Positions 1 through 64,000 of a stretch of DNA of 64,000 bases are shown piece after piece (the stretch's first letter is position 1; each line of letters opens with the position of its first letter). Made by a program: the position numbers and the translations under genes. The stretch covers positions 434,001 through 498,000 of the forward strand of contig NC_016620.1 in NCBI RefSeq assembly GCF_000210915.2, read 5' to 3'. Below the pieces are notes generated by a model. That model saw nothing but the letters and a program-made list of their open reading frames with translations. It had not been told where the DNA came from and searched no databases. The stretch comes from Halobacteriovorax marinus SJ (GTDB taxonomy: Bacteria; Bdellovibrionota; Bacteriovoracia; Bacteriovoracales; Bacteriovoracaceae).

Positions 1-319
1 CGTTAACATAGATTTTTTCAGGGTTAGAAATGACCTTTTCACTTTCAAGAGAGTGAAGGTGTGACTCTTTTTTTAAAACTGCGTAGAGCTTCTTAGGAGT
101 CGTAGGACTTTGTCTGATAAATTCCTTCGGTTTGTACTTTTTATATTTTTGGTTATCGATATTGAGAACATCAGAAAGTGAATCTAGATTTTGAAAGCTT
201 ATATCTTCGTCTAGGAACTGATCGAGCACATCAGTGGAAGGCTCAACAATGACAATATCATTGGCGAAGGTATTGCTTATTGATAAGGCCATAATAAAAA
301 TACTAATTATTGTCTTCAA
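1..319 (-). CDS. 5' part of a secreted protein of unknown function (runs off the window)
   Basis: Reading leftward from a TTG at 319, the frame stays open to the window edge (about 106 codons). The first 20 residues (Lys at position 2, then a hydrophobic run ending NTFA) look like a Sec signal peptide, cleaved before ND. The mature part is charged, with a Lys/Tyr-rich stretch and no domain I recognise. The TTG is preceded by a GAGAGA-like site and lies inside the 3' end of the Nudix gene (17-base overlap), which suggests translational coupling. An in-frame ATG at 292 would leave a signal peptide without a positive N-region, so TTG is preferred. Function unknown. Confidence 0.6.
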   Translation of the reverse strand, partial: MKTIISIFIMALSISNTFANDIVIVEPSTDVLDQFLDEDISFQNLDSLSDVLNIDNQKYKKYKPKEFIRQSPTTPKKLYAVLKKESHLHSLESEKVISNPEKIYVN

Positions 320-728
320 TCCAATCTCTCGCTGTAGTATATGATTTCCAATTACTTTCAAATCCAAAGCTCTCTTTCGTTAAATCATTTAAGTAAACCC
401 ATTTGAAGTCTTGATGTTCTTCTTCTGATATTTTTACTTCTACACTCTCTTCAACTTTAGCTAGAAAGACTTTTTCAATAACATCTTTTCCCCATCTATC
501 GCGAAACTCAAATTGAAGGTTTAATTCAATTAACTCACTTTGAATCCCTGTCTCTTCTTCTAATTCCCTTTGGGCCGCGCTATAAAAAGTTTCACCTTCA
601 TCAACAGAGCCTGTGACATTTTGCCAATGTTCATCTCTATCTTTTTTGGTTTGCAATAAAAGTAATTGATTAAGTTCTTCGCCTCCAATTACTACAACCT
701 GAACTTTCCGATGCTTTGTGTTTTCCAT
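303..728 (-). CDS. Nudix hydrolase, NudB-like (dihydroneopterin triphosphate pyrophosphatase type)
   Basis: The complete Nudix box is present: G-SVDEG-E-x7-RELEEETGI, where the Glu residues bind the catalytic Mg2+. The segment WQNVTGSVDEGET and the tail FKWVYLNDL...SNW closely resemble E. coli NudB, which removes pyrophosphate from dihydroneopterin triphosphate in folate synthesis; other nucleotide substrates are possible. The frame is open upstream to 845, but similarity starts at the Met encoded at 728 (MENTKHRK) and a promoter-like TATAAT sits 7 bases before it, so the upstream 39 codons are probably not translated. It is divergent from the M50 protease gene. About 141 residues, normal for the family. 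Confidence 0.85.
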   Translation of the reverse strand: MENTKHRKVQVVVIGGEELNQLLLLQTKKDRDEHWQNVTGSVDEGETFYSAAQRELEEETGIQSELIELNLQFEFRDRWGKDVIEKVFLAKVEESVEVKISEEEHQDFKWVYLNDLTKESFGFESNWKSYTTARDWIEDNN

Positions 729-734
729 GTCTCT

Positions 735-762
735 ATTATAACCCCATACGCAAATCTGATAA
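735..762 (-). promoter_or_regulatory. Predicted promoter of the Nudix gene, giving a leaderless transcript
   Basis: On the minus strand, TTATCA (757-762) and a perfect TATAAT (735-740) are separated by 16 bases. Transcription would start near 728, which is the A of the chosen ATG. No Shine-Dalgarno can lie in such a leader. Seen in the sequence; promoter activity is inferred. Confidence 0.5.
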
Positions 763-844
763 GTTAGCGGATAAAATGTTTTACGCATAGCGTCTTTTGG
801 CCATTTTACGACCATATTTTTATGCCAATGGGGACGCTGATTCA

Positions 845-873
845 TTGCTACTCAGTGTGCAAAATGATATGAA
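845..873 (+). promoter_or_regulatory. Predicted promoter of the M50 protease/scpAB run
   Basis: TTGCTA (845-850), a 17-base spacer and TATGAA (868-873) put the start site at about 880-881, two or three bases before the ATG at 883. There is no Shine-Dalgarno before that ATG, so this mRNA would also be nearly leaderless. Weak consensus; inferred. Confidence 0.4.
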
Positions 874-882
874 TATAGAACT

Positions 883-1545
883 ATGGCGGACATAAACAAC
901 TTTTTACACACACTCGCGACGTGCCTGCCGGGATTTTTAATTGGAGTCGTATTTCATGAATACGCCCATGCTTTTGTTGCCACAAAATTTGGCGACGATA
1001 CTCCCGAGCGTTACGGTCGACTAACTCTAAATCCTGCTTCTCATGCTGACATCATGGGAACGGTAATATTTCCACTCGGATTAATGTTCTTTGGTATGAC
1101 TCCTTTTGGTTGGGCCAAGCCAGTTCCTGTGAATCCAGCACGTTTTAAAAAGTATAGAATGGGATCTTTCTGGGTTGCCTTTGCTGGACCTGGGGCAAAT
1201 ATCATAATCTCAATCTTGAGTTCATTTCTCTTTGTACTCATAACTTTAAAAATGCCTGAGACGATCTCTTTCAAAGAGGCTCTTGTGCAAATGTTAAGGT
1301 ACTCGATTCTTATAAACTTAGTTTTAGCAGTCTTTAATCTCATACCATTTCCACCTTTAGATGGATCAAAAATGGTTATGGCCTACTTAGATTACAATGC
1401 TGCAAGAAAATATGAAGAGCTACAGCGCTTCACATTCATTTTCTTTATTTTACTGTGGACGACAAATATTTTCTCGTATCTCTTAAGACCAGTCTTTGCC
1501 TTGTCTGATTTGATTACGGGATTATTTTTTATGCTACTCAACTAG
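883..1545 (+). CDS. Site-2 protease-like M50 membrane metalloprotease
   Basis: A multi-pass inner-membrane zinc metalloprotease. HEYAH at residues 25-29 in the first hydrophobic segment is the HExxH zinc motif, and N152-LIPFPPLDG with Asp160 is the second M50 signature (NPxxDG type). At 220 residues it is the minimal Rip/SpoIVFB-like form without PDZ or CBS domains. Substrate unknown; family members cleave transmembrane segments of anti-sigma factors or clear membrane peptides. It starts a co-directional run with scpA and scpB (scpA begins 15 bases after its stop), an arrangement common in bacteria. No Shine-Dalgarno is visible before the ATG. Confidence 0.88.
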   Translation: MADINNFLHTLATCLPGFLIGVVFHEYAHAFVATKFGDDTPERYGRLTLNPASHADIMGTVIFPLGLMFFGMTPFGWAKPVPVNPARFKKYRMGSFWVAFAGPGANIIISILSSFLFVLITLKMPETISFKEALVQMLRYSILINLVLAVFNLIPFPPLDGSKMVMAYLDYNAARKYEELQRFTFIFFILLWTTNIFSYLLRPVFALSDLITGLFFMLLN

Positions 1546-1560
1546 CGAACGGAGTATTTG

Positions 1561-2478
1561 ATGCTGGATACAACTATTCAGGTTAAAACAGATAATTTTG
1601 ATGGACCACTTGGTCTACTTCTTTTACTCGTTCAAAAAGAAGAGATGAGTGTAAAAGACTTAGATTTAACTAAGATCACGAGCCAGTACCTTGGTTATAT
1701 TGCCGAGATGAGAGAGCTCAATTTTGATGTCGCTGGGGACTATCTCTATCTTGCGGCAACACTACTTCTGCTAAAGTCAAAGAACTGCATCACTGAAGAA
1801 GAGCAAGAGAGATTAAAGGATCAATTAGGTGAAGGAGAAGGTTTAAATATTACTTCTCAAGCCGAGTTAATTAGAAGATTAGAGGAATTACAGCACTTCC
1901 AGAAAATGGGGGAGAAGCTGTGGGGATTACCAAGGCAAAATGAAGATATTTTTGTTAAGCCAAAAGTAAATAGAAAGGCCATTGTGAATTCAATTTTAAC
2001 TCCAATGGAATTAGATAAATTAACTCTCGCAATGATGGACTTCCTCTTTAGAGAAAAGAGAAAGTACACAGTTGTTAAAAGAGATAGGCTATCAATTAAA
2101 GAGAAGCTTGTTTTCTTAAAGAAGCACTTAAGTGTTGGTCAGAAAACAACATTAGTAGATCTCTTAAATAATGATGGTGGGGAGAATTTAGATAATAAAG
2201 TTATCACTTTCATCTCTCTACTAGAACTAGCAAGACTACAAAGACTTGAAGTTTTCCAAAATGAAGACTTAGGTAATATTTATGTCGACGTTGTAAAGTC
2301 TCTGGAAGACTTTGATGTTACTCAAGCAGATGGTTTTGAGGACGAAGACGAGTTGGCCGAAAAGGCCATAAGTGATGAGATCGCCAACACGATCGCTGAA
2401 AATGGTGTTGAGATTTCAGAAGAGATTAACCTGAATGCACAGCCTGAGAAGGTAAGTGAAGAAGCAATTCTTCAATAA
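1561..2478 (+). CDS. scpA: Segregation and condensation protein A (kleisin)
   Basis: ScpA is the kleisin subunit that bridges SMC heads and binds ScpB dimers in the bacterial condensin. The N-terminal signature FDGPLGLLLLLVQKEEM and the helix DYLYLAATLLLLKSK (SMC-neck-binding region) are typical. The C-terminal winged-helix region is followed by an acidic tail. The ATG at 1561 is preferred over the in-frame TTG at 1558 because GGAG lies six bases before the ATG. About 305 residues, slightly long because of the tail. It is followed 16 bases later by scpB, so the two are co-transcribed. Confidence 0.92.
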   Translation: MLDTTIQVKTDNFDGPLGLLLLLVQKEEMSVKDLDLTKITSQYLGYIAEMRELNFDVAGDYLYLAATLLLLKSKNCITEEEQERLKDQLGEGEGLNITSQAELIRRLEELQHFQKMGEKLWGLPRQNEDIFVKPKVNRKAIVNSILTPMELDKLTLAMMDFLFREKRKYTVVKRDRLSIKEKLVFLKKHLSVGQKTTLVDLLNNDGGENLDNKVITFISLLELARLQRLEVFQNEDLGNIYVDVVKSLEDFDVTQADGFEDEDELAEKAISDEIANTIAENGVEISEEINLNAQPEKVSEEAILQ

Positions 2479-2494
2479 TATTTGAGAGAGAAAT

Positions 2495-4177
2495 ATGGAC
2501 GAAATGAACGAAACAGAAATCATTAATGATGAAATTCTAAATCAAATTGAGAATATTGTCATAGAAGATGAGTTGATCGAAATGTCGGCAAGTGAGATTG
2601 AGACTGAGGAAATGGAGCCTATTTTTCCAAGCGAATCAGATCTTGAGTATCCAAGTCTTGAGATGAGTAGTGAAGAGTCCACTGAAGCTGGAGAGCAAGA
2701 AGTTGTTGAAGAGCTTGATGAAGAGCAAGAAGATAAGCTCTGGCAAGCTAGAACGGGTTTAAATTTTGAAACTCTTTGTGGTGCCATTGAAACAATTATT
2801 TTCATGAGCGATAAGCCAGTTCCTCTCGCAAAAATTAGAAATGTTATTGATGAAGATCTCCCTTTAAGAGTTGTACACTCTTCACTTGAGAGACTTCAAT
2901 CTGAATATGAATTAAAGCATCACGGTATTAGATTACAGGAAGTAGCTGAGGGATATCAGTTTAGAACAAAGGCAACTTACTCTAAGTATGTTCAGGATTT
3001 ATTTAAAGTAAATTCACTTGTTCTTTCTCCTACTGCACTTGAAGTCTTGGCCATCATCGCTTACAAGCAGCCAGTTTCTAAAATTGAAGTTGAAAAAATT
3101 AGAGGTGTTGATTCTTCTCACATTGTGAGAGGACTGATGGATAAGAGACTCGTAAGAGTTACGGGAAGATCAAATGAGGCGGGAAGACCTGTTCTCTATG
3201 GTACGACTGCAGAGTTCTTAGAGGTTTTCAACCTTGCTAATTTAGACCAACTTCCTCCTGAGCATGAATTAGAAGAAATGAGTCAACAAGAGATTGGTAA
3301 GATCTCGGATATTAAGACTATCGTTCACCATGGAGATAAGACAAGATTCTCTTTTGATGAAATCGATGAATTAGATGCTCTTTCTGAGAGAATTAAGAGT
3401 ATTGACTCTGAAACAGAGTTTACAAGATCATTAAAGCTTGAAGAAAAGAAGAGAAGAACTGAAGAAGGTGAAGTGGTTAAATCTGCATTCGATCTTCTAG
3501 AAGAACACTTAGATAATAGACTTGTTACAAATGCTAACGAAGACTCATTAGCTTCGGAAGTCTTTACTGCTATTACTGACCCACAGGTGATCAAAGATCT
3601 AACTGCTGGTCCTTTTAATATGCCAGAAATGATTGATGAAGAGGAAGATGACTTCCAGATGATTGATCTCGATACTGGTGAAGTGATCACAGATGATTTA
3701 GAGGATGATGGAAGCGTAGCTGATCCTGACGAAATTGTTGAATTAGATGATGACTACGATATGCTCGTTGATATTGAAATGAGCGAAGAAGAAATTAAAG
3801 AGATCTCAGAGGCCACAGGTCTTCCGATTCTTCCTGCTGATGAGCCGGAAGATTCAGTCGCTGAAGTACTTGAAGAACTAGTAGAGGCCGTTTCAACTCC
3901 TGAGTCGCCAGTAAAAGAGCAAGCAGAACAGACTGCAGCAGCTCTTTTTGATGAGAATAAAGATGAAGTGGCCTCTTTAGCGGCTGCTCTAGACGCTGCC
4001 TTTGCAAATCTGACTGGCTCTAGTCTAGATGATACTGACTTTGAAGAGAGTGAAGCAAATGTTGAAGAGAAGGCAAGTGATATTGATAGCTTAACTTCAA
4101 TGATCTCTGAAAAAGCTAAGGACCTAGATCTAGATCTTGGTTTCTTAAATGATTCGTCAGAGAGTGAGCGCGAATAA
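2495..4177 (+). CDS. scpB: Segregation and condensation protein B with long acidic extensions
   Basis: The ScpB core spans roughly residues 85-255: tandem winged helices with the signatures IETIIFMSDKPV, LEVLAIIAYKQPVSK and GRSNEAGRPVLYGTT. It dimerises and binds ScpA in the SMC complex. The protein is 560 residues, against about 200 in typical ScpB. An acidic N-terminal arm of about 85 residues and a 300-residue C-terminal region very rich in Asp/Glu account for the difference. The tail has no fold I recognise and may be disordered. Shine-Dalgarno GAGAGAG precedes the ATG. A strong terminator follows at 4237. Confidence 0.9.
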   Translation: MDEMNETEIINDEILNQIENIVIEDELIEMSASEIETEEMEPIFPSESDLEYPSLEMSSEESTEAGEQEVVEELDEEQEDKLWQARTGLNFETLCGAIETIIFMSDKPVPLAKIRNVIDEDLPLRVVHSSLERLQSEYELKHHGIRLQEVAEGYQFRTKATYSKYVQDLFKVNSLVLSPTALEVLAIIAYKQPVSKIEVEKIRGVDSSHIVRGLMDKRLVRVTGRSNEAGRPVLYGTTAEFLEVFNLANLDQLPPEHELEEMSQQEIGKISDIKTIVHHGDKTRFSFDEIDELDALSERIKSIDSETEFTRSLKLEEKKRRTEEGEVVKSAFDLLEEHLDNRLVTNANEDSLASEVFTAITDPQVIKDLTAGPFNMPEMIDEEEDDFQMIDLDTGEVITDDLEDDGSVADPDEIVELDDDYDMLVDIEMSEEEIKEISEATGLPILPADEPEDSVAEVLEELVEAVSTPESPVKEQAEQTAAALFDENKDEVASLAAALDAAFANLTGSSLDDTDFEESEANVEEKASDIDSLTSMISEKAKDLDLDLGFLNDSSESERE

Positions 4178-4236
4178 ATTTCTCACAATATTGACTTAGG
4201 TATGGGGTGATAGTAGATTGCCCCAAACTTTAAATA

Positions 4237-4260
4237 AGGGTCCTAAGGGCCCTTTTTCTT
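4237..4260 (+). terminator. Rho-independent terminator after scpB
   Basis: AGGGTCC (4237-4243) pairs with GGGCCCT (4247-4253) around a TAA loop with one G-T wobble, followed by TTTTTCTT. It separates the scpAB run from the pseudouridine synthase gene. Confidence 0.85.
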
Positions 4261-4304
4261 TATATTAATCTTAAACGGCCGAGATGGCAGATTAGGAGAT
4301 CAAA

Positions 4305-5336
4305 ATGTCTGAATTAAGATTACAAAAATTTATCGCTGATTGCGGAATCACTTCTAGAAGAAAAGCGGAAGAGCTTATTGTTCAAGGTCGTGTAAAAGTT
4401 AATGGTGAAACGATTAGAGTACTTGGTACTAAGGTAAATCCTGATATTGATGCTGTAATTGTAGATGGGCAAATTGCTGACTTAGGAAGTGTGGATAAGG
4501 TTTATCTCGTTATGAATAAACCAAGAGGTTATGTTACGACTGTTGAAGATCCAGAGGGAAGAAAGACAGTGATGGACCTTTGTAAGGAAGTTGCTGAAAG
4601 AATTTATCCAGTAGGTAGACTCGATTACCTCTCTGAGGGGTTACTGCTTCTTACTAACGATGGTGAAGTTGCCAATATGGTAATGCACCCAAGTTTCAAT
4701 ATTACAAAAGTTTATGAAGTAAAGGTCTTTGGTTCTGTAACTGAAACAATTCTTAAGAAGCTTCGTGCAGGTGTTCAGCTTGAAGAAGGTTTTGTAAAAC
4801 CACTATCTGTAAGAGTGATTAAGCAATTACCAAATAAGACTTGGGTTGAGTTTAGATTAGGTGAGGGACGAAACAGAGAAATTAGAAAGATCTGTGAAGC
4901 CTGTGGCCTAACTGTTGATAAGCTTAAGCGTGTTGCTATTGAAGGCTTAACTGTTGAAGGTATTGCTCCTGGTAAATTTAGATATATTAATAAGAAGCAA
5001 TTACTAAGCTTAATAGGTCTTTCGGAAGACGGAAGAAAACTAGAGAGTGTAAAGGCTTGGGTTTCTTCAAAGAAAACTGTAAATCTAAAGAAGAAAGGTG
5101 TTCAACCAGGTACAGCGGCAGATGACGAAGCCTGGATTAAATACAGAAAAGAAACTTATTTTAAATCTGTTAAAGACTTAGACGAAAGACGCAAGAGAGA
5201 GAAAGAAGAAGAAAGAGCTGCTTCTCTTGCAGCTAGAGATGAGGCGCACTTCGCTCGTAAGAAGAAAAAGGCACTTCGTGAACAGAAAAAAGCAATGCAA
5301 AACTACAAAGCTCCTCACGCAGTTATTGTAGATTAA
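4305..5336 (+). CDS. rluB: RsuA/RluB-family rRNA pseudouridine synthase
   Basis: An N-terminal S4 RNA-binding domain (residues 3-60, LRLQKFIADCGITSRRKAEE) is followed by the catalytic domain. The family motif GRLDYLSEGLLLLTNDG carries the catalytic Asp107. RluB modifies U2605 of 23S rRNA, and paralogues RsuA, RluE and RluF share the fold; the RluB assignment rests on overall similarity and on the scpAB-rluB neighbourhood common in bacteria. The last 90 residues are a Lys/Arg-rich helical extension, probably an extra RNA-binding tail. GGAG lies seven bases before the ATG. Confidence 0.85.
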   Translation: MSELRLQKFIADCGITSRRKAEELIVQGRVKVNGETIRVLGTKVNPDIDAVIVDGQIADLGSVDKVYLVMNKPRGYVTTVEDPEGRKTVMDLCKEVAERIYPVGRLDYLSEGLLLLTNDGEVANMVMHPSFNITKVYEVKVFGSVTETILKKLRAGVQLEEGFVKPLSVRVIKQLPNKTWVEFRLGEGRNREIRKICEACGLTVDKLKRVAIEGLTVEGIAPGKFRYINKKQLLSLIGLSEDGRKLESVKAWVSSKKTVNLKKKGVQPGTAADDEAWIKYRKETYFKSVKDLDERRKREKEEERAASLAARDEAHFARKKKKALREQKKAMQNYKAPHAVIVD

Positions 5337-5343
5337 AAGAGTC

Positions 5344-5380
5344 TTATTGAAGCACTTACTTAGAGTGCTTCAATAACTTT
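5344..5380. terminator. Shared bidirectional terminator between convergent genes
   Basis: A perfect 13-bp stem (5344-5356 with 5364-5376) and a 7-base loop, followed by CTTTTTC on the plus side. The loop contains the stop codon of the minus-strand gene (5360-5362). The minus side is followed by a weaker CTCTTTTAA tract. Confidence 0.8.
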
Positions 5381-6595
5381 TTCAATGAGATCATTCTGCT
5401 TTTGGAATTGATCGTTATTTAAAATATCTTTTTCAAAACAATCAACACAGTCACTATATCTCTTCTTCAATCTACTACACTTATTAGAATTTATTAAACC
5501 GTTAAGAATATCGCTAGACTCTTTAACGGAGACCCCTTCTACTTCTCGGTTATCTCTGCTAATTTTCTTTCCAGCTATAAAGGCGTTGGCATTGTCCTTA
5601 TCTAAGCTACAAGTGAAGTAGATTTCACTATAAAGTTTAGGCCTATATTGCCCCTCTAGTTTCTTAATCTCACTTCTTAATTGCTCGGCTTCATGTTCTC
5701 TTGCCGTTCTAAGTTTCCACTTAAGTGCACGAATTTCTTTCTCAATTCTATCGTTCTCTTTGAATTGGGCGCTGGCCTCTTCTTCGTTTAGCTTACATGG
5801 GCATCTCTTATTAGGACTTCGCATGGAGCATTTTACAAGATAGTTAAAGAAGTAATGCGCTGGCATCTTTTGATTGCATAATTTCTCGTCATCTTTTCCA
5901 AAAAGAGTATAGCTTGCTTTGGTACTGTTGCCGGGCACTTTTCCCATTTCAATACCCAGGGGAATATACATTCCTTTTGTCACTTCAAGACCAATTGATC
6001 TTGAAGTTTCTCTTGAATAGAGCTGGCGATGATAGATTCTTATTGCAGACTTTCTTGGATCTCCATAACTAAGATGATCAATCTCCTCGTATTTTAGTTC
6101 CGACTTTTCCTTTGGGATATCAGGAATCCGGATAGGAAGATCTTTAATTTTCAAGTCCCTTGTTCTATTCGTATCTATTTCTCCACTTTCTTTAAAGTGA
6201 ATTCGACTACCGTTTGCAAGGGTGATAGAGAAGCTTCCTTCTTGAGTTAGGTGAATCTCTAAAGCATGTGATTTTGGAAAGAGTTGGTAACCTTTATAGG
6301 AAGTCGCCGAGCTATCCGTTGGCCCTGATCCATAGCTTCCATGAACTAAAATCTTTCCTTCTGATTGAAAAATCCACTCTCTTGTGGCGGTATATTTCTT
6401 TGTAGAGTAGTTAAACTTTCGTGTTGCTTTGGACGTTTCAACAGAAAATGAGCAGATACCGTTTATTGTCTGTACCTTAACCGATGTCTGTGGGTTTACT
6501 TGTATTTCCCTTTCCTTAATGTCCTCGCACTTTAAGCTCTTTGCTTGAAGTGAATAGGAGAGAATAAGCGAGAATATAAAAATGATTTTCTTCAT
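5360..6595 (-). CDS. Secreted protein of unknown function with a coiled-coil segment
   Basis: A signal peptide of about 18 residues (MKKIIFIFSLILSYSLQA) predicts export. The 411-residue protein has eight or more cysteines in the mature part, including a CPC pair and a Cys-rich C-terminus, consistent with disulfides in the periplasm or outside. Residues about 275-320 are highly charged and helical, probably a short coiled coil. I recognise no family. No good Shine-Dalgarno precedes the ATG; the start is about 16 bases past the T-tract of the terminator ending the upstream minus-strand gene. It shares its own terminator with the convergent rluB. Confidence 0.75.
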   Translation of the reverse strand: MKKIIFIFSLILSYSLQAKSLKCEDIKEREIQVNPQTSVKVQTINGICSFSVETSKATRKFNYSTKKYTATREWIFQSEGKILVHGSYGSGPTDSSATSYKGYQLFPKSHALEIHLTQEGSFSITLANGSRIHFKESGEIDTNRTRDLKIKDLPIRIPDIPKEKSELKYEEIDHLSYGDPRKSAIRIYHRQLYSRETSRSIGLEVTKGMYIPLGIEMGKVPGNSTKASYTLFGKDDEKLCNQKMPAHYFFNYLVKCSMRSPNKRCPCKLNEEEASAQFKENDRIEKEIRALKWKLRTAREHEAEQLRSEIKKLEGQYRPKLYSEIYFTCSLDKDNANAFIAGKKISRDNREVEGVSVKESSDILNGLINSNKCSRLKKRYSDCVDCFEKDILNNDQFQKQNDLIEKVIEAL

Positions 6596-6610
6596 ACTTA
6601 TTTATCGGAA

Positions 6611-6639
6611 TAAAAAAGGCCCTACTAAATAGTAGGGCC
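6611..6639 (-). terminator. Terminator after the 105-residue protein gene
   Basis: GGCCCTACT (6618-6626) pairs perfectly with AGTAGGGCC (6631-6639). On the minus strand the stem is followed by TTTTTTA (6617-6611). Confidence 0.88.
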
Positions 6640-6664
6640 CAGAAGTTCTATATACTTTTTAAAA

Positions 6665-6982
6665 TTAATTGTCGTATGTAACAACAGAAGAACTAGAGAT
6701 ATGATCTTGAAGAATATCCATAGAATACTCTAGTGCTTGTTGAGCGTAAGGGATTTCGTTGATTCCTTTTAGATCTTCAGCAAAGTGTGCTTTCTTGATA
6801 ATCGATGCGCACATTCTCATAAACTCTGCACTTCCCGTAAAAAACTCTTCTTCATCATCAGTGACTAAAACATGCTGAAGCATCATATTGACTGATTTGA
6901 TTAATCTAATTTGTGATTGTGTTAATTCACTTGCATCTATTTCTATAAAGAGTTTTTCGCCTTTTGAAGTTGCACCGCTCAT
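6665..6982 (-). CDS. Small cytoplasmic protein of unknown function
   Basis: A 105-residue acidic, mostly helical protein with no signal peptide or membrane segment. Its middle contains SVNMMLQHVLVTDDEEEFF. The start is supported by AAGGA seven bases upstream, and its own strong terminator follows. I do not recognise the family. The good translation signals and closed transcription unit show that it is a real gene. Confidence 0.75.
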   Translation of the reverse strand: MSGATSKGEKLFIEIDASELTQSQIRLIKSVNMMLQHVLVTDDEEEFFTGSAEFMRMCASIIKKAHFAEDLKGINEIPYAQQALEYSMDILQDHISSSSVVTYDN

Positions 6983-7100
6983 AAATAATCCTTCTTTTCC
7001 CGGGTTCTAGGTGTATCTAATATACTCATCGCCACTTCCACTAATATTTTTAGTATTTTAAGCTGGAGCAAAATACTTTTTTTCTTATCAAGATTAATGG

Positions 7101-7129
7101 TGGACAAAAGAAGTTATCTATCCTATTAT
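7101..7129 (+). promoter_or_regulatory. Promoter of tRNA-fMet
   Basis: TGGACA (7101-7106), a 17-base spacer and TATTAT (7124-7129). The predicted start site is near 7136, on a 12-base palindrome ACTTTCGAAAGT (7136-7147). The tRNA begins about 32 bases further on. The consensus match is good; use is inferred. Confidence 0.65.
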
Positions 7130-7167
7130 GACTTCACTTTCGAAAGTTCCTACTTTCAATAATTTAC

Positions 7168-7244
7168 CGCGGGATGGAGCAGTCAGGTAGCTCGTCGGGC
7201 TCATAACCCGAAGGCCGCAGGTTCGAATCCTGCTCCCGCAACCA
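7168..7244 (+). tRNA. Initiator tRNA-fMet (anticodon CAT)
   Basis: The 77-base cloverleaf starts CGCGGG and ends CCCGCAACCA with the CCA encoded. The unpaired C1-A72 and the three G-C pairs below the anticodon loop (GGGCTCATAACCC) are the marks of the initiator tRNA rather than the elongator. It stands alone, with no rRNA genes nearby. No clear T-rich terminator follows before the oligopeptidase gene. Confidence 0.96.
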
Positions 7245-7360
7245 ATTTCCTGACCATTAAATAAATCCCCATTTCAAAGACTTTACTCTTAAATCATCAT
7301 TTTGTTGTTATAAACTCCGTGCTATTTTGAGCCTATACTTAAAAAACAGCGGATGTAGTT

Positions 7361-9382
7361 ATGACTAAGAAAATAAACCATGAACTCACTTCTCATGGGG
7401 AGACAAGAGTTGACGAATATTACTGGATGAGAAATCTAGAATCAGATGGAGATGTTCGCCAGTTTCTAAACTCAAATAATGATCAACTTTCAACATTTCT
7501 AAGTGATACGTCCACTCTTCAAGAAGAGCTCTATAAAGAAATGAGAGGAAGAAAGAAGGAAGTCGACGAGACTGTTCCTGCAAAGGATGGGGAATACTTC
7601 TATTACAATCGCTATATTGCTGGCGGTGAGTATCCTATTTACTGTCGTAAGCTTGGCATCAATGGCAAAGAGGAAATTCTTCTCGATGGAAATAAGTTGG
7701 CCGAAGGAAAAGAGTACTTAGATATTGGTGCCTATAGTATCTCTCCAAATAATAAGCTGATGGCCTATACTATTGATGAGGAAGGCGATGAAGTTTATAA
7801 ACTCTATATCAAAGATCTAGAGAAAGACTCTCTATATGATGAGGTGATAGACAATGTGTATAGTTCAATATGCTGGTTCAACGATAGTGAGCACCTTTGT
7901 TATAATGTTTTAAACGATAAACTTAGACCTTATGAAGTAAGATTACACAAGCTGACTACGACACCTTCAGAGGATACTATTCTCTACACAGAAGAAAGTG
8001 GAGAGTACTTTGTTCATTGCTCTAAATCTAATGATAAAGAATTTATTTTCTTTATAAGTGCAGGAAGTATTTCTAGTGAGTACTCCTATATAAGCGCTAA
8101 TGCTCCAAAAGCAGCTGTGTCTCTAGTTTCAAAGAGAGCTGAGAATTACGAATACGATGTGGATCATTATAATGGAGAGTTCTTTATTCTCACTAATGAC
8201 GAGCACCAAAATTTTAGACTAGTAAAGTGTCCTGTTGATAAATGCTCTAAAGACAACTGGGAAGAAGTTATTGCTGGAAGTGATGAGCAGTACTTATTAA
8301 ATTATGAATCATTCAAAGACTTCGCCGTTCTAACTCTTAGAGAGAATGGTCTTAAAAAGTTTCAAGTTATTCATCATGATAGTGGGAAAGTAGATTCAAT
8401 AGACTTTCCTCAAAAGGCCTACTCTGTTTCAGAGGATGATAACTTTGAATACGATACTTCAAAATTTAGAATGAGCTATTCTGCGCTCAATACACCGTGG
8501 TCTGTAATTGAGTATGATATTCATACGAAAAATATTGAAACTCTAAAGGTGCAAGAGATTCCAAACTTCAAGAGCGAAGATTATATTGTGGAGAGGCTCT
8601 CTATTTCAGTTAGAGATAAGAGCGAGGTTCCAGTTTCCGTAATAAGAAGAAAGGGAGTTGAACTCGATGGGAAGTCGCCGCTCTTTGTCTACGGCTACGG
8701 ATCTTATGGTTATAGTATAGAGCCTGGCTTTAGAGACGATTATCTCTCTTTGATTGAAAGAGGTTTTAACTTCGCTATCATTCATCCGAGAGGAAGCTCA
8801 ACTCTTGGCCGCCCTTGGTATGAAGATGGGAAATTTCTAAAAAAGAAGAACACATTCTTTGATTTCGTAGACTGTACAGAGTCGCTATGCCAGCTTGGTT
8901 ACTCGAGTAGAGGAAATGTCTTTGCAATGGGAGGAAGTGCTGGAGGACTTTTAATGGGGGCCATCACTAATCTCGCACCAGATCTCTATAAGACAATCGT
9001 AGCTCAAGTTCCTTTTGTAGATGTTCTCACAACTATGTTGGATAAAGACTTACCTCTCACTGAACTAGAGTATAAGGAATGGGGAAATCCAGAAGATAGG
9101 GAGTATTATGACTATATAAAGTCTTATTCTCCATACGATAATCTAGCAGAGGTTCATTACCCAAATATCTTGGCCACAGCGGGACTTAATGACCCGAGAG
9201 TAACTTATTGGGAACCGGCTAAGTGGGTGGAGAGAATTCGCGATAGAAATATAGGAAATTCTGAGGTGCATTTCTATACTAATATGGATGCTGGCCATGG
9301 CGGGGCTAGCGGTAGGTTTGAATACTTAAAAGAAGAGGCGATGGTCTTTGCTTTTGTGCTGAAGACATTTAATTTAGTATAA
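7361..9382 (+). CDS. ptrB: Oligopeptidase B (S9A serine peptidase)
   Basis: A cytoplasmic serine peptidase that cleaves short peptides after Arg/Lys. The N-terminal segment DEYYWMRNLES opens a seven-bladed propeller that limits substrate size, followed by an alpha/beta-hydrolase domain. The triad is visible: Ser526 in GGSAGG, Asp611 in LNDPRVTYWEPAKW and His646 in DAGHGG. It has 673 residues, normal for the family, and no signal peptide. In predators and parasites this enzyme can be used on host peptides, but nothing here shows export. No strong Shine-Dalgarno is visible; a TATACT box lies about 25 bases upstream. Confidence 0.9.
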   Translation: MTKKINHELTSHGETRVDEYYWMRNLESDGDVRQFLNSNNDQLSTFLSDTSTLQEELYKEMRGRKKEVDETVPAKDGEYFYYNRYIAGGEYPIYCRKLGINGKEEILLDGNKLAEGKEYLDIGAYSISPNNKLMAYTIDEEGDEVYKLYIKDLEKDSLYDEVIDNVYSSICWFNDSEHLCYNVLNDKLRPYEVRLHKLTTTPSEDTILYTEESGEYFVHCSKSNDKEFIFFISAGSISSEYSYISANAPKAAVSLVSKRAENYEYDVDHYNGEFFILTNDEHQNFRLVKCPVDKCSKDNWEEVIAGSDEQYLLNYESFKDFAVLTLRENGLKKFQVIHHDSGKVDSIDFPQKAYSVSEDDNFEYDTSKFRMSYSALNTPWSVIEYDIHTKNIETLKVQEIPNFKSEDYIVERLSISVRDKSEVPVSVIRRKGVELDGKSPLFVYGYGSYGYSIEPGFRDDYLSLIERGFNFAIIHPRGSSTLGRPWYEDGKFLKKKNTFFDFVDCTESLCQLGYSSRGNVFAMGGSAGGLLMGAITNLAPDLYKTIVAQVPFVDVLTTMLDKDLPLTELEYKEWGNPEDREYYDYIKSYSPYDNLAEVHYPNILATAGLNDPRVTYWEPAKWVERIRDRNIGNSEVHFYTNMDAGHGGASGRFEYLKEEAMVFAFVLKTFNLV

Positions 9383-9405
9383 AGATATCAGTTAGTTAAG
9401 GCTTT

Positions 9406-9447
9406 GCCAGTGAGTTTAAGTTATTGAATATTTTTCAATTCACTGGC
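9406..9447. repeat. Inverted repeat after ptrB
   Basis: Arms 9406-9416 and 9437-9447 pair over 11 bases (GCCAGTGAGTT with AATTCACTGGC, one wobble) around a 20-base AT-rich loop. No T-tract follows on either strand, so it is a poor intrinsic terminator. It may protect the ptrB 3' end or assist Rho-type termination. Confidence 0.5.
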
Positions 9448-9460
9448 CCTATAGCGCAAA

Positions 9461-9490
9461 TTGTCGTAATAAGACCTCTAACAATAATAT
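9461..9490 (+). promoter_or_regulatory. Predicted promoter of deaD
   Basis: TTGTCG (9461-9466), an 18-base spacer and TATAAT-like TAATAT (9485-9490), giving a start near 9497 and a leader of about 108 bases. Inferred from motif match. Confidence 0.45.
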
Positions 9491-9496
9491 TCAGAC

Positions 9497-9604
9497 GAAT
9501 AGTGGTTTTTTGAGTTGATTGAAAATTTCGTTTCAATCTTTTGAGAAGAGTAGTGAGATACTCTAGCCAGCACTAGATGTCTGAGCGATAACAAAAGGTG
9601 AATA
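9497..9604 (+). promoter_or_regulatory. Structured 5' leader of deaD
   Basis: The leader holds a perfect 8-bp hairpin, GATTGAAA (9517-9524) with TTTCAATC (9531-9538), followed by smaller inverted repeats (GAGTA/TACTC and CTAG/CTAG) before the start codon. RNA helicase genes of this type are often controlled through long structured leaders in cold or growth responses, so autoregulation is plausible but unproven. Confidence 0.45.
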
Positions 9605-11380
9605 ATGAATTTTTCTGACTTAACTCTGCCAGAGTCGTTGCTTCGTGCGCTCGAAGACAAAGGTTACAAATCTCCAACTGACATTCAAGAGAAGGCAATC
9701 CCTCTTCTATTAGAGAAAGATACTGACTTTGTTGGACAGGCCCAAACAGGTACGGGGAAAACAGCTGCTTTTTCTCTTCCGCTTTTAGCGAAAATTGATT
9801 CAAAGAGTGGAGATGTACAAGCAATCGTACTTAGTCCTACAAGAGAGCTAGCAAATCAAATTACTGAAGAAATGAAATCATTTTGTAAGTATGAGAAAAT
9901 TAAAATCTTATCTGTATACGGTGGTGTACCTCTTGATGGACAAATCAGAACTCTTAAAAAAGGAAGACCACAAGTTGTTGTTGGTACACCTGGACGAGTT
10001 CTTGACCTAATTAAAAGAGGTGTATTAAAGCTTGAAAATGCAAAACTTGCGGTTCTTGATGAAGCCGATGAAATGCTTGATATGGGTTTCATTGATGATG
10101 TTAAGACAATCCTTTCTGAGCTAGGTGATAAGAAGAAGACTTGGATGTATTCGGCAACAATGCCAAAAGCAATCTTAAGTCTTATTAAATCATACTTAAA
10201 TGAACCAGAAGTTATTAAGATCGAAAAGAAGACTCTTAGTAACGAAGATATTGAGCAGAAGTACTTCTTAATTAAAAGAGGTAACTTAGGTGAAGCAGTT
10301 TGTAGAATCTTAGATTCTCTTACTGATTACTACGGAATTGTTTTCTGTAGAACAAAGATTGATGCGAAGAAGTTATCAGATGAGTTCAATTATAGAGGTT
10401 TCCCTTCAGATGCTCTTCACGGTGATATGTCTCAAACTCAAAGAGATTTAACGATGAGAGCTTTCAAAAAGAAGAAAGTAAAGTTACTCGTTTGTACTGA
10501 CGTTGCCGCTAGAGGAATTGATGTTGATAACTTAACTCACGTTATAAACTATGGTCTTCCACAAGACTTAGAATCTTATGTGCATAGAATTGGTAGAACT
10601 GGACGTGCAGGTCAAAAGGGTTGTGCTTATACTGTAATTGATAGCTCTGAGAAATTCAGAATCAGAATGCTTGAGAGACTAATGAATACAAAAATTGAGC
10701 TAGGAACTCTTCCTTCAATTGATGAAATCAAGAAGGCCCTAGTTAAAAATGAAGTTTCTAAGCTTGAGTTTGTTGCAGAAAAGTTAGAGTCTTCTGAAAA
10801 CCTTGATTCAAGTTTTTCAATCTTTAAAGAATCTCTAGAAGAAATGGAAAAAGAAGCACTTCTTAAAGTTATGTTTAACTATATGTTTAAGAAGAATATG
10901 GATAGATACTCTCAAAAATCTTCAATTGAACTTTCTAAGGGAAGTGAAAGAGGAGATAGAAACTCTAGGAATAACTCTGATAGAAGAGAGAGACCTGAGA
11001 GAAGTGGAAGAGGGCGTGGAGATAATGGTTATGCAAGATTCTATGTTGGTGTTGGAAAGAAGCACGGTGTAGATCTTAAAGAATTCTTATCATCAGTTTC
11101 TGGAGCTACAGGGGTTGCGGAGAGAGACATTAGAAGAGTTGATTTAAAGGATCAATTCTCTTTCTTCGAAGTTTCTGAAAAGTATAAAGAAAAAGTACTC
11201 TTAGTTGCAAAAGTATCAGCAGCTGGGCATACGGGAACTTTAGAGCCTACGAAGAGTGGTCCATCTACTTCAAGAAGAGATTCTCGTGGTGGAGGTCCAA
11301 GAAGATCTTCAAATGGTAATAGAAAATCATTTAGAACTTCTGGGAAAGAAAGATCTCAAAGGTCATTTAGAAATTCATAA
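9605..11380 (+). CDS. deaD: DEAD-box RNA helicase, DeaD/CsdA type
   Basis: An ATP-dependent RNA unwindase acting in ribosome assembly and mRNA turnover. In order: Q motif (PTDIQEKAIP), Walker A AQTGTGKT, PTRELA, LDEADEMLDMGF, SAT and HRIGRTGRAG. The C-terminal part has a linker rich in Arg/Ser/Asp, a DbpA-like RNA-binding domain (ARFYVGVGKKHGV onward) and a Gly/Arg/Ser-rich tail of about 45 residues. At 591 residues it matches CsdA-type proteins. The flavoprotein gene starts 3 bases after its stop, so the two are co-transcribed. AAAAGGTG precedes the ATG. Confidence 0.92.
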   Translation: MNFSDLTLPESLLRALEDKGYKSPTDIQEKAIPLLLEKDTDFVGQAQTGTGKTAAFSLPLLAKIDSKSGDVQAIVLSPTRELANQITEEMKSFCKYEKIKILSVYGGVPLDGQIRTLKKGRPQVVVGTPGRVLDLIKRGVLKLENAKLAVLDEADEMLDMGFIDDVKTILSELGDKKKTWMYSATMPKAILSLIKSYLNEPEVIKIEKKTLSNEDIEQKYFLIKRGNLGEAVCRILDSLTDYYGIVFCRTKIDAKKLSDEFNYRGFPSDALHGDMSQTQRDLTMRAFKKKKVKLLVCTDVAARGIDVDNLTHVINYGLPQDLESYVHRIGRTGRAGQKGCAYTVIDSSEKFRIRMLERLMNTKIELGTLPSIDEIKKALVKNEVSKLEFVAEKLESSENLDSSFSIFKESLEEMEKEALLKVMFNYMFKKNMDRYSQKSSIELSKGSERGDRNSRNNSDRRERPERSGRGRGDNGYARFYVGVGKKHGVDLKEFLSSVSGATGVAERDIRRVDLKDQFSFFEVSEKYKEKVLLVAKVSAAGHTGTLEPTKSGPSTSRRDSRGGGPRRSSNGNRKSFRTSGKERSQRSFRNS

Positions 11381-11383
11381 ATA

Positions 11384-12574
11384 ATGAATAGCAAAGTTTA
11401 TGATGTTCTCATTATAGGCGGAGGGGCGGCTGGTTTAATGGCCGCTTCTGTTTGCGCCAAGAGAGGAAAGACAACGCTCCTTCTAGAAGGAAATAAGGCC
11501 TTTGGTAAAAAGATTCTTATCTCTGGAGGAGGACGTTGTAATTTTACAAACCTCTTTGCTACCCACGAAAATTATCAAAGTGAAAATCAGCACTTCTTTA
11601 AATCTGCACTTAAAAGATATTCCCCATATGACTTTTTAGATCTTGTTGAAAAATATAAGATTGAATATGTGGAAAAGAAAGCGGGACAACTCTTTTGCAA
11701 ACAGTCTGCAAGATCTATTGTTGAGATGCTTGTCTCTGAATGTGAGAAGAGTGGGAGCGAATTAGTATTAAATACTAAAGTGCTCTCTGTTGGTAAATTA
11801 GATGATCTTTTTCAAGTTCAAACAGCAAGTGAAGAGTTTCAAGCGCGCAATCTAATTGTGGCCACAGGAGGTCTTCCTATTGCTCAAATAGGAGGTAATG
11901 ACTTTGGTTTAGGGCTCGCAAGAGAATTTAAACTTGCAACAACTGAAGTCGATCCAGCTCTGGTTCCATTTAAATTAAAAGATTCATTACTGAAGAAGAC
12001 GAGCGCTCTCTCTGGAGTTTCTCTACCTGTTCGAATCTTTAATGAAAGAATTAGTTTTGATGAAGACTTGCTCTTCACTCACAAGGGGCTTAGTGGCCCA
12101 GCTATTCTTCAAATTTCTCTCTATTGGAATGTTGGAGAGAGTGTGACAATTGATTTTCTTCCAACTGAAAATAGTGACGATTTAATTTCGTATAAGAAGT
12201 CTCATCCAAAGAGAAGTATTGATACTTTTCTAAAATCTAGGTTGCCTAAGAAGTTCGTTGAATATTGGTGTCAAAGAGAGTGTCTCTCATTAGTTAAGAA
12301 GCTTGCTGATTACTCAAACGATGAGCTTATAGCTTCTATAGAAGCTCTTAAGAATTTTTCAGTTAATCCCGCTGCTAGTGAAGGATATAGAAAAGCAGAA
12401 GTTATGAGAGGGGGAGTTTCCACTGATGAAATTTCTTCTAAAACAATGGAGGCCAAGTCTGTAAAGGGGCTCTATTTCATTGGTGAAGTTGTTGATGTAA
12501 CGGGACAGCTGGGTGGATTTAACTTTCAATGGGCCTGGGCATCAGCGCATGCCGCAGGCCAAAGTATTATTTGA
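11384..12574 (+). CDS. HI0933/YhiN (BaiN)-family FAD-dependent oxidoreductase
   Basis: The N-terminal dinucleotide-binding motif DVLIIGGGAAGLMAA and the family signature GKKILISGGGRCNFTN place it in the HI0933-like flavoproteins. The C-terminal VKGLYFIGEVVDVTGQLGGFNFQWAWASA completes the FAD site. Members are widespread and poorly characterised; BaiN of gut clostridia reduces a bile-acid intermediate, but the substrate here is unknown. It overlaps the convergent secreted-protein gene by 8 bases and has no separate terminator. Confidence 0.85.
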   Translation: MNSKVYDVLIIGGGAAGLMAASVCAKRGKTTLLLEGNKAFGKKILISGGGRCNFTNLFATHENYQSENQHFFKSALKRYSPYDFLDLVEKYKIEYVEKKAGQLFCKQSARSIVEMLVSECEKSGSELVLNTKVLSVGKLDDLFQVQTASEEFQARNLIVATGGLPIAQIGGNDFGLGLAREFKLATTEVDPALVPFKLKDSLLKKTSALSGVSLPVRIFNERISFDEDLLFTHKGLSGPAILQISLYWNVGESVTIDFLPTENSDDLISYKKSHPKRSIDTFLKSRLPKKFVEYWCQRECLSLVKKLADYSNDELIASIEALKNFSVNPAASEGYRKAEVMRGGVSTDEISSKTMEAKSVKGLYFIGEVVDVTGQLGGFNFQWAWASAHAAGQSII

Positions 12575-13373
12575 GTAGAATATAAATATAAGGGTTGTCG
12601 ACCTTTAAAGTCTCCGTCTCAGATTTTTCTAGCTCTTGAAATAATTTATTCTTTATATTGATAAAACTGGCTTTGGCCTTATCTACTTTTATGACAACTC
12701 TATTTTCTTTAGCATCATATTCCGACTTCCCGGCAATTGTAACATTTGCCGAAATGCCCATGTTGACCTTGCCTTTAAAAGAAAAGGAATTTTTCTTAAT
12801 GTTTAGATTGGCATTACTAAGGCTCACTTCACTTGCATTAATACCTTCAAAACCTGGAAGATCTAAGAGGATATCATAGAGCTTATTCACCTTACTACTT
12901 AGAAGGTAAGATATAGAGAAGCTTGAATTTGTTAAGCAGGCATCAAGCACTTGTAGTCCGTAGCTTTCATTATGTGCTCTATTGAAGTTACACTTTCCTT
13001 GGAACTTTTTAATCTGAAGAGATTCACCGGCAAACTCGGAGTGAAAACTTGTGAGTCCAGTATTTAAGCTCTTTGAAATAGTGGAGTAATTTATATTATT
13101 CCAGTTTCCTGTTTCAATATCATTAATGAAAGAGGGAGGGTTTTTAAAGTGATACTCTTTATCTAGGTACTGAAGAATGTAGCCGTCTTCAACACCTCTA
13201 AGCTCAATATTTATTTTTGAAGTGAGGGCATTAGGGATTGTTAACTTACTTGCCGTAGCACTTCCATCAGGTTTCTTATAGCTACCTGTAAAGTTAGACA
13301 CTTCGATATGCAAAAAGTCTGCGTGAATACTTGTAGATGCTAGAATCATAGCACCAGTGAGGACTTTGTTCAT
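12567..13373 (-). CDS. Secreted protein, possibly lipid-binding (DUF2993/LmeA-like)
   Basis: A signal peptide (MNKVLTGAMILASTSIHA) and a 250-residue mature part with alternating beta strands. The C-terminal half (FSFKGKVNMGISANVTIAG...NRVVIKV) is reminiscent of DUF2993 periplasmic proteins, which adopt a lipid-binding tubular fold; the likeness is weak and unverified. AGGAGA lies before the ATG. The 3' end overlaps the convergent flavoprotein gene. Confidence 0.65.
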   Translation of the reverse strand: MNKVLTGAMILASTSIHADFLHIEVSNFTGSYKKPDGSATASKLTIPNALTSKINIELRGVEDGYILQYLDKEYHFKNPPSFINDIETGNWNNINYSTISKSLNTGLTSFHSEFAGESLQIKKFQGKCNFNRAHNESYGLQVLDACLTNSSFSISYLLSSKVNKLYDILLDLPGFEGINASEVSLSNANLNIKKNSFSFKGKVNMGISANVTIAGKSEYDAKENRVVIKVDKAKASFINIKNKLFQELEKSETETLKVDNPYIYILLK

Positions 13374-13453
13374 AATCTCTCCTAAATTTATTTTTGGCTT
13401 ATCGGATTAATCGAGGATTTACCGCCCCGGCCTTAAAAATAGGAAACAAATAT

Positions 13454-13482
13454 TTGTTGAAGGTAAAAAAGTTCATTATCAT
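13454..13482 (+). promoter_or_regulatory. Predicted murG promoter flanked by palindromes
   Basis: TTGTTG (13454-13459), a 17-base spacer and TATCAT (13477-13482). A perfect 14-base palindrome AACAAATATTTGTT (13445-13458) covers the -35, and TTCATTAT/ATAATGAA (13472-13479, 13486-13493) brackets the -10. The symmetry suggests operator sites, but no regulator is evident. Confidence 0.4.
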
Positions 13483-13505
13483 AGAATAATGAATAGGAGA
13501 TTAAA

Positions 13506-14570
13506 GTGAAGAATATTGTTTTTACTGGTGGTGGAAGTGGTGGCCATGTCATGCCAGCAATTACTCTTATTAAAGAGTTGATTCCAAGAGAGGATTATAC
13601 AATTCACTATATTGGTGGAAGAAATAGTATTGAGAAAAATTTAGTTGCCGACTATGACGTAGTTTATAAGCCTATCTTTACAGGAAAGCTAAGAAGATAT
13701 TTTTCCATAGAAAACTTTATTGATATTTTTAAGATTTTTTTAGGAATGATTCAATCTTTCTTTATATTATTAAAGCTACCTAAGAAGACTTTAGTTTTCT
13801 CTACTGGAGGTTTTGTCTCGGTTCCTGTTGTTGTGGCCGCAAAAATAACAGGAAAGAAAATTTACATCCATGAGCAAACAAGTCGTGTGGGTCTAGCAAA
13901 TAAAATTTGCTCTAAGTTTGCTGATAAAGTTTTTGTAAGTTTTGAAGAGTCATTAAAGTTTTTTCCAAATCATAAGACTCACTTTAGTGGTTATCCAATT
14001 AGAAAAGAGTGCTTTGATTCAAGTCTTCATTTTGAAAAGTTTAAGAATCTAAACTTAAAAGACTCAACAAAAGAGCTTCTCTTTATTACAGGCGGAGGGA
14101 ATGGCTCCCTTCTATTAAATAATCTTATTAAAGATGAATTAGATTTTCTTAAGTCAAAGTACAATATCATTCATCAAGTAGGAAAGGCGTTCATAGATGA
14201 ATATCAACAATTGGCCGATGAAAGTTATATTCCAGTGGCCTTTATTGGAGAAGAGATTGTAGATATTATGAAAGCCGCATCAATTATTATCTCAAGAGCA
14301 GGTGCCGGTACTGTTTGTGAATTAATGGCCTTGGAGAAGAGAAGTATCTTTATTCCTCTTAAAATAGCTCAAAAGAATGAACAATATCATAATGCAATGG
14401 AGGCCAATAAGAATCTGGGGTCTCTAGTGCTATCTGAAGATGAATTAAAGAATTTAAATGTAAAAACAATTCTTGAGACCTTTGAAGGTAGTCAATATCA
14501 AAAGAAAGCAGCACCTAAACAAGAGGCTACAGCGTATCTTGTCGAGCAAATTGAAAATAGTCTCTCGTGA
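13506..14570 (+). CDS. murG: MurG, lipid II-forming N-acetylglucosaminyltransferase
   Basis: Transfers GlcNAc from UDP-GlcNAc to lipid I at the inner face of the cytoplasmic membrane in peptidoglycan synthesis. The N-terminal GGGSGGHV (residues 8-15) and FSTGGFVSVP loops and the C-terminal donor site ISRAGAGTVCEL...NEQYHNA are diagnostic. 354 residues, normal length. The start is GTG with AGGAG six bases upstream. Unusually it stands outside any mur/fts cluster, as a single-gene unit closed by a terminator over its stop codon. Confidence 0.93.
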   Translation: MKNIVFTGGGSGGHVMPAITLIKELIPREDYTIHYIGGRNSIEKNLVADYDVVYKPIFTGKLRRYFSIENFIDIFKIFLGMIQSFFILLKLPKKTLVFSTGGFVSVPVVVAAKITGKKIYIHEQTSRVGLANKICSKFADKVFVSFEESLKFFPNHKTHFSGYPIRKECFDSSLHFEKFKNLNLKDSTKELLFITGGGNGSLLLNNLIKDELDFLKSKYNIIHQVGKAFIDEYQQLADESYIPVAFIGEEIVDIMKAASIIISRAGAGTVCELMALEKRSIFIPLKIAQKNEQYHNAMEANKNLGSLVLSEDELKNLNVKTILETFEGSQYQKKAAPKQEATAYLVEQIENSLS

Positions 14571-14584
14571 TGTGAGACTATTTT
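14554..14584 (+). terminator. Terminator overlapping the murG stop codon
   Basis: AAAATAGTCTC (14554-14564) pairs perfectly over 11 bases with GAGACTATTTT (14574-14584). The 3' arm supplies the U-run and the stop codon sits in the loop. Confidence 0.7.
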
Positions 14585-14726
14585 AGAAAGTTTATTTCAT
14601 CCATAATTATAATAGTTTACTGAACTTGAGAGAACTCTACTCTATGTAAATAATGCATGGGGTTGTGTTTCGTAATTTAATATCTTTTATAATTTAAACA
14701 ATAATTCTCTTAAACAGGATGTAGTG

Positions 14727-15395
14727 ATGAGAATTTTTACAATAACTTTTCTATTTATATTCTTAGTAAGTTGTTCCAATAGTGACTCCCCACTTATTTC
14801 TAATAGCGCAAAAGATGACCTTAGGGATTCTGATCCAATAACTAGTGTCCAATCATTTTCTGTGACGGGTGATTACAATGGAAACCTTTGGAAATCAGAT
14901 TGGACGAGTCATGTCTATGAAGCTCTTATAGACCAGAACTCGGCCCTACTAGATAACGAAGTATCTACCTATGATTTATCTTTAATTAATTGTGAGAATT
15001 ATAATACCTTTTCAAGAGAAAATAAGATGAAGTTCTGGGCCCTTTTTATGGCCTCATTTTCTCACTATGAATCAAGTTATAATCCTAACGAAAGATATTG
15101 GGAATCATCACTTGGTAAATATTCAGAAGGATTATTTCAATTGAGTACCAGTGATTCGAATTACTACACATTTTGTAATGTAGATAGCTCAAATATTCTA
15201 AATCCAAAAGAGAATATTCACTGTGCTGTTGCTATTCTTGACGTTCAAATTGATGGTTCAACAAGAAGAGAGGGTGGAAGACTTTTTCCTAGCTCCTACT
15301 TCTATTGGTCAGTTTTAACGAGATCTTCAAGTAAGAGTAAAGTCATAAACTACTTTAAGAAGAGAGTTAAGCAAAAGCTTCCAGCTTGTTCTTAA
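14727..15395 (+). CDS. Lipoprotein with a lysozyme/transglycosylase-like fold
   Basis: A lipobox LVSC (lipidated Cys16) follows a short hydrophobic signal, so the mature protein is membrane-anchored. Residues 113-120 (HYESSYNP, with probable catalytic Glu115) and EGLFQLS at 134-140 match the ES and GLxQL motifs of SLT-type lytic transglycosylases. The later CAVAILD helix also fits. This predicts cleavage of peptidoglycan glycan strands, in the cell's own wall or prey wall. The ATG at 14727, with AGGA upstream, is preferred over the GTG one codon earlier. Confidence 0.7.
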   Translation: MRIFTITFLFIFLVSCSNSDSPLISNSAKDDLRDSDPITSVQSFSVTGDYNGNLWKSDWTSHVYEALIDQNSALLDNEVSTYDLSLINCENYNTFSRENKMKFWALFMASFSHYESSYNPNERYWESSLGKYSEGLFQLSTSDSNYYTFCNVDSSNILNPKENIHCAVAILDVQIDGSTRREGGRLFPSSYFYWSVLTRSSSKSKVINYFKKRVKQKLPACS

Positions 15396-17278
15396 AAGTA
15401 ATAAGAGAGGGAAGCTTCAGATTGATTACTTCTCTTTTCCTTAACCCACTCTACAGTTACGGCCATTGAAGGAATAAAAGTGTAGCGAAGTCTTGAACCA
15501 TATCGATATGTCTTCTTCTCGTGTGCAGGAAATCTCCATTTGTAATCACCAAAGAATCCAAGTTTGAAGCTCTCTTCTGTGTTAAAGATTAATTCAGCTT
15601 CTGGTCCAATACCTAATCTCGCACCTTCTTTAGAAAGCTCTTTATGAAGATCAACATCTGTCGTGATAAAGAAGTAACTCTTAAAGTATTTCCCCATCAT
15701 AGAGGCTCCACCACCAACTTCAAAACCTGGAGCAAGACATTGAGCACACCCACTGTCTTTAATTGTTTCTAGCCCAGCATTAAACTTCCACGATAAATTG
15801 GAGAAATATTTCTTAATAGGACTTAGAGAAATAACGTTAACAACTTTTAAGCTATCTATTATGACTTTAGAATCTTCTTTCTTAAGTTCATCCTTATTGA
15901 AGAACTTAAGTTTTAAATTCATCATCTCCATTGTTGCCTGTGGATTTTGACCAATATCAGAATCATAGAAATCGTGAAGAGTGAAGCGGTAGGAGAGAGT
16001 TTGATAAAAACCTCTCTTATCATCTTCTCCGGCCCCTAGAGTAAATCTTCTTGAACCGTGCCCTCTCTCTGGTCTTTCTCTTTCAATGATAGGGTAAGTT
16101 TTCTCAGTATTTTGAATACCTGTTTCTGATCTACTGATAAGAAGATCTTGTTTCCACTTTGTGGCCTCTTTTTTCTCAAGTAAAATCTCTTCACTGTACT
16201 TATAGTCTAGGTAATCAATTGCAGTATCTAGAATCTTGGCCTTATCTTCATTCCCTAGTTCTTTAAGAGAGTCTGCATTTTTATCCTGTATAACGACTTT
16301 AAAGAGCTCTTCTTGCTCTTTATTAAGCTTAGATACAGAGTCCTTAGCAATTCTCATTTTAGAAGGCCTATAGCCAATTCTCTTTATTAAACCTGGTGTA
16401 TTTTTTAAGGTTTTAATCGTATCTACTGGAAGAACGAAAGTTGGATTTCTCTGGGCAAGATCCCATTTCTCATTGGCAACATCAAGTAAGCCTAGCATGT
16501 GGTAGGAACAGTTTTCAGTTAAGTAGAAATAATTGAAGTAGGTTTGACCCATTTCCCAAATATGAGCAACAACTGTATCGACTTCTTCCTGAGTGAGATT
16601 TAAATCATAACTCCAAAGATCTCTAGATTCATAATCGTTATACTCTCTTACTTTATAGAAGTATGGCATGGCCGCGAATTCGCCTTTAAAGCCACCTGCA
16701 AATCCCATAATTGCGTAGAGTAGGGAATTGCTGGTTGTAACTGTAGCAGAGTAGTTAACTGCATAATCAAGTAATTCAAAATTCTGATCTTCGGTTGCAG
16801 AGTTTCTCACTGACTTATTAAGTCTCATGAAAGTATGCCCAAATGCAGAGGCCGGAGTATCTAAGAAGTAAGAAGAGAAAACAATAGAAATAGATTTTGC
16901 ATTTACTTTATTCTTAAATTTTTCAAACTTCTCACAATTACTTCCAATATGATTTTTATTAATAAGACCTTCGTTTAAGAGAAATCTTGTTCTCGCAGGA
17001 AATCTACACTCAGGCCTCTTTGAACTATCTTTAAACTCAGATTTGCTTACTTTAAAATTTTTAATATTTTCTTCAAGCTCTAGAAGAGGATTACTCTTTC
17101 CCTCTGTATGAAAGAAGAAAGAGGGCTCATCAGCTTCACTAGTATAACCAGAAAAAATATTTTTCTTATAGTGAAGTAAGTTTAACCACTTCTTTGAATA
17201 AGCAATTTCTTCAAGTGAGTTTTGAGCAAGTGAATTTGAGAGAAAGAAAAATGAGAGTAATAGTAGTGCCGTTTTCAT
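15392..17278 (-). CDS. DUF4105 / Lnb-type periplasmic protein with a C-terminal beta-barrel-like region
   Basis: A signal peptide (MKTALLLLSFFFLSNSLAQ) leads to the DUF4105 domain: SAFGHTFMRL with His148 and TENCSYHMLGLL with Cys257, a papain/NlpC-like His-Cys pair. The same domain occurs in Bacteroides Lnb, a lipoprotein N-acyltransferase. Residues about 390-628 are rich in alternating strands and end in a Phe-terminal strand (SLSYYF), suggesting an outer-membrane barrel. Whether it acylates lipoproteins is inference. No Shine-Dalgarno precedes the ATG, which lies 14 bases past the hairpin that ends the DUF3015 gene. It shares TTAA stop bases with the convergent lipoprotein gene. Confidence 0.75.
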   Translation of the reverse strand: MKTALLLLSFFFLSNSLAQNSLEEIAYSKKWLNLLHYKKNIFSGYTSEADEPSFFFHTEGKSNPLLELEENIKNFKVSKSEFKDSSKRPECRFPARTRFLLNEGLINKNHIGSNCEKFEKFKNKVNAKSISIVFSSYFLDTPASAFGHTFMRLNKSVRNSATEDQNFELLDYAVNYSATVTTSNSLLYAIMGFAGGFKGEFAAMPYFYKVREYNDYESRDLWSYDLNLTQEEVDTVVAHIWEMGQTYFNYFYLTENCSYHMLGLLDVANEKWDLAQRNPTFVLPVDTIKTLKNTPGLIKRIGYRPSKMRIAKDSVSKLNKEQEELFKVVIQDKNADSLKELGNEDKAKILDTAIDYLDYKYSEEILLEKKEATKWKQDLLISRSETGIQNTEKTYPIIERERPERGHGSRRFTLGAGEDDKRGFYQTLSYRFTLHDFYDSDIGQNPQATMEMMNLKLKFFNKDELKKEDSKVIIDSLKVVNVISLSPIKKYFSNLSWKFNAGLETIKDSGCAQCLAPGFEVGGGASMMGKYFKSYFFITTDVDLHKELSKEGARLGIGPEAELIFNTEESFKLGFFGDYKWRFPAHEKKTYRYGSRLRYTFIPSMAVTVEWVKEKRSNQSEASLSYYF

Positions 17279-17291
17279 GGCAAAAAGAATA

Positions 17292-17318
17292 TCACTGGAA
17301 GCTTAACACTTCCAGTGA
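17292..17318 (-). terminator. Terminator after the DUF3015 gene
   Basis: CACTGGAAG (17293-17301) pairs perfectly with CTTCCAGTG (17309-17317), extended by a T-A pair, with loop CTTAACA. The minus-strand tail reads ATATTCTTTTTG, directly before the ATG of the DUF4105 gene. Confidence 0.75.
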
Positions 17319-17336
17319 ATTTAAATCATGATCTAA

Positions 17337-17798
17337 TTAGATACAAGCTTTGTTAGTTTCGATAACGTTTCTGATGCTCATGTCAATTTGAGTAGCTTCT
17401 ACGTTCTCTGAAGCGAAGATAGTCTTGTAGTTCTTCTGAAGAGCTGAACCAACTGCTTTAAGGTTTGTACATCCGTACATTCTTGAAAGTGAAGCAAGAG
17501 TTGCACCTTGTCCACGAGCGATGTCGTTAGAAAGAGCTACTTTGTTTGCTTTGATAAATACTGCATTGGCCTGTCCACCCATTCCGTCTAGTTCACAGTT
17601 AGAAGTACCAGAAGTCATACCAAAAGTTTGGTTACCAGAAAGACCGTTTGTAGTTGCTCCAAGAACTTGGTGCATAAGGCTTGATCCGTCAGTGAAAAGA
17701 GTTGAACCTAGTCCACAACCTTGTGCTTGGTAAGAAGCTGCAGAAGCAGAAACAGACATTAAACCACCAGCAACTAATCCTAAAATAATTTTTTTCAT
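17337..17798 (-). CDS. DUF3015 family exported protein
   Basis: A signal peptide (MKKIILGLVAGGLMSVSASA) and the family signature QGCGLGSTLF plus NGLSGNQTFGMTSGTSNC identify DUF3015. Cysteines at the front, middle and end of the mature part probably form disulfides. 153 residues, normal length. The function is unknown; members are common in marine gammaproteobacteria and Bdellovibrio-like bacteria. A strong Shine-Dalgarno (GGAGGA) and a codon-biased, highly regular sequence suggest strong expression. Confidence 0.85.
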   Translation of the reverse strand: MKKIILGLVAGGLMSVSASAASYQAQGCGLGSTLFTDGSSLMHQVLGATTNGLSGNQTFGMTSGTSNCELDGMGGQANAVFIKANKVALSNDIARGQGATLASLSRMYGCTNLKAVGSALQKNYKTIFASENVEATQIDMSIRNVIETNKACI

Positions 17799-17906
17799 TC
17801 ATTCCTCCGTGAAATTTTATTATGAATGGATTTGATAATATAAAAATGTAACAGAGATCAACCTCTGTCACAACAGGAAAATTAAAGAAATTTTGTTAAT
17901 ACCTGA

Positions 17907-18581
17907 CTAGATTCTTAAGATATAACCACGTGATTTAATGGTCTTTATATTTGAAGAAAATGGTTTTAGTTTCTTTCTTAAGTTGGAGAGGTGAGTATCA
18001 ATATTTTGATTCTGAACGTGAACATTTGGCCATAGAAGGTTTCCTAAATACTCTCTTGAGAAAATTTTATTTGGGCTCTTTGAAAGAAGATGAATAATTT
18101 TAAATTCAATTGGAGTGAGTTGAATTCTCTTTTCTCCAACTTCTGCCATTTGTACTTCTGTGTAGAGTTTAAAGCCATCAAAAGAAATCGTTTCTTCTGT
18201 GCTATTGCTTCCTCTTTTTGTAATAATTTTATTCTTTATTCGAGCAACCAATTCATTAAGAGAAACAGGTTTAACGATAAAGTCATCAGCACCTAGCTCC
18301 ATACCTTGAACAACAACATCTTCAGATGGATCACCTGTTAAGAAAATAACAGGAAGCTCTGGGTGAGTGTCTTTGAATTTTCCATAAAGTTCAAAACCAT
18401 TCATCGTAGGCATGTGAAGGTCTAATAGGACTAGATCTGTTTTTTTAGAGTTTAAGTAACCAATGAGTTCAACGGGATTTTGAATGAGCTCTAAATCAAA
18501 GTTTGACTCTAGAAGCTCTTTGTAACTTAGTAGATTGTCCTGAACATCATCAACTATAGTTACGTGCATTTTCTCACCCAT
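17907..18581 (-). CDS. OmpR-family response regulator
   Basis: A receiver domain (residues 6-120) with the acidic pocket IVDD, phosphoacceptor Asp54 in VLLDLHMP, and the KP switch lysine (FIVKPVSL). It is followed by an OmpR-type winged helix (LTPIEFKIIHLL...HLSNLRKKL...TIKSRGYIL). The cognate kinase is not next to it, so it is an orphan within this window. GGAG lies five bases before the ATG at 18581; an internal Met at position 5 is an alternative start. Confidence 0.9.
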   Translation of the reverse strand: MGEKMHVTIVDDVQDNLLSYKELLESNFDLELIQNPVELIGYLNSKKTDLVLLDLHMPTMNGFELYGKFKDTHPELPVIFLTGDPSEDVVVQGMELGADDFIVKPVSLNELVARIKNKIITKRGSNSTEETISFDGFKLYTEVQMAEVGEKRIQLTPIEFKIIHLLSKSPNKIFSREYLGNLLWPNVHVQNQNIDTHLSNLRKKLKPFSSNIKTIKSRGYILRI

Positions 18582-18750
18582 TTTCTACTCCGTGACCCTT
18601 TGGTCAACAACCTTAAATGCAGATAGCTCCTTAAGGTTAGTTGCATAACTTATTCTATTTATATAAATTTAAGTTTATATATTACTGGAGTCAATGAATT
18701 TAGTTTTAAAAATGAACTAATCTTAAGATTTCTTAAGGTTGCGGGGTAAA

Positions 18751-19116
18751 ATGGAAAAAACACTCAATATTTCAATGTGGCAAAAGCGCCTAGAAGACTT
18801 TGCAAAAGAAAGAGATTGGGATCAATTTCATAACCCTAAGAATCTGGCCATGGCGTTGAGCGTAGAGTCATCTGAGCTTGTAGAAATTTTCCAATGGCTC
18901 AGTAGCGAGCAGAGCGAGAATTTAGATGAGAAGAGTCTAGAGAATACTACTCACGAAATGGCAGATATTTTACTTTATTTAATAAGATTGAGTTCTAAAT
19001 TGAATATTGATCTTGAAGATGCACTTGAAAAGAAATTTGAAATCAATAAGAGCAAGTACCCCGTGGAGTTGGCCCGAGGTACTGCTAAGAAGTATAGTGA
19101 ATTAAAGTCCGAGTAA
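18751..19116 (+). CDS. MazG-like nucleotide pyrophosphohydrolase (RS21-C6/dCTPase type)
   Basis: A 121-residue all-alpha NTP pyrophosphatase. The metal-binding motif ESSELVEIFQW with the downstream HEMADILLYLIRL (ExxE...ExxD) matches the RS21-C6/MazG-like group that hydrolyses damaged or excess dNTPs, dCTP in the best studied cases. The ATG at 18751 with a GGGG site is preferred over the TTG at 18739. It overlaps the convergent chalcone isomerase-like gene by 15 bases. Confidence 0.85.
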   Translation: MEKTLNISMWQKRLEDFAKERDWDQFHNPKNLAMALSVESSELVEIFQWLSSEQSENLDEKSLENTTHEMADILLYLIRLSSKLNIDLEDALEKKFEINKSKYPVELARGTAKKYSELKSE

Positions 19117-19653
19117 TCCGTCCTTAAGACCTTTATCGGTAGCATTGATAAACCAAACTGAGAGCATGGCCTTAGAGAAGTCAGCTCCGTTAATTTTCTC
19201 AAGGGCCTTTCCATTAATTGTTGATTCAACACCATCGGCCAGAAAGTTGAATGTCATCTTCTGTCCCTTTTTAATATCTGTAAAATAAGTGTAGAACTTC
19301 TCAATACGGTCTTTGAGTTTTGGCATATCATCTGCTTTTACTGAATTTTTGAAAGCGTCCTTCCATCCGCCAATAAGATCATCTGCATCTACGTCTCTTA
19401 CAAACTCCATTATGATTTGCTTGGGAGATTGATCATTAAGAAAAGTCTTATAGTCCGAACTTTTCTTTTGCATATAGAGTCCGCCAACATAAACTTTAAT
19501 ACCAAGCCATGTGGCTTTTCTCGTTCCTAGTCCATTGAGAACAAGTTCCTTTCCACTTAGCTTAACAGTGTCGGGCAGAGTTATACCATCTTGAGTAGCG
19601 GCACTAATACTTAAGTTAAATAGAAATAGAATTGAAATTAGAATCTTATTCAT
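19102..19653 (-). CDS. Exported chalcone isomerase-like protein
   Basis: A signal peptide (MNKILISILFLFNLSISA) followed by the chalcone-isomerase-like fold: LNGLGTRKATWLGIKVYVGGLYM and the later VWFINATDKGLKDGLLG. Bacterial members lack a demonstrated isomerase role and may bind lipids or fatty acids in the periplasm. The ATG at 19653 has GGGAG upstream; the reading frame extends 11 codons further but without signals. 183 residues. Confidence 0.8.
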   Translation of the reverse strand: MNKILISILFLFNLSISAATQDGITLPDTVKLSGKELVLNGLGTRKATWLGIKVYVGGLYMQKKSSDYKTFLNDQSPKQIIMEFVRDVDADDLIGGWKDAFKNSVKADDMPKLKDRIEKFYTYFTDIKKGQKMTFNFLADGVESTINGKALEKINGADFSKAMLSVWFINATDKGLKDGLLGL

Positions 19654-19753
19654 TATTACTCCCTTTGTTTTCTTATAGTTTAGCACTAAATCGGCACTTG
19701 AGTAGCTATAGGCAACTAGGTTTCTTTTTTAAGTTACTATACAATCTTCTTCC

Positions 19754-19783
19754 ATAAAAAAGGCCACTATTTCTAGTGGCCTT
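19754..19783 (-). terminator. Terminator after typA
   Basis: AAGGCCACTA (19760-19769) pairs perfectly with TAGTGGCCTT (19774-19783) around TTTC. The minus-strand tail is TTTTTTATGG. Confidence 0.9.
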
Positions 19784-19806
19784 ATAAAGTATAAATTTAA
19801 AATAGA

Positions 19807-21636
19807 TTATTTTTTCTCGCCTCTAATAACAGATCTCTTGTTACCGGCAAGCTCTTTCTTTCTAACGCGAATATTTTCTGGAGTTACTTCAACCCATTCG
19901 TCATCATCAATCCAGTCCATGGCCCACTCAAGAGTTTTCTTAGGAACTGGAGGAAGAGCAATGTTTACATCCTTACCGGCCGTTCTAACACTTGATAGGT
20001 GCTTTTCACGAACACAGTTAACGTTTGTATCGTTAACTCTATTATGCTCACCAATAACCATTCCCTCATAACATTGATCACCTGGCTCAACGAACATTTT
20101 TCCATTATTTAATAAATTGAAGAGTGCGTATGGAGTAATCTTTCCTGCTCTATCCGCAATGATGGCTCCGTTTTGTCTAGAGAGCATTACACCTGCGTAC
20201 TCACCGTAACCAAGGTACTCAGAACTCATAAGTCCTTCACCTCTAGTGTCAGTTAGGAAAGTTGATCTATATCCAATAAGTCCACGAGAAGGAATTCTGA
20301 ATTCAACTCTTGTTCTATCTTCACCAATTGGCATCATATTACCCATGATCCCTTTTCTTACAGAGAGCTTTTCTGTAATTGGCCCTGTACAGTCACTTGG
20401 AATATCGAGAACAACATTTTCATATGGTTCAGTTTTAGCTCCACTCTCGTCAGTGCTAAAAAGTACTTCAGGTCTAGAGATCATTAACTCAAAGCCTTGT
20501 CTTCTGATTTCTTCAAATACGATTGCAAGTTGAAGCTCTCCACGACCTTTAAGCTTTAGAACTTTTGGATCATCTGTTGCTTCATATTGAAGGGCAACAT
20601 TGAGTCTACAAGCTTCTTGAAGAAGTTCTTCTAGTTTTCTAGAAGTTAGGTATTCACCTTCCTTACCAGAGTTTGGAGAAGTGTTAACTGAAACGTTTAC
20701 AGAAACTGTTGGTGGTTCAACTGAAATTCTTGGTAGTGGATCAATATCGCTTGGAGAACAAATTGTATCACCAATAGCATTTTCTTGAGAACCTGCAACG
20801 ATAACAATCTCTCCAGCAGATGCTGAATCAACTTCTTTAAATCCAATTTTGTCATAAATCTGAATAGAAGAAACTTTAAATGATTTATTCTTTCCAGCTT
20901 CATCACAACGGATGAAGTTTTGATTCTTAGTAATTGTTCCTCTACTAATTCTACCAACTAGAAGTGCACCGAGGTACTCAGAGTATGAAAGGTTTGTAAC
21001 TAGTAGTCTTAAATTATCACCTGCTTCAACTTGAGGCTCTGGGTAGAAATCAGAAACGATGAAATCAAGAATTGGATTCATGTCGCTTCTCTTTTCTGCT
21101 GGGTCTAAAGTCGCCCAACCTTCTTTTGCAGAGGCGTAGATAATAGGGATATCTAGGTCATAGTCTTCTAATTCAAGTTGGTCGGCCATCTCTAAGAAGA
21201 GATCTTCAATTTCAGATTTAACTTCTTCAATTCTCTCATCTGGTCTGTCGATTTTGTTAATGATCACACCAATTTTTATTCCTCTTGCGAGTGCCTTTTG
21301 AAGAACAAATCTCGTTTGTGGAAGTGGACCTTCTGCTGCATCAACAAGAAGAAGAACACCATCAACCATCATAAGTGATCTCTCAACTTCTCCACCAAAG
21401 TCGGCGTGGCCTGGAGTATCGAGAAGGTTTACTCTAAATCCTTTGTAATCAAAGGCACAGTTCTTAGCCGTGATTGTAATACCTCTTTCTTTTTCAATGT
21501 CCCCTGAGTCCATTACTCTTTCGTCGATCTTTTCTCTCTCACCAAAAGTTCCAGATTGTTTTAATAGTTCATCTACTAACGTAGTTTTTCCGTGGTCAAC
21601 GTGAGCGACGACCGCAATGTTTTTCAAATTAGACAT
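19807..21636 (-). CDS. typA: TypA/BipA ribosome-associated GTPase
   Basis: A translation-factor GTPase that binds the 70S ribosome and assists ribosome assembly and stress growth. G1 AHVDHGKTT (11-19), G3 DTPGHADFGGEVERSL and G4 NKIDRPD are intact. The EF-G-like domains and the TypA-specific C-terminal segment (RGLIGYRSTFLTDTRGEG, GKDVNIALPPVPKKTLEWAMDWIDDDEWVEVTP) follow. 609 residues, normal. GGGA lies seven bases before the ATG. Confidence 0.96.
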   Translation of the reverse strand: MSNLKNIAVVAHVDHGKTTLVDELLKQSGTFGEREKIDERVMDSGDIEKERGITITAKNCAFDYKGFRVNLLDTPGHADFGGEVERSLMMVDGVLLLVDAAEGPLPQTRFVLQKALARGIKIGVIINKIDRPDERIEEVKSEIEDLFLEMADQLELEDYDLDIPIIYASAKEGWATLDPAEKRSDMNPILDFIVSDFYPEPQVEAGDNLRLLVTNLSYSEYLGALLVGRISRGTITKNQNFIRCDEAGKNKSFKVSSIQIYDKIGFKEVDSASAGEIVIVAGSQENAIGDTICSPSDIDPLPRISVEPPTVSVNVSVNTSPNSGKEGEYLTSRKLEELLQEACRLNVALQYEATDDPKVLKLKGRGELQLAIVFEEIRRQGFELMISRPEVLFSTDESGAKTEPYENVVLDIPSDCTGPITEKLSVRKGIMGNMMPIGEDRTRVEFRIPSRGLIGYRSTFLTDTRGEGLMSSEYLGYGEYAGVMLSRQNGAIIADRAGKITPYALFNLLNNGKMFVEPGDQCYEGMVIGEHNRVNDTNVNCVREKHLSSVRTAGKDVNIALPPVPKKTLEWAMDWIDDDEWVEVTPENIRVRKKELAGNKRSVIRGEKK

Positions 21637-21734
21637 ACAATTCCCTATAGGCTATGATGCTTGTTGTTAAAATATTATTATTTTTCACCCATCTTAATGG
21701 AATAGGTGGGCTTTGTAACTGAAAAGATTGCGCT

Positions 21735-23579
21735 ATGATTCAATTGAATAACATTTCTAAATCCTTTGGAGGCCAGAACCTCTATGAAGATATTTCGTTT
21801 ACTCTTGGGCCAAAAGAAAGAATTGGCCTGGTGGGAAGAAACGGTAGTGGAAAGTCCACGCTTTTTAAAATTATAACTGGGGAAATGTCCTATGACGGGG
21901 GCAGTATTAATATTCCAAAGTCTTATAAAATTGGCTATTTAAGACAGCATTTGGAGTTTTCAAAGTCCACTGTTCTTGAAGAGTGTATTGAGTCCTTGAG
22001 TGAAGAAGAGAAGTTTGATCACTACAAGGCCGAGAAGATACTCTCGGGTCTTGGCTTTAGTGAAGAGGATATGCAAAAGGAGCCGGCCAGCTTTTCTGGA
22101 GGCTATCAGATAAGAATCAATCTCACGAAGTGTCTTTTAGAGGCCCCAAATCTTTTACTTTTAGATGAGCCTACCAACTATTTGGATATTATCTCTCTTC
22201 GTTGGCTGAAAAATTTCTTAAAGAACTATCAAGGTGAAGTTATTCTCATCACCCACGATAGAGACTTTATGGATGATGTAGTTACTCATACGATGGGCCT
22301 TAGTCGTGGGGGGCTTAAGAAAATTAAAGGCGATACTGTTAAATTCTATGAAAGACTTCTAGAGGAAGAGCAGCTCTATGAGCAAACTCGCGCCAATCAA
22401 GAAAAGAAGAAAAAAGAATTGATGGCCTTTGTAGATAGATTTAGAGCGAAAGCTTCAAAGGCAACACAGGCCCAATCGAGATTAAAGCAATTGCAAAAAA
22501 TGGGAACGATGGATGAACTTTCTAAAGAAGGTAATCTTGGTTTTTCCTTTCGCTATACTGAGTGTCCAGGAAAAACAGTTCTAAATGCGGACAACCTTTC
22601 TTTTTCTTACGACGGAACTGAGCAGAACTTACTATTTAAAAATTTAAAACTAGATATTAAACGTGAAGACTGTATTGGAATTATTGGAAAAAATGGGAAA
22701 GGTAAATCGACTCTTTTAAATGTTCTTACTGGAGAGTTAAGTAAAAATAGTGGAGAGATAAAATATCATCCTTCAGCGCAAGTTGGTCATTTCGGTCAAA
22801 CCAATATTAATCGACTTTCTGATGCAAACTCAATTGTTGCAGAGATTACTTCCTCTAATTCTGATTTAGGTATTAGTGAAGTGCGCTCGATTTGTGGAAG
22901 TATGATGTTTGAAGGAGAGTTAGCTGATAAGAAAATTAGTGTTCTCTCTGGGGGGGAAAAATCTAGAGTAATGCTTGGAAAGATTCTTGCTCATAAATCT
23001 AATATTCTCTTTTTAGATGAACCTACCAATCACCTTGATATGGAGTCTGTTGAAACTCTTTGTGAGAAATTGGAGCAGTTTCCTGGGGCCATCGTCCTTG
23101 TAACCCACAATGAAATGTTTCTTAGAAGGTTGGCCAATAGGTTAGTTGTTTTCAGAGAGGGCGGAGCTGAAGTCTTTGAGGGAAGTTATGACGAATTCCT
23201 TGAGAAAGTAGGTTGGGAAGAGGAAAGTGCTGGCGAAGACGTTAGTGAAAAAGTGGAGAAAATATCTAGAAAAGATTTAAAGAGGCTAAGGGCAGATTTA
23301 ATAAGTGAGAGAAGTAAAGAGACGAAAGATTTAAAGAAGCGAATGGATGAACTCGAAAGTGATATATTTGCAAAAGAAGAAAAAATAGATGAGATCAACG
23401 ATCAAATGCTAGAGGCCAGTAGTAGTGGAGATAATAAGAAAATTTCTGAACTCTCTAGAAACTTGGGTGTTTTACAGAAATTATTAGATATTGAGTATGA
23501 AGAATTATCGACTATAACTGATAAACATGAGGAAATTATTCAGTCTTTCGAAGATAGGCTAAATGAACTAGAAAATTGA
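21735..23579 (+). CDS. ABC-F family ATPase (YheS/Uup group)
   Basis: Two ABC ATPase domains without membrane segments: Walker A GRNGSGKST and GKNGKGKST, signatures SFSGG and LSGGEKS, and Walker B LLLLDEPTNYLD and LFLDEPTNHLD. The linker FVDRFRAKASKATQAQSRLKQLQKM is the ABC-F interdomain arm that reaches the ribosomal P/E-site tRNA. A 100-residue charged C-terminal coiled coil resembles YheS or Uup. Its role is in translation rescue; drug protection is possible but unsupported here. The start lacks a clear Shine-Dalgarno. Confidence 0.88.
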   Translation: MIQLNNISKSFGGQNLYEDISFTLGPKERIGLVGRNGSGKSTLFKIITGEMSYDGGSINIPKSYKIGYLRQHLEFSKSTVLEECIESLSEEEKFDHYKAEKILSGLGFSEEDMQKEPASFSGGYQIRINLTKCLLEAPNLLLLDEPTNYLDIISLRWLKNFLKNYQGEVILITHDRDFMDDVVTHTMGLSRGGLKKIKGDTVKFYERLLEEEQLYEQTRANQEKKKKELMAFVDRFRAKASKATQAQSRLKQLQKMGTMDELSKEGNLGFSFRYTECPGKTVLNADNLSFSYDGTEQNLLFKNLKLDIKREDCIGIIGKNGKGKSTLLNVLTGELSKNSGEIKYHPSAQVGHFGQTNINRLSDANSIVAEITSSNSDLGISEVRSICGSMMFEGELADKKISVLSGGEKSRVMLGKILAHKSNILFLDEPTNHLDMESVETLCEKLEQFPGAIVLVTHNEMFLRRLANRLVVFREGGAEVFEGSYDEFLEKVGWEEESAGEDVSEKVEKISRKDLKRLRADLISERSKETKDLKKRMDELESDIFAKEEKIDEINDQMLEASSSGDNKKISELSRNLGVLQKLLDIEYEELSTITDKHEEIIQSFEDRLNELEN

Positions 23580-23601
23580 TTTAAATCTTATAAAATAAAC
23601 T

Positions 23602-23631
23602 TTGAAAAAGGCCCTAAATAGATAATGATAT
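23602..23631 (+). promoter_or_regulatory. Predicted promoter of the HTH-receiver-PilZ gene
   Basis: TTGAAA (23602-23607), an 18-base spacer and TGATAT (23626-23631) place transcription start at about 23638, on the start codon (23636). No Shine-Dalgarno is present, so the message is probably leaderless. Confidence 0.4.
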
Positions 23632-23635
23632 ATTC

Positions 23636-24619
23636 ATGAAAAAATTGGATCAAAAACAAATCATAGAGAATTTTGCTGATAATTTTAACTTAACTCCTAG
23701 AGAGACAGAAATAGTAGGGCAGCTGCTAAAGCAGATGACAAGTACGAAACAAATTTCAGAGTCTTTAGGGATAAGTACATCTACTGTTAGAAATCATTTC
23801 GAAAATATTTTTAGAAAAACAAATTGTGAAAATAAATGTGAAGTTGCTGTTCTTTTATATAAAGAATTATTTTCAAAGATGAAGAGTTTTCAATCTTTAG
23901 CAAGAACTCCAAAAGTTCTTGTTGTTGAAGATAATGAAGTAATGTGTGATGTGCTTGCTACATCAATCGAAAACCTTGGAATGATTGTTAGAAAACTTAC
24001 GGATGCGAAAGAAGTTTTAGCAACATTGGAATCAGAGCGCTTTGATTGTGTTGTTTCAGATATAAGAATGCCTGATATGGATGGCGTTGAACTACTATCA
24101 GAGATAAGAAAGTCACATCCAATTTGGCCATTTGTCATTCTAGTCTCTGGTCACCATGACTATGATATCGATGAGCTACTTAACTTTGGTGCAGTAGCCT
24201 ATGTTCAAAAACCTTTTAAGATAGATGAAATCTTTAAATTAATTTCTGATTACTTTATCGAGGACTTAATACAAAGAAATCAATCTATGATTGAGAGTAA
24301 AGAAATCCTTAGGGACTTCGAAAAAGAAGTTCTCGATCTAACTAAAGTCTCTGTTGGAACAGGGGGAGCTTTTATTTCTTTAGAAGATCTTCCAAAGATT
24401 GAAGATGCTAGTGTAGGAAGTTTCTATGCCTTTAATGTTAAGCTTGAAGGCGAAGTAAAGACTGTTCAAATTGCAGGTGAAGTTGTTTGGAAAAAAGGTC
24501 CAGAGATTCCTAACCCTGGAGTGGGAATTCGATTTGTATCCATCACTCCAAAGGTTGACGAGTATATAAAGAAATTTATTTCTAGAAATAGTATCTCTAG
24601 CTTTATTCCAAATATTTAA
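23636..24619 (+). CDS. LuxR-type HTH, receiver and PilZ domain protein
   Basis: Three domains in an unusual order. Residues 15-75 form a LuxR/NarL-type helix-turn-helix (LTPRETEIVGQLL...SLGISTSTVRNHFENIFRK). Residues 93-210 form a receiver with VVEDN, phosphoacceptor Asp142 and the KP lysine (YVQKPF). Residues 235-320 look like the myxococcal-type PilZ domain (GTGGAFISLED...GEVVWKKGPE...PGVGIRFV). The canonical RxxxR of c-di-GMP-binding PilZ is not obvious, so ligand binding is uncertain. It probably links a phosphorelay to transcription. No partner kinase is adjacent. Confidence 0.8.
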   Translation: MKKLDQKQIIENFADNFNLTPRETEIVGQLLKQMTSTKQISESLGISTSTVRNHFENIFRKTNCENKCEVAVLLYKELFSKMKSFQSLARTPKVLVVEDNEVMCDVLATSIENLGMIVRKLTDAKEVLATLESERFDCVVSDIRMPDMDGVELLSEIRKSHPIWPFVILVSGHHDYDIDELLNFGAVAYVQKPFKIDEIFKLISDYFIEDLIQRNQSMIESKEILRDFEKEVLDLTKVSVGTGGAFISLEDLPKIEDASVGSFYAFNVKLEGEVKTVQIAGEVVWKKGPEIPNPGVGIRFVSITPKVDEYIKKFISRNSISSFIPNI

Positions 24620-24620
24620 T

Positions 24621-26750
24621 CTACTTTCTTAACCAAGAGTGATACTTGGAAACGAAAGCAAGAAGTTTATGTGGTTGATTCTTTTTCTTCCACACTCCAG
24701 CAAGGTATTTATTTGCTTCGCCAAGACTAGGGTAGACGTGCATTGTAGAAAGTATCTTATTGAGACCAAAACCATTTTTCATAGCACTGGTAAATTCAAT
24801 AATTAAATCACTTGCGTGAGATGAGACAATTGTTGCACCAATGATTTTATCGCTACCAGGTTTAGTGAGTACTTTTACAAATCCTAACTCTTCACTATCA
24901 GCTATAGCGCGGTCCAACTCACTTAATTCAAATTTAGAAACATCATATTGGATACCTTCAATCTTGCAGGTTGATTCATTCTTTCCTACTGTTGCCACTT
25001 CTGGGTCAGAGTAGGTAGTCCAAGATATAGAGGAGTAGTCCACCTTAAATTTTTTAAACGCTCCGAAAAGCCCATTGACTGCGCAGTACCAAGCTTGATG
25101 AGAGGCCGTATGAGTGAGTTGGTATGGCCCTGCAACATCACCACAGGCATAGATATTTGGTATACTACTTTCTAAAAACTCATTTGTTTCTATCGTTCCA
25201 TTCTTTCTTATGGAGACACCAAGCTCTTCTAAGTTTAGACCCTGAGTATTTGGAGTTCGACCGATAGCGAGTAAGACTTTATCAAATTCTAGATCTATAT
25301 CTTGATTGTCTTTTTCAATGATCAAAGTATTGCCCTTGAATTCTTTGGCAGTAGAGTTTAAGTAAACTTGAATACCCTCTTCTTTTAATTGATTTAAAAT
25401 AAGCTCACTTACATCCTCATCTTCTTTAGCGAGAATTCGATCACTCATTTCAATGAGACTAACGCTAGAACCTAGTCTTTGAAAACTCTGTGCTAACTCT
25501 ACTCCAATTGGTCCACCACCAATAATCGTGAAGTTCTTTGGTAGCTCTTCAAGTTTCCAGATATTATCAGAACTAAGGTAGTCAACTTGATCAATTCCTT
25601 TTATCGCAGGGATGAATGGCCTCGCTCCTGTGGCAATTGTGATATTCTTTGTTGTAATGACTCTTTCGCCAATTTGAACTTCCCACGGAGAGAGAATCGT
25701 TGCATTACCACTAATGCAATCGACTCCTAAGTCGCTATATCTTTGGACGCTATCATGGGGTTCAATCTTTTTGATAACTGAATGAACTCTATTCATAATG
25801 CTCTTGAAGTCATATTTTACTTCAACGCTTTCAATTCCATATTTATGAGCATTCTTAGCTTGATAGATCGCCTTAGCACTCTTAATTAAGGCCTTGGAGG
25901 GAACACAGCCTGTATTTAAACAGTCTCCACCCATTTTCTCTCTCTCAATGAGTGCTACTTTTGCTTTAACGGCAGCACCAATATAACTGGTTACTAGTCC
26001 TGCTGCGCCACCACCTATAGCGACCATATTGTAATCATATTTCTTTGGTTTTCTAAATCTCTTGTAGATCTTTCTCTTTCTAATCACGTTCATCAGCTTC
26101 TTGGCCAGGAATGGAAAGATTGCTAGAAGAGAGAAGGAGAGAATTGTCTTTGCTTGAAAGACTTCATTCGCCGAGTTAATGGTAGAGAGCTGTGAGCCGG
26201 CGTTTACGTAAATTAATGTTCCAAGTAGCATACCTATTTGAGAAATAAAGAAGTAGGTAAGCATTTTTATTTTTGTTAATCCCATAAGAAGATTTATTAA
26301 GAAAAATGGAAATGCAGGAATAAGTCTTAGGCTTAATAAATAGAGGTGCCCATCTTTCTCTATTCCTCTATTGATCTTATCTAGTGTTGTACGGAATTTA
26401 TTCTGTACAAAATCTCGAAGTAGAAATCTCGCCGCTAGAAACGAGAGAGTCGCTCCAATAGTACTAGCAAATGAAACGATTATAGTTCCTTTGAAGGTTC
26501 CAAAGATAGCTCCTCCTCCCAGTGTTAGGATAACTGCACCAGGTATTGAGAGAGCTGTGGAGAGTGTGTAGATAAGGAAGTAGGAGATAATAGTTTTGCT
26601 TGGATTTAAGCGGTAGTACTCAAGCAGGGCCTCTCTATTTTCTTTAAGAAAATCAATGGAGAGATATTGAGTTAAATTAAATTTATAAGTTATAGCAAAG
26701 AGAGCAATTATAAAAAGTAATAGGGTGATCTTTAGAGAATTTTTTTTCAT
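24621..26750 (-). CDS. VTT (TVP38/DedA-like) membrane domain fused to a mercuric-reductase-like flavoprotein
   Basis: Residues 1-225 hold about six membrane segments of the VTT/TVP38 family (STALSIPGAVILTLGGGAIFG, LRLIPAFPFFLINLLMG). From 240 onward lies a pyridine-nucleotide disulfide oxidoreductase with FAD motif GGGAAG, redox pair Cys277/Cys282 in GGDCLNTGCVPSK, NAD motif GGGPIGVE and the dimerisation domain containing HVYPSLGE. It lacks the N-terminal metal-binding and C-terminal Cys pair of MerA, so it is not a mercury reductase. A membrane-tethered thiol or quinone reductase is inferred. It lies 9 bases after msrB, in the hemJ-msrB run. Confidence 0.85.
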   Translation of the reverse strand: MKKNSLKITLLLFIIALFAITYKFNLTQYLSIDFLKENREALLEYYRLNPSKTIISYFLIYTLSTALSIPGAVILTLGGGAIFGTFKGTIIVSFASTIGATLSFLAARFLLRDFVQNKFRTTLDKINRGIEKDGHLYLLSLRLIPAFPFFLINLLMGLTKIKMLTYFFISQIGMLLGTLIYVNAGSQLSTINSANEVFQAKTILSFSLLAIFPFLAKKLMNVIRKRKIYKRFRKPKKYDYNMVAIGGGAAGLVTSYIGAAVKAKVALIEREKMGGDCLNTGCVPSKALIKSAKAIYQAKNAHKYGIESVEVKYDFKSIMNRVHSVIKKIEPHDSVQRYSDLGVDCISGNATILSPWEVQIGERVITTKNITIATGARPFIPAIKGIDQVDYLSSDNIWKLEELPKNFTIIGGGPIGVELAQSFQRLGSSVSLIEMSDRILAKEDEDVSELILNQLKEEGIQVYLNSTAKEFKGNTLIIEKDNQDIDLEFDKVLLAIGRTPNTQGLNLEELGVSIRKNGTIETNEFLESSIPNIYACGDVAGPYQLTHTASHQAWYCAVNGLFGAFKKFKVDYSSISWTTYSDPEVATVGKNESTCKIEGIQYDVSKFELSELDRAIADSEELGFVKVLTKPGSDKIIGATIVSSHASDLIIEFTSAMKNGFGLNKILSTMHVYPSLGEANKYLAGVWKKKNQPHKLLAFVSKYHSWLRK

Positions 26751-26759
26751 AGAGGTATC

Positions 26760-27290
26760 TTACTTCTTTGGAATTAATATTAGTGAGACTGAGTTTAAAC
26801 AATAGCGAAGACCGCTTGGCTCTGGGCCATCATTAAATACGTGACCTAAATGAGCTCCACAACGAGAGCATAGAACTTCTGTTCGGCTCATTCCGTAAGT
26901 TGAGTCGTGCTTCTCTTCAATGGCCGATTTATCTAATGGCATCCAAAAACTTGGCCATCCTGTTCCTGACTTATACTTTGTTTTGGAGGAAAAGAGATGC
27001 TTACCACAATTAGAACAAATATAAGTACCTTCTCTTTTTTCGTCCCAATACTTTCCTGTGAAGGCTCTCTCTGTTCCGGCTTCTCTAGTCACTTCGTATT
27101 GTAGTGGTTCAAGGACGCTCTTCCAGTATTTCTCATCTTTAGACTTCCAATCAACTTTATCAACATCTAATGATGAGAGGTGGCTTTCGCCAAATTCTTT
27201 ACCTTCTCCTGCGGCGGACTTTTTGAAAATATTGGCCACACAGCTACTCAATAATAGGGAACTTAGAATGATGAAGATTAACTTTTTCAT
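26760..27290 (-). CDS. msrB: Exported lipoprotein peptide-methionine (R)-S-oxide reductase
   Basis: Lipobox LSSC (Cys17) anchors it to a membrane outside the cytoplasm. The MsrB domain carries catalytic Cys164 in LRYCLNSVSL and a zinc site, Cys92/Cys95 and Cys141/Cys144. Thr110 occupies the usual resolving-Cys position, so regeneration needs an outside thiol donor. It reduces methionine-R-sulfoxide in envelope proteins. The downstream membrane flavoprotein-disulfide reductase is a plausible electron source, which is inference from the 9-base spacing. AAGGAG precedes the ATG. Confidence 0.9.
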   Translation of the reverse strand: MKKLIFIILSSLLLSSCVANIFKKSAAGEGKEFGESHLSSLDVDKVDWKSKDEKYWKSVLEPLQYEVTREAGTERAFTGKYWDEKREGTYICSNCGKHLFSSKTKYKSGTGWPSFWMPLDKSAIEEKHDSTYGMSRTEVLCSRCGAHLGHVFNDGPEPSGLRYCLNSVSLILIPKK

Positions 27291-27343
27291 ATATTCTCCT
27301 TACTCTCTAGATGAGTGCTTTGAGGTGAGTATTTGTGACAAAT

Positions 27344-27880
27344 TTATTTAAGTCTCTGTTTTCTATAGGCTTTTATTCCAATCATAAGAAGAATACTGAG
27401 GAGAACGAGTCCTGCTAGCCCCTTCCACATAGACATTATACTTTGCAAGATAACGAGGAAGACTATAGCAAAGAGTAGAAGTGTTGCAACTTCATTCCAT
27501 ACTCTGAGCTTATTTGAACTCCACTTGTATTGATCATTCTGTAGTTCTTTAAAGATACGCTGACAAATAAAGTGATAAATATACAACAATAAGACGAAAG
27601 CCAATTTTGCTAGAAGCCACGGGTGATCTGTTATTGGGAAGTAGACATGAATAAGACTTGGGCCAAAGATAAGAGTTAAAATAGCTGATGGCCAAGTTAT
27701 TCCATACCAAAGTCGTTTGGACATAATCTTAAATTGATTAGTGAGTATTGCTCTTTCGCTCTCTTCTTTTTCCTGCGCTTCTGTTTGGTAGATAAAGAGT
27801 CTTACAATATAAAATAGTCCCGCAAACCATGTTACAATAAAGATTATGTGCAGTGCTTTTAGATAGGGAAATGCTTCCAC
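27344..27880 (-). CDS. hemJ: HemJ-type protoporphyrinogen IX oxidase
   Basis: A four- to five-helix membrane protein beginning YLKALHIIFIVTWFAGLFYI, the UPF0093/HemJ signature with the conserved His. HemJ oxidises protoporphyrinogen IX to protoporphyrin IX, passing electrons to the respiratory chain, in heme synthesis. 178 residues, slightly longer than usual because of the C-terminal helix. The start is GTG with AAGGA upstream. It heads the run hemJ-msrB-VTT/flavoprotein (53 and 9 base gaps). Confidence 0.88.
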   Translation of the reverse strand: MEAFPYLKALHIIFIVTWFAGLFYIVRLFIYQTEAQEKEESERAILTNQFKIMSKRLWYGITWPSAILTLIFGPSLIHVYFPITDHPWLLAKLAFVLLLYIYHFICQRIFKELQNDQYKWSSNKLRVWNEVATLLLFAIVFLVILQSIMSMWKGLAGLVLLSILLMIGIKAYRKQRLK

Positions 27881-27933
27881 GTTTTTTCCTTTTTCTTAAA
27901 TATTAACATAATTAGATAGGTGCGAGTAGCAAT

Positions 27934-28551
27934 ATGAAGATTGAGTTCTATATATTTAGACACGGGCAAACTGACTGGAATAAGTTGCGTAAGGTTCAAG
28001 GAAAAATGGATATTCCTCTCAATGATTTTGGGAGAGAAGAAGCACTAAAGTTAAAAAGTTTTTTTCAAGATATAGATATAGAAAAAGTTTATACCTCAGA
28101 CTTAAAGAGAGCTTTTGAAACGGCTAAAATAACTTTTTCAGATAAAGATCTTACTCTTGAAACGAGTGAGAGACTTAGAGAGGCGAACTTCGGAGAAGTT
28201 GAGGGCATGAATGTGGAGGACTTACTGAATCAGTATTCTACAAAGTTTTGGGATATCCATATTGGCGGCGAAGAGGCGGATGATTTCTCCTATCCAGGAG
28301 GAGAGACGCGAAGAGAAGTTCGGGAAAGGGTTGTTTCACAAATCTTAGATATTAAGAGAGAGGGGAAGTATTCTAAAGTTGCAATTAGCACTCATGGTGG
28401 AAGTTTAAGATCATTGATTCATCACTTTCTACCGCCTCAAAATGAGTTGATAAAAATACCAAATTGCGTGGTCTATAAATTAATTTTTAATGGTGATGAA
28501 CACTTTGTCGAAGGGCCATTTAATAATGAAGAGGATCTTTGTTATAGATAA
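27934..28551 (+). CDS. Histidine phosphatase (phosphoglycerate mutase-like)
   Basis: The catalytic RHG motif (IFRHGQTDWNKLRKVQG) near the N-terminus and the second His in STHGGSLRSLIHHF define the branch-1 histidine phosphatase superfamily. At 205 residues it resembles CobC/PhoE-like phosphatases rather than the glycolytic mutase. The substrate cannot be told from sequence or context. It is divergent from hemJ and convergent with pckA. Confidence 0.82.
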   Translation: MKIEFYIFRHGQTDWNKLRKVQGKMDIPLNDFGREEALKLKSFFQDIDIEKVYTSDLKRAFETAKITFSDKDLTLETSERLREANFGEVEGMNVEDLLNQYSTKFWDIHIGGEEADDFSYPGGETRREVRERVVSQILDIKREGKYSKVAISTHGGSLRSLIHHFLPPQNELIKIPNCVVYKLIFNGDEHFVEGPFNNEEDLCYR

Positions 28552-28580
28552 AAAAGGCAGCCGAAGCTGCCTTGTGTTTT
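28551..28580. terminator. Bidirectional terminator between the phosphatase gene and pckA
   Basis: AAGGCAGC (28554-28561) pairs with GCTGCCTT (28566-28573) around CGAA. The plus side continues GTGTTTT and the minus side TTTTT. Confidence 0.85.
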
Positions 28581-28581
28581 A

Positions 28582-30162
28582 TTATTTGTGAGTTGGTGCG
28601 CCAGAGAGATTCTTCTGGTAGAAGTCTCCAAAGTTTTCCATCTGCTTATGGAAAGAGCTCGCAAGCTCCTTTGCTTTTTCTGAATACGCACTAGAGTCTT
28701 GCCAAGTTTGTTGTGGCTTTAGTAATTCTCCAGGAACATCTTCTACAGCACATGGGATACTTAAGTTAAAGATAGGATCGTTTTCAAAGGCAACATCATC
28801 GAGTTTATTTGCTTGAATTGATCTGATGATTTTTCTTGTAACTTTTAGAGGGAATCTTTGTCCTTCTCCGTAAGCTCCACCAGTCCATCCTGTATTGATG
28901 AGCCAAACTTTAATATCGTATTTATCTAAGTATTGACCTAGAAGTTCAGCGTAAACACTTGGGTGTCTAAGCATGAAAGGTGCACCGAATAGAGGAGAGA
29001 AAGTCGCTTGTGGCTCTTTAACTCCAATTTCTGTTCCAGCAAGCTTCGCTGTATATCCTAGAACAAAGTAGAACATCGCTTGTTCTTTAGTGAGTTTTGA
29101 TACTGGAGGAAGAACACCAAAAGCATCAGCACATAGGAAGAAAATATCTTTTGGAATTTTTCCCTTAGACGAAGTTTCTAATTCCTTAATGAAGCTAAGA
29201 GGGTATGAAGACCTTCCATTTTCAGCAATAGATTTGTCGTCAAAATCAACTTTACCTGTTTGCTCATCTAAGACAACGTTCTCAAGCATCGCTCCAAATC
29301 TATTTGAAGCATCCCAAATTTCTGGTTCAGTGGCCTTAGATAACTTATAAGTTTTAGCGTAACAACCACCTTCAAAGTTGAAGATACCTTCATCACTTAA
29401 TCCATGCTCATCGTCTCCAATGAGGTAAGTTCCTTCGTCTGTTGAAAGAGTTGTTTTTCCTGTTCCAGATAGACCAAAGAATACAGAAACATCTTCATTC
29501 TCAAGACGAGAAGCACCTGAGTGCATAGGAAGAATATTTTCTTCTGGAAGTCTGTAGTTCATGGCCGCGAACATACTCTTCTTGATCTCTCCAGCATAAA
29601 GAGTTCCACAGATAATTGTTGTATTTGTATCTAAGCACGTTACAACAGCAGTCTCGGTCTTAGTTCCAAATTCACTTGGATCAAGTTTTAATTCAGGAGC
29701 ATGAAGGATTGTATAGTCCGTATCGTTGAACTCTCTAGATTTTTCTCTAAAGAGGTGCTTAGAAAAAAGTGCGTGCTGTGGGTGAGATGTAATTAGTCTC
29801 GCACCAATATTGTGTTTTTGATGAGCTCCAACTGATCTCTCTGTGATGTAGAGGTCACCTGCTTGGTTTAAATAATTAATAACTTTTGTCTTTAGCGCTG
29901 CAAATGTTTCGCTAGTCATTGGAAGAAGATTATTCTCCCACCAAACTGGTCCTGCTGTCGTTTCTGTTTTTACGATATATCTATCGTTGGCAGATCTTCC
30001 TGTGTGCTTACCTGTGAGAACACTTAGGGCACCGTCAGAAGTTAATCTTCCGTATCCCTTTCTCACGGCTTCTGCCACTAGAAAACTTCTAGATGAGTCT
30101 AAATATATTTTATGCTCTCCGCGTTCAGTATTAATTCCCAGTTCTTTGTAGAAATTATCCAT
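28582..30162 (-). CDS. pckA: Phosphoenolpyruvate carboxykinase (ATP)
   Basis: Converts oxaloacetate and ATP to phosphoenolpyruvate, CO2 and ADP, the first step of gluconeogenesis from amino acids or lipids. The kinase P-loop GLSGTGKTTLS, the metal/substrate motif near VWLINTGWTGGAYGEGQR and the N-terminal TGRSANDRYIV are typical. About 526 residues. The ATG at 30162 (MDNFYKEL) is preferred because GAGGAGA lies just upstream; an in-frame GTG five codons earlier would consume that site. Fits an organism growing on prey amino acids. Confidence 0.95.
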   Translation of the reverse strand: MDNFYKELGINTERGEHKIYLDSSRSFLVAEAVRKGYGRLTSDGALSVLTGKHTGRSANDRYIVKTETTAGPVWWENNLLPMTSETFAALKTKVINYLNQAGDLYITERSVGAHQKHNIGARLITSHPQHALFSKHLFREKSREFNDTDYTILHAPELKLDPSEFGTKTETAVVTCLDTNTTIICGTLYAGEIKKSMFAAMNYRLPEENILPMHSGASRLENEDVSVFFGLSGTGKTTLSTDEGTYLIGDDEHGLSDEGIFNFEGGCYAKTYKLSKATEPEIWDASNRFGAMLENVVLDEQTGKVDFDDKSIAENGRSSYPLSFIKELETSSKGKIPKDIFFLCADAFGVLPPVSKLTKEQAMFYFVLGYTAKLAGTEIGVKEPQATFSPLFGAPFMLRHPSVYAELLGQYLDKYDIKVWLINTGWTGGAYGEGQRFPLKVTRKIIRSIQANKLDDVAFENDPIFNLSIPCAVEDVPGELLKPQQTWQDSSAYSEKAKELASSFHKQMENFGDFYQKNLSGAPTHK

Positions 30163-30319
30163 ATTGAATCTCCTCACTTTAATTCAGTGGATGTTTGCTA
30201 GCTTAAGCTAATATTTACTATTAGATTTGAATACTAGATACTAAACTGAAATAATCTATTTGGCACCCCCAAAATAGGCCTTAATATTCATCTTTTTTCG
30301 CGATATTCTCTTGAAACTT

Positions 30320-30348
30320 TTGGCGAAGTGAGTAAGTTGTTATATAAC
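30320..30348 (+). promoter_or_regulatory. Predicted promoter of alaS-hisS
   Basis: TTGGCG (30320-30325), a 17-base spacer and TATAAC (30343-30348). The start would be near 30355, about 36 bases before the ATG. Moderate consensus. Confidence 0.4.
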
Positions 30349-30390
30349 TAAAATTAAAAAATATAACATCTTGCGTAAGGTTCCAATTCA

Positions 30391-33027
30391 ATGAAAAAAC
30401 TGAATTCTAGAGAGATTAGAGAGAAATTTCTCGATTACTTTGAAAAGCACAATCATTTAAAAATTAAGGCCGCATCAGTTGTTCCTCAAAATGATCCGAC
30501 ATTACTTTTTATCAATTCAGGTATGGCCCCTCTAAAGCCATATTTTCTTGGAAAGGAAGAACCTCCAAATAAGAGATTATGTAACTTTCAACCTTGTATA
30601 AGAACTAAAGATATTGATGACGTAGGTGATAGACACCATTTAACGATCTTCGAGATGATGGGTTCTTGGTCAATTGGAGACTACTACAAAGAGTTAGCGT
30701 GTTCACTGGCCTACGGTTTATTAGTCGATGAGTTAGGTTTTGATCCAAAGAGACTTTACTTCACTGTCTATGGTGGAAATGAAGCTCTAGGTATTAAGCC
30801 CGATCATGAATCAGTTGAAGCGTGGAAGAAATGTGGCGTTCCAGAGGACCACATCGTTATGTTAGGCGATGATAACTTCTGGGGACCGGCCGGAGAGACT
30901 GGACCATGTGGACCATGTACTGAAGTATTCTTTGATTGTGGTCCAGAGTACGGGCCAGAGTATAAGCCAGGTAAGCACTTTGATGACGTTTCAAGATATA
31001 TTGAAATTTGGAATGCTGGCGTTTTCATGGAACTCAATAAGAAGAAAGATGGAAGTTTTACGCCACTACCACTTAAGTCTGTAGACACTGGTTCTGGACT
31101 AGAGCGTTTGGCGATGGTTATGAATGGGCACGACTCTGTTTATGAGACGGATCTTATGCAACCGCTGATGGATATCTCTCACAAGCTTTTAAAGTCTGAT
31201 GGAAGTGAGGCCTTTACAAAGAAAGCTAGAATGTTAACTGATCACATCCGTGCTGCAGTCTTTATTCTAAGCGAAGGGGTCACTCCATCTAACGAGGGAC
31301 AAGGTTATATTCCTAGAAGATTAATTAGAAAGTGTGTTGCTGCACTTATGGCAAAGAAAGCTTCTAAGATTGACTTCTCTGAGATGGTTGATCTCATTGT
31401 TGAGATGATGAGCGATTATTATCCTCAGATTAAATCGGCAAAAGAGATGATCACTTATAATTTAAATAATGAAATAAATGACTTTATTCCAATTGTTAAA
31501 ACTGGACTTGAGCTTATTGAAAAAGAGCTTGCTGAAAATAAGTCTTCCAATAAATCCTTCCCTGGTAAAGTTGCCTTTGACTTGGTGACGACACACGGTC
31601 TTCCACTTGATGTTTTAAAGTCAGACCTCTCGGATAGAGAAATTGAACTTGATCAAGCAGAGTATGATAAGTGTTACGAAGAACATAGAAAGGCCTCTAG
31701 AGTAATCTCAAGAAAGGGAGCTTCTGGTGACCAAGAAAAAGTAGAAGAGCTGGTAGCAAAATTATCTACTACTGACTTTGTTGGCTATGAAACGGAAGAA
31801 ACTACTTCTAAAGTAAATCTTTTAATTAAGGACTCTGAAAAAGTTGACTCTGTAAAAGAAGGTGAGAGCTTTCTTTTTACGACGGTGAAGACTCCTTTCT
31901 ACGGAGAGTCTGGTGGACAGATTGGTGACTGTGGTTGGGCCACGACAGATTCAGCAAAAGTTGAAATTGTAGATACGATGAAGGTTGGAAAAATTCACGT
32001 TCACGTTGCCAATGTTATTTCAGGTGAAGTTAAAGATGGAAGTGAAATTCAATTAAAAGTTGATTCTGAAGTTAGATCAGATATAAAGAGAAACCACTCT
32101 GCAACTCACTTACTGCATGCAGCTCTTCACAAAGTTGTTGGAAAGCATGCTGTTCAAAAGGGATCTCTCGTTAGATCCGATAGACTTCGTTTTGACTTTC
32201 AAAATCAAAGTGCAGTGACAAAAGAAGAACTCGATAAAATTGAGGCCCTCACTAATCAGTGGATCATGGAGAACTCTGGTAGTGAAACTGATCTTCTAGA
32301 TTACGATGCTGCTATTGAAAAAGGTGCCATCGCTCTCTTTGGTGAAAAGTATGATTCGAAGGTTAGAGTGATTTCTTTTGGAGAAAATTCTGTCGAGTTA
32401 TGTGGTGGAACTCACGTTTCAAGAACTGGTGATATTGGACTTATGCTCATTACTTCAGAGTCTTCTGTGGCGAAGGGGATAAGAAGAATTGAAGCCGTCA
32501 CTGGTAGAGAAGCTTATAAGTTACTTCAAGAAAGAAATAATATCTTAAGAAAGACGAGTGAGCTTCTAAGTGTTAAGCCTTCTGAGTTTGAAAGTAAGAT
32601 TCAAGAGCTTAAGAAGAAGTCTTCAGCAAAGAAAGCTGCGCCTAAGAAAGTTTCAGCAACTGATACAAAATTTGAAAATGAAAATAAAATTGAAGTATCG
32701 GGACAAAAAATCTTTGTGGCCCAGTTAAATGATAATGCTGATGTATTAAAAGATTTGGGAGATCAGCTCTTGGCCAAGGGTGAGTATAAAATTATTTGCT
32801 TGGCCGGAAATGATGGAAAAACAATTCGTGCCTTCTCTTGGGTTGGTGATGATTTAAATAAGAAAGTTAAGGCAGGGGATCTCTTAAAAGAGCTGCTTAA
32901 GCCGGTTGGCGGAAGAGGAGGAGGAAAGCCTCACTTCGCTCAAGGTGGATCACCTGATGTGGCCTCAATGGGGAAGATTTTCAGCAATATTTCAAACGTT
33001 GAAAGCTTCTTAAAGGAAAAGCTATAA
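30391..33027 (+). CDS. alaS: Alanyl-tRNA synthetase
   Basis: A class II synthetase. The catalytic core (FINSGMAPLKPYF, TKDIDDVGDRHHLTIFEM, GDDNFWGPAGETGPCGPCTEVF) is followed by the editing domain with zinc-binding HSATHLLHAAL and CGGTHVSRTGDIG, and by a C-terminal DHHA1-like domain ending GGRGGGKPHFAQGG. A Lys/Ala-rich linker around residue 740-755 precedes the last domain. 878 residues, normal. hisS starts at the next base after its stop. Confidence 0.96.
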   Translation: MKKLNSREIREKFLDYFEKHNHLKIKAASVVPQNDPTLLFINSGMAPLKPYFLGKEEPPNKRLCNFQPCIRTKDIDDVGDRHHLTIFEMMGSWSIGDYYKELACSLAYGLLVDELGFDPKRLYFTVYGGNEALGIKPDHESVEAWKKCGVPEDHIVMLGDDNFWGPAGETGPCGPCTEVFFDCGPEYGPEYKPGKHFDDVSRYIEIWNAGVFMELNKKKDGSFTPLPLKSVDTGSGLERLAMVMNGHDSVYETDLMQPLMDISHKLLKSDGSEAFTKKARMLTDHIRAAVFILSEGVTPSNEGQGYIPRRLIRKCVAALMAKKASKIDFSEMVDLIVEMMSDYYPQIKSAKEMITYNLNNEINDFIPIVKTGLELIEKELAENKSSNKSFPGKVAFDLVTTHGLPLDVLKSDLSDREIELDQAEYDKCYEEHRKASRVISRKGASGDQEKVEELVAKLSTTDFVGYETEETTSKVNLLIKDSEKVDSVKEGESFLFTTVKTPFYGESGGQIGDCGWATTDSAKVEIVDTMKVGKIHVHVANVISGEVKDGSEIQLKVDSEVRSDIKRNHSATHLLHAALHKVVGKHAVQKGSLVRSDRLRFDFQNQSAVTKEELDKIEALTNQWIMENSGSETDLLDYDAAIEKGAIALFGEKYDSKVRVISFGENSVELCGGTHVSRTGDIGLMLITSESSVAKGIRRIEAVTGREAYKLLQERNNILRKTSELLSVKPSEFESKIQELKKKSSAKKAAPKKVSATDTKFENENKIEVSGQKIFVAQLNDNADVLKDLGDQLLAKGEYKIICLAGNDGKTIRAFSWVGDDLNKKVKAGDLLKELLKPVGGRGGGKPHFAQGGSPDVASMGKIFSNISNVESFLKEKL

Positions 33028-34338
33028 ATGGCACTTAATAAAAAACCATATAAAGGAACTCGTGACTTCTTTCCAGCGGATAAGAGAGTTCAAGACTATA
33101 TCTTTAATAAAATGAGAAGCTCGGCCGAAGCTTTTGCCTTTGAAGGTTATGAAGGACCGATGCTAGAAGAAGTAGCTCTATATAAAGCGAAGTCTGGTGA
33201 AGAGCTGATTAACGAGCAGATTTACTCATTTGAGGATCGTGGCAATAGATTTGTGGCCATTAGACCTGAGATGACTCCTACTGTTGCAAGAATGGTGGCG
33301 CAAGTTCATAGAGAAATTCCAAAACCAATTAAATGGTATTCAATCCCAAACCTTATGCGCTACGAGAAACCTCAAAGAGGAAGACTTAGAGAGCACTGGC
33401 AATTTAATTGTGATATTTTTGGTGAAGTTGGAAGAAGTAGTGAAATCGAAATTCTTCAACTTATAACTCATCTCTTTAATAGCTTTGGTGCAAACTCTGA
33501 GCACTTTGAAATTCTTATCAACGATAGAGAGATAGTTAATATTGTCTTTAATGACTTAATGAAAATTGATGAAGAGACTTCTTATAAACTCTATAAAATT
33601 GTAGATAAGGCCAAGAAGGTTAAGCCAGAAGGGCTAGAAAAAATGATCTCTGAGCTTAACTTAAGTAGCGAAGCGGAAGCGATCTTTAAGAAATATCTCT
33701 CGCTTCAAAACTTTGAAGAACTCTTCTCTTTCTTAGAAGAAAAAGGTTATGGCGAAAAATCAAATGGATTTAAAGAGCTCTTTCAAATCACATCTGAGAT
33801 TGGATTAAAAGATTACCTAGTCTATGACCCTACAATTGTAAGAGGACTAGACTATTATACGGGAATTGTTTTTGAGGTCTTTGATAAGAACCCTGAAAAT
33901 AGAAGGGCCTTATGTGGTGGAGGGGCCTATGCCAATCTTCTACAAATATTCAATGAAAATCCTGTTCCAGGTGTAGGCTTTGGACTCGGTGATGTTACAC
34001 TAACTGACTTTCTGATCACTCATAAACTTATGCCAGATCTCTCTAAGAATGAAGTAGACCTCTATCTAACATTTCAGTCAGATAGGGCGGTCGCTAAAAA
34101 CTTTGAACTAGCAAATAAAGTAAGAGAAATGGGATTTAAATCTCTTAACTCTCTAGAGACCATTAAGTTTAAGAAAGTTTTCTCAAATGCTGATAAATTT
34201 GGCGCGCGCTTTGTTTCTATTCTTGGTGATAAGGAATTAGATGAAGGATTCTTTCAGGTAAAAAATCTTGCGACTAAAGAATCTTTTGATATTAAATTTA
34301 GTGAGCTTGATAAGTTAAGAGAGCTTTTAAACGCTTAG
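33028..34338 (+). CDS. hisS: Histidyl-tRNA synthetase
   Basis: A class II synthetase. Motif 2 RYEKPQRGRLREHWQFNCD, the histidine-binding loops GLDYYTGIVFEVFD and CGGGAYANLL, and a C-terminal anticodon-binding domain are present. 436 residues. It abuts alaS with no gap, so translation is probably coupled; the alaS end supplies the AAGGAAAAG ribosome site. No clear terminator follows. Confidence 0.95.
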   Translation: MALNKKPYKGTRDFFPADKRVQDYIFNKMRSSAEAFAFEGYEGPMLEEVALYKAKSGEELINEQIYSFEDRGNRFVAIRPEMTPTVARMVAQVHREIPKPIKWYSIPNLMRYEKPQRGRLREHWQFNCDIFGEVGRSSEIEILQLITHLFNSFGANSEHFEILINDREIVNIVFNDLMKIDEETSYKLYKIVDKAKKVKPEGLEKMISELNLSSEAEAIFKKYLSLQNFEELFSFLEEKGYGEKSNGFKELFQITSEIGLKDYLVYDPTIVRGLDYYTGIVFEVFDKNPENRRALCGGGAYANLLQIFNENPVPGVGFGLGDVTLTDFLITHKLMPDLSKNEVDLYLTFQSDRAVAKNFELANKVREMGFKSLNSLETIKFKKVFSNADKFGARFVSILGDKELDEGFFQVKNLATKESFDIKFSELDKLRELLNA

Positions 34339-34378
34339 ACTTCTTTAGACAAAATTCTATTCAGACAAAAACTAAGTT

Positions 34379-34410
34379 ATAATGACTCCAATATTTAAAG
34401 GAGTCATTAT
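34379..34410 (+). promoter_or_regulatory. Inverted repeat enclosing the ribosome binding site of the hydrolase lipoprotein gene
   Basis: ATAATGACTCC (34379-34389) and GGAGTCATTAT (34400-34410) are a perfect 11-bp inverted repeat with a 10-base AT loop. The right arm contains the GGAG ribosome site and the first two bases of the ATG; the left arm overlaps a TATAAT (34378-34383). It could mask the ribosome site in mRNA or be a DNA operator over the -10. Confidence 0.55.
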
Positions 34411-35386
34411 GAATAAAATCTTATTAATCCTATTGGGATTAACTCTTGTTTCTTGTGCGAGTACTAATAAATTAAAATTTGATAGTGAGCTAACAGGATT
34501 TGATTACCCTCATGAAGTAAAGACATTTAATTTCACTTCTCAAAGACAAAATCTGGCCATGAGATATATGGATATCGGAAGTGAGAATGAAAAGGTTGCA
34601 GTCCTTTTACATGGAAAGAATTTCTCTGGTTATTACTGGGAGAGAGTGATGAATGAACTTAATAGTAAGGGATATAGAGTCATCGTTCCTGATCAAATTG
34701 GATTTGGTAAAAGTACAAAGCCAGAGAGCTATCAATATTCTTTTGCTCAATTAGCGACTAATACTCACGCACTTTTAAGCTCTCTTGGAATAAAGAAGTT
34801 TACTGTTGTTGGTCATTCAATGGGAGGAATGCTCGCTGTTCATATTGCAACAATGTTTAAGAACGAAGTTTCTAAACTAGTACTTGTTAATCCAATTGGT
34901 CTTGAAACTTATCTTGATCTTGTTGAGTTTAAAGACCCTGAGTTCTTCTATGGGAATGAGCTTAAGAAAACAGTTGAAATGTTTAGAAACTATCAGAAAA
35001 AAAATTACTATGATGGTGACTGGAATGAAACTTATGAAGAGCTTCTTACTCCATTTAAAGGGTGGAAGAATGGTAATGATTGGGATCTTGTAGCGTGGAA
35101 TAATGCACTTACTTACTCACCAATTTTCTCTGATGATATCGTTGAGAAATTTAGCAAAGTTTCTGCACCTATTTATTTAATCAATGGAACTCGCGATAAG
35201 ACCGGGCCAGGAAGAGGTTGGAAGAGACCAGGAGTAACTAAAGTCATGGGTGATTACAAGAAGCTTGGTAAGGCAATTAAGAAGAAAAATAGAAAAGTTA
35301 AATTAATTGAGCTAAAGGGCTTAGGACATATGCCGCAGTTTGAAGACTACGACACATTCTCTAAAGTTTTCTATCCAATTTTTTAA
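34409..35386 (+). CDS. Alpha/beta-hydrolase lipoprotein
   Basis: Lipobox LVSC in the first 18 residues predicts a membrane-anchored lipoprotein. The hydrolase fold shows the oxyanion segment LLHGKNFSGYYWE, nucleophile elbow GHSMGG and a late His in LKGLGHMPQFED. The substrate is unknown; esterase or epoxide/haloalkane-hydrolase-like enzymes share this layout. The ATG at 34409 has AAAGGAG upstream; the upstream in-frame ATG at 34382 lacks signals. It shares a TTAA with the convergent META-domain gene for both stop codons. Confidence 0.82.
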   Translation: MNKILLILLGLTLVSCASTNKLKFDSELTGFDYPHEVKTFNFTSQRQNLAMRYMDIGSENEKVAVLLHGKNFSGYYWERVMNELNSKGYRVIVPDQIGFGKSTKPESYQYSFAQLATNTHALLSSLGIKKFTVVGHSMGGMLAVHIATMFKNEVSKLVLVNPIGLETYLDLVEFKDPEFFYGNELKKTVEMFRNYQKKNYYDGDWNETYEELLTPFKGWKNGNDWDLVAWNNALTYSPIFSDDIVEKFSKVSAPIYLINGTRDKTGPGRGWKRPGVTKVMGDYKKLGKAIKKKNRKVKLIELKGLGHMPQFEDYDTFSKVFYPIF

Positions 35387-35781
35387 TCACGAATAGCTTT
35401 AAAAATAACCTTTCCATCTTTTGCTAAGAGGGAGAGGTTATTTCCTCTGATCTCATAGCGGTTTACAAGTGGTAGAGACTGGAAAAAAAGAAACTCATAG
35501 TTATTCAATTTTCCAAAACATAATTTCTTAGTCGAACCAGTTTGCGAAATAGATAAAACTTCTCCATCGACTTTATACTTTCCAAAATAACTATTACAGC
35601 TTGAACTTCCTGCCAGGCTATCTTCTAATTTGAAATTTAAGTTGGCATTGGCATCACTTATAAGTGTGACATTTTGAATGTCTGTAACTTTCCAATTCCC
35701 TAGAATACTTGGTTGGGTAACTTTCTTTAGGCCACTACACGCGACTAATTGCAGGGAGAGTAGAATTAAAATAACTTTCAT
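35383..35781 (-). CDS. META-domain lipoprotein (HslJ-like)
   Basis: Lipobox LVAC follows the signal MKVILILLSLQ. The mature part has the META-domain pattern: LGNWKVTDI, a central SSCNSYFGKYKVDGEVLSIS and a Cys pair (SSC and KLC). HslJ-like proteins affect outer-membrane stress resistance; the exact role is unknown. The ATG at 35781 has AAAGGAA upstream and is preferred to the further upstream start. 132 residues. Confidence 0.75.
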   Translation of the reverse strand: MKVILILLSLQLVACSGLKKVTQPSILGNWKVTDIQNVTLISDANANLNFKLEDSLAGSSSCNSYFGKYKVDGEVLSISQTGSTKKLCFGKLNNYEFLFFQSLPLVNRYEIRGNNLSLLAKDGKVIFKAIRD

Positions 35782-35845
35782 ATTTATTCCTTTGTTAGAA
35801 ATTGAAAGCATTTTAACACTAATCCAAGTGAGACTAAAAGCGTAA

Positions 35846-36469
35846 TTATTTCCAGTTTGCGTAGAGAATTTGGTGCTTATTATTCAAGCTATTAAAGACA
35901 GACTTCTTTGTACTTCTCATATGATTTGTCTCTAGCTGTGGCGATAGCGTAACAAATTGATAATTGCCAAAGTGGCGAGTTTTAAAAGTAATAACACCGT
36001 CTTTAATTGTGTATGATCTCTTTGAGAGAACACCAATAACAGAAATATTGTCACTTGTTTGTGAGTGGTAGATTATGTGAAGGTTATTTGGAATATTATT
36101 CGAATTGATTTTGTAGCTTACTTCAATTGGAGTTCCAATTTTAAAATTGGCTTCGCCCTCTGATGGTCTTACGTTGATTGGTCCAGATACTGATTCAACT
36201 TTATCGATAATACTGAATTGTCTTATAAACTTCTTAGTAGCGAGGTCGTCGCCCTTATCAATCAAAATATCAGTCGTGTTTGAGCTTAAGATATTATCAT
36301 GAGTTACACTAATGCCAGCAGGGGCATGACTCGTGTACATAATAAGACCCGCATCCTCATTATTGATGTTATTAAAATAAACTCTCACTAAACCTATGAC
36401 GAGAAGAACCGCCAGGGGTGCAATAAACTTTATTTTATTGTTGAATATGTGCCAAACTTCCGAAACCAT
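35846..36469 (-). CDS. Single-pass membrane protein of unknown function
   Basis: An N-terminal cytoplasmic stub of about 14 residues, one membrane segment (FIAPLAVLLVIGLVRVYF) and a 175-residue outer part. The end of the outer part (IEVSYKINSN...VITFKTRHFGNYQFVTL) resembles beta-sandwich repeats seen in surface proteins. It lies 82 bases after the AraC regulator gene on the same strand. No Shine-Dalgarno precedes the ATG. I do not recognise the family. Confidence 0.65.
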   Translation of the reverse strand: MVSEVWHIFNNKIKFIAPLAVLLVIGLVRVYFNNINNEDAGLIMYTSHAPAGISVTHDNILSSNTTDILIDKGDDLATKKFIRQFSIIDKVESVSGPINVRPSEGEANFKIGTPIEVSYKINSNNIPNNLHIIYHSQTSDNISVIGVLSKRSYTIKDGVITFKTRHFGNYQFVTLSPQLETNHMRSTKKSVFNSLNNKHQILYANWK

Positions 36470-36551
36470 GGCTATATTTTAAATGAAATAGGGCTTTAGA
36501 AGTGTGCAGAAAGTCTTATTTCTCTGGGCTTAAAGTCCCAATATGCGAGAA

Positions 36552-37610
36552 TTATAGGGCCCTAAACCAATTTTCCCAGATTCTATCAGGGGAAGTCGCA
36601 TCAAATTTAATAGATCGATTGGCGCCTTTTTGAACATCTCTTGGCAATTGTTCAAAGAACTTCTTGAAGGCCCTTGTAAAACTAGATTCACTCTCAAAGC
36701 CAGATTCATACGAGATCTGAGATATTGTTTTATTATTAGTTTTAATAGAGAGGGACCTATAGGCACGGACCAATCTTCTCTCCTTTACATATCTCATAAT
36801 CCCACCATTTTGAGTTGGAAAGAGTCGATAGAGAGTCGATTTCGTTAAGTTAAATTCTGCAAGTATGAGAGGAATACTAAGCTCTGTGTTAGAGAGATTC
36901 TCTTCAATATAATTCTTTATTCTAAAGATGAGGGCAACATTCTTGTCAGGACTATAGTGTGAGGTTTCATTGTTTGGATTATAATTGATCGCCGCACAGA
37001 CCATCTCCACACTTGGACTCACAACAGAGTGGGCAAAGTCATTTGTAATTTTTGTTATATTCGCTTGCAGGGAGAGGATATGTGAGTGAAGAAGTGAAGC
37101 GAAGGGATTTTGTTGCGTATCTAAAATGAGTCCATGCAGTAGATCTTCATTTGGAACCTTGCCTTTAAGAAGTCTGCGTGGAATCACGAGAGTTAGATTT
37201 CTAAATTGTTTATTAAATGCTTTCCAAGGTCTTGAGGTATCAATGATAATTAAAGAGCCGCGAGGACAATTAAATTGATCATTTTGTAATTCTCTTGTTG
37301 TATCTCCGCTAATAAACATTTGAACAAGAATATGATCGAGTCCATCCTTGGCAATCTTAGACTTACTGCGCTCAAAGTATTGATCAAGAGTCGTACAGTC
37401 GATGAGCATAATCTCACTTAAAAGAAAGCTATGAATTTGGGCCTCAAAGCGGCTGACAATTTCTTTATCTGCTTCTGTATCAAAAACAATTCCCATACTT
37501 TCTTTATACACATCAAGCTTATCTTTCTTGTTGTAAGTATCTGTATTAAAAGTGGAATAGGGAACTTTCTTGGTCAAAATAAAGCCTTTATACTTCTTAG
37601 TTAAGTGCAT
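36552..37610 (-). CDS. AraC-family transcriptional regulator
   Basis: The C-terminal 100 residues form the double helix-turn-helix (LILAEFNLTKSTLYRLF and KTISQISYESGFESESSFTRAFKKFF). The N-terminal 200 residues look like the AraC_binding_2 sensing domain. It is divergent from msrA with a 116-base gap, so it may control the msrA-tolC-RND-msrB run, which is inference from layout. The start has a GAGAAAG site. 352 residues. Confidence 0.88.
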   Translation of the reverse strand: MHLTKKYKGFILTKKVPYSTFNTDTYNKKDKLDVYKESMGIVFDTEADKEIVSRFEAQIHSFLLSEIMLIDCTTLDQYFERSKSKIAKDGLDHILVQMFISGDTTRELQNDQFNCPRGSLIIIDTSRPWKAFNKQFRNLTLVIPRRLLKGKVPNEDLLHGLILDTQQNPFASLLHSHILSLQANITKITNDFAHSVVSPSVEMVCAAINYNPNNETSHYSPDKNVALIFRIKNYIEENLSNTELSIPLILAEFNLTKSTLYRLFPTQNGGIMRYVKERRLVRAYRSLSIKTNNKTISQISYESGFESESSFTRAFKKFFEQLPRDVQKGANRSIKFDATSPDRIWENWFRAL

Positions 37611-37726
37611 TAATTCTTTCTCTTGAATAGAGCTCTGGCCACTTAAGAAAACATAAATTTTCTAGTGAACATGAATAGACATTATAAGCTGTAAATTATA
37701 GATATAAGGAATTCGAGGAGTTATCT

Positions 37727-38224
37727 ATGAGTGAGTTAAGTACTGATTATATTATTCTGGCGGGTGGTTGTTTCTGGGGAATGGAGCAATTATTTAGGGA
37801 GCTAGAGGGTGTTGAAAGTACAGATGTTGGATACACTGGTGGAAAGCTCGTAAATCCTACTTATAAAGACGTGAAAACAGGTGAGACTAATCACGCAGAG
37901 GCCATTAAGATAACTTTTGAAACTTCTAAGATTAGCATTGATGAAATTCTCCATTTCTTTTTCAAAATACACGATCCTACTACAGTTAATAGGCAGGGAA
38001 ATGATATTGGAAGCCAGTACCGCTCAGCAATTTTCATAAGAAGTGATGAGCAAAGAGAGGCGGCCTTAAAAGTTATTAAGGAAGTCGAAGGTCTTGGGCG
38101 CTTTAATGGTGATGTTGTAACTACGCTTGAAGACGAAAGAGAGTTCTACTTGGCCGAAGATTTCCATCAAGATTATCTTTTAAAAAACCCTATGGGCTAT
38201 ACTTGTCACTTTATTAGAAAATAA
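37727..38224 (+). CDS. msrA: Peptide-methionine (S)-S-oxide reductase
   Basis: Reduces methionine-S-sulfoxide in proteins. The active-site motif GGCFWGME has catalytic Cys15, and the GYTGG, HAEAIKI and FHQDYLLKNP motifs are present. There is only one other Cys, near the C-terminus (YTCHF), which may act as the resolving thiol. 165 residues, no signal peptide, so cytoplasmic. GAGGAG lies seven bases before the ATG. It opens a co-directional run with tolC, RND and msrB. Confidence 0.94.
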   Translation: MSELSTDYIILAGGCFWGMEQLFRELEGVESTDVGYTGGKLVNPTYKDVKTGETNHAEAIKITFETSKISIDEILHFFFKIHDPTTVNRQGNDIGSQYRSAIFIRSDEQREAALKVIKEVEGLGRFNGDVVTTLEDEREFYLAEDFHQDYLLKNPMGYTCHFIRK

Positions 38225-38270
38225 TCGTCTAATGTGCGCATATTCCTGTTTGGCACTTCGAACTCTTCGA

Positions 38271-38299
38271 TTGTTATTGAACTTAACTATGTCTATAAT
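38271..38299 (+). promoter_or_regulatory. Predicted promoter directly before tolC
   Basis: TTGTTA (38271-38276), 17-base spacer, perfect TATAAT (38294-38299). The start site falls at about 38305-38307, next to the ATG at 38308, giving a leaderless or near-leaderless message although AGG lies just before the ATG. Confidence 0.55.
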
Positions 38300-38307
38300 T
38301 CTAGGCT

Positions 38308-39531
38308 ATGAAAAAGATTATTATAACTGGCCTTCTAACACTTAGTTTTACTTCCAACGCTTCAGTTGAGGAGTTATTTTTAAAATCCCTAGAAACTTCA
38401 AATGAAGTGAAAATTATTGATTTGCAAGAGCGAAAGACTATTGCAGAGCTGGATCAAACTGTAACCACTCTGTATCCTTCGATTAATCTTGTTAATAGAA
38501 ATCAATATGGGAATGAATCTTACCAATCAAAATCTGGACTGAAGAAGTTTGATAGTAGTATTGCACTTTCTTTAGAACAAAAGATTTTTCAAGGTGGGGC
38601 AGAGTTCTCAATTTATAAGCTTCACAAAATAGTTCCTAAAAAGGCCTTAGCTGCTAAAGAGCAAAAGCTTGCTGAATACTTTGCACTTTTTAGCTCTTAC
38701 TATTTTCAACTTTCTTCGGCCCTCGAGGAAAAGAGAGAAGTTTCTAAACTTCTGGTGAACTTAGAAAAGAGAGTAAGACTAGTAAGAAAGAGAACAAAAA
38801 TTGGTCGAGATAGAAAGGCTGATCTCTATGCCCTCGAATCTCAATACGATAGATTAAAAGCAGACCTAATCGATACTGAGAGTAAACTTGAAGAGGCGAG
38901 AAAGAATTTCTTAAACTTTTCAGGTCTTAAGTCTGCAGGAAACTTTGAAAGAAGAGTTGATCCTTTTGCACTTAATCTTAATGAGAGTGTGGATTTAGAA
39001 AATCGTCCAGAGCTTAAAAGCTTAGAACTTGAGTATGAGACATCTCTTACTCGTGCAAAGATAGAGAAGTCTAGTTACTTTCCACAAGTTACTCTTGGAT
39101 CAAATTACTATTTAGATAAATCTTATACTGGTCGCGATGAATGGGATGTTAGCGTAAATCTAACAATGAATATTTTTGATTTTGGAAAGACGGCGGCATC
39201 ATATGATACGCAGAATATTCAAGCTCTTATCGATAAAACTAGATTGCAATACAACCGCTCTAACTCGGATAGAGAGTGGTCTAACTTTGTAAAAGTTTTC
39301 AATCATAAGAAGAGTCAACTAGCTTCTCTTAAGAAATCACTTTCTCAAATAAAAGCTTCATACACAGAGCAAGTAAAGGATTTAGACAAGGGTCTAGTGG
39401 CCCAAATCGATGTGATTCGCTCTCTAGATGATGTGATTAATTTAGAAAAACTTTATATTAAGGCCGCTCTCGAGCTTAAGTCTCTTTATTACCAATCGAA
39501 GGCCTACTTAGGCGAATACCCAAAGAAGTAA
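38308..39531 (+). CDS. TolC-like outer-membrane efflux protein
   Basis: A signal peptide (MKKIIITGLLTLSFTSNA) and two repeats of long helices with strand pairs, typical of the outer membrane efflux family: RKADLYALESQYDRLKADLIDTESKLEEARKN in the first half and the matching VKDLDKGLVAQIDVIRSLDDVINLEKLYIKAA in the second. 407 residues, slightly short. The RND gene starts 11 bases downstream, so this is its exit duct. Confidence 0.88.
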   Translation: MKKIIITGLLTLSFTSNASVEELFLKSLETSNEVKIIDLQERKTIAELDQTVTTLYPSINLVNRNQYGNESYQSKSGLKKFDSSIALSLEQKIFQGGAEFSIYKLHKIVPKKALAAKEQKLAEYFALFSSYYFQLSSALEEKREVSKLLVNLEKRVRLVRKRTKIGRDRKADLYALESQYDRLKADLIDTESKLEEARKNFLNFSGLKSAGNFERRVDPFALNLNESVDLENRPELKSLELEYETSLTRAKIEKSSYFPQVTLGSNYYLDKSYTGRDEWDVSVNLTMNIFDFGKTAASYDTQNIQALIDKTRLQYNRSNSDREWSNFVKVFNHKKSQLASLKKSLSQIKASYTEQVKDLDKGLVAQIDVIRSLDDVINLEKLYIKAALELKSLYYQSKAYLGEYPKK

Positions 39532-39542
39532 GAAGGTAGAAA

Positions 39543-42500
39543 ATGAATATTTCAGAAATCTCAATTAAGAATCCAGTCTTTTCTTGGATGATTATGTTTT
39601 CGTTAATTCTCTTTGGGATTCTAGGCTTTAAAGAGCTAGGTATTAATGAAAACCCTGATGTCGATTATCCATCTGTTTCGATTTCATACTCCTATGATGG
39701 TGCAACTCCAGAAGTTGTCGAAAAAGATGTTCTAGAGCCGGTTGAGTCTGTTCTCGTTTCTATGCAAGGTGTGAAGGATATGACTTCTACTGCAAATAGG
39801 GGATCGGGAAGAATAGAGCTAGAGTTTACACTCGATAAAGACATTGATTTTGCGCTTCAAGAAGTTCAGACACTAATTGGTCGTGCCCAGAGACAGTTAC
39901 CGGATACTGTTGAGCCTCCTACTGTAACGAAGTCAAATGCAGCGGATGATCCAATTCTCTATCTTGCCATTACATCTGAAACCTTGAACGAACGTGAATT
40001 AAATATTCTCTTTAAAGATGGAATTGTCGATAGACTCACTACAATTGAAGGTGTGTCGGAAGTTAGGGCCTTTGGTGCAAGAGATCCGATGATGAGAATT
40101 GATGTGGATGCTAAAAAACTTAGAAGTTACCAGCTCACATTAACTGATATTATCGATACTTTGGCCAGGGAGCACGTAGAGCTTCCTGCTGGAAAGTTTG
40201 AGGATATCAATAAAGAAGAAAGTTTAAGAGTTCTTGGTGAAGGTAAGACTGTAGAAGACTTCAGAGAAATGATTATCAGTAAGAGGGGTGGAAGGGCCAA
40301 CTATGTGCCAATCAAACTTTCAGATGTTGCCTATATTCACAAAGGTGTAGAAAATAGAACAAGAATCTCAAGAGTTGATGGAATACCTTCTCTTTCAATG
40401 CCAATCTACAAGCAGCGTGGAGCTAACGCAGTTGATGTTGCAGATAGAGTAAAGGTAAGAGTTGATGAAATTAGTGCTTCTCTTCCTGAAGGAACAAATC
40501 TTTCTGTAAACTTTGATAGAACGCAATTTGTTAGACTCTCTATTGATGAGCTTATTCAAAACTTAATTATTTCGGCCCTACTAACATCATTTGTATGTTG
40601 GATCTTCTTAAATTCGATTTCTGCAACAATTAATATTCTATTAGCAATTCCGACTGCCATTATTGGAACTTTCGCTTTTATGCATCTCTTTGGTTTCACT
40701 CTCAATACATTTTCATTCTTAGGACTGACCTTGGCGATTGGGATTGTGGTTGATGATGCGATTGTGATGCTCGAAAATATTGTTCGTTATGCAAAGATGG
40801 GCAATGATAAAGTTCAGGCTTCTTTTAAGGGGAGTAGGGAGATAACATTTGCTGTTCTTGCTACGACTGCAGTTCTTATCGCAATCTTTGCTCCAATATC
40901 ACTAATGCCAGGTATTGAGGGACGTTTCTTTAGAGAATTTGCTCTCACTTTATGTGTGGCGGTAGCGCTCTCTTCACTAGAGGCGCTTACTCTTGCTCCG
41001 ATGAGATGTTCACAATTTTTAAATGTGACTTCAAAAGGTATTTTTATCCACCACTGGGTTGATAAGATGGTGGAGTTTACCAGAGATCTTTATGCGAAGC
41101 TTTTAAAGAGTGCCCTAAAACATAAAATTCTCGTTCTAGGTGGTTCGGTACTAATCTTTGGACTATCACTTCTTTCTTTAAATCATATTAATAAGGAATT
41201 TGCTCCTGAAGCTGATAGAAGTTTTATGTTTGTAATCTTTATCGCTCCTGATGGTAAGAGTCTTGATTATACTAATGAAAAAGTTAAGCAGTATGAAAAG
41301 ATCGTACAAGCAAATGAGAATGTTCAAAGAGTTATTGTCTCTGTTGGTGGTGGTCGCGGTGTCTCTACTGGTAATAGAGGATTTGGTGTTGTAATTTTAA
41401 AAGATCGTAGCGAGCGTAAGAAGAGTCAATTTGAAGTTGCGGCAGATCTTAGAAAAGAGCTGAAGCAAATTGAAGGGATTCATATCATCGTTAGAGACCG
41501 TATGGGATCTGCTATTAGTGGTCGAAGAGGAAGTCCTGTTGAATTTACAATTACAGGTCCAGACTTAGCCGTTCAAAGAGAATTATTTGAAAAATTTAGA
41601 AAAGAGATGAGTGATTCAGGCCTTATGGTTGGAATTCGTTCCGATGATACAGGAGAGTTACCAGAGGTTCATATTACACCTGATCGCCTTAAGGCCCAGG
41701 AGCGAGGAGTTGAAATTAACACTATCGCTCAAACTCTGAATATCGGTGTTGGTGGTGTAACAGGTGGCAAGTATACAGAGGGCGGTAGACGTTATGATAT
41801 CTTTGTTCAATTACAAGAAAAGGATAGATTGCCAGACACTATCTCTTCACTGCTTCTACAAAATAATAGAGGAGAGTTTGTAACGTTAACGGATGTTGTC
41901 GATATTAATCCTGCTTTTGGACCACAGAGTATTTATAGAGAAAATAGAACTCGTGGTGTTCGTGTGGATGCAAACTTAAGTAATAATGTGACTCAGAGTG
42001 AGGCCTTTGACTTTATAAAGAAAATTGCTCCAAATATCTTACCTGAGAAATATAGTATCAACTTCTCAAAAGATTTAAATGAGTCACTTATAAATATTGT
42101 TCTTATTATGATCTTAGGTCTTGTTATCGCTTATATGGTTTTAGGGAGTCAGTTCAATTCATTTGCTGATCCATTAACTGTATTTCTAGCTGTTCCATTT
42201 GGATTAACCGGTTCTTTCTTAGCTCTCTTAGCAACAGGTCAAACTCTTAATATCTACTCGATGATTGGTATTCTCCTTACAATGGGAATTGTAAAGAAGA
42301 CCTCGATTCTCATCGTAGAATTTTCTAATCAACTTAGAGATGAAGGGAAGACTTTAGAAGAAGCGGTTATTGAAGCCTGTACGACGAGATTTAGACCAAT
42401 TATCATGACGACTTTTACTACTCTTGCCTCAGCTGTTCCGGCGGCAGTTATGACAGGTGCAGGTTCAGAGACAAGAATGCCAATGGCCTTAGTTATTTTA

Positions 42501-42599
42501 GGTGGTGTGTCTCTTGCTACAATATTTACATTATTTGTTGTGCCTAGTTTTTATACTTTAATTGCTAGACCTAGAAGAAAAATTCTAAGAGAAGAGTAA
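39543..42599 (+). CDS. RND-family inner-membrane efflux transporter (HAE-1/AcrB type)
   Basis: A 12-helix proton-driven pump with two large periplasmic loops. The N-terminal KNPVFSWMIMFSLILFGILG, the proton-relay Asp pair in GIVVDDAIVMLENIVR near residue 400 and the Lys of MGIVKKTSILIVEF in the tenth helix are visible. 1018 residues, normal. No membrane-fusion adaptor gene lies in the run, which is unusual for a tripartite pump; it may be encoded elsewhere. The substrate is unknown. msrB starts at the base after its stop. Confidence 0.93.
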   Translation: MNISEISIKNPVFSWMIMFSLILFGILGFKELGINENPDVDYPSVSISYSYDGATPEVVEKDVLEPVESVLVSMQGVKDMTSTANRGSGRIELEFTLDKDIDFALQEVQTLIGRAQRQLPDTVEPPTVTKSNAADDPILYLAITSETLNERELNILFKDGIVDRLTTIEGVSEVRAFGARDPMMRIDVDAKKLRSYQLTLTDIIDTLAREHVELPAGKFEDINKEESLRVLGEGKTVEDFREMIISKRGGRANYVPIKLSDVAYIHKGVENRTRISRVDGIPSLSMPIYKQRGANAVDVADRVKVRVDEISASLPEGTNLSVNFDRTQFVRLSIDELIQNLIISALLTSFVCWIFLNSISATINILLAIPTAIIGTFAFMHLFGFTLNTFSFLGLTLAIGIVVDDAIVMLENIVRYAKMGNDKVQASFKGSREITFAVLATTAVLIAIFAPISLMPGIEGRFFREFALTLCVAVALSSLEALTLAPMRCSQFLNVTSKGIFIHHWVDKMVEFTRDLYAKLLKSALKHKILVLGGSVLIFGLSLLSLNHINKEFAPEADRSFMFVIFIAPDGKSLDYTNEKVKQYEKIVQANENVQRVIVSVGGGRGVSTGNRGFGVVILKDRSERKKSQFEVAADLRKELKQIEGIHIIVRDRMGSAISGRRGSPVEFTITGPDLAVQRELFEKFRKEMSDSGLMVGIRSDDTGELPEVHITPDRLKAQERGVEINTIAQTLNIGVGGVTGGKYTEGGRRYDIFVQLQEKDRLPDTISSLLLQNNRGEFVTLTDVVDINPAFGPQSIYRENRTRGVRVDANLSNNVTQSEAFDFIKKIAPNILPEKYSINFSKDLNESLINIVLIMILGLVIAYMVLGSQFNSFADPLTVFLAVPFGLTGSFLALLATGQTLNIYSMIGILLTMGIVKKTSILIVEFSNQLRDEGKTLEEAVIEACTTRFRPIIMTTFTTLASAVPAAVMTGAGSETRMPMALVILGGVSLATIFTLFVVPSFYTLIARPRRKILREE

Positions 42600-43043
42600 A
42601 TGGCAAAGTATTCTAAAGATGAAAACAGATTAAAAGAATTGAGTGAATTGCAATTTGATGTCACTCAAAGAGATGCAACAGAGAGGGCCTTCACTGGCGA
42701 GTATTGGGATACTAAAGATGAGGGTCTCTATGTTGATATTGTCTCAGGAGAACCTCTATTTACATCAATGGATAAATTCGACTCAGGATGTGGTTGGCCA
42801 AGTTTTACTAGGCCAATCGAACAAGACTCTTTAACTGAGCATGAAGATTACAATCTTTCAATGAGAAGAGTGGAGGTGAGGTCCAAGCATGCCGACTCTC
42901 ACTTAGGTCACGTTTTTCCTGATGGTCCAGCACCTACTGGACTTAGGTATTGCATTAACTCTGCAAGCTTAAGATTTATTCCAGTTTCAAATCTAGAAGA
43001 AGAGGGATATGGAGATTACATCCCTCTGTTTAAAAAAGATTAA
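42600..43043 (+). CDS. msrB: Zinc-less peptide-methionine (R)-S-oxide reductase
   Basis: Catalytic Cys118 in [12 protein letters not shown] and resolving Cys64 in SGCGWPSF give a two-cysteine enzyme. The four zinc-binding cysteines found in the exported MsrB at 26.8 kb are absent ([14 protein letters not shown] and [12 protein letters not shown] instead). No signal peptide, so cytoplasmic. It abuts the RND gene and shares TTAA stop bases with the convergent mscS gene. 147 residues. Confidence 0.92.
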
Positions 43044-43900
43044 GACTTTCCTTGCATTTCAATTGTTCTAATTGGAAACGGTATTGTAATAGCATTTTCG
43101 TCGTAATGCTTCTTGATACTTAAGATAGCCTGGTGTCTAGAGTTAAAGAAATTGTAATTCTTTGTAAAGTGAATCCATACTTTTGCACAAAGATTAATCG
43201 AACTATCACCAAACTCTTCAAAGTGAACTTCCACCTCTGAAGTTTCAACTCGTCCGTCGATTTCTTCTAGGGCCTTCTTAGTCACTTCTGTAACCAGCTC
43301 TAGGTCGTCGGAATAGGAGACCCCGACTTTAATGTCTAATCTTCTAGTTGGTGTTGTACTGTAATTAATGAAGGGCTTAGTAAACATATCCTTATTTGGA
43401 ATAAGTACTTCAAGACCTTGAAAAGTCATAATACTGGTCGTTCTAAGTGAGATTTTTTTGACCTCTCCTAAGTAACTATCAATTTCAACAATATCCCCAA
43501 CTTGATAAGGCTCCTTAAAGGCAATGAAAATACCTGAAACAAAATTAGATGCAATTTCTTGAAAGGCAAAACCAAGTGCTAAACCAATAACTCCAGCACC
43601 TGCTAGTAGGGATGTAACAGTCTTTTCTAGGTGTAGTACTTCTAAAGAGATAAAGACACCTACGAGAAGAATTGTAAGGTAGATACTAGTTCCGATTAAA
43701 TCTACTACAGTTCTACTTTTAAAAAATCTTCTAAGTAGTGGTGTTGAAATCTTTTTCACAAGATGAGAAAGAAGGATAAATAGAAGAATAACGCTAAAGG
43801 CGACAATGATATTGGGGAGAATCTTAAGCAGTGAACCAATCCAGCTCACTACCTTCTCTTGTAAAATGGAATAAATATTTTCAGTATTTATTTTCTTCAA
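43040..43900 (-). CDS. mscS: MscS-family mechanosensitive channel
   Basis: Three N-terminal membrane helices, the last being the pore-lining TM3 ([28 protein letters not shown]), then the beta domain [13 protein letters not shown] and the C-terminal cage. It opens on membrane tension to release solutes in osmotic downshock. 286 residues, the size of E. coli MscS. The start is TTG with AGGAG six bases upstream. It follows the large peptidase gene by 11 bases on the same strand. Confidence 0.93.
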
Positions 43901-43911
43901 ATGATACTCCT

Positions 43912-46734
43912 TTAAAAAGCTAGTGATGTGGCTAAATAAAGTTCACCAACATTGCTCTTGAATTTTAGTTTGTGTGCATATCTGACACCGAAGTTAATCG
44001 GAAGTTTTCTTAAAAATACAGACTCAAATTCAAGCTCAAGCCCTGTACTATTAAAAGTTGTATTTAGTGAATTTGACTCAATCTTAGTGCTGTCAAAGAA
44101 AGTGTTAACTGTAAGTCTTCTTAGATAGTACAGCCCCCAGATATCAAAGTCTGGAGTCGCCAGAGGGAATGCGTAATTTGCTGTAATCTTCTGGTAGTGT
44201 GGAACACTCTCGTACTCGTACCCTCTAGAGAATACATTCTCCGTTGGATTCATTAACATTGGAAGAAAGCGATAAGAGTTAATATCGTTTCTTTGTTTTT
44301 CTTCGCTGAAAGTAAATCTAAATGCATCATGCTTAAATAAGCCTGGTATTTGAATTTTTCCGTATTGATAGAGTTTATATGAAGAATCTCTTTTCTCATT
44401 ATTCCCTTTTGCATTCTCGTACTTGGCAAAGTATGAAATAGCCCAAGGTGACATTATTGATCGTGCTGTAAGATCTTTTGAAAGGTTGAAGTAGAATTCA
44501 GCATAAGTATTTAAAAAATATCTATTATCGTATGTTGGTCTTGTCGAGATTGCTTCGTAGTCTCTTGTGTCAACATATCTTCCCCCAACAGTAACGGCGC
44601 TGATTAGATTGTAGAGATTTTTCTTGTGGAAATAGGGAAGGGTCATTGATGAGCCTACTTGTTTTTCTTTCCACGTAAGAGTTTGTTCACTATTAAAGAA
44701 GTCCACTTCTCTATTTCTAATCTCTCCTGAAATATTGAAGATAGGATAATACTTTTTGAAACTGATATTAAATAGTGAATAATTTTGATCTTCACTTCCG
44801 TCTTTTCCAACTTGAGCGAAGATTCCTAATGTTCTTAGATAATTATCTGTAGTAAGTGATAGGCCAAATCCATTTCCTGCAAAGAAGCTCCATGAGTGTG
44901 GTACGATAACTCCTTTGTCTAGGTCTCCGTACTCGTGCTTCTCATAATGCTTTGTTGGATTTGTTCTAAGCTTCGCTTGATCTTCTATAGGTCTAAGAGT
45001 GAATTTATTATAACTGTCTGATGGGTTGTCACCTAAGTATTTAAAGTTAACTAAGTTGGAAACATTAAAATTCTGACATTTTTCAAGTGGTGTAACACTA
45101 ATATGTGATCCATAGGCATCTTCACTACTATAGTATAGATTTTTTCTATCAGCGAAGGGAGAAGTAGCATTAATATCTACATTACTACATTTTTGAAGAT
45201 TTCCTTTATCTGTAAATTTAAAAATATTTGTTACTCCGTGATATTGAGCTTCAAAGTAAGTATTTTTATTTTCATCTACAAAAACTGAACTAATATTATT
45301 TCGAGATTTCGCAAGAATGGTTTTTTTGGTTCTCTTTTCAAGATTTACTTTGGCTAAGAATTTATAACCAGCAGGATCGGCAAGAATAGCGATAACCTCA
45401 TTTGAATTTATAGGGTACGCTTCAACAATTGTTTCAACTCCAAACCCCATTGAGGATATCTTTTCCCCATTTAAGTTAAAAGTTGAGAGTGTCCATTTTA
45501 AATCTTCATTGAACTCTGTAGCATAAAGACTTTTTCCATCTAATGAGAATCTTGGGTTATAGAGTCTTAGGCCAGATGTGATTTTTGTTTTTTCTCCATT
45601 CTCTAAATTGATAAGAATGAGATCAGAACTTCCCTTGTGACCGAATCTAGCGTGAGGAAGAAATTGTGAGTAAATAGCGTAATTATTTCTTATGTTTATT
45701 TTACTCATTCCTTTTGTAAAAGGGATTTCTGCTACTTTTACCTTATTGCCGTTCTCTTTCTTATAAAGAGTCCAGAAAGAGTCTAATGTATAATTTAGAT
45801 AGTATGTTTTATTGCCGATTTTAAATGGAGAGAGATTATCTCTGTAGTCTACTTTGGCGAGAGGTTTCTCCTTAATATCCTTTTTCCACGATGCTCTTAA
45901 TTCGTTCATAGTTTCATCATAGAAGTCGTAGAAAGATTGACCTGAAACTTCTTTAAAGGCGGTGTAGAGTTTATAAGGGTGTGGAAAGTGAACAATCTTA
46001 TCTGTCACTTTCTTCCAGAAATCATCTCCAAACTTTCTTGTTGCATTTGAGACGAGCACAAACCCAAATGGATAGTGATTTGGAAGGAGAGTATTGTAAG
46101 AGCCATTTATTAATTCATCATAAGTTGGTATTTGGTCACTTGTGAGCATAGCCTTTAGTCTGGAAAGAAAGTGTGGAGACCTCCCACGACCAGCATCTGT
46201 ATATTTAGTTTCTGACCAAACAGCGTCTCCCTCTAGGTACCATGGTTCAACGCCTGAGAATACACCAATTTGGTGGCCAACATCTCCAAGGATCCAAGAG
46301 AGAAATTTTATTGTACTTCTTCTTAGGTTATCAAATTGTTGAACATGCCTATATTCATGGATAGAGAGAGTTTGATACCACTCTGAAGACCCCAGTCTCG
46401 TAGAGAATTGAGAGGCACTAAACCATTCACTTCTTCTAGGTGCAAGAGATACAAATCCATTTGGTTGGGCGACCTCGGTACGAATAATTATAGGAACTTT
46501 CTTAGGGTCTTTTATACCATAAGTAAGACCGACATCTTTAGAGTAGTATTCAATTAGGTTTGCGATATACTCAGAGTCATTGCCAAGAGACTTTGGATAA
46601 ATAAGTCTCACATGATCATTTTCAATCATTTCCCAGTCTAGAGAACTTGAGCTTTGAGAGTAGTCTTGCTCTAGAAATAGTTGAGCATTAGTACTTAGTG
46701 ATAATAGGAAAAGAAAAAATAAGAGTTTCTTCAT
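43912..46734 (-). CDS. Predicted outer-membrane gluzincin: peptidase, propeller and beta-barrel
   Basis: A signal peptide (MKKLLFFLFLLSLSTNA) is followed by a peptidase-MA-like domain: HEYRH at 126-130 with the third zinc ligand Glu168 in PWYLEGDAVWSE. Residues about 290-600 contain repeated strand-rich segments like TolB-type propeller blades (RFSLDGKSLYATEF, SDLILINLENG). The last 330 residues are amphipathic strands ending in LYLATSLAF with the terminal Phe of outer-membrane barrels. I infer a surface-anchored zinc peptidase. 940 residues; I know no named family with this layout. mscS follows in the same transcript. Confidence 0.72.
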   Translation of the reverse strand: MKKLLFFLFLLSLSTNAQLFLEQDYSQSSSSLDWEMIENDHVRLIYPKSLGNDSEYIANLIEYYSKDVGLTYGIKDPKKVPIIIRTEVAQPNGFVSLAPRRSEWFSASQFSTRLGSSEWYQTLSIHEYRHVQQFDNLRRSTIKFLSWILGDVGHQIGVFSGVEPWYLEGDAVWSETKYTDAGRGRSPHFLSRLKAMLTSDQIPTYDELINGSYNTLLPNHYPFGFVLVSNATRKFGDDFWKKVTDKIVHFPHPYKLYTAFKEVSGQSFYDFYDETMNELRASWKKDIKEKPLAKVDYRDNLSPFKIGNKTYYLNYTLDSFWTLYKKENGNKVKVAEIPFTKGMSKINIRNNYAIYSQFLPHARFGHKGSSDLILINLENGEKTKITSGLRLYNPRFSLDGKSLYATEFNEDLKWTLSTFNLNGEKISSMGFGVETIVEAYPINSNEVIAILADPAGYKFLAKVNLEKRTKKTILAKSRNNISSVFVDENKNTYFEAQYHGVTNIFKFTDKGNLQKCSNVDINATSPFADRKNLYYSSEDAYGSHISVTPLEKCQNFNVSNLVNFKYLGDNPSDSYNKFTLRPIEDQAKLRTNPTKHYEKHEYGDLDKGVIVPHSWSFFAGNGFGLSLTTDNYLRTLGIFAQVGKDGSEDQNYSLFNISFKKYYPIFNISGEIRNREVDFFNSEQTLTWKEKQVGSSMTLPYFHKKNLYNLISAVTVGGRYVDTRDYEAISTRPTYDNRYFLNTYAEFYFNLSKDLTARSIMSPWAISYFAKYENAKGNNEKRDSSYKLYQYGKIQIPGLFKHDAFRFTFSEEKQRNDINSYRFLPMLMNPTENVFSRGYEYESVPHYQKITANYAFPLATPDFDIWGLYYLRRLTVNTFFDSTKIESNSLNTTFNSTGLELEFESVFLRKLPINFGVRYAHKLKFKSNVGELYLATSLAF

Positions 46735-46772
46735 TGTTAGCTTTAACCTTAGTAAGAGTTTAAATTTGTAGT

Positions 46773-46802
46773 ATTTTAGAAAGCTTTAGTAGGGTCTTGC
46801 AA
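46773..46802 (-). promoter_or_regulatory. Predicted promoter of the outer-membrane gluzincin gene
   Basis: On the minus strand TTGCAA (46797-46802), an 18-base spacer and TAAAAT (46773-46778), giving a leader of about 32 bases. Good consensus; inferred. Confidence 0.45.
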
Positions 46803-46867
46803 GGATTTGAGGCGCGTCATTTGGTATAAATTATTTTAGGAGTAGACCTAGTTTTGTGTTAGAATTT

Positions 46868-46881
46868 ACGTATATATACGT
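46868..46881. promoter_or_regulatory. Palindrome upstream of the CBS-domain gene
   Basis: ACGTATATATACGT is a perfect 14-base palindrome ending 16 bases before the start codon. Its TATATA could serve as a -10, so a protein bound here could block transcription. Candidate operator only. Confidence 0.4.
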
Positions 46882-46897
46882 TTAAGTGAGGAAATAT

Positions 46898-47347
46898 ATG
46901 AAAGTATCAGAATTCATGACGAAAGATGTGATCTCTTGTACAGAAGAAAATACTGTAGAAGAGGCAGCAAAAATTATGCACGATAAAGGATTTAGTGTTA
47001 TGCCTGTTGTTGATGGGGCAGGAGCATTAGTTGGAATACTAACTGAGTCTGACTTTGTTGGTACAGATGCAAATATCCCTCATGCACTTGCTTCAATTAA
47101 GAAGCTTTTTGGACAAAATTTCTATTTTAGTGATGCAGAAGAAATTTACAAGAAGTCGAAGGCCAAGAAACTTGGTGAAGTGATGACTAAAGATGTAACG
47201 ACAGTTACTAGTGATCAATCACTTTCTGATGTAATTTCTGTAATGTCTCACAATCACTTAAAGCGTCTTCCTGTTGTTGACGGAGGTAAGCTTGTGGGAA
47301 TTATTACAAGAAAAGATCTTCTTAAAGCCTACACAAAGCTAGCCTAA
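46898..47347 (+). CDS. CBS-domain pair protein
   Basis: Two CBS motifs in tandem: VSEFMTKDVISCTEENTVEEAAKIM and LGEVMTKDVTTVTSDQSLSDVISVM, each followed by the VVD-G-LVGIxT strand. Such stand-alone pairs bind adenine nucleotides and regulate partner proteins. 149 residues, no other domain. The ATG at 46898 has GAGGA upstream; the in-frame GTG four codons before would overlap that site. The partner cannot be named from the neighbours. Confidence 0.88.
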   Translation: MKVSEFMTKDVISCTEENTVEEAAKIMHDKGFSVMPVVDGAGALVGILTESDFVGTDANIPHALASIKKLFGQNFYFSDAEEIYKKSKAKKLGEVMTKDVTTVTSDQSLSDVISVMSHNHLKRLPVVDGGKLVGIITRKDLLKAYTKLA

Positions 47348-47354
47348 CTCTAAC

Positions 47355-47372
47355 TCCCCACGAAAGTGGGGA
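47355..47372. terminator. Hairpin between the CBS and CPBP genes
   Basis: TCCCCAC (47355-47361) pairs with GTGGGGA (47366-47372) around a GAAA tetraloop, between two convergent genes. It lacks a T-tract on both sides, so it is a weak terminator or a 3'-end stabiliser. Confidence 0.5.
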
Positions 47373-47380
47373 AATCTCCA

Positions 47381-48187
47381 TTAAAAGTTAAATGTAAAAC
47401 TTGCTCCAATTGGCATTTTATTCCAATCAAATTTCTCGTCAGGGTCTTGAGAGGCAATATTGAATGGCCCAATGAGAATCTGATCGTACCACGAATGAGT
47501 AAAAATATTTTTATTTAGATTGAACTTATTTCTATAATACTGCCAGCAAAAGAGCATGCCCAAAGCACCTCTTACTATATTGGCTTCAGTGTTTGCTCCC
47601 TTGTGGGCAAAAGCAAAAATTGCTGAACTGGTTATGGCTCCTCCCCATGGGCCCACTGCTTGAGAAAAAGCTGGGAAGAGAAATCCCCTAAAGAGAGCTT
47701 CTTCTCCCATTCCTACAGAAGCGAAGGTGAGAATTGATTTCCATCCATCTGTGGAGAGTCTTCGGTGAATGGTTTCGTGATCATTATGTTTTCTTGCTTC
47801 TTCAAAAGCTGTTTTTCTTGAATTGCTTCTATTAATTGCTGCTGCGGAGAGCAGGCCAATAGCAAAGGGGTCAATGATATTTACAGGGTTAAACATTTGA
47901 GCATAATCGTGAAAGATATTACTATTCTTATTGCTGGGTTTTCCACCAGCGTCTCTCCAAGCATCATACATATTATAGAAAGCTATATTTAGCCCTATAG
48001 TATTAAGCTTGGGATCCTTTGCTGCAAACATAAGTCCTAATGCTGAAACGAAATAAGCGGCTCCTTCCCAGTGATTACCGTTAAGAGATTGTCCCATTCC
48101 TGGAATGATACTTGAAACACCTTGGACTACTTGTCCATGACTATTTAGATTGAATAAGAGTGCTAGTGTTATGAGTAGTTTCTTCAT
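47381..48187 (-). CDS. CPBP-family (Rce1/Abi-like) protease with a cleavable-looking signal
   Basis: The CPBP motifs are present: EEALFRG (Glu162, Glu163), FAFAH (His195) and HSWYD near the C-terminus. Family members are intramembrane glutamic or metallo-proteases. This one is unusual: it begins with a signal-peptide-like segment, contains an IPGMGQ/DUF5683-like stretch, has fewer strong membrane helices than the usual eight and ends in FTFNF like an outer-membrane strand. Its location and substrate are uncertain. AAGGAAG precedes the ATG. Confidence 0.72.
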   Translation of the reverse strand: MKKLLITLALLFNLNSHGQVVQGVSSIIPGMGQSLNGNHWEGAAYFVSALGLMFAAKDPKLNTIGLNIAFYNMYDAWRDAGGKPSNKNSNIFHDYAQMFNPVNIIDPFAIGLLSAAAINRSNSRKTAFEEARKHNDHETIHRRLSTDGWKSILTFASVGMGEEALFRGFLFPAFSQAVGPWGGAITSSAIFAFAHKGANTEANIVRGALGMLFCWQYYRNKFNLNKNIFTHSWYDQILIGPFNIASQDPDEKFDWNKMPIGASFTFNF

Positions 48188-48256
48188 AATCTTCCTTAAT
48201 TTTCTTCTAGAGGAATTTTACAATGATAAAGGTTTAGGAAGAACTGAGAAAAAACT

Positions 48257-48463
48257 TCATTTTGATTTCTTCTTTCTCTTAGAAAAACCTATGATGAGGA
48301 AAATGGTTCCAAGGGTAAGAAATATGAGTGCTATAGGTAGAAGAAAGAATGGCTCTCTAAGCACTCCATGTTCATCAACATACTTATTGCTAAACTGATA
48401 AGATATAAGAGATATGATACCCAAGAGATCCAAACTAAGACCTATTTTGATCAAGTCATTCAT
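48257..48463 (-). CDS. DUF3955-like small membrane protein
   Basis: 68 residues with two membrane helices and the segment EHGVLREPFFLLPIALIFL between them, which matches the DUF3955 pattern. The C-terminus is a basic KRKKKSK tail, so it faces the cytoplasm. AAAAGGAA lies before the ATG. Function unknown. It lies between the PepSY-like gene (16-base gap) and the CPBP gene on the same strand. Confidence 0.7.
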   Translation of the reverse strand: MNDLIKIGLSLDLLGIISLISYQFSNKYVDEHGVLREPFFLLPIALIFLTLGTIFLIIGFSKRKKKSK

Positions 48464-48479
48464 TCCTTTTTCATTGATT

Positions 48480-48734
48480 CTATCTCTCTAGTTCAAGATC
48501 TCTTAATTTACCATTTTCGTTAACTTCAATCTCTAGCAAGATATCTTTATATTTTACTTTAAGCTCGTAGACGTTTGCTCCAAACTTCTTTTCAAGTTCA
48601 GCAGCTTGAATTTTACTTTCCGGAAAATAATTTTGAATTGTTGCATTTACATTTTTTGGGACTTCAGAGACTGGTACGTATTTTCCTGCAAAAGTATTGA
48701 AAGATAGAAGAAGTAGGATTAGGGAAGTTTTCAT
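48480..48734 (-). CDS. Small exported PepSY-like protein
   Basis: A signal peptide (MKTSLILLLLSFNTFA) and a single 68-residue domain with the pattern VPKNVNATIQNYFPESKIQAAELEKKFGANVYELKV, typical of PepSY-like (DUF2874) proteins. These may inhibit or bind peptidases or ligands in the periplasm. GGAG lies seven bases before the ATG. First gene of a three-gene run with the DUF3955 and CPBP genes. Confidence 0.75.
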   Translation of the reverse strand: MKTSLILLLLSFNTFAGKYVPVSEVPKNVNATIQNYFPESKIQAAELEKKFGANVYELKVKYKDILLEIEVNENGKLRDLELER

Positions 48735-48817
48735 TAATGACTCCAGTTTTTTTGTAGATTATACTTATTTAATATTTATTATACATTATTAAAAAAAATT
48801 ACATATAGGATGTTTGT

Positions 48818-49663
48818 ATGAGTCTAAGTAAAATTTCGAAAATAGTTCTTGTTCACTTTTTTATGACAAGTGTCTTTGCCGCTGCAGATATCAGTCTAGA
48901 TTACTCTGTTCCTCAAGAAGATGATAAAGGAAATGAAATAACTGAAACAAATTTTGCCGCTAAATATACCTATGTTTTAGGTAAGTCTGATTCAGAAAAA
49001 AGTACGTATACTTTAGGGGGAGACTTACGTTATACAGAGCTTAAGTTTGATGAGCCACTTCTTGGGAAACTTAAATTATTAAAAGTAAAAATCCCTGTAG
49101 GTGGTACGCATGTCTTAGGGAAGAATATTCTAAAATGGACCCTGACTCCAGGCCTACATGGCCAGAGTGATGACTTTCTTAGTGAATCTGAATTTAGACC
49201 TGAGGGTAATTTTATTTTCATTTGGCCAAGAACGAACCTTCAATGGCTTCTTGGGGCTGGTTTTTCTGATACTTTTGGTGAAACGAAGATTTTTCCAATA
49301 TTTGGTGTGGTATGGAAGTTAGATGAAAAGTCGACACTAACACTAATGTTCCCTCAAATTAAATATGAATACCTTACGGAAGCTAAGAATAAGTACAACT
49401 TTACAGTAGCTCCAGCCGGAGCTCAATGGCAGTGGAAAGCTGGTCAAATTTTAAATAATAGTGAAGATGTAGATGTAGCAATTTCTGGAATAAGGTTTTC
49501 TGTAGGTGGAGACTTTATTTTAAATGACAGTAAATATCTTTATACAAATATTGGACTTGTGACAAATCGTAAGTTTGAAATTCACCGTCATTCAAATACT
49601 TCAATATCGGGAGAGCAGGAATTAGTTAATAGTTGGTTCTTCCAAGTTGGAGCAAGATTTTAA
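48818..49663 (+). CDS. Outer-membrane beta-barrel protein (possibly DUF6268)
   Basis: A signal peptide ending VFAAAD, then a 255-residue mature part made of amphipathic strands (TYTLGGDLRYTEL, TLQWLLGAGFS-like, SGIRFSVGGDFIL) and a C-terminal FFQVGARF with terminal Phe. This predicts a small barrel of about ten to twelve strands. The likeness to DUF6268 is by eye only. AGGATG lies before the ATG. It ends at a terminator and stands alone. Confidence 0.7.
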   Translation: MSLSKISKIVLVHFFMTSVFAAADISLDYSVPQEDDKGNEITETNFAAKYTYVLGKSDSEKSTYTLGGDLRYTELKFDEPLLGKLKLLKVKIPVGGTHVLGKNILKWTLTPGLHGQSDDFLSESEFRPEGNFIFIWPRTNLQWLLGAGFSDTFGETKIFPIFGVVWKLDEKSTLTLMFPQIKYEYLTEAKNKYNFTVAPAGAQWQWKAGQILNNSEDVDVAISGIRFSVGGDFILNDSKYLYTNIGLVTNRKFEIHRHSNTSISGEQELVNSWFFQVGARF

Positions 49664-49680
49664 ATAGTAAAGTTTAAATG

Positions 49681-49712
49681 GCCAGTGGATAAAAGCACTG
49701 GCTTCTTATTTT
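49681..49712 (+). terminator. Terminator after the barrel protein gene
   Basis: GCCAGTG (49681-49687) pairs perfectly with CACTGGC (49696-49702), followed by TTCTTATTTT. The tail overlaps the stop of the convergent LysR gene. Confidence 0.8.
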
Positions 49713-50605
49713 AATTCAGTCTTAAAGAAATTAATAAATGCTCTTAGTGCTGGAGAAATATGAATCTTATGGGGGTAATAAAGATAGAACCCCGTACTTT
49801 GGGTCTTATATTCTTCTAGGACAACTTTTAGCTTTCCTCTTTCCAGATCGTTTATAACCGAACCTTTTTCAATGTAAATGATTCCACTGTGGGAAAGAGC
49901 TGCTTGTCTAATGTGTTCGGAGTTGTTTAAAATGAGATTGCCATTAACTCTAACAGTGAACTCTTTCTTCTTGTCTTCAAATTCCCATTTGTCATAAACA
50001 CTTGTACCAGAACCAAATCGAAGAAGAATACAATTATGATCTAGTAGTTCTTTAGGGTGTGAGGGGCTTCCGAATTCTTTAATATACTTTGGAGAAGCTA
50101 CTGTTATAAAGTCAATTGGGCCAAATAATTTTAATGCGATTAAGTCCTTTGCTATTATATCATCAACTCTTATCCCTGCATCAAAGCCCTGAGAAAAGAT
50201 ATCAACTGCCTGGTCGTCAGAAAAAATCTCTAGTTGGACTTTAGGATACTTTTTTAAAAATTCTCTCACATAATCTTTAAGATAGTGCTGGTAAAATATA
50301 ACAGGTGCATTAATTCGAAGTAATCCACTTGGTTCATTCCCTAAGGTTCTTACACTACTCTGTGCATCTATAATTTCATCAATAGCAGGTCCAGCTTTAT
50401 TGAGGAAAGTGATTCCTGCTTCAGTTGGATTTACATTTCTTGTTGTTCTAGTTAATAAAATGACACCCATTCTTCTTTCAAGGTTTGAAATGATTCTACT
50501 AATGGCCGGTGTAGAAATATTCAAAATCTCAGCTGCCTTTTTAAAGCTTTTATTTTCAGCAACTAGTTTTAGAGCGACTAATCCATCTAATTGATCTTTG
50601 TTCAC
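49706..50605 (-). CDS. LysR-family transcriptional regulator
   Basis: An N-terminal winged helix (SFKKAAEILNISTPAISRIISNLERRMG) and a C-terminal periplasmic-binding-like effector domain. 299 residues, normal. The start is GTG without a clear Shine-Dalgarno. It is divergent from a hydrolase-cupin-cyclophilin run with a 96-base gap, the classic position for a LysR regulator controlling the neighbouring operon. The effector is unknown. Confidence 0.9.
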   Translation of the reverse strand: MNKDQLDGLVALKLVAENKSFKKAAEILNISTPAISRIISNLERRMGVILLTRTTRNVNPTEAGITFLNKAGPAIDEIIDAQSSVRTLGNEPSGLLRINAPVIFYQHYLKDYVREFLKKYPKVQLEIFSDDQAVDIFSQGFDAGIRVDDIIAKDLIALKLFGPIDFITVASPKYIKEFGSPSHPKELLDHNCILLRFGSGTSVYDKWEFEDKKKEFTVRVNGNLILNNSEHIRQAALSHSGIIYIEKGSVINDLERGKLKVVLEEYKTQSTGFYLYYPHKIHISPALRAFINFFKTELK

Positions 50606-50701
50606 TGTTAACTCTTAGTTAATGATTCATTGTTGATTGTGCCATTTATTGGAATTGTTTTCCAGCTTAAAATGAGGAGGAAGTTAAAAAACGGAGGTTA
50701 T

Positions 50702-51754
50702 ATGAAGAGTTTTACTTTGTTACTTATGCTGGGGAGCCTTTTTATGGCCACTAGTTGCTCATCAAATAATTATAGGGAGAAAGGTACTATGGAAGTAGGT
50801 AAAGAGTGGGATAAGACATTTAAGAAAAGCGATAAAGTTAATCACCAAAAAGTGATGTTTAAAAATAGGTATGGAATAACTTTAGTAGGGGATTTATATA
50901 CCCCTAAAAGAGAAAGTACTGAGCGTTTATCGGCTATTGCAATCAGTGGTCCATACGGAGCAGTCAAGGAGCAGTCTTCGGGGTTGTATGCACAAACTAT
51001 GGCAGAAAAAGGATTTGTGGCTTTAGCGTTTGATCCTTCGTACACAGGGGAAAGTGGTGGAGAGCCAAGAAATGTTTCTTCTCCAGATATTAACTCTGAA
51101 GACTTTAGTGCAGCAGTTGATTTTCTAGGAACTCAAAAAGAAGTAGATAGAGAGAGAATTGGAATCATTGGTATCTGTGGATTTGGTGGAATGGCTCTCA
51201 ATGCAGCTGCTGTAGATAAGAGAGTCAAGGCCGTTGTTACGACCAGTATGTATGACATGTCTAGAGTTATGTCTAAGGGTTATAATGATAGTCAAACAGC
51301 CCAAGAGAGAAATGAAATATTAGAAAAATTAAGCCAGGAGAGATGGAGCGATGTTGATGAAGGTAAGTTTAGACTAAGTCAGCAAGGCTTACCTGAAAAG
51401 ATTACTGGTGATGAGCCTCTTTTTGTTAAGCAATATTTTGACTATTATAAAACACCTCGTGGTTTTCACGAGAGATCGATAAACTCAAATAGCTCATGGA
51501 CATTTACCAATCCATTGTCATTTATGAATATGCCAATTTTGAGTTACATAAAAGAGATTTCACCAAGGCCTATTTTCATAATTGCAGGATCTAAGGCTCA
51601 CTCTAGATACTTTAGTGAGGATGCTTATAAAGAAGCAGCTGAGCCTAAGGAACTTTTAATTATGCCTGAAGTTTACCACACAGACTTATACGATAGAGTA
51701 GATGTTATTCCATTTGATAAGATCGATAACTTCTTTAAAAGAAACTTAAAATAA
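50702..51754 (+). CDS. Alpha/beta-hydrolase lipoprotein of the YcjY/dienelactone-hydrolase-like group
   Basis: A lipobox-like ATSC after the signal MKSFTLLLMLGSLFM predicts an anchored lipoprotein. The nucleophile elbow is GICGFGG, with Cys in place of Ser as in dienelactone hydrolases; the acid/base residues lie near IIAGSKAHSR and VYHTDLYD. This cluster type (LysR, YcjY-like hydrolase, cupin, cyclophilin-like) recurs in bacteria and may process a small aromatic or lactone compound, which is inference. The ATG at 50702 has CGGAGG upstream; the earlier start at 50630 is not supported. Confidence 0.8.
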   Translation: MKSFTLLLMLGSLFMATSCSSNNYREKGTMEVGKEWDKTFKKSDKVNHQKVMFKNRYGITLVGDLYTPKRESTERLSAIAISGPYGAVKEQSSGLYAQTMAEKGFVALAFDPSYTGESGGEPRNVSSPDINSEDFSAAVDFLGTQKEVDRERIGIIGICGFGGMALNAAAVDKRVKAVVTTSMYDMSRVMSKGYNDSQTAQERNEILEKLSQERWSDVDEGKFRLSQQGLPEKITGDEPLFVKQYFDYYKTPRGFHERSINSNSSWTFTNPLSFMNMPILSYIKEISPRPIFIIAGSKAHSRYFSEDAYKEAAEPKELLIMPEVYHTDLYDRVDVIPFDKIDNFFKRNLK

Positions 51755-51768
51755 TCTTAGGAGTGACT

Positions 51769-52266
51769 ATGAAAAAGTATAATAGAATAATTTTAATTCT
51801 AGCTCTGACATTAGCTAGTTGCTCTACAACTAAGTTTAATAAGAGTATGAGCATAGAGAAAATACCCGCTATCGTTCATCTAGATGACAAGTCTCCAACG
51901 TTTTCTGGAAATGTTGAAGTTCAAATGCTATTTTCAGAAAAAAATCATGAGCCGTCGAGGTTAACAGGAGCTGAGGTTAAATTTAATCCAAGAGCAAGGT
52001 CTGCTTGGCACACTCACCCTAGAGGGCAATTATTAGTTGTGACAGAAGGTGAGGGGATTGTTCAAGAGTGGGGAGAACCTGCTAGAAAGATTTCCAAAGG
52101 TAATGTGGTGTGGACACCTCCTGGAGTAAAACATTGGCATGGTGCTTGCGCGGATAAATTTGTTAAGCATTATGCTCTTCAGGAGAAAGACAGTAATGGA
52201 AAGAACGTTATTTGGATGGAGAAGGTTTCTGAAGAAGAATATGAGAAAGCAGCAAAGATGGAATAA
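51769..52266 (+). CDS. Cupin-domain lipoprotein
   Basis: Lipobox LASC (after MKKYNRIILILALT) and one cupin barrel. Motif 1 is SAWHTHPRGQLLVVTEGEG (His-x-His, with Gln in the usual Glu place) and motif 2 is PPGVKHWHGA, giving metal-binding histidines. Similar cupins include Mn-dependent hydroxynitrile lyases and regulators; the substrate is unknown. AGGAG lies before the ATG at 51769. It follows the hydrolase by 14 bases. Confidence 0.8.
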   Translation: MKKYNRIILILALTLASCSTTKFNKSMSIEKIPAIVHLDDKSPTFSGNVEVQMLFSEKNHEPSRLTGAEVKFNPRARSAWHTHPRGQLLVVTEGEGIVQEWGEPARKISKGNVVWTPPGVKHWHGACADKFVKHYALQEKDSNGKNVIWMEKVSEEEYEKAAKME

Positions 52267-52690
52267 TCTTATAAGTTTTTTTATGTTGGGTGGGCTAGTA
52301 ATCTCTAGCCTCTCCATATTTGGAGTAGAGGTTGAAAAGATGAAAATAAAAATACTTCTTGGAGAAGATGAAATCTTAATTTCATTGAATGATAATCCAT
52401 CGTCCCGTAGTCTTTATGAGCAACTGCCACTAAGTGTTAAGGTGGAGGATTATGCTTCTAATGAAAAAATCTTTCATCCTCCTCGTGAGCTTTCTACTTT
52501 AGATGCCCCTGTCGGGTATGAGCCAAAGGTTGGAGATGTCACACTCTATGCTCCGTGGGGAAATGTAGCTATTTTTTATAAAAACTTTTCTTACTCCAAG
52601 GGACTTATTAAGTTGGGTGAAGTAACCTCAGGGGTTGAGTTACTTAGTAAGTTGAATAATCAAGTTGTTAAAGTTAAAAAAGCCCAGTAA
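52241..52690 (+). CDS. Exported cyclophilin-like protein
   Basis: The start is the ATG at 52241 inside the cupin 3' end (26-base overlap), because it supplies a complete signal peptide: MRKQQRW, then the hydrophobic NNLISFFMLGGLVISSLSIFG. The mature domain (ISLNDNPSSRSLYEQLPLSVKVEDYASNEKIFHPP...GDVTLYAPWGNVAIFYK) matches the cyclophilin-like family fold. Catalysis is not established for this group. All three products of the run are thus exported. A later ATG (52342) would give a cytoplasmic form. Confidence 0.75.
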   Translation: MRKQQRWNNLISFFMLGGLVISSLSIFGVEVEKMKIKILLGEDEILISLNDNPSSRSLYEQLPLSVKVEDYASNEKIFHPPRELSTLDAPVGYEPKVGDVTLYAPWGNVAIFYKNFSYSKGLIKLGEVTSGVELLSKLNNQVVKVKKAQ

Positions 52691-52705
52691 TGGGCTTTAC
52701 ACTTT
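52676..52705. terminator. Bidirectional terminator between the cyclophilin-like gene and the SDR gene
   Basis: AAAGCCCA (52679-52686) pairs with TGGGCTTT (52691-52698) around GTAA. The plus tail is ACACTTT; the minus tail is TTAAC after TT. Confidence 0.8.
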
Positions 52706-53447
52706 ATGGAAGGTAGGCTCCTCCACATACAGGAGTATATGTTCCAGTTATATGAGAACTATTCTCATCCACTAAGAAGGCAACGACATTAGCAACGTCT
52801 TTTGGAGTTGCAATTCTATTGGTTGGAGTCATAGATTTTATATAATTCTTAAATTCTTCTGGTGCTTGTTTAGTTGCATCAGTAAGAACAAGACCTGGAG
52901 CAACGATATTAGATGTAATTCCAAGTGGTCCAAGTTCTTGAGCTAAGTACTTAGAAAAGCTATCTAATGCTCCCTTTGCTGTTCCATGCGCAATGAAACT
53001 AGGTGCTGGACTTTCTGATAATGTACTAGAGATAAAAACTAGTCTTCCATATTTGTTGCCTTTCATATTCTCAGATGCATGCTTAGCCGTAATATAAGAA
53101 GCGTGTAATTCATCATTTAATTTTTGAGCAAACTCTTCCCAACTTTGATCTAGAAATGGTTTTTGAGTGAAGCTCATGTTCGCATTGGAAACGAGTATAT
53201 CAACGCCTCCATGATCTTTTTTGATTTTGCTAAACATTGTTGAAACCTGGTCATTTTCTCTTACATCTGCTTGAATAGAGTAAGATTCTCCTCCGGAGTT
53301 GTTAATTTCTTCAACGAGTTCATTTGCTATAGCTGTACTGTTAACATAGTTAATGAAAACCCTGTAGCCTCTCTTTGAAAGTTCCTTGGCTATCGCAGCT
53401 CCAATCCCTCTTGCTCCGCCTGTGATAAGTGCATTTTTCTTTGTCAT
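52704..53447 (-). CDS. Short-chain dehydrogenase/reductase with a His-x3-Lys active site, SoxR-controlled
   Basis: The NADP-binding TGGARGIG (9-16), Asn-Ala (SNAN, 87-90) and catalytic Ser141 are present, but the canonical Tyr-x3-Lys reads His154-x3-Lys158 (AHGTAKGA). 247 residues, close to FabG. It probably reduces a carbonyl or quinone-like compound; the altered Tyr and NNAG motif put it in a divergent subgroup. It is divergent from soxR and its promoter contains a soxbox. AAGGAG lies seven bases before the ATG. Confidence 0.88.
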   Translation of the reverse strand: MTKKNALITGGARGIGAAIAKELSKRGYRVFINYVNSTAIANELVEEINNSGGESYSIQADVRENDQVSTMFSKIKKDHGGVDILVSNANMSFTQKPFLDQSWEEFAQKLNDELHASYITAKHASENMKGNKYGRLVFISSTLSESPAPSFIAHGTAKGALDSFSKYLAQELGPLGITSNIVAPGLVLTDATKQAPEEFKNYIKSMTPTNRIATPKDVANVVAFLVDENSSHITGTYTPVCGGAYLP

Positions 53448-53483
53448 ATTTTCTCCTTATGATGTCAATTTAAGGTACAATGA

Positions 53484-53514
53484 AGTATAAAACCTCAAGT
53501 TAACTTGAGGTCAA
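53484..53514 (-). promoter_or_regulatory. SoxR operator inside the SDR promoter
   Basis: A perfect 18-base palindrome CCTCAAGTTAACTTGAGG (53493-53510) equals the known E. coli SoxR site. On the minus strand -35 TTGACC (53509-53514) and -10 TATACT (53484-53489) are 19 bases apart, the over-long spacing that MerR-family activators correct by distorting DNA. The start would be near 53477. Confidence 0.92.
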
Positions 53515-53521
53515 GGCGATT

Positions 53522-53980
53522 ATGAATAGAATCATTCAAGACAAAGAAATTTTATCAGTAGGGGAACTCTCTGAGAGAAGCGGAGTCGCAATTTCAGCTA
53601 TTCACTTTTATGAGTCTAAGGGGCTCCTGCGATCGACTCGAAATAGTGGAAATCAGAGGCGGTTCAATAGAAGAGAGCTCCGAGTTCTCGGGTATATTAA
53701 GGTAGCGCAGAAAATAGGACTCTCTTTAGAAGAGATTAAGTACGCTTTTAAATCAATTGTTAATAAAGAGAGACCGACCGTAAACGATTGGAAAAAATTA
53801 GGAAAAAGTTGGGATGAAGTTCTAACTAAGAAAATGAAACTGATTGAAAAGATGAAGTCGCAATTAGGTTATTGTATAGGATGCGGATGTCTTTCACTAA
53901 AAGATTGCCCACTAAGAAATGAAGGGGACTTTTTAGCGGCAGAGGGTTCCGGTCCAAGACTTCTGTTGGATGATGATTAG
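53522..53980 (+). CDS. soxR: SoxR, [2Fe-2S] redox-sensing MerR-family regulator
   Basis: An N-terminal MerR winged helix (LSVGELSERSGVAISAIHFYESKGLL), a dimerisation helix and the cluster site Cys118-x2-Cys121-x-Cys123-x5-Cys129 (YCIGCGCLSLKDCPLRN), identical in spacing to E. coli SoxR. Oxidation of the cluster by redox-cycling compounds turns it into an activator. Its own promoter would overlap the soxbox, so it is probably autoregulated. 152 residues. AAGG precedes the ATG. There is no soxS here; the direct target is the adjacent SDR gene. Confidence 0.95.
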   Translation: MNRIIQDKEILSVGELSERSGVAISAIHFYESKGLLRSTRNSGNQRRFNRRELRVLGYIKVAQKIGLSLEEIKYAFKSIVNKERPTVNDWKKLGKSWDEVLTKKMKLIEKMKSQLGYCIGCGCLSLKDCPLRNEGDFLAAEGSGPRLLLDDD

Positions 53981-54017
53981 ATTCTAAAATTCATAATTAT
54001 TTTTATAAAGTATAAAT

Positions 54018-54281
54018 GTACCAACTAGTATTAAGAATAAACCTCTATATTTTGATCTTCACTTTCTACCTACAAGAAGTGATATCGACTCAAGACTGCT
54101 CTTAGAATAGATTTTATCTTGTATAGGGTGCGGTATTTTAGGTATTTGTCCTGGGCCTGGAATTTTAAACCTCGTGACACTAGATACTAACTCCGTCGTT
54201 TTTGTTCTCTCGATGAGCTTTGGTATGCTAGTATTTAAATTATTGGAATGTCCAAAAATCAATAAAACGTTTTCGATGTAA
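54018..54281 (+). pseudogene. Remnant of a DUF6691 (YeeE/YedE-type) transporter gene
   Basis: The frame from 54018 encodes the C-terminal half of a DUF6691/YedE-like protein: KPLYFDLHFLPTRSDIDSRL, then IGCGILGICPGPGILNL (the family CPG motif) and a last helix VVFVLSMSFGMLVFKLLE. A TAG at 54108-54110 breaks it in the middle of the first motif region (LLE-stop-ILS), and the N-terminal half and start codon are missing upstream. Family members move thiosulfate-type sulfur. This explains most of the gap between soxR and the next gene; an opposite-strand frame here is only a shadow. Confidence 0.8.
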
Positions 54282-54293
54282 AGTTAGAAAATG

Positions 54294-54315
54294 AAAAGGC
54301 CCTCAAGTGAGGGCC
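54294..54315 (-). terminator. Terminator after the 172-residue exported protein gene
   Basis: GGCCCTC (54298-54304) pairs perfectly with GAGGGCC (54309-54315). The minus-strand tail begins TTTTC (54297-54293). Confidence 0.85.
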
Positions 54316-54324
54316 AGTTATTAA

Positions 54325-54843
54325 CTAGATTTTTGTTCTAGCAGATTTCTTGAAGTAAATACCAACGTGAGTAGCACCTTCTCCACAAAGAGTGGCAGCA
54401 TCTTCAACTTTAACTTGTAAAGAGATTGCACCACGACCATAGATATATGTATTTGGTTGAGCAAATAGTGAATCTAAGTAAGCCTTACCTGCTTCGCAGT
54501 TTACTTCGTTTCCACCATTAACTGAGTATGCAGAAGAATCAGTCTTAGTGAAAATCCAGTTCGCGTTATCAGCAAGTCCAACTAAATTATAACGACATTC
54601 AGTACCTTTATTGTGGAATGATGCTACAAGCTTTCCGTGATCAAGAGTGTAGTCAGTTGTCATGTAAGAGAACATGATAGCTTGATTTTTAAACTCTGTT
54701 GGTGTTTGAGTTGGAGTTCTATCTTGTCCACAAGTGAATCCACCGTGCTGAGATAGCCAACGTTCTTGTGCTCCAAGACCTAGCTCCTGTGCATTTCCTG
54801 ATAAAGATAAAAGTAATGTAATTCCAAAAATAATGTTTTTCAT
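54325..54843 (-). CDS. Small exported protein of unknown function
   Basis: A signal peptide (MKNIIFGITLLLSLSGNA) and a 154-residue mature part with four cysteines (FTCGQD, TECRYN, VNCEAG, TLCGEG), probably two disulfides. The C-terminal part (ISLQVKVEDAATLCGEGATHVGIYFKK) is strand-rich. I do not recognise the family. GGAGG upstream and a clean terminator indicate a well-expressed gene. Confidence 0.75.
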   Translation of the reverse strand: MKNIIFGITLLLSLSGNAQELGLGAQERWLSQHGGFTCGQDRTPTQTPTEFKNQAIMFSYMTTDYTLDHGKLVASFHNKGTECRYNLVGLADNANWIFTKTDSSAYSVNGGNEVNCEAGKAYLDSLFAQPNTYIYGRGAISLQVKVEDAATLCGEGATHVGIYFKKSARTKI

Positions 54844-55154
54844 ATTTCCTCCATTGGATTGTTTTTAATTCATTTGTGCAAAGGGTTTATATGGTGAGAC
54901 ATTTGTTTGGTCAAGCAAACTTGCAAAAAGTTACACTAAAAACAGGTGGTTAGGTCGATGAACTATTGTAAGCAGTACAAATCACTGATTAATCTACCTT
55001 TTGTAATAAAGGAAAAGCTATCAATGTATAAGATTAACTTTACTAGGTTCAAATCTGGCATAGTATCTATAACTAGTCTGCCGAATAGCAAGATATAAAA
55101 ATGTTTAGTACTTTACAGTAAAGTAAATAGAAATGAAGAATAAGGAAATTAAGA
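54844..55154. other. Gap of 311 bases with a 17-base palindrome
   Basis: I see no gene. Near its end TACTTTACAGTAAAGTA (55109-55125) is a perfect palindrome around a central A, 30 bases before the serine hydrolase start, a candidate operator. The left part holds the promoter region of the exported-protein gene. A short frame from 55133 reads MKNKEIKNATPSYGKSNK and stops. Confidence 0.5.
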
Positions 55155-55919
55155 ATGCTACCCCTTCTTATGGAAAGAGTAATAAATGAAGAAAGCTACA
55201 TCATTAAAACAAGTAGAGAATCGTCCACTAAAGGATTTAATTCGAAGCAGTTAATAGCATCTCTTACTAAACCTATGATTAGTTACTACTTTAATGAGTT
55301 CTTGGCTGAAGAGTATAAGATTAGTCTAGATGATAAAGTCGGAAAGTATTTTGGAACGACTCATTTAATTACTTTAAGAGATCTTATTGAGCATAGATCG
55401 GGAGTTTTTGATTACCTAGAATTAGAAGAAAGTTTTATTAATGAGTCGAGACTAGAAGATATTAGTAAAATTATATTAACTAAAAGTCAGTATGATCCGC
55501 CTAATAAAGTAGCCTACTCTAATTCAGGTTATGTTCTTTTAAGTAGAGTAATTGAAATTATTACGGGCGCAGAGTATGAGAAGGCAATTGAGAACTTTTA
55601 CAAAACTAAAGACATTGAAGTCTCTTTTTCTAAAGATTATTCAAATTATATTAAAGGCTGGGGAGACGGTGAATTCATTATGTCTCCTAATGACTACTTA
55701 AGATTTATAAAGTTGCCAAACATTAAAACTTACTTTCCAAAATTGAAAAATGGCATATCGTATTTTTCAGGCTTTTGCCCAGGGTTTGAAACTCTATGCT
55801 GCTTTAATGAAAATGAATACTTTGTACTCTTTAGGAAAGGGGTAGAGGATTCTTTATTTACTGATGAGTTATTAGATTTGATAGAAGGCATTAGTGATGG
55901 TGGCCCGGGCGAGACTTGA
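55155..55919 (+). CDS. Serine hydrolase of the beta-lactamase/DD-peptidase-like family
   Basis: The SxxK motif IASLTKPM (Ser36, Lys39) and the YSN motif AYSNSGY (Tyr121) define the class C-like fold used by esterases, peptidases and beta-lactamases. It has no signal peptide and only about 30 residues before SxxK, so it is short at the N-terminus (254 residues); a loss of the start is possible. The stop codon lies inside tRNA-Leu on the other strand (22-base overlap). No Shine-Dalgarno is clear. Resistance function is not implied. Confidence 0.72.
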   Translation: MLPLLMERVINEESYIIKTSRESSTKGFNSKQLIASLTKPMISYYFNEFLAEEYKISLDDKVGKYFGTTHLITLRDLIEHRSGVFDYLELEESFINESRLEDISKIILTKSQYDPPNKVAYSNSGYVLLSRVIEIITGAEYEKAIENFYKTKDIEVSFSKDYSNYIKGWGDGEFIMSPNDYLRFIKLPNIKTYFPKLKNGISYFSGFCPGFETLCCFNENEYFVLFRKGVEDSLFTDELLDLIEGISDGGPGET

Positions 55920-55983
55920 ACTCGCACAGTATTGCTACCGGCGGATTTTGAATCCGCTGTGTCTACCATTCCACCACCGGGCC
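55898..55983 (-). tRNA. tRNA-Leu (anticodon CAA)
   Basis: An 86-base cloverleaf on the minus strand: acceptor GGCCCGG pairing with CCGGGCC, D-arm GGTGGAATGGTAGACAC, anticodon arm GCGGA-TTCAAAA-TCCGC, long variable arm GTAGCAATAC, T-arm GCGAG-TTCAAGT-CTCGC, and encoded CCA at 55898-55900. The long variable arm and CAA anticodon make it Leu (UUG). Its 3' end overlaps the tail of the serine hydrolase gene. Confidence 0.95.
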
Positions 55984-55984
55984 A

Positions 55985-56037
55985 AATTGAATATATCAAA
56001 GAGTATGTACTATATATTTAATATATTCAATTGTAAA
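55985..56037 (-). promoter_or_regulatory. Promoter of tRNA-Leu with a perfect 12-bp inverted repeat
   Basis: On the minus strand TTTACA (56032-56037), 17-base spacer and TATAGT (56009-56014). AATTGAATATAT (55985-55996) and ATATATTCAATT (56021-56032) form a perfect inverted repeat with a 24-base centre, one arm in the promoter spacer and one between start site and tRNA. Confidence 0.6.
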
Positions 56038-56053
56038 AATCATTTAACATTCA

Positions 56054-58045
56054 CTACCAAATTTTAACTCTTTTTGACTCTGGTAAATACATTTTATCTC
56101 CTTCTTTACATGAGAAGGCCTCAGTAAAACCAGGGTGATTTTTAACTTGCTGATTTACCCTTTGTCTTCCAAGAGAGTGGTAATCTGACTTAAGTCTAAG
56201 CTCTTTCATGCTGTCAGTTTGTACTTCACACCAAATTCTACCGTAGGCCTTGAAGAAGTTTTGCTGATCTTCTTTCGAGTATTCCTTAGTTGAGTCTGGA
56301 AATGCTGTTTTATATGCAGCAGCAAGCCCAACTAGGTCTCCAATATTCTCTCCTAGAGTCATTTTCCCATCATGTCCGACAGAATTAAATTGCTCTATTA
56401 ATGGCTTTGTAAGTTCATCAAACTTCTTCTTATCTTCATCTTTAAGCCATTTTCTTAGGCGCCCCTCTGAGTCATACCTTGAGCCATTATCATCTATAGA
56501 ATGTCCCAATTCATGACCAATAACCATTCCCATTCCTGCTATTATATCTCGATCATCCATCTTGCTATCAAAGAATGGGTATTGAAGAATTCCCTGTAGT
56601 AAGACAAACTTATTCAAAGTAGGGTTGTAGAAGGCATTAATGGCCAGTGGGGCCATACCCCATTTCTCTCTATTAATAGGTTTCGTGGCATCTTCAAGTC
56701 TTTTTTCTCTTGTAAGTTTTCCAAGAAGAATATCATTATAGATATAATCTTTTTCTGAATATTCACCTAGGTAATTGAAGTCCCACTCCTCTTCATTCTT
56801 TGGTTTTACAATTTGTAAGAGTGCACTTTGAATTTTTTTAATGGCCTCTTCTTTTCCTTGTTTAGATAGCCATTGATTTTTCTCTAAAGAATCTACAATA
56901 GACCCTCTAATTGATTGTACTAGCTTCTTGATTCTTTCTTCTGGAAAATTTGGAAACATTTTATCTATGACAAAGAAATCTATCTCTTTAGAGAATCTTT
57001 GCTTAATCATTTCAGTACACTCTTCACCTCTAGGGGCTCTTTCTTTTGGTTTTCCTAGATAAGTTGAGAGGAAATGGTATTTCTTACTTGAGAATTCTTT
57101 GTGACTTACTTCAATAGTGCCAAATAGAGTTAGATACAAGTAGATATTTTTTAAATCATCCAAGCTAGATTGATCTACATAGTTATTAAAGTGCTTCATT
57201 GTCTTTGGCATGAAGTCTCTAATATTTAGTCCTTTCGGAAGCTTTGTTAAGACATTGTCTATCTGAAGTGCTGGATATGCTTTTTTGAATTCAGCTATTG
57301 TCTTTACATTATTAATAGCAATGAGTTGTCTAATTTCTATTTTATTTGGTGAAACTTTTGACATAGATTCTTCAAAGTTCCAAACTGTTTTCATTGTTTG
57401 TTCAGGGCTCTTATCACCAATTATTTGAAAGAACTCTGTAATTAAAACTTTAAGATCATTTGTGAGATCTTTCTTAAGGTAATAAGAAGGATCTGGAAGA
57501 GTTACGACGTTAGCTGTGACAAGGAGATCACTTTTGGATGGATTGCTTGGATTAGCAAAGGGCTCAACACCAATAAGTGACTGTTGCCCTTTAAAGAATT
57601 GATTATTTATAAATGAAATCAACTCCTCCTTAGATTTTATATTATTGATCTTTTCCTTAGTTTCTTTAATGTAGTTTAGTTCACTTTTTTCTGAAAGAGA
57701 GAGGTCTAGGCAAGACATATAATAATTTTTAAGTTGTGATTCTCTTTTTGAGATTGCGTCTCTACTTCTTAACTCTGAGAGAAATTTTTTCTTGAACTCT
57801 AGAATTCTTTCATCCGAGTCACTGAAAGCAAATGCATATCTGGCACGGTTGGCAGGTAGCTCAAAAGAGTCGATAACTTTTGAGCAGACGTGATCATAGA
57901 AATCATTACACGCAGGGGCCGAAGTGTTGATTGGAAAATCTCTTTTATCAGGTATTCTATTTTTTACTTCTTTGTTACACCCTATTAGGAATATGCTCAG
58001 TATCGTTATAGAGCTCCATGTTCTAAAATTCTTTCTATTAATCAT
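56054..58045 (-). CDS. M13-family zinc metallopeptidase lipoprotein (neprilysin/PepO-like)
   Basis: Lipobox LIGC after a basic N-terminus anchors it outside. The active site HELGHSIDD (His511, Glu512, His515) and the downstream GENIGDLVG supplying the third ligand, plus NAFYNP and the C-terminal KIW, are M13 hallmarks. It cleaves peptides up to about 40 residues. 663 residues, full length, with the alpha-helical M13_N region first. The ATG at 58045 has GGAGAAAG upstream; the GTG four codons earlier would overlap it. Fits digestion of prey peptides. Confidence 0.92.
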   Translation of the reverse strand: MINRKNFRTWSSITILSIFLIGCNKEVKNRIPDKRDFPINTSAPACNDFYDHVCSKVIDSFELPANRARYAFAFSDSDERILEFKKKFLSELRSRDAISKRESQLKNYYMSCLDLSLSEKSELNYIKETKEKINNIKSKEELISFINNQFFKGQQSLIGVEPFANPSNPSKSDLLVTANVVTLPDPSYYLKKDLTNDLKVLITEFFQIIGDKSPEQTMKTVWNFEESMSKVSPNKIEIRQLIAINNVKTIAEFKKAYPALQIDNVLTKLPKGLNIRDFMPKTMKHFNNYVDQSSLDDLKNIYLYLTLFGTIEVSHKEFSSKKYHFLSTYLGKPKERAPRGEECTEMIKQRFSKEIDFFVIDKMFPNFPEERIKKLVQSIRGSIVDSLEKNQWLSKQGKEEAIKKIQSALLQIVKPKNEEEWDFNYLGEYSEKDYIYNDILLGKLTREKRLEDATKPINREKWGMAPLAINAFYNPTLNKFVLLQGILQYPFFDSKMDDRDIIAGMGMVIGHELGHSIDDNGSRYDSEGRLRKWLKDEDKKKFDELTKPLIEQFNSVGHDGKMTLGENIGDLVGLAAAYKTAFPDSTKEYSKEDQQNFFKAYGRIWCEVQTDSMKELRLKSDYHSLGRQRVNQQVKNHPGFTEAFSCKEGDKMYLPESKRVKIW

Positions 58046-58196
58046 TTCTTTCTCCACGAATTAATTAAGTACATTTGTCATGTAAAACAAATATGCATTA
58101 AGAAATATTGATAATTTTCATGTTAGAAGATTAAATAATGATATATCTGTATCAAGTTTTCAACTATAATGAACTAAAAATTATTTAAGGTGTATT

Positions 58197-58859
58197 ATGC
58201 TATTTTTTAGAAAAAATGTTATGGCCTTTACAGGTTTATTTCTATGTGTGTTCTTAGTAGTTCACTTAGGAGGGAACTTAATTCTCCTTCTCCCTCCACA
58301 CATTTCTCATGATCTTTATAATATTTACTCTCATAAACTAGGAGAGAATATTTTTATAAAAGTTGTTTCTATAGCACTTTACTTATCGATAATCGTTCAC
58401 ACAATATATGCAGTTCTAGTTACGAAGAGGAACAATTTTTCTAAGGGACAAAAGTACTATGTGAATCATGCTACTGAGAGTAGTTCTTGGACCTCTCAGA
58501 ATATGGGGCTTCTTGGTTTTATTATTCTCATTTTCATTGTGGTTCATATGGCAAACTTTTGGGCAAGAATAAAACTTGGATTTGGAGATTCTGTTCCCTT
58601 AGATTCAAATGGTCTTAAAGATGTCTATATTGTTACAACCTCTCTTTTTAAAAATCCTCTATACGTTTTATTCTACTCAGTTCTTATGGTTCCACTTGCT
58701 ATGCATATAAATCATGGTTTTTCGAGCGCTTTTAAAACTCTTGGGCTTTATAATCTAAAATATATAAAGAGAGTTTCATTTATTGGAAAAATATTTTCTA
58801 CAGCTGTGCTTGTTGGATTTGGAATCATTCCAATTATCGTTTACCTAAGGAGTCTTTAA
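58197..58859 (+). CDS. sdhC: Succinate dehydrogenase cytochrome b558 subunit
   Basis: A five-helix membrane anchor of the b558 type with histidines in the helices (VVHLGGNL, IVHTIYAV, VVHMANFW, AMHINHGF) that ligate two hemes. A single SdhC replaces the SdhC/SdhD pair of E. coli, as in Bacteroidetes, Bacillus and delta-like proteobacteria. 220 residues. AAGG precedes the ATG, and a TATAAT lies at 58165-58170. sdhA starts at the next base after the stop. Confidence 0.92.
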   Translation: MLFFRKNVMAFTGLFLCVFLVVHLGGNLILLLPPHISHDLYNIYSHKLGENIFIKVVSIALYLSIIVHTIYAVLVTKRNNFSKGQKYYVNHATESSSWTSQNMGLLGFIILIFIVVHMANFWARIKLGFGDSVPLDSNGLKDVYIVTTSLFKNPLYVLFYSVLMVPLAMHINHGFSSAFKTLGLYNLKYIKRVSFIGKIFSTAVLVGFGIIPIIVYLRSL

Positions 58860-60770
58860 ATGAAGTTAGATGCAAAAATTCCCGAGGGAGAACTTGAAAA
58901 GAAATGGTCCAACTATCAAGATAAATGCAAACTTGTAAATACTGCCAATAAAAAGAAGTTCGAGGTCATTGTTGTGGGGTCTGGTTTATCTGGCGCCGGA
59001 GCAGCGGCAACTCTAGCGGAGCTCGGATATAAGGTAAATTGTTTTTGCTATCAAGATACACCAAGAAGGGCGCACTCTGTAGCAGCTCAAGGTGGTGTGA
59101 ACGCGGCTAAGAATTATCAGCATGATGGAGATAGTGTCTGGCGTATGTTCTATGACACTCTAAAAGGTGGAGACTTTCGTTCTCGTGAGGCTAATGTTTA
59201 TCGTTTGGCACAGCTTTCAGCTCCACTAATTGATCACTTTACTCAGCAAGGTGTTCCTTTTGCTAGAGAGTACGGAGGAGTTTTAACGAATAGAAGTTTT
59301 GGAGGAGTACAAGTTCAAAGAACTTTCTACGCTAGAGGCCAAACAGGTCAACAACTCTTAATTGCTGCCTACTCTCAGTTATCAAAAATGGTGGCGAGTG
59401 GTGGAGTGAAAATGAATACTCGAGAAGAGATGCTTGACCTTGTTGTTATCGATGGAAAGGCGAGAGGAATTATCACTCGAGATTTAGTTACTGGAGAAAT
59501 TAAGCGCCATAGTGCTCATGCAGTAGTTCTCGCCACAGGGGGATATTCTAGAGTCTTTAGGCTCTCAACTCTAGCGATTGGGTGCAACGGCTCTGCCATT
59601 TGGGCCGCTCATAAAAAAGGAGCGTACTTTGCTGGACCTAGCTTTACTCAAATACATCCCACAGCTCTTCCCCAGTCCAGTGATACACAATCTAAATTGA
59701 CTCTCATGTCAGAGTCTCTTCGAAATGATGGCCGAATTTGGGTACCTTTAAAGAAAGATGACTCGAGAAAGCCTGGAGATATTCCAGAAGAAGAGCGAGA
59801 TTATTATCTTGAGAGAAGGTATCCTAGTTTTGGAAATCTCTGTCCAAGAGACATTGCTTCAAGGGCGGCTAAAGAGAGAATTGATGCTGGTCATGGAGTC
59901 GGACCTCTTAAAAATGCAGTCTATTTAGATTTTAAGCATGCAATTGCCAAACAGGGTGAAGATAAAGTTAAAGATAAGTACGGAAACCTCTTTAATATGT
60001 ATCTAAAAATCACAGGGATTGATGCTTATAAAGAGCCAATGAAGATTTCTCCTGCCGCTCATTTTTCTATGGGAGGGCTTTGGGTTGATTACGAGCTTAT
60101 GACAACTATTAATGGTCTCTATGCTATTGGTGAGGCGAATTACTCAGATCATGGGGCCAACAGACTTGGAGCGAACTCACTTCTTCAAGCAAGTATTGAT
60201 GGTTACTTTATTCTTCCTAATACAATTAATAACTACCTCGCTGGTGAGTTAAATCATGATATTCCGACTGTAGAACATCAAGAATTTTTAAAAGCTCAAG
60301 AGGTGGTGAAAGAAAAAATTGATAAACTTATGAGCATCAATGGAACAAAAACAGTTGATGACTTTCATAGAGAGCTTGGTGCAGTCATGTGGCAAGAGTG
60401 CGCAATGAGTAGAAATCAAAAAGGATTGGAAGACGCCATTGTTAAAATAAAAAATATTAAAGAAGAGTTTTGGAAAGAAGTAAGTATTTCTGGATCAGAT
60501 AAAGAGTTGAATACTGAGTTAGAAAAAGGCCTCCGGTTATCAGATTTTATAGAACTGGCAGAACTAATGTGTGTAGACGCTCTTCAAAGAGATGAATCAT
60601 GTGGAGCACACTTTAGAGAAGAATTTCAAAGTGCAGAGGGAGAAGCTGTTAGAAATGATGAAGACTATAGCTATGTTTCTGCATGGGAATATAATAATGG
60701 AGATTTTAAGCTTCATAGAGAAGAGTTAGAATTTGAATTCGTTAAACCTACAGTAAGGTCGTATAAATGA
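58860..60770 (+). CDS. sdhA: Succinate dehydrogenase flavoprotein subunit
   Basis: Oxidises succinate to fumarate with covalently bound FAD. The dinucleotide motif [17 protein letters not shown], the FAD-attachment region [15 protein letters not shown] and the catalytic region ATGGYSRV with HPTALPQ are present. 636 residues, the size seen in b558-type complexes. It abuts sdhC and overlaps sdhB by 4 bases (ATGA). Confidence 0.96.
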
Positions 60771-61513
60771 AAGTTAAATTTAAGATATGGAGACAGAGCA
60801 ATAAAGACTCTAAAGGTGGCTTTGTTTTATATGAAGTTGATAATATTTCAGAAGAGATGTCTTTCTTAGAGGCATTAGATGCGCTTAATGAGAAACTTGC
60901 TAGAAAGGGAGACTCTGTCGTTGCATTTGATCACGACTGTAGAGAGGGAATTTGTGGGCAATGTGGCGTTTTCATTAATGGTAGAGCACACGGACCTCAT
61001 TCTAATACAACGACCTGTCAATTACATATGAGAAGTTTTAAAGATGGTGAAACAATTGTCGTAGAGCCTTGGAGAGCAAAAGCGTTTCCAATTATAAAAG
61101 ATCTTGTTGTAGATAGAAGCTCATTTGATCGCATTATTCAAAGTGGTGGATTTATTACAGCTAAAACTGGTACAGCTGCTGAGGCCAATTCAATTCTAAT
61201 AGGAAAAGAAGTTGCAGATGCAGCAATGGATGTTGCTGCATGTATTGGGTGTGGTGCATGTGTTGCGACTTGTAAGAACTCTGCTGCTGCACTCTTTACG
61301 TCAGCTAAGATTAGTCATCTAAATTCATTGCCACAAGGTAAGCCTGAGGCAAATGAGAGAACTCTTAAAATGGCGGAACAAATGGAGTTAGAAGATTTTG
61401 GGCATTGCTCATTTACGGGTTCTTGTGAAGTTGAATGCCCTGAGAATATCTCAATTTCAAATATTGCAAAGATGAATTTTGATTTACTTAAAGCTAAGAT
61501 TTTGAAGAAATAG
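60767..61513 (+). CDS. sdhB: Succinate dehydrogenase iron-sulfur subunit
   Basis: The [2Fe-2S] site [15 protein letters not shown] with the later TTCQL, the [4Fe-4S] site [14 protein letters not shown] and the [3Fe-4S] site [11 protein letters not shown] carry electrons from FAD to the b hemes. 248 residues. Closed by a perfect hairpin directly after the stop. Completes a three-gene sdhCAB operon. Confidence 0.96.
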
Positions 61514-61545
61514 AACTCTCTTCCGAGAGTTCTATATTTATTCTA
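61511..61545 (+). terminator. Terminator after sdhB
   Basis: TAGAACTCTC (61511-61520) pairs perfectly with GAGAGTTCTA (61525-61534) around TTCC, followed by TATTTATTCT. Confidence 0.8.
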
Positions 61546-62958
61546 GTAGAGTCCTAGAATTTTCCACCAGATTCCTCCGACAGTCATCCAGATAATAATA
61601 TTTAAAATTGAGAGTCCAAAACCAAGTTTCCACCAGTCTCCAAGATCAACAAACCCGGATCCGAAGAAAACAGGCGCTGGTCCTGAACCATAGTGAGTTA
61701 AGCATCCAAAAAGATTTGAAAAGAATCCTAATGAAATCGCCATAAGAGCAGGGGGGACACCAACGCTAATACCTACGAGCATAAATACTGATGCCATAGC
61801 TGTAACATGGGCAGTAGATGATGCAAAAATATAGTGAGAGTAAAAGTACACACCTAGCAAAATTGGAAAAGCCGTTGTCCATGCTAATCCAGAAACTTCT
61901 TTAGAAACAAATTGGCTAAACCATGGAATAAAGCCTAGCTTGTTTAGAAAGCTTGCCATCATCACAAGAACTCCAAACCAAATAAGAGTATCCCAAGCTC
62001 CTTTTTCACTTTTTACATCATCCCAAGTTAAGACACCTGTGATGAGTAGAATGGCTAGTCCACCAAATGCAGTAGTTGTTGAAGCAATTCCTAAACTTCC
62101 TCCAAAAATCCAAAAAACAATTAAAAAGAGAAAGACTGCTATCATTGTCCATTCAGATTTAGTCATAGGACCCATTTTTTGTAGGTTCTCTTTTGCGTGC
62201 TCTTTTGCGTTTGGCGTCTCTGTAATTTCAGGTTTGAAGAATTTATAAATGACAAGTGGGATAATGATAAGTGAAATAATCCCTGGAACTAAAGCGGCCA
62301 GTGCCCAGCTTCCCCATGTGATTTTTACTCCATGTTCTCCTGCAAATTGAGCAATGAGAGGGTTCGCTGCCATCGCTGTCATGAACATGGCCGAAGTAAT
62401 CATATCCACTTGAAAACAACTGAAAGTCAGAAATTCACCCATCTTCTTTCTAGAGGGCTCATGCGGGTCTGAACCAAAGCTATGTGAGAGTGATTTCATG
62501 ATTGGAAAAATGACTCCTCCAGCTCTCGCAGTATTAGAAGGAGTTACTGGTGCTAGAATTAAATCAGTAAGGGCTAATCCATAAGAGAGTCCAAGAGTTT
62601 TCTTTCCAAGAAGGTAGATGAAGAAGTAAGCAATTCTTGTTCCAAGCCCCGTTTTAATAAAACCTCTCGCAATGAAGAATGCAATAACGATGAGCCAAAT
62701 AGTACTATTTGAAAAACCTGTTAGAGCTTCTCCTTTAAGCTTCAATGTTCCGGTAAAGAGTGCAACTGCAAGCCCTGTCATACAAATAGAACCCATTGGA
62801 AGTGCTTTTAAGATAATTCCGATGATTGTTGAGAGGAAGATTGCAAAGAGATGCCAAGCTCTTGGTTCCAGGCCTTCGGGAGAAGGAATAAACCAAAGTA
62901 CGAGACCAATCACTAGAGTTATCGCCAGCTTAGGTAGGCTAACTTCTGAATTTTTCAT
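61543..62958 (-). CDS. DASS-family sodium/dicarboxylate symporter
   Basis: A membrane protein of about 12-14 helices from the divalent anion:sodium symporter family (CitT/TtdT/2-oxoglutarate-malate group). The repeated SNT-type motifs are visible (GFSNSTIWLIV; APVTPSNTARAGGVIFP; ASSTAHVTA; THYGSGPAPVFFG). It probably imports succinate, malate or oxoglutarate, which would feed the neighbouring sdhCAB; substrate by inference. 471 residues. AAGGAT precedes the ATG. Confidence 0.88.
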   Translation of the reverse strand: MKNSEVSLPKLAITLVIGLVLWFIPSPEGLEPRAWHLFAIFLSTIIGIILKALPMGSICMTGLAVALFTGTLKLKGEALTGFSNSTIWLIVIAFFIARGFIKTGLGTRIAYFFIYLLGKKTLGLSYGLALTDLILAPVTPSNTARAGGVIFPIMKSLSHSFGSDPHEPSRKKMGEFLTFSCFQVDMITSAMFMTAMAANPLIAQFAGEHGVKITWGSWALAALVPGIISLIIIPLVIYKFFKPEITETPNAKEHAKENLQKMGPMTKSEWTMIAVFLFLIVFWIFGGSLGIASTTTAFGGLAILLITGVLTWDDVKSEKGAWDTLIWFGVLVMMASFLNKLGFIPWFSQFVSKEVSGLAWTTAFPILLGVYFYSHYIFASSTAHVTAMASVFMLVGISVGVPPALMAISLGFFSNLFGCLTHYGSGPAPVFFGSGFVDLGDWWKLGFGLSILNIIIWMTVGGIWWKILGLY

Positions 62959-63147
62959 AGGTATCCTTATTTTTGAGTAAATAATTTCTATGTTTTATTC
63001 TAACTGGAAATATAAGGATTTCAATACGATTGTTAACTAAATTGTATAGAGATTGATCAATTCTTGTAATGTTTTCAGCTACTCCCATTTTTACTGATTG
63101 AAATCTTAAAGTCGCTATAATTAAAAAAAATTTACATGGGATATTTA

Positions 63148-63792
63148 ATGGATAGAAGACCTCTAAAGGTTCGAGGCGCGACTTGGGCAAAAAAATTAGC
63201 CAAAATGTTATCAGACTTGGGATTAACTCCTAACGCTATTTCAATTTTAAGCGTGGTCTTTGCTTTCTTAGTCTTATTCTCTGCTAAAGAAGCTCATGCA
63301 AATAAGCTCTTTCTCATTTTAAGTGCGGCCCTAATCCAGTTGAGATTAATTTGTAATCTACTTGATGGAATGGTTGCTGTTGAACATGGCAAGTCGAAGC
63401 CCAATGGCGAATTATTTAATGATGTACCAGATCGATTTGCTGATGCTTTCATTATACTTGGAGCAAGTTTCTATGTTCAAAAAGATCTTTTTTTTCTCAC
63501 TGCAACTAATGTCGCTTGGATTGCCACATGCTTGGCCATAACTACTGCTTATATTCGTGTACTAGGAAAATCATTGGGGACTAGTTCGTACTTCATTGGG
63601 CCGATGGCCAAACAACATAGAATGTTTCTAATAACTGTGGCATTAATTTTAGAGTACTTTCTTTACGGTACGGCCTATGCTCAAAAAGTAATTTACTTCA
63701 CTTTAGTTCTTATTGCATTTGGAAGTCTCATAACGATCTTTAGAAGATTAATTATCATTTCAAATGATTTAAATAAAGGTGAGTTGAGATGA
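63148..63792 (+). CDS. CDP-alcohol phosphatidyltransferase-like enzyme (YnbA-like)
   Basis: A membrane enzyme of phospholipid synthesis. The catalytic region reads DGMVAVEHGKSKPNGELFND: compared with the DGxxAR-x8-Gx3D-x3D motif, Arg is Val and one Asp is Asn, a divergent variant. The family attaches an alcohol to a CDP-lipid. The ATG at 63148 with GGGA six bases before is preferred over 63136. The downstream gene overlaps by 4 bases and looks like a cytidylyltransferase, so the pair resembles ynbA-ynbB. Confidence 0.78.
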   Translation: MDRRPLKVRGATWAKKLAKMLSDLGLTPNAISILSVVFAFLVLFSAKEAHANKLFLILSAALIQLRLICNLLDGMVAVEHGKSKPNGELFNDVPDRFADAFIILGASFYVQKDLFFLTATNVAWIATCLAITTAYIRVLGKSLGTSSYFIGPMAKQHRMFLITVALILEYFLYGTAYAQKVIYFTLVLIAFGSLITIFRRLIIISNDLNKGELR

Positions 63793-64000
63793 TAGATAGT
63801 ATTTGCGAAATTACTGGTTTCACTCCGCTCTTTACAGAAGTTCTACTTGGAATCTATGGTCTTTTGGTTTTCTTTACTCTTTTATTTATTCCTTGGAATA
63901 AGGTTAAGCCATCCAAGGGAATGCATGAGATTGTTTTGAGAGTTTACTCTTGGTGGGCCATTTTAGTTTTGGCCACAGTGATGTTCTTGCTTCCAACCTC
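63789..64000 (+). CDS. 5' part of a probable CdsA-like phosphatidate cytidylyltransferase (YnbB-like), cut by the window end
   Basis: From ATG 63789 the frame is open to the window end (about 70 codons). It starts with a hydrophobic segment (LLGIYGLLVFFTLLFI), a short loop (NKVKPSKGMHEIVLR) and a second helix beginning RVYSWWAILVL, typical of the N-terminus of YnbB-like CdsA relatives. A CDP-lipid donor would supply the transferase encoded upstream. The 4-base ATGA overlap indicates coupling. Only the front is visible, so this is tentative. Confidence 0.6.
   Translation, partial: MIDSICEITGFTPLFTEVLLGIYGLLVFFTLLFIPWNKVKPSKGMHEIVLRVYSWWAILVLATVMFLLPT

Follow-up and report, generated by a model that had tools for sequence, protein, structure and literature searches.

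What kind of protein is encoded by a long gene of Halobacteriovorax marinus SJ that carries a peptidase-like zinc-binding motif near its N terminus and ends in the manner of an outer-membrane barrel, and on which side of the membrane would its enzyme lie? The gene was found in the window, by which we mean the whole 64,000-nucleotide stretch of DNA that was analysed. It is a single open frame on the minus strand (43912..46734), with an ATG at 46734 and a stop codon at 43912-43914, and it encodes an intact protein of 940 amino acids. A preliminary description had noted within this frame a signal peptide, the motif HEYRH at residues 126-130, Glu168 in the context WYLEGDAVWSE and a C-terminal phenylalanine (Phe940), all of which are present. 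From these it had drawn a zinc peptidase held on the cell surface by its own barrel, with a use for a predator. The domains that it proposed are supported by the analyses below, but the surface location and the predatory role are not.

The N terminus (MKKLLFFLFLLSLSTNAQ) reads by eye as a signal peptide of about residues 1-17 (TNA/Q; 46684..46734, minus strand) without a lipobox cysteine, and most orthologues have a hydrophobic N terminus too. Full-length homologues are likewise encoded by one uninterrupted frame in many genomes. When the 940-residue protein was compared with Pfam, no family was matched at E values up to 1, and its sole NCBIfam match is to the TolB propeller (TIGR02800; residues 381-551, E = 4.8e-4). 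A PDB match of residues 267-330 to a beta-1,3-glucan-binding protein (E = 0.085) was taken as chance. The full-length AlphaFold prediction, made with four sequences (the query and three from Pedobacter), has a pLDDT of 36 and resolves the propeller alone. From sequence comparisons, the most likely order of parts is a signal peptide, a gluzincin domain, a TolB-like propeller and an Omp85-type barrel.

Three types of homologue were aligned for these comparisons. OG1 is the gene's own type, represented by 34 orthologues with 22-67% identity to the query. OG2 is a sister type of about 1000 amino acids (24 members), and OG3 is a third type (9 members) that includes a paralogue in the source genome.

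The zinc peptidase domain (residues about 19-298; 45841..46680, minus strand) was delimited by its invariant residues and by a domain-only model that resembles gluzincins. HEYRH (46345..46359, minus strand) provides the presumed zinc ligands H126 and H130 and the presumed catalytic residue E127, and the presumed third ligand, E168 in WYLEGDA (46231..46233, minus strand), lies 42 residues past H126. Loss of these His and Glu ligands was looked for among the orthologues. Instead, none of the 34 OG1 sequences differs at H126, E127, H130, E168, G169 or the acidic residue E175, and the HExxH and EG positions show no variation in OG2 (24/24) or OG3 (9/9). Five more positions, N92, W165, A171, Y221 and G224, join this invariant set both in OG1 and in a 28-member joint alignment of all types. 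In most OG1 members the Glu follows the first His of HExxH by 42 residues; the spacing is 38 in Pedobacter and almost throughout OG2 and OG3.

This residue pattern looks like that of a gluzincin of the Peptidase_MA kind. On the 940-residue protein itself, Pfam reports no match to Peptidase_MA_2 (PF13485) at E values up to 1, and no peptidase model of either Pfam or NCBIfam matches it; PF13485 is matched weakly by two relatives (best E = 0.041). The model of this domain on its own is of low confidence (pLDDT 48). Among solved structures, collagenase G comes closest to it, followed by M1 aminopeptidases, leukotriene A4 hydrolase and M60 peptidases, and almost every row of the fold search is a collagenase or an M1, M30, M60 or M61 peptidase (best Foldseek E = 0.19). 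Likewise, VIA placed gluzincins in nearly all of 50 rows with Z scores up to 7.4, a level that unrelated folds can reach, such that the ranking is support and not proof. The case for a gluzincin-type enzyme, as proposed in the preliminary description, is one of motif conservation, accompanied by fold matches from a low-confidence model. By analogy with such enzymes, zinc would be bound via H126, H130 and E168, E127 would serve as the general base, and Y221 is a candidate transition-state residue.

The middle of the protein (residues about 300-560, best match 381-551; 45055..45837, minus strand), previously described as propeller-like, is assigned as a TolB-like beta-propeller by both profile and model. 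TolB structures were retrieved from the PDB by the OG1 profile (E = 7.3e-12) and by the OG2 profile (E = 7.8e-15). In the full-length model, residues from about 370 to 550 form a propeller at a pLDDT of 70-86, and its best structural matches are TolB.

The C-terminal region (residues about 612-940; 43915..44901, minus strand) was connected to Omp85 proteins by a chain of hhalign comparisons that passes through OG2. Direct comparison of the OG1 barrel with BamA and TamA profiles gave no match (probability 0.1%), and PF01103 (Omp85) does not directly match the 940-residue protein in Pfam. The OG1 barrel does align with the OG2 barrel (97.6%, score 95.1), where shuffles score at most 34.9. The OG2 barrel in turn aligns with TamA-like Omp85 proteins from this phylum (92.1%; score 61.9, against at most 22.0 in 20 block shuffles and 15.2 on reversal) and with BamA (66.3%; score 46.3, against no more than 20.9 in shuffles). 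Moreover, PF01103 covers residues 750-1003 of the OG2 member L042 (E = 4.7e-5) at 23.5 bits, just below the cut-off of 24, and exceeds that cut-off on the OG2-like L127 (26.7 bits).

A second line of evidence is the signature RG(Y/F) of Omp85 loop 6. The protein has FSRGY at 835-839, with RGY at 837-839 (44218..44226, minus strand), followed by NYxFPL, and hhalign pairs this segment with RGYP...EYRFPL of OG2. R837 is invariant in the 34 OG1 sequences and RG is found in 31 of them, with RA in three Pedobacter rows. Where an Omp85 barrel would have 16 strands, about 17 amphipathic strand-like peaks can be counted from residue 620 onward, a crude count that cannot fix the strand number. In the four-sequence AlphaFold prediction this region has a pLDDT of about 20 and no barrel is formed. 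The outer-membrane barrel that had been proposed from the terminal phenylalanine and amphipathic pattern is thus supported by profile homology and a motif, not by a model. Judged by the link through OG2 and the loop-6 motif, this domain is probably related to Omp85. About 50 residues separate the propeller from the barrel, too few to hold a POTRA domain.

Comparison of the three domains separately reveals that OG1 and OG2 share them in the same order. The hhalign probabilities are 99.9% for the peptidase, 99.6% for the propeller and 97.7% for the barrel, with single-pair E values of 1.5e-37, 8.5e-25 and 1.7e-12, respectively. For OG3, hhalign gives no direct match to the OG1 propeller or barrel, and the OG3 barrel aligns with the OG2 barrel at 98.2%. 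The OG3-type copy in the source genome (L035, 2964-5672, plus strand; C1:742000-751000) is strongly divergent, encodes about 903-913 amino acids and has HExxH...EGIA intact. OG3 members elsewhere in the family also keep HExxH...EGIA, and their barrel is Omp85-related.

Whole-genome searches recovered full-length relatives with 24-67% identity within the genus and the family. A profile search at E values up to 0.001 matched 259 of the 291 genomes of the phylum, although the weakest of these matches may be propeller-only. Among the matches listed, 54 exceed 780 bits; these are full or near-full length, are of the OG1 type and come from three families of the phylum. Up to three paralogues occur per genome in this phylum. 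The family is also present in Bacteroidota, where 162 of 198 sampled genomes match and 24 of the 198 do so over nearly the full length (at least 499 bits), and an independent scan identified three Pedobacter records with a full-length homologue. No relative was detected in the viral contigs scanned or among the plasmid proteins searched.

In a tree of the peptidase domain, OG1 is split from OG2 plus OG3 with 100/100 support. The Bacteroidota sequences group in a single clade within OG1, and OG1 members of two other families (f6 and f22) nest within the source family (f1). Together these placements suggest horizontal transfer. The full-length homologues in Pedobacter and in Bacteroidota more widely also mean that a role specific to predators, as originally envisaged, is not supported.

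The preliminary description knew of no named family with this layout, a remark that holds in part. A WD40-Omp85 class, composed of a TolB-like propeller and an Omp85 barrel, was defined in 2014 by Heinz and Lithgow, who suggested a likeness to BamA fused with BamB (PMC4104836). Like that class, the 940-residue protein has its TolB-like propeller on the N-terminal side of a barrel of probable Omp85 type, and no POTRA lies between the two. Also, OG2 fits the description, and L042 and L127 match Pfam Omp85 directly, whereas the barrel of the 940-residue protein is more divergent and reaches Omp85 via OG2. A further difference, taken from that paper's text alone, is that no peptidase domain is named and the word "peptidase" is absent (PMC4104836), and to this extent the remark stands. 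We found no paper in the open-access literature that names a peptidase-propeller-Omp85 layout.

The Pfam family PF00149 is, we presume, that of the metallophosphoesterases. A "metalloprotease" label for it looks mistaken, and on this ground we rejected the Omp85 class that it defines as an identity for the protein. That class is "Metallo" (Omp85-"metalloprotease") of the paper by Heinz and Lithgow (PMC4104836).

Among other known systems, the type Vd patatin-Omp85 proteins PlpD and FplA also carry an enzyme N-terminal to an Omp85 barrel and serve as a precedent for topology (PMC11116518). They combine a patatin lipase with POTRA, whereas here a zinc peptidase is combined with a propeller, and Pfam finds neither a patatin-like domain nor a POTRA in the 940-residue protein. 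Gluzincins (PF13485; M1, M9 collagenase, M60) share HExxH with a downstream Glu and the pattern W-x-x-E-G-x-A, and are the main fold matches of the low-confidence model, but the protein is recognized by no peptidase model of Pfam or NCBIfam. TolB of the Tol-Pal system has propeller blades, but is a separate soluble periplasmic protein with neither peptidase nor barrel. BepA, an M48 periplasmic zinc peptidase, acts at the BAM complex and in outer-membrane protein assembly (PMC8423444, PMC7950410). It resembles the present protein by analogy only, as a zinc peptidase beneath the outer membrane that works on barrel proteins. BepA consists of M48 plus TPR unfused to a barrel, no sequence relation between the two proteins was found, and Peptidase_M48 has no Pfam match in the 940-residue protein at E values up to 1.

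We consider it moderately likely that the protein is an outer-membrane-anchored periplasmic zinc peptidase, with an Omp85-type barrel and a TolB-like propeller, that cleaves envelope proteins. The N-terminal domains of Omp85 superfamily proteins are periplasmic. Since the enzyme of PlpD, the best-studied fusion of an enzyme with Omp85, is periplasmic as well, we assign both the peptidase and the propeller to the periplasmic side of the outer membrane, and not to the cell surface as had been proposed. The Sec signal peptide would export the protein and the C-terminal barrel would insert in the outer membrane. Because there is no room for a POTRA domain, the propeller is placed directly beneath the barrel; the gluzincin domain, with its putative zinc site, would sit on the propeller, and both would be periplasmic. 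Given this placement and the precedent of BepA, the substrates are expected to be envelope proteins close to or at the barrel, most likely ones in the course of assembly at the outer membrane, in passage across it or misfolded there, and the propeller could be their docking surface. Such a protein might function like a fusion of BepA, TolB/BamB and Omp85, and its role is probably the processing or quality control of envelope proteins.

Genomic neighbours offer no functional anchor. An MscS-like channel gene on the same strand (43040..43900, minus) lies 11 bp downstream of the peptidase gene and has a TTG start preceded by AGGAG. Only the closest relative, L002, has the same neighbour, and the gene is probably co-transcribed with the peptidase gene in this lineage only and not part of the system. 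A conserved operon was rejected, as neighbours differ between genera. Subtilase genes (PF00082) lie beside the orthologue at four of the 34 orthologue loci, each in a different genus (L049, 2407-3894, minus; L007, 4839-5669, minus; L074, 4644-5882, plus; L076, 4544-5758, plus), and are divergent in three of the four. In a fifth genus, an M48 peptidase gene flanks the orthologue. One clade (L009, L069, L070 and L073) has a putative lipoprotein gene downstream of the orthologue with the shared N terminus SCS.G..KSGG, and the product from L073 has no Pfam match.

The subtilase neighbours could suggest shared extracellular proteolysis. Together with the signal peptide, barrel and intact active site, they are what might be expected if the barrel carried its own peptidase and propeller outside to digest external or prey protein, much as was proposed for type Vd. 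We nevertheless regard a surface peptidase as unlikely. PlpD, the type Vd archetype and a lipase-Omp85 fusion, was long thought to be surface-exposed until protease and cross-linking work put its enzyme in the periplasm (PMC11116518). Moreover, about 590 residues in two compact domains would need passage through an Omp85-type barrel, and Bacteroidota such as Pedobacter often have homologues.

The same four loci could be read differently, with the Omp85-type barrel exporting a partner that the attached peptidase cuts en route, for example to mature a neighbouring secreted subtilase. Indeed, several Omp85/TpsB proteins translocate partners (PMC4104836). However, neighbours vary between orthologues, that of the present gene is an MscS-like channel, and four subtilase genes in protease-rich genomes may be there by chance; we find coupled secretion and processing quite doubtful. 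Least probable is a protease-dead scaffold in which barrel and propeller assemble membrane proteins while the peptidase domain merely binds, for although propeller-Omp85 proteins have been likened to BamA-BamB (PMC4104836) and BepA promotes maturation besides degrading its client (PMC8423444), a dead enzyme is not expected where no aligned homologue varies at either His, at the Glu general base or at the third ligand.

The reading that we prefer is thus an active peptidase anchored beneath the outer membrane. A broader proposal can be put forward only tentatively, namely that the protein belongs to a phylum-wide family of one-chain, self-contained machines of the outer membrane. In these, a single polypeptide made up of an Omp85-type barrel, a zinc peptidase and a TolB/BamB-like platform would unite the assembly or export of membrane proteins with their maturation or quality control by proteolysis.

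As a rule, Omp85 proteins are portrayed as POTRA-bearing machines for assembly or translocation. PlpD shows that an Omp85 scaffold can also bear an enzyme, and here a conserved peptidase with its catalytic residues intact appears to be joined by a TolB-like propeller to a scaffold of Omp85 type. The family is large, its catalytic residues are intact and, as far as we could find in the open-access literature, it has not been the subject of a study. Since no Pfam or NCBIfam peptidase model recognizes the domain in the 940-residue protein, such proteins are expected to escape recognition as peptidases. Should they be periplasmic, they would amount to a membrane-anchored counterpart to quality control of the BepA type; if they lie on the surface, they would represent a new kind of exported protease.

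Follow-up and report, generated by a model that had tools for sequence, protein, structure and literature searches.

A predicted SoxR-controlled short-chain dehydrogenase/reductase with histidine at the catalytic tyrosine position in Halobacteriovorax marinus SJ

In E. coli, SoxR acts on soxS, and in Agrobacterium tumefaciens superoxide dismutase is reportedly regulated by SoxR. Reports of SoxR control of sod are also cited in PMC4411124, which describes the divergent soxR-mfsA pair of S. maltophilia, where both activation and autorepression were shown and the target is an MFS efflux pump. In S. coelicolor and P. aeruginosa SoxR directly controls a few genes, redox enzymes among them, and SoxR targets of S. 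coelicolor were induced with actinorhodin (PMC4146615).

The locus considered here lies in a 64,000-nucleotide stretch of the H. marinus SJ genome ("the window" is this whole stretch) and has the same divergent layout as the S. maltophilia pair, with a short-chain dehydrogenase/reductase (SDR) in place of the efflux pump and with a box that agrees with the E. coli consensus at 18 of 18 positions, as opposed to 14 of 18 in S. maltophilia. Direct control of few genes, including a redox enzyme, would be shared with S. coelicolor and P. aeruginosa, but where S. coelicolor SoxR has six targets only one is predicted here, and it is an SDR whose catalytic Tyr is replaced by His. The operator sequence is the same as in E. 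coli and the SoxR proteins align over their whole length, whereas E. coli SoxR works through soxS and in the 3.44-Mb genome of H. marinus there was no second soxbox within 2 mismatches at which such a relay could begin. As reported for Agrobacterium, a SoxR promoter on a superoxide dismutase or superoxide dismutase-like gene was detected in one relative (G013) and in two of four Alteromonas genomes but not in the window's genome. The type of switch and circuit is known; the wiring is new and the target SDR unusual, and a literature search with narrow terms, in which subscription papers were mostly missing, returned among its listed hits no paper on this soxR-SDR module or on this SDR family.

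The locus and its promoter

The features on which the argument depends are given here in window coordinates.

52679..52698, minus strand: intrinsic-terminator-like hairpin directly 3' of the SDR gene (consensus scan only)
52704..53447, minus strand: FabG-like SDR, 247 aa (Pfam PF13561/PF00106, alignments, tree and structure model)
53453..53458, minus strand: Shine-Dalgarno AAGGAG of the SDR gene (read from the sequence)
53484..53489, minus strand: -10 TATACT of the SDR promoter (sequence; 19-base spacing kept in 7/7 SDR genomes)
53493..53510, no strand: predicted SoxR operator (soxbox), 18-base perfect palindrome CCTCAAGTTAACTTGAGG (sequence and genome scan)
53509..53514, minus strand: -35 TTGACC of the SDR promoter (sequence; common to 7/7 SDR genomes)
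53522..53980, plus strand: soxR, 152 aa, with [2Fe-2S] motif CIGCGCLSLKDC (TIGR01950 match and alignment to 2zhg)

On the minus strand the SDR promoter reads TTGACC, a spacer of 19 bases (53508-53490), TATACT, AAGGAG and then ATG at 53447, with the palindrome reaching from the spacer into the -35 element. CCTCAAGTTAACTTGAGG agrees at all 18 positions with the SoxR box that PMC4411124 prints for E. coli, and its placement inside an over-long -35/-10 spacer (TTGACC-19-TATACT) is that of SoxR-activated promoters. The preliminary description of this locus had read an E. coli SoxR site between TTGACC and TATACT, 19 bases apart and directed toward the SDR, and had placed its beginning next to soxR; the coordinates proved exact, and the start of soxR (53522) lies 11 bases beyond the palindrome. 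The SDR promoter was absent from a standard promoter scan restricted to spacers of 16-18 bases, as expected for a MerR-type promoter with a spacer of 19. Because a terminator-like hairpin follows the gene, the SDR is probably transcribed as a single-gene unit.

A search of the window allowing up to 3 mismatches to the soxbox gave 1 match versus 0.03 expected. The genome-wide scan that the preliminary description had proposed as a check was run by pattern over 3.44 Mb (3,437,906 bases, two contigs) and returned one perfect site, none at 1-2 mismatches and two at 3, where the base composition of the genome leads to chance expectations of 0.00004 (0 mismatches), 0.07 (up to 2) and 1.2 (up to 3). 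The full soxbox promoter pattern matched once in the genome, at the SDR. The two sites with 3 mismatches were dropped as additional SoxR targets, both lying within ORFs and 1.2 being expected.

Alternatively, the palindrome could serve as a transcription terminator or be an inverted repeat that arose by chance, and a terminator scan does flag it on the minus strand, with 9 pairs and a T-rich tail. However, no listed minus-strand ORF of at least 80 aa ends at the palindrome, position, sequence and spacing are kept as a promoter in seven genomes, and a perfect site is expected only about 0.00004 times in the genome, so that we regard this explanation as extremely improbable.

The divergent neighbor of the SDR is, judged by its sequence, a true SoxR. 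Its product scores 177 bits with TIGR01950 (SoxR), over the curated cut-off of 116.9, contains the four-cysteine [2Fe-2S] motif CX2CXCX5C as CIGCGCLSLKDC, and aligns from end to end with 2zhg, the structure of E. coli SoxR, with a matching DNA-binding region (FYESKGL, RNSGNQRR). Recent import of the soxR-SDR pair was considered; GC content gives no sign of it, at 37.6% for the SDR and 39.2% for soxR against 36.8 +/- 2.1 for 51 window ORFs.

The stretch beside the SDR (window 49706-52690) contains a LysR regulator, an alpha/beta hydrolase, a cupin that is (R)-mandelonitrile lyase-like (NF049940, over cut-off) and a Cyclophil_like2 gene, and is possibly an electrophile-detoxification neighborhood. 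A similar alpha/beta hydrolase occurs near the SDR in one relative (L047) and Cyclophil_like2 genes in two others (L054, L063).

Conservation of the pair and distribution of the SDR family

The same 368 genomes of the phylum were searched for the SDR with a 17-sequence profile (E 1e-70 or better) and for SoxR with a window/G013 profile (E 1e-30 or better). The SDR family was found in 7 and SoxR of this kind, uncommon in the phylum, in 21, and the 7 genomes with the SDR are exactly the 7 top SoxR scorers among the 21 carriers. In every one of the 7 the SDR and soxR stand head to head, with a promoter between them made of TTGACC, a spacer of exactly 19 bases and a -10 of the form TAnnnT, and when the 7 intergenic regions were aligned the promoter block was the conserved part. 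The SoxRs of these 7 Bacteriovoracaceae pairs form one clade (support 100/99). Mismatches to the E. coli box number 0 in the window, 4 in G013, 3 in G088, 0 in G077, 1 in G082, 2 in G097 and 1 in G093; the degenerate boxes of G088 and G013 weigh against the module. Box, gene pair and the spacing of 19 bases are retained in every one of the 7 genomes with the SDR, which supports at the sequence level the earlier proposal of direct SoxR control of the SDR; its further suggestion that the target is not a SoxS is likewise supported by the genome's single box at the SDR, no SoxR-driven soxS being predicted.

In the draft genome of Bacteriovorax sp. DB6_IX (L054/L084/L110) the pair is short, with an SDR frame of 225 aa and a SoxR of 127 aa without the last cluster cysteine, either from sequencing error or from decay.

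The palindrome could also serve a MerR-family protein other than SoxR as its operator. Soxbox-like palindromes with 1-2 mismatches and TTGACC-19 adjoin non-SoxR MerR-family genes in L127 (G082) and L142 (G060), at about 1501-1518, possibly reflecting a second MerR lineage with almost the same operator as SoxR, and the window's genome contains a second match to TIGR01950, at 61 bits and below the cut-off. Because near-identical boxes adjoin other MerR genes, a box alone is no proof of SoxR. The site in the window, however, matches the E. coli box at every base and lies next to a genuine soxR, and the two occur together in 7/7 SDR genomes, while as a control 18 of 20 relatives without SoxR at the search thresholds had no site within 2 mismatches; the remaining two were L143, with a site inside an ORF, and L142, with its TTGACC-19 promoter beside the other MerR-type gene. 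Adjacency to soxR and co-occurrence therefore favor SoxR as the user of the window's box, and its use by another MerR protein seems very unlikely.

In G013 a similar SoxR-type promoter (TTGACC-19-TAAGAT, L034:1492-1522) stands before an Fe/Mn superoxide dismutase gene (L034:889-1461), a target that makes sense for SoxR; no SoxR-type promoter of this kind on sod was found in the window's genome. In another family of the phylum (L090-L092), soxR with a perfect soxbox lies divergent to a gene for a small protein of membrane type, about 121-127 aa long, which is another possible direct SoxR target.

A scan of named contigs returned 40 loci; the 26 found by two peptide patterns, at 68-78% identity to the SDR, were kept, and the remaining 14, at 26-39% identity, were treated as different SDRs, with six serving as the outgroup. 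In 18 of the 26 the gene immediately upstream of the SDR encodes an N-terminal MarR motif, and Pfam confirmed the MarR identity in 2 of these 18; four loci (L038, L039, L046, L063) have neither MarR nor soxR as a neighbor, and in Bacteriovorax sp. DB6_IX (L054) soxR adjoins the SDR. Control by SoxR does not extend to the whole family, since 18 of the 26 loci stand behind a MarR gene. All four Alteromonas genomes have a SoxR over the cut-off, with soxR elsewhere than the SDR, and a TTGACC-19-TAnnnT soxbox promoter precedes the SDR in three of the four, with 3, 4 and 6 mismatches. In two of the four genomes (L105, L106) soxR faces away from a gene resembling superoxide dismutase, identified by its similarity to the L034 protein that was tested with Pfam, and this gene has its own box; in the other two it is divergent from a different gene.

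Phylogenetic analysis rejected a single clade of Bacteriovoracaceae and Alteromonas SoxRs (p-AU 0.008, in a constraint test run without the three long rows L102, L109 and L111), and a single origin of the soxbox SDRs of the two groups was neither shown nor rejected (p-AU 0.41). The SDR tree, with 31 members, omits L054, apparently the same gene as L084 (G093), and the frameshifted L062; L110 was omitted from the SoxR trees for the same reason as L054, and L108 yielded no SoxR row. Put most simply, a single SDR family has come under the control of MarR or of SoxR depending on the lineage, the MarR part being read from gene order. The family is rare and patchy in distribution. Among 369 genomes sampled in the class of G370, G370 alone carries the SDR, and it was found in 4 of 246 genomes in the family of G370 and in 3 of 150 in that of G372, all already known; a plasmid search with the SDR protein gave no match.

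At soxR in two loci from Oceanospirillaceae, an SDR-like gene of another kind (L108:596-1384, L109:737-1468) follows a soxbox with 0 and 1 mismatch, respectively, and TTGACC, perhaps an independent SoxR-SDR pairing.

The SDR protein

The structure model of the SDR (pLDDT 91.8) has FabG-type reductases as its nearest solved folds, at about 30-34% identity to FabG structures, and the protein scores 185.8 bits with TIGR01830 (3-oxoacyl-ACP reductase FabG), below the cut-off of 297.75. It has in common with FabG and the classical SDRs the Rossmann fold, the cofactor motif TGxxxGxG (as TGGARGIG) and the Asn, Ser and Lys of the tetrad, Asn111, Ser141 and Lys158, which are invariant across a 17-row alignment. 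It differs from them in having His154 for the catalytic Tyr, with HGTAK where classical SDRs have YxxxK, and SNAN for NNAG. This position is His in each of the 31 family members of the tree (HG[ST]AKGAL) and Tyr in all 6 outgroup rows. NADPH is the predicted cofactor under the rule for NADPH preference given in PMC4171110, since the Gly-rich loop carries Arg13 and the second strand is not followed by an acidic residue.

Without its catalytic Tyr the protein is less likely to work as an ordinary SDR, and the replacement by His points either to a carbonyl reductase with a modified relay or to a mainly NADPH-binding protein. Other SDRs with Tyr missing or replaced, namely a Burkholderia enzyme with Leu for Tyr (BcSDR, LxxxK), termed divergent (PMC11614110), an atypical V. 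vulnificus SDR without tetrad residues (PMC7973133) and the Y157H form of mBFP, share the SDR fold and the NADP(H) binding predicted for the window's SDR but belong to other families. The mBFP change is engineered, whereas the same kind of change, Tyr to His, is natural here and fixed in the compared members. According to PMC10866763, mBFP Y157H is redox-free but still binds NADPH, with fluorescence 1.2 times that of the wild type, and acetaldehyde and nitrobenzaldehyde no longer give a response; Tyr157 of mBFP is inferred to be the tyrosine of YxxxK. As cited in PMC7973133, Tyr to His abolished the activity of Drosophila alcohol dehydrogenase, and the same paper reports that E. coli FabG with Tyr151 replaced is still active on its natural substrate.

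The SDR could be a working reductase that detoxifies a redox-active compound sensed by SoxR, such as a quinone or phenazine, or a carbonyl made by such a compound. SoxR of S. coelicolor acts on genes for redox enzymes, one of them an NAD-dependent epimerase/dehydratase and another a quinone oxidoreductase (PMC4146615), the invariance of Asn111, Ser141 and Lys158 suggests a working active site, FabG tolerates replacement of its Tyr151, and oxidoreductase genes occur near the SDR in some relatives, namely an iron-type alcohol dehydrogenase with an AraC regulator in L047 and a zinc alcohol dehydrogenase in L054. Against these stand the His in 31/31 members and the loss of activity that the same substitution brought to Drosophila alcohol dehydrogenase and to mBFP, and we consider a working reductase possible, if somewhat doubtful.

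Alternatively, the SDR may be a non-catalytic NADPH binder, made under the redox stress that SoxR reports, that buffers, protects or reports NADPH. This is consistent with the invariant His, with the retained NADPH fluorescence of mBFP Y157H in the absence of a substrate response, with the existence of atypical SDRs in V. vulnificus and Burkholderia, and with the use of SoxR output in E. coli as a read-out of NADPH-related processes (PMC6612552). A pure binder has no obvious need of invariant Asn111, Ser141 and Lys158, however, and the mBFP parallel depends on the inferred equivalence of Tyr157, which makes a binder without catalysis a tentative and rather unlikely reading. The preliminary description had pointed to a redox-active toxin or metabolite as the substrate; this part is not supported, as Tyr is His in 31/31 members and the sequence does not reveal a substrate, and the neighbors of the SDR family point as much to aldehyde or electrophile chemistry or to plain NADPH binding.

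Proposed circuit

The patterns detected make it quite probable that soxR and the SDR constitute a two-gene module in which SoxR directly controls the SDR without SoxS. The site, its geometry, uniqueness and conservation, the gene identities and the His are shown by sequence, and activation of the SDR and autoregulation of soxR are proposed from known SoxR biology. SoxR would sit on the palindrome in the over-long 19-base SDR promoter, and oxidation of its [2Fe-2S] cluster by redox-cycling compounds or superoxide would distort the spacer and turn the SDR on. The palindrome also lies upstream of soxR, and because the site is 11 bases before its start codon, soxR is probably repressed by its own product. 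There would be no soxS relay, and the SDR would be the only SoxR target predicted in the genome. Once made, the SDR would bind NADPH and would either reduce a carbonyl, such as a quinone or reactive aldehyde, through a modified proton relay or act mainly as an NADPH-binding protein. A broader and more speculative proposal, which we think unlikely, is that the members of the family are not reductases but stress-induced proteins that bind NADPH as a buffer, carrier or sensor, under SoxR in two lineages and MarR in most others, with the SDR as the sole SoxR target here.

The locus would represent a minimal predicted SoxR circuit, one sensor and one target, in a marine predatory bacterium. It would also be a clear-cut example of a single protein family whose members stand under SoxR in certain lineages and next to MarR in others. 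Its interest above the ordinary comes from the unusual SDR and from its occurrence under different redox regulators. Whether the SDR is an enzyme of altered chemistry or an NADPH binder, either would bear on what SoxR really senses outside the enteric bacteria.
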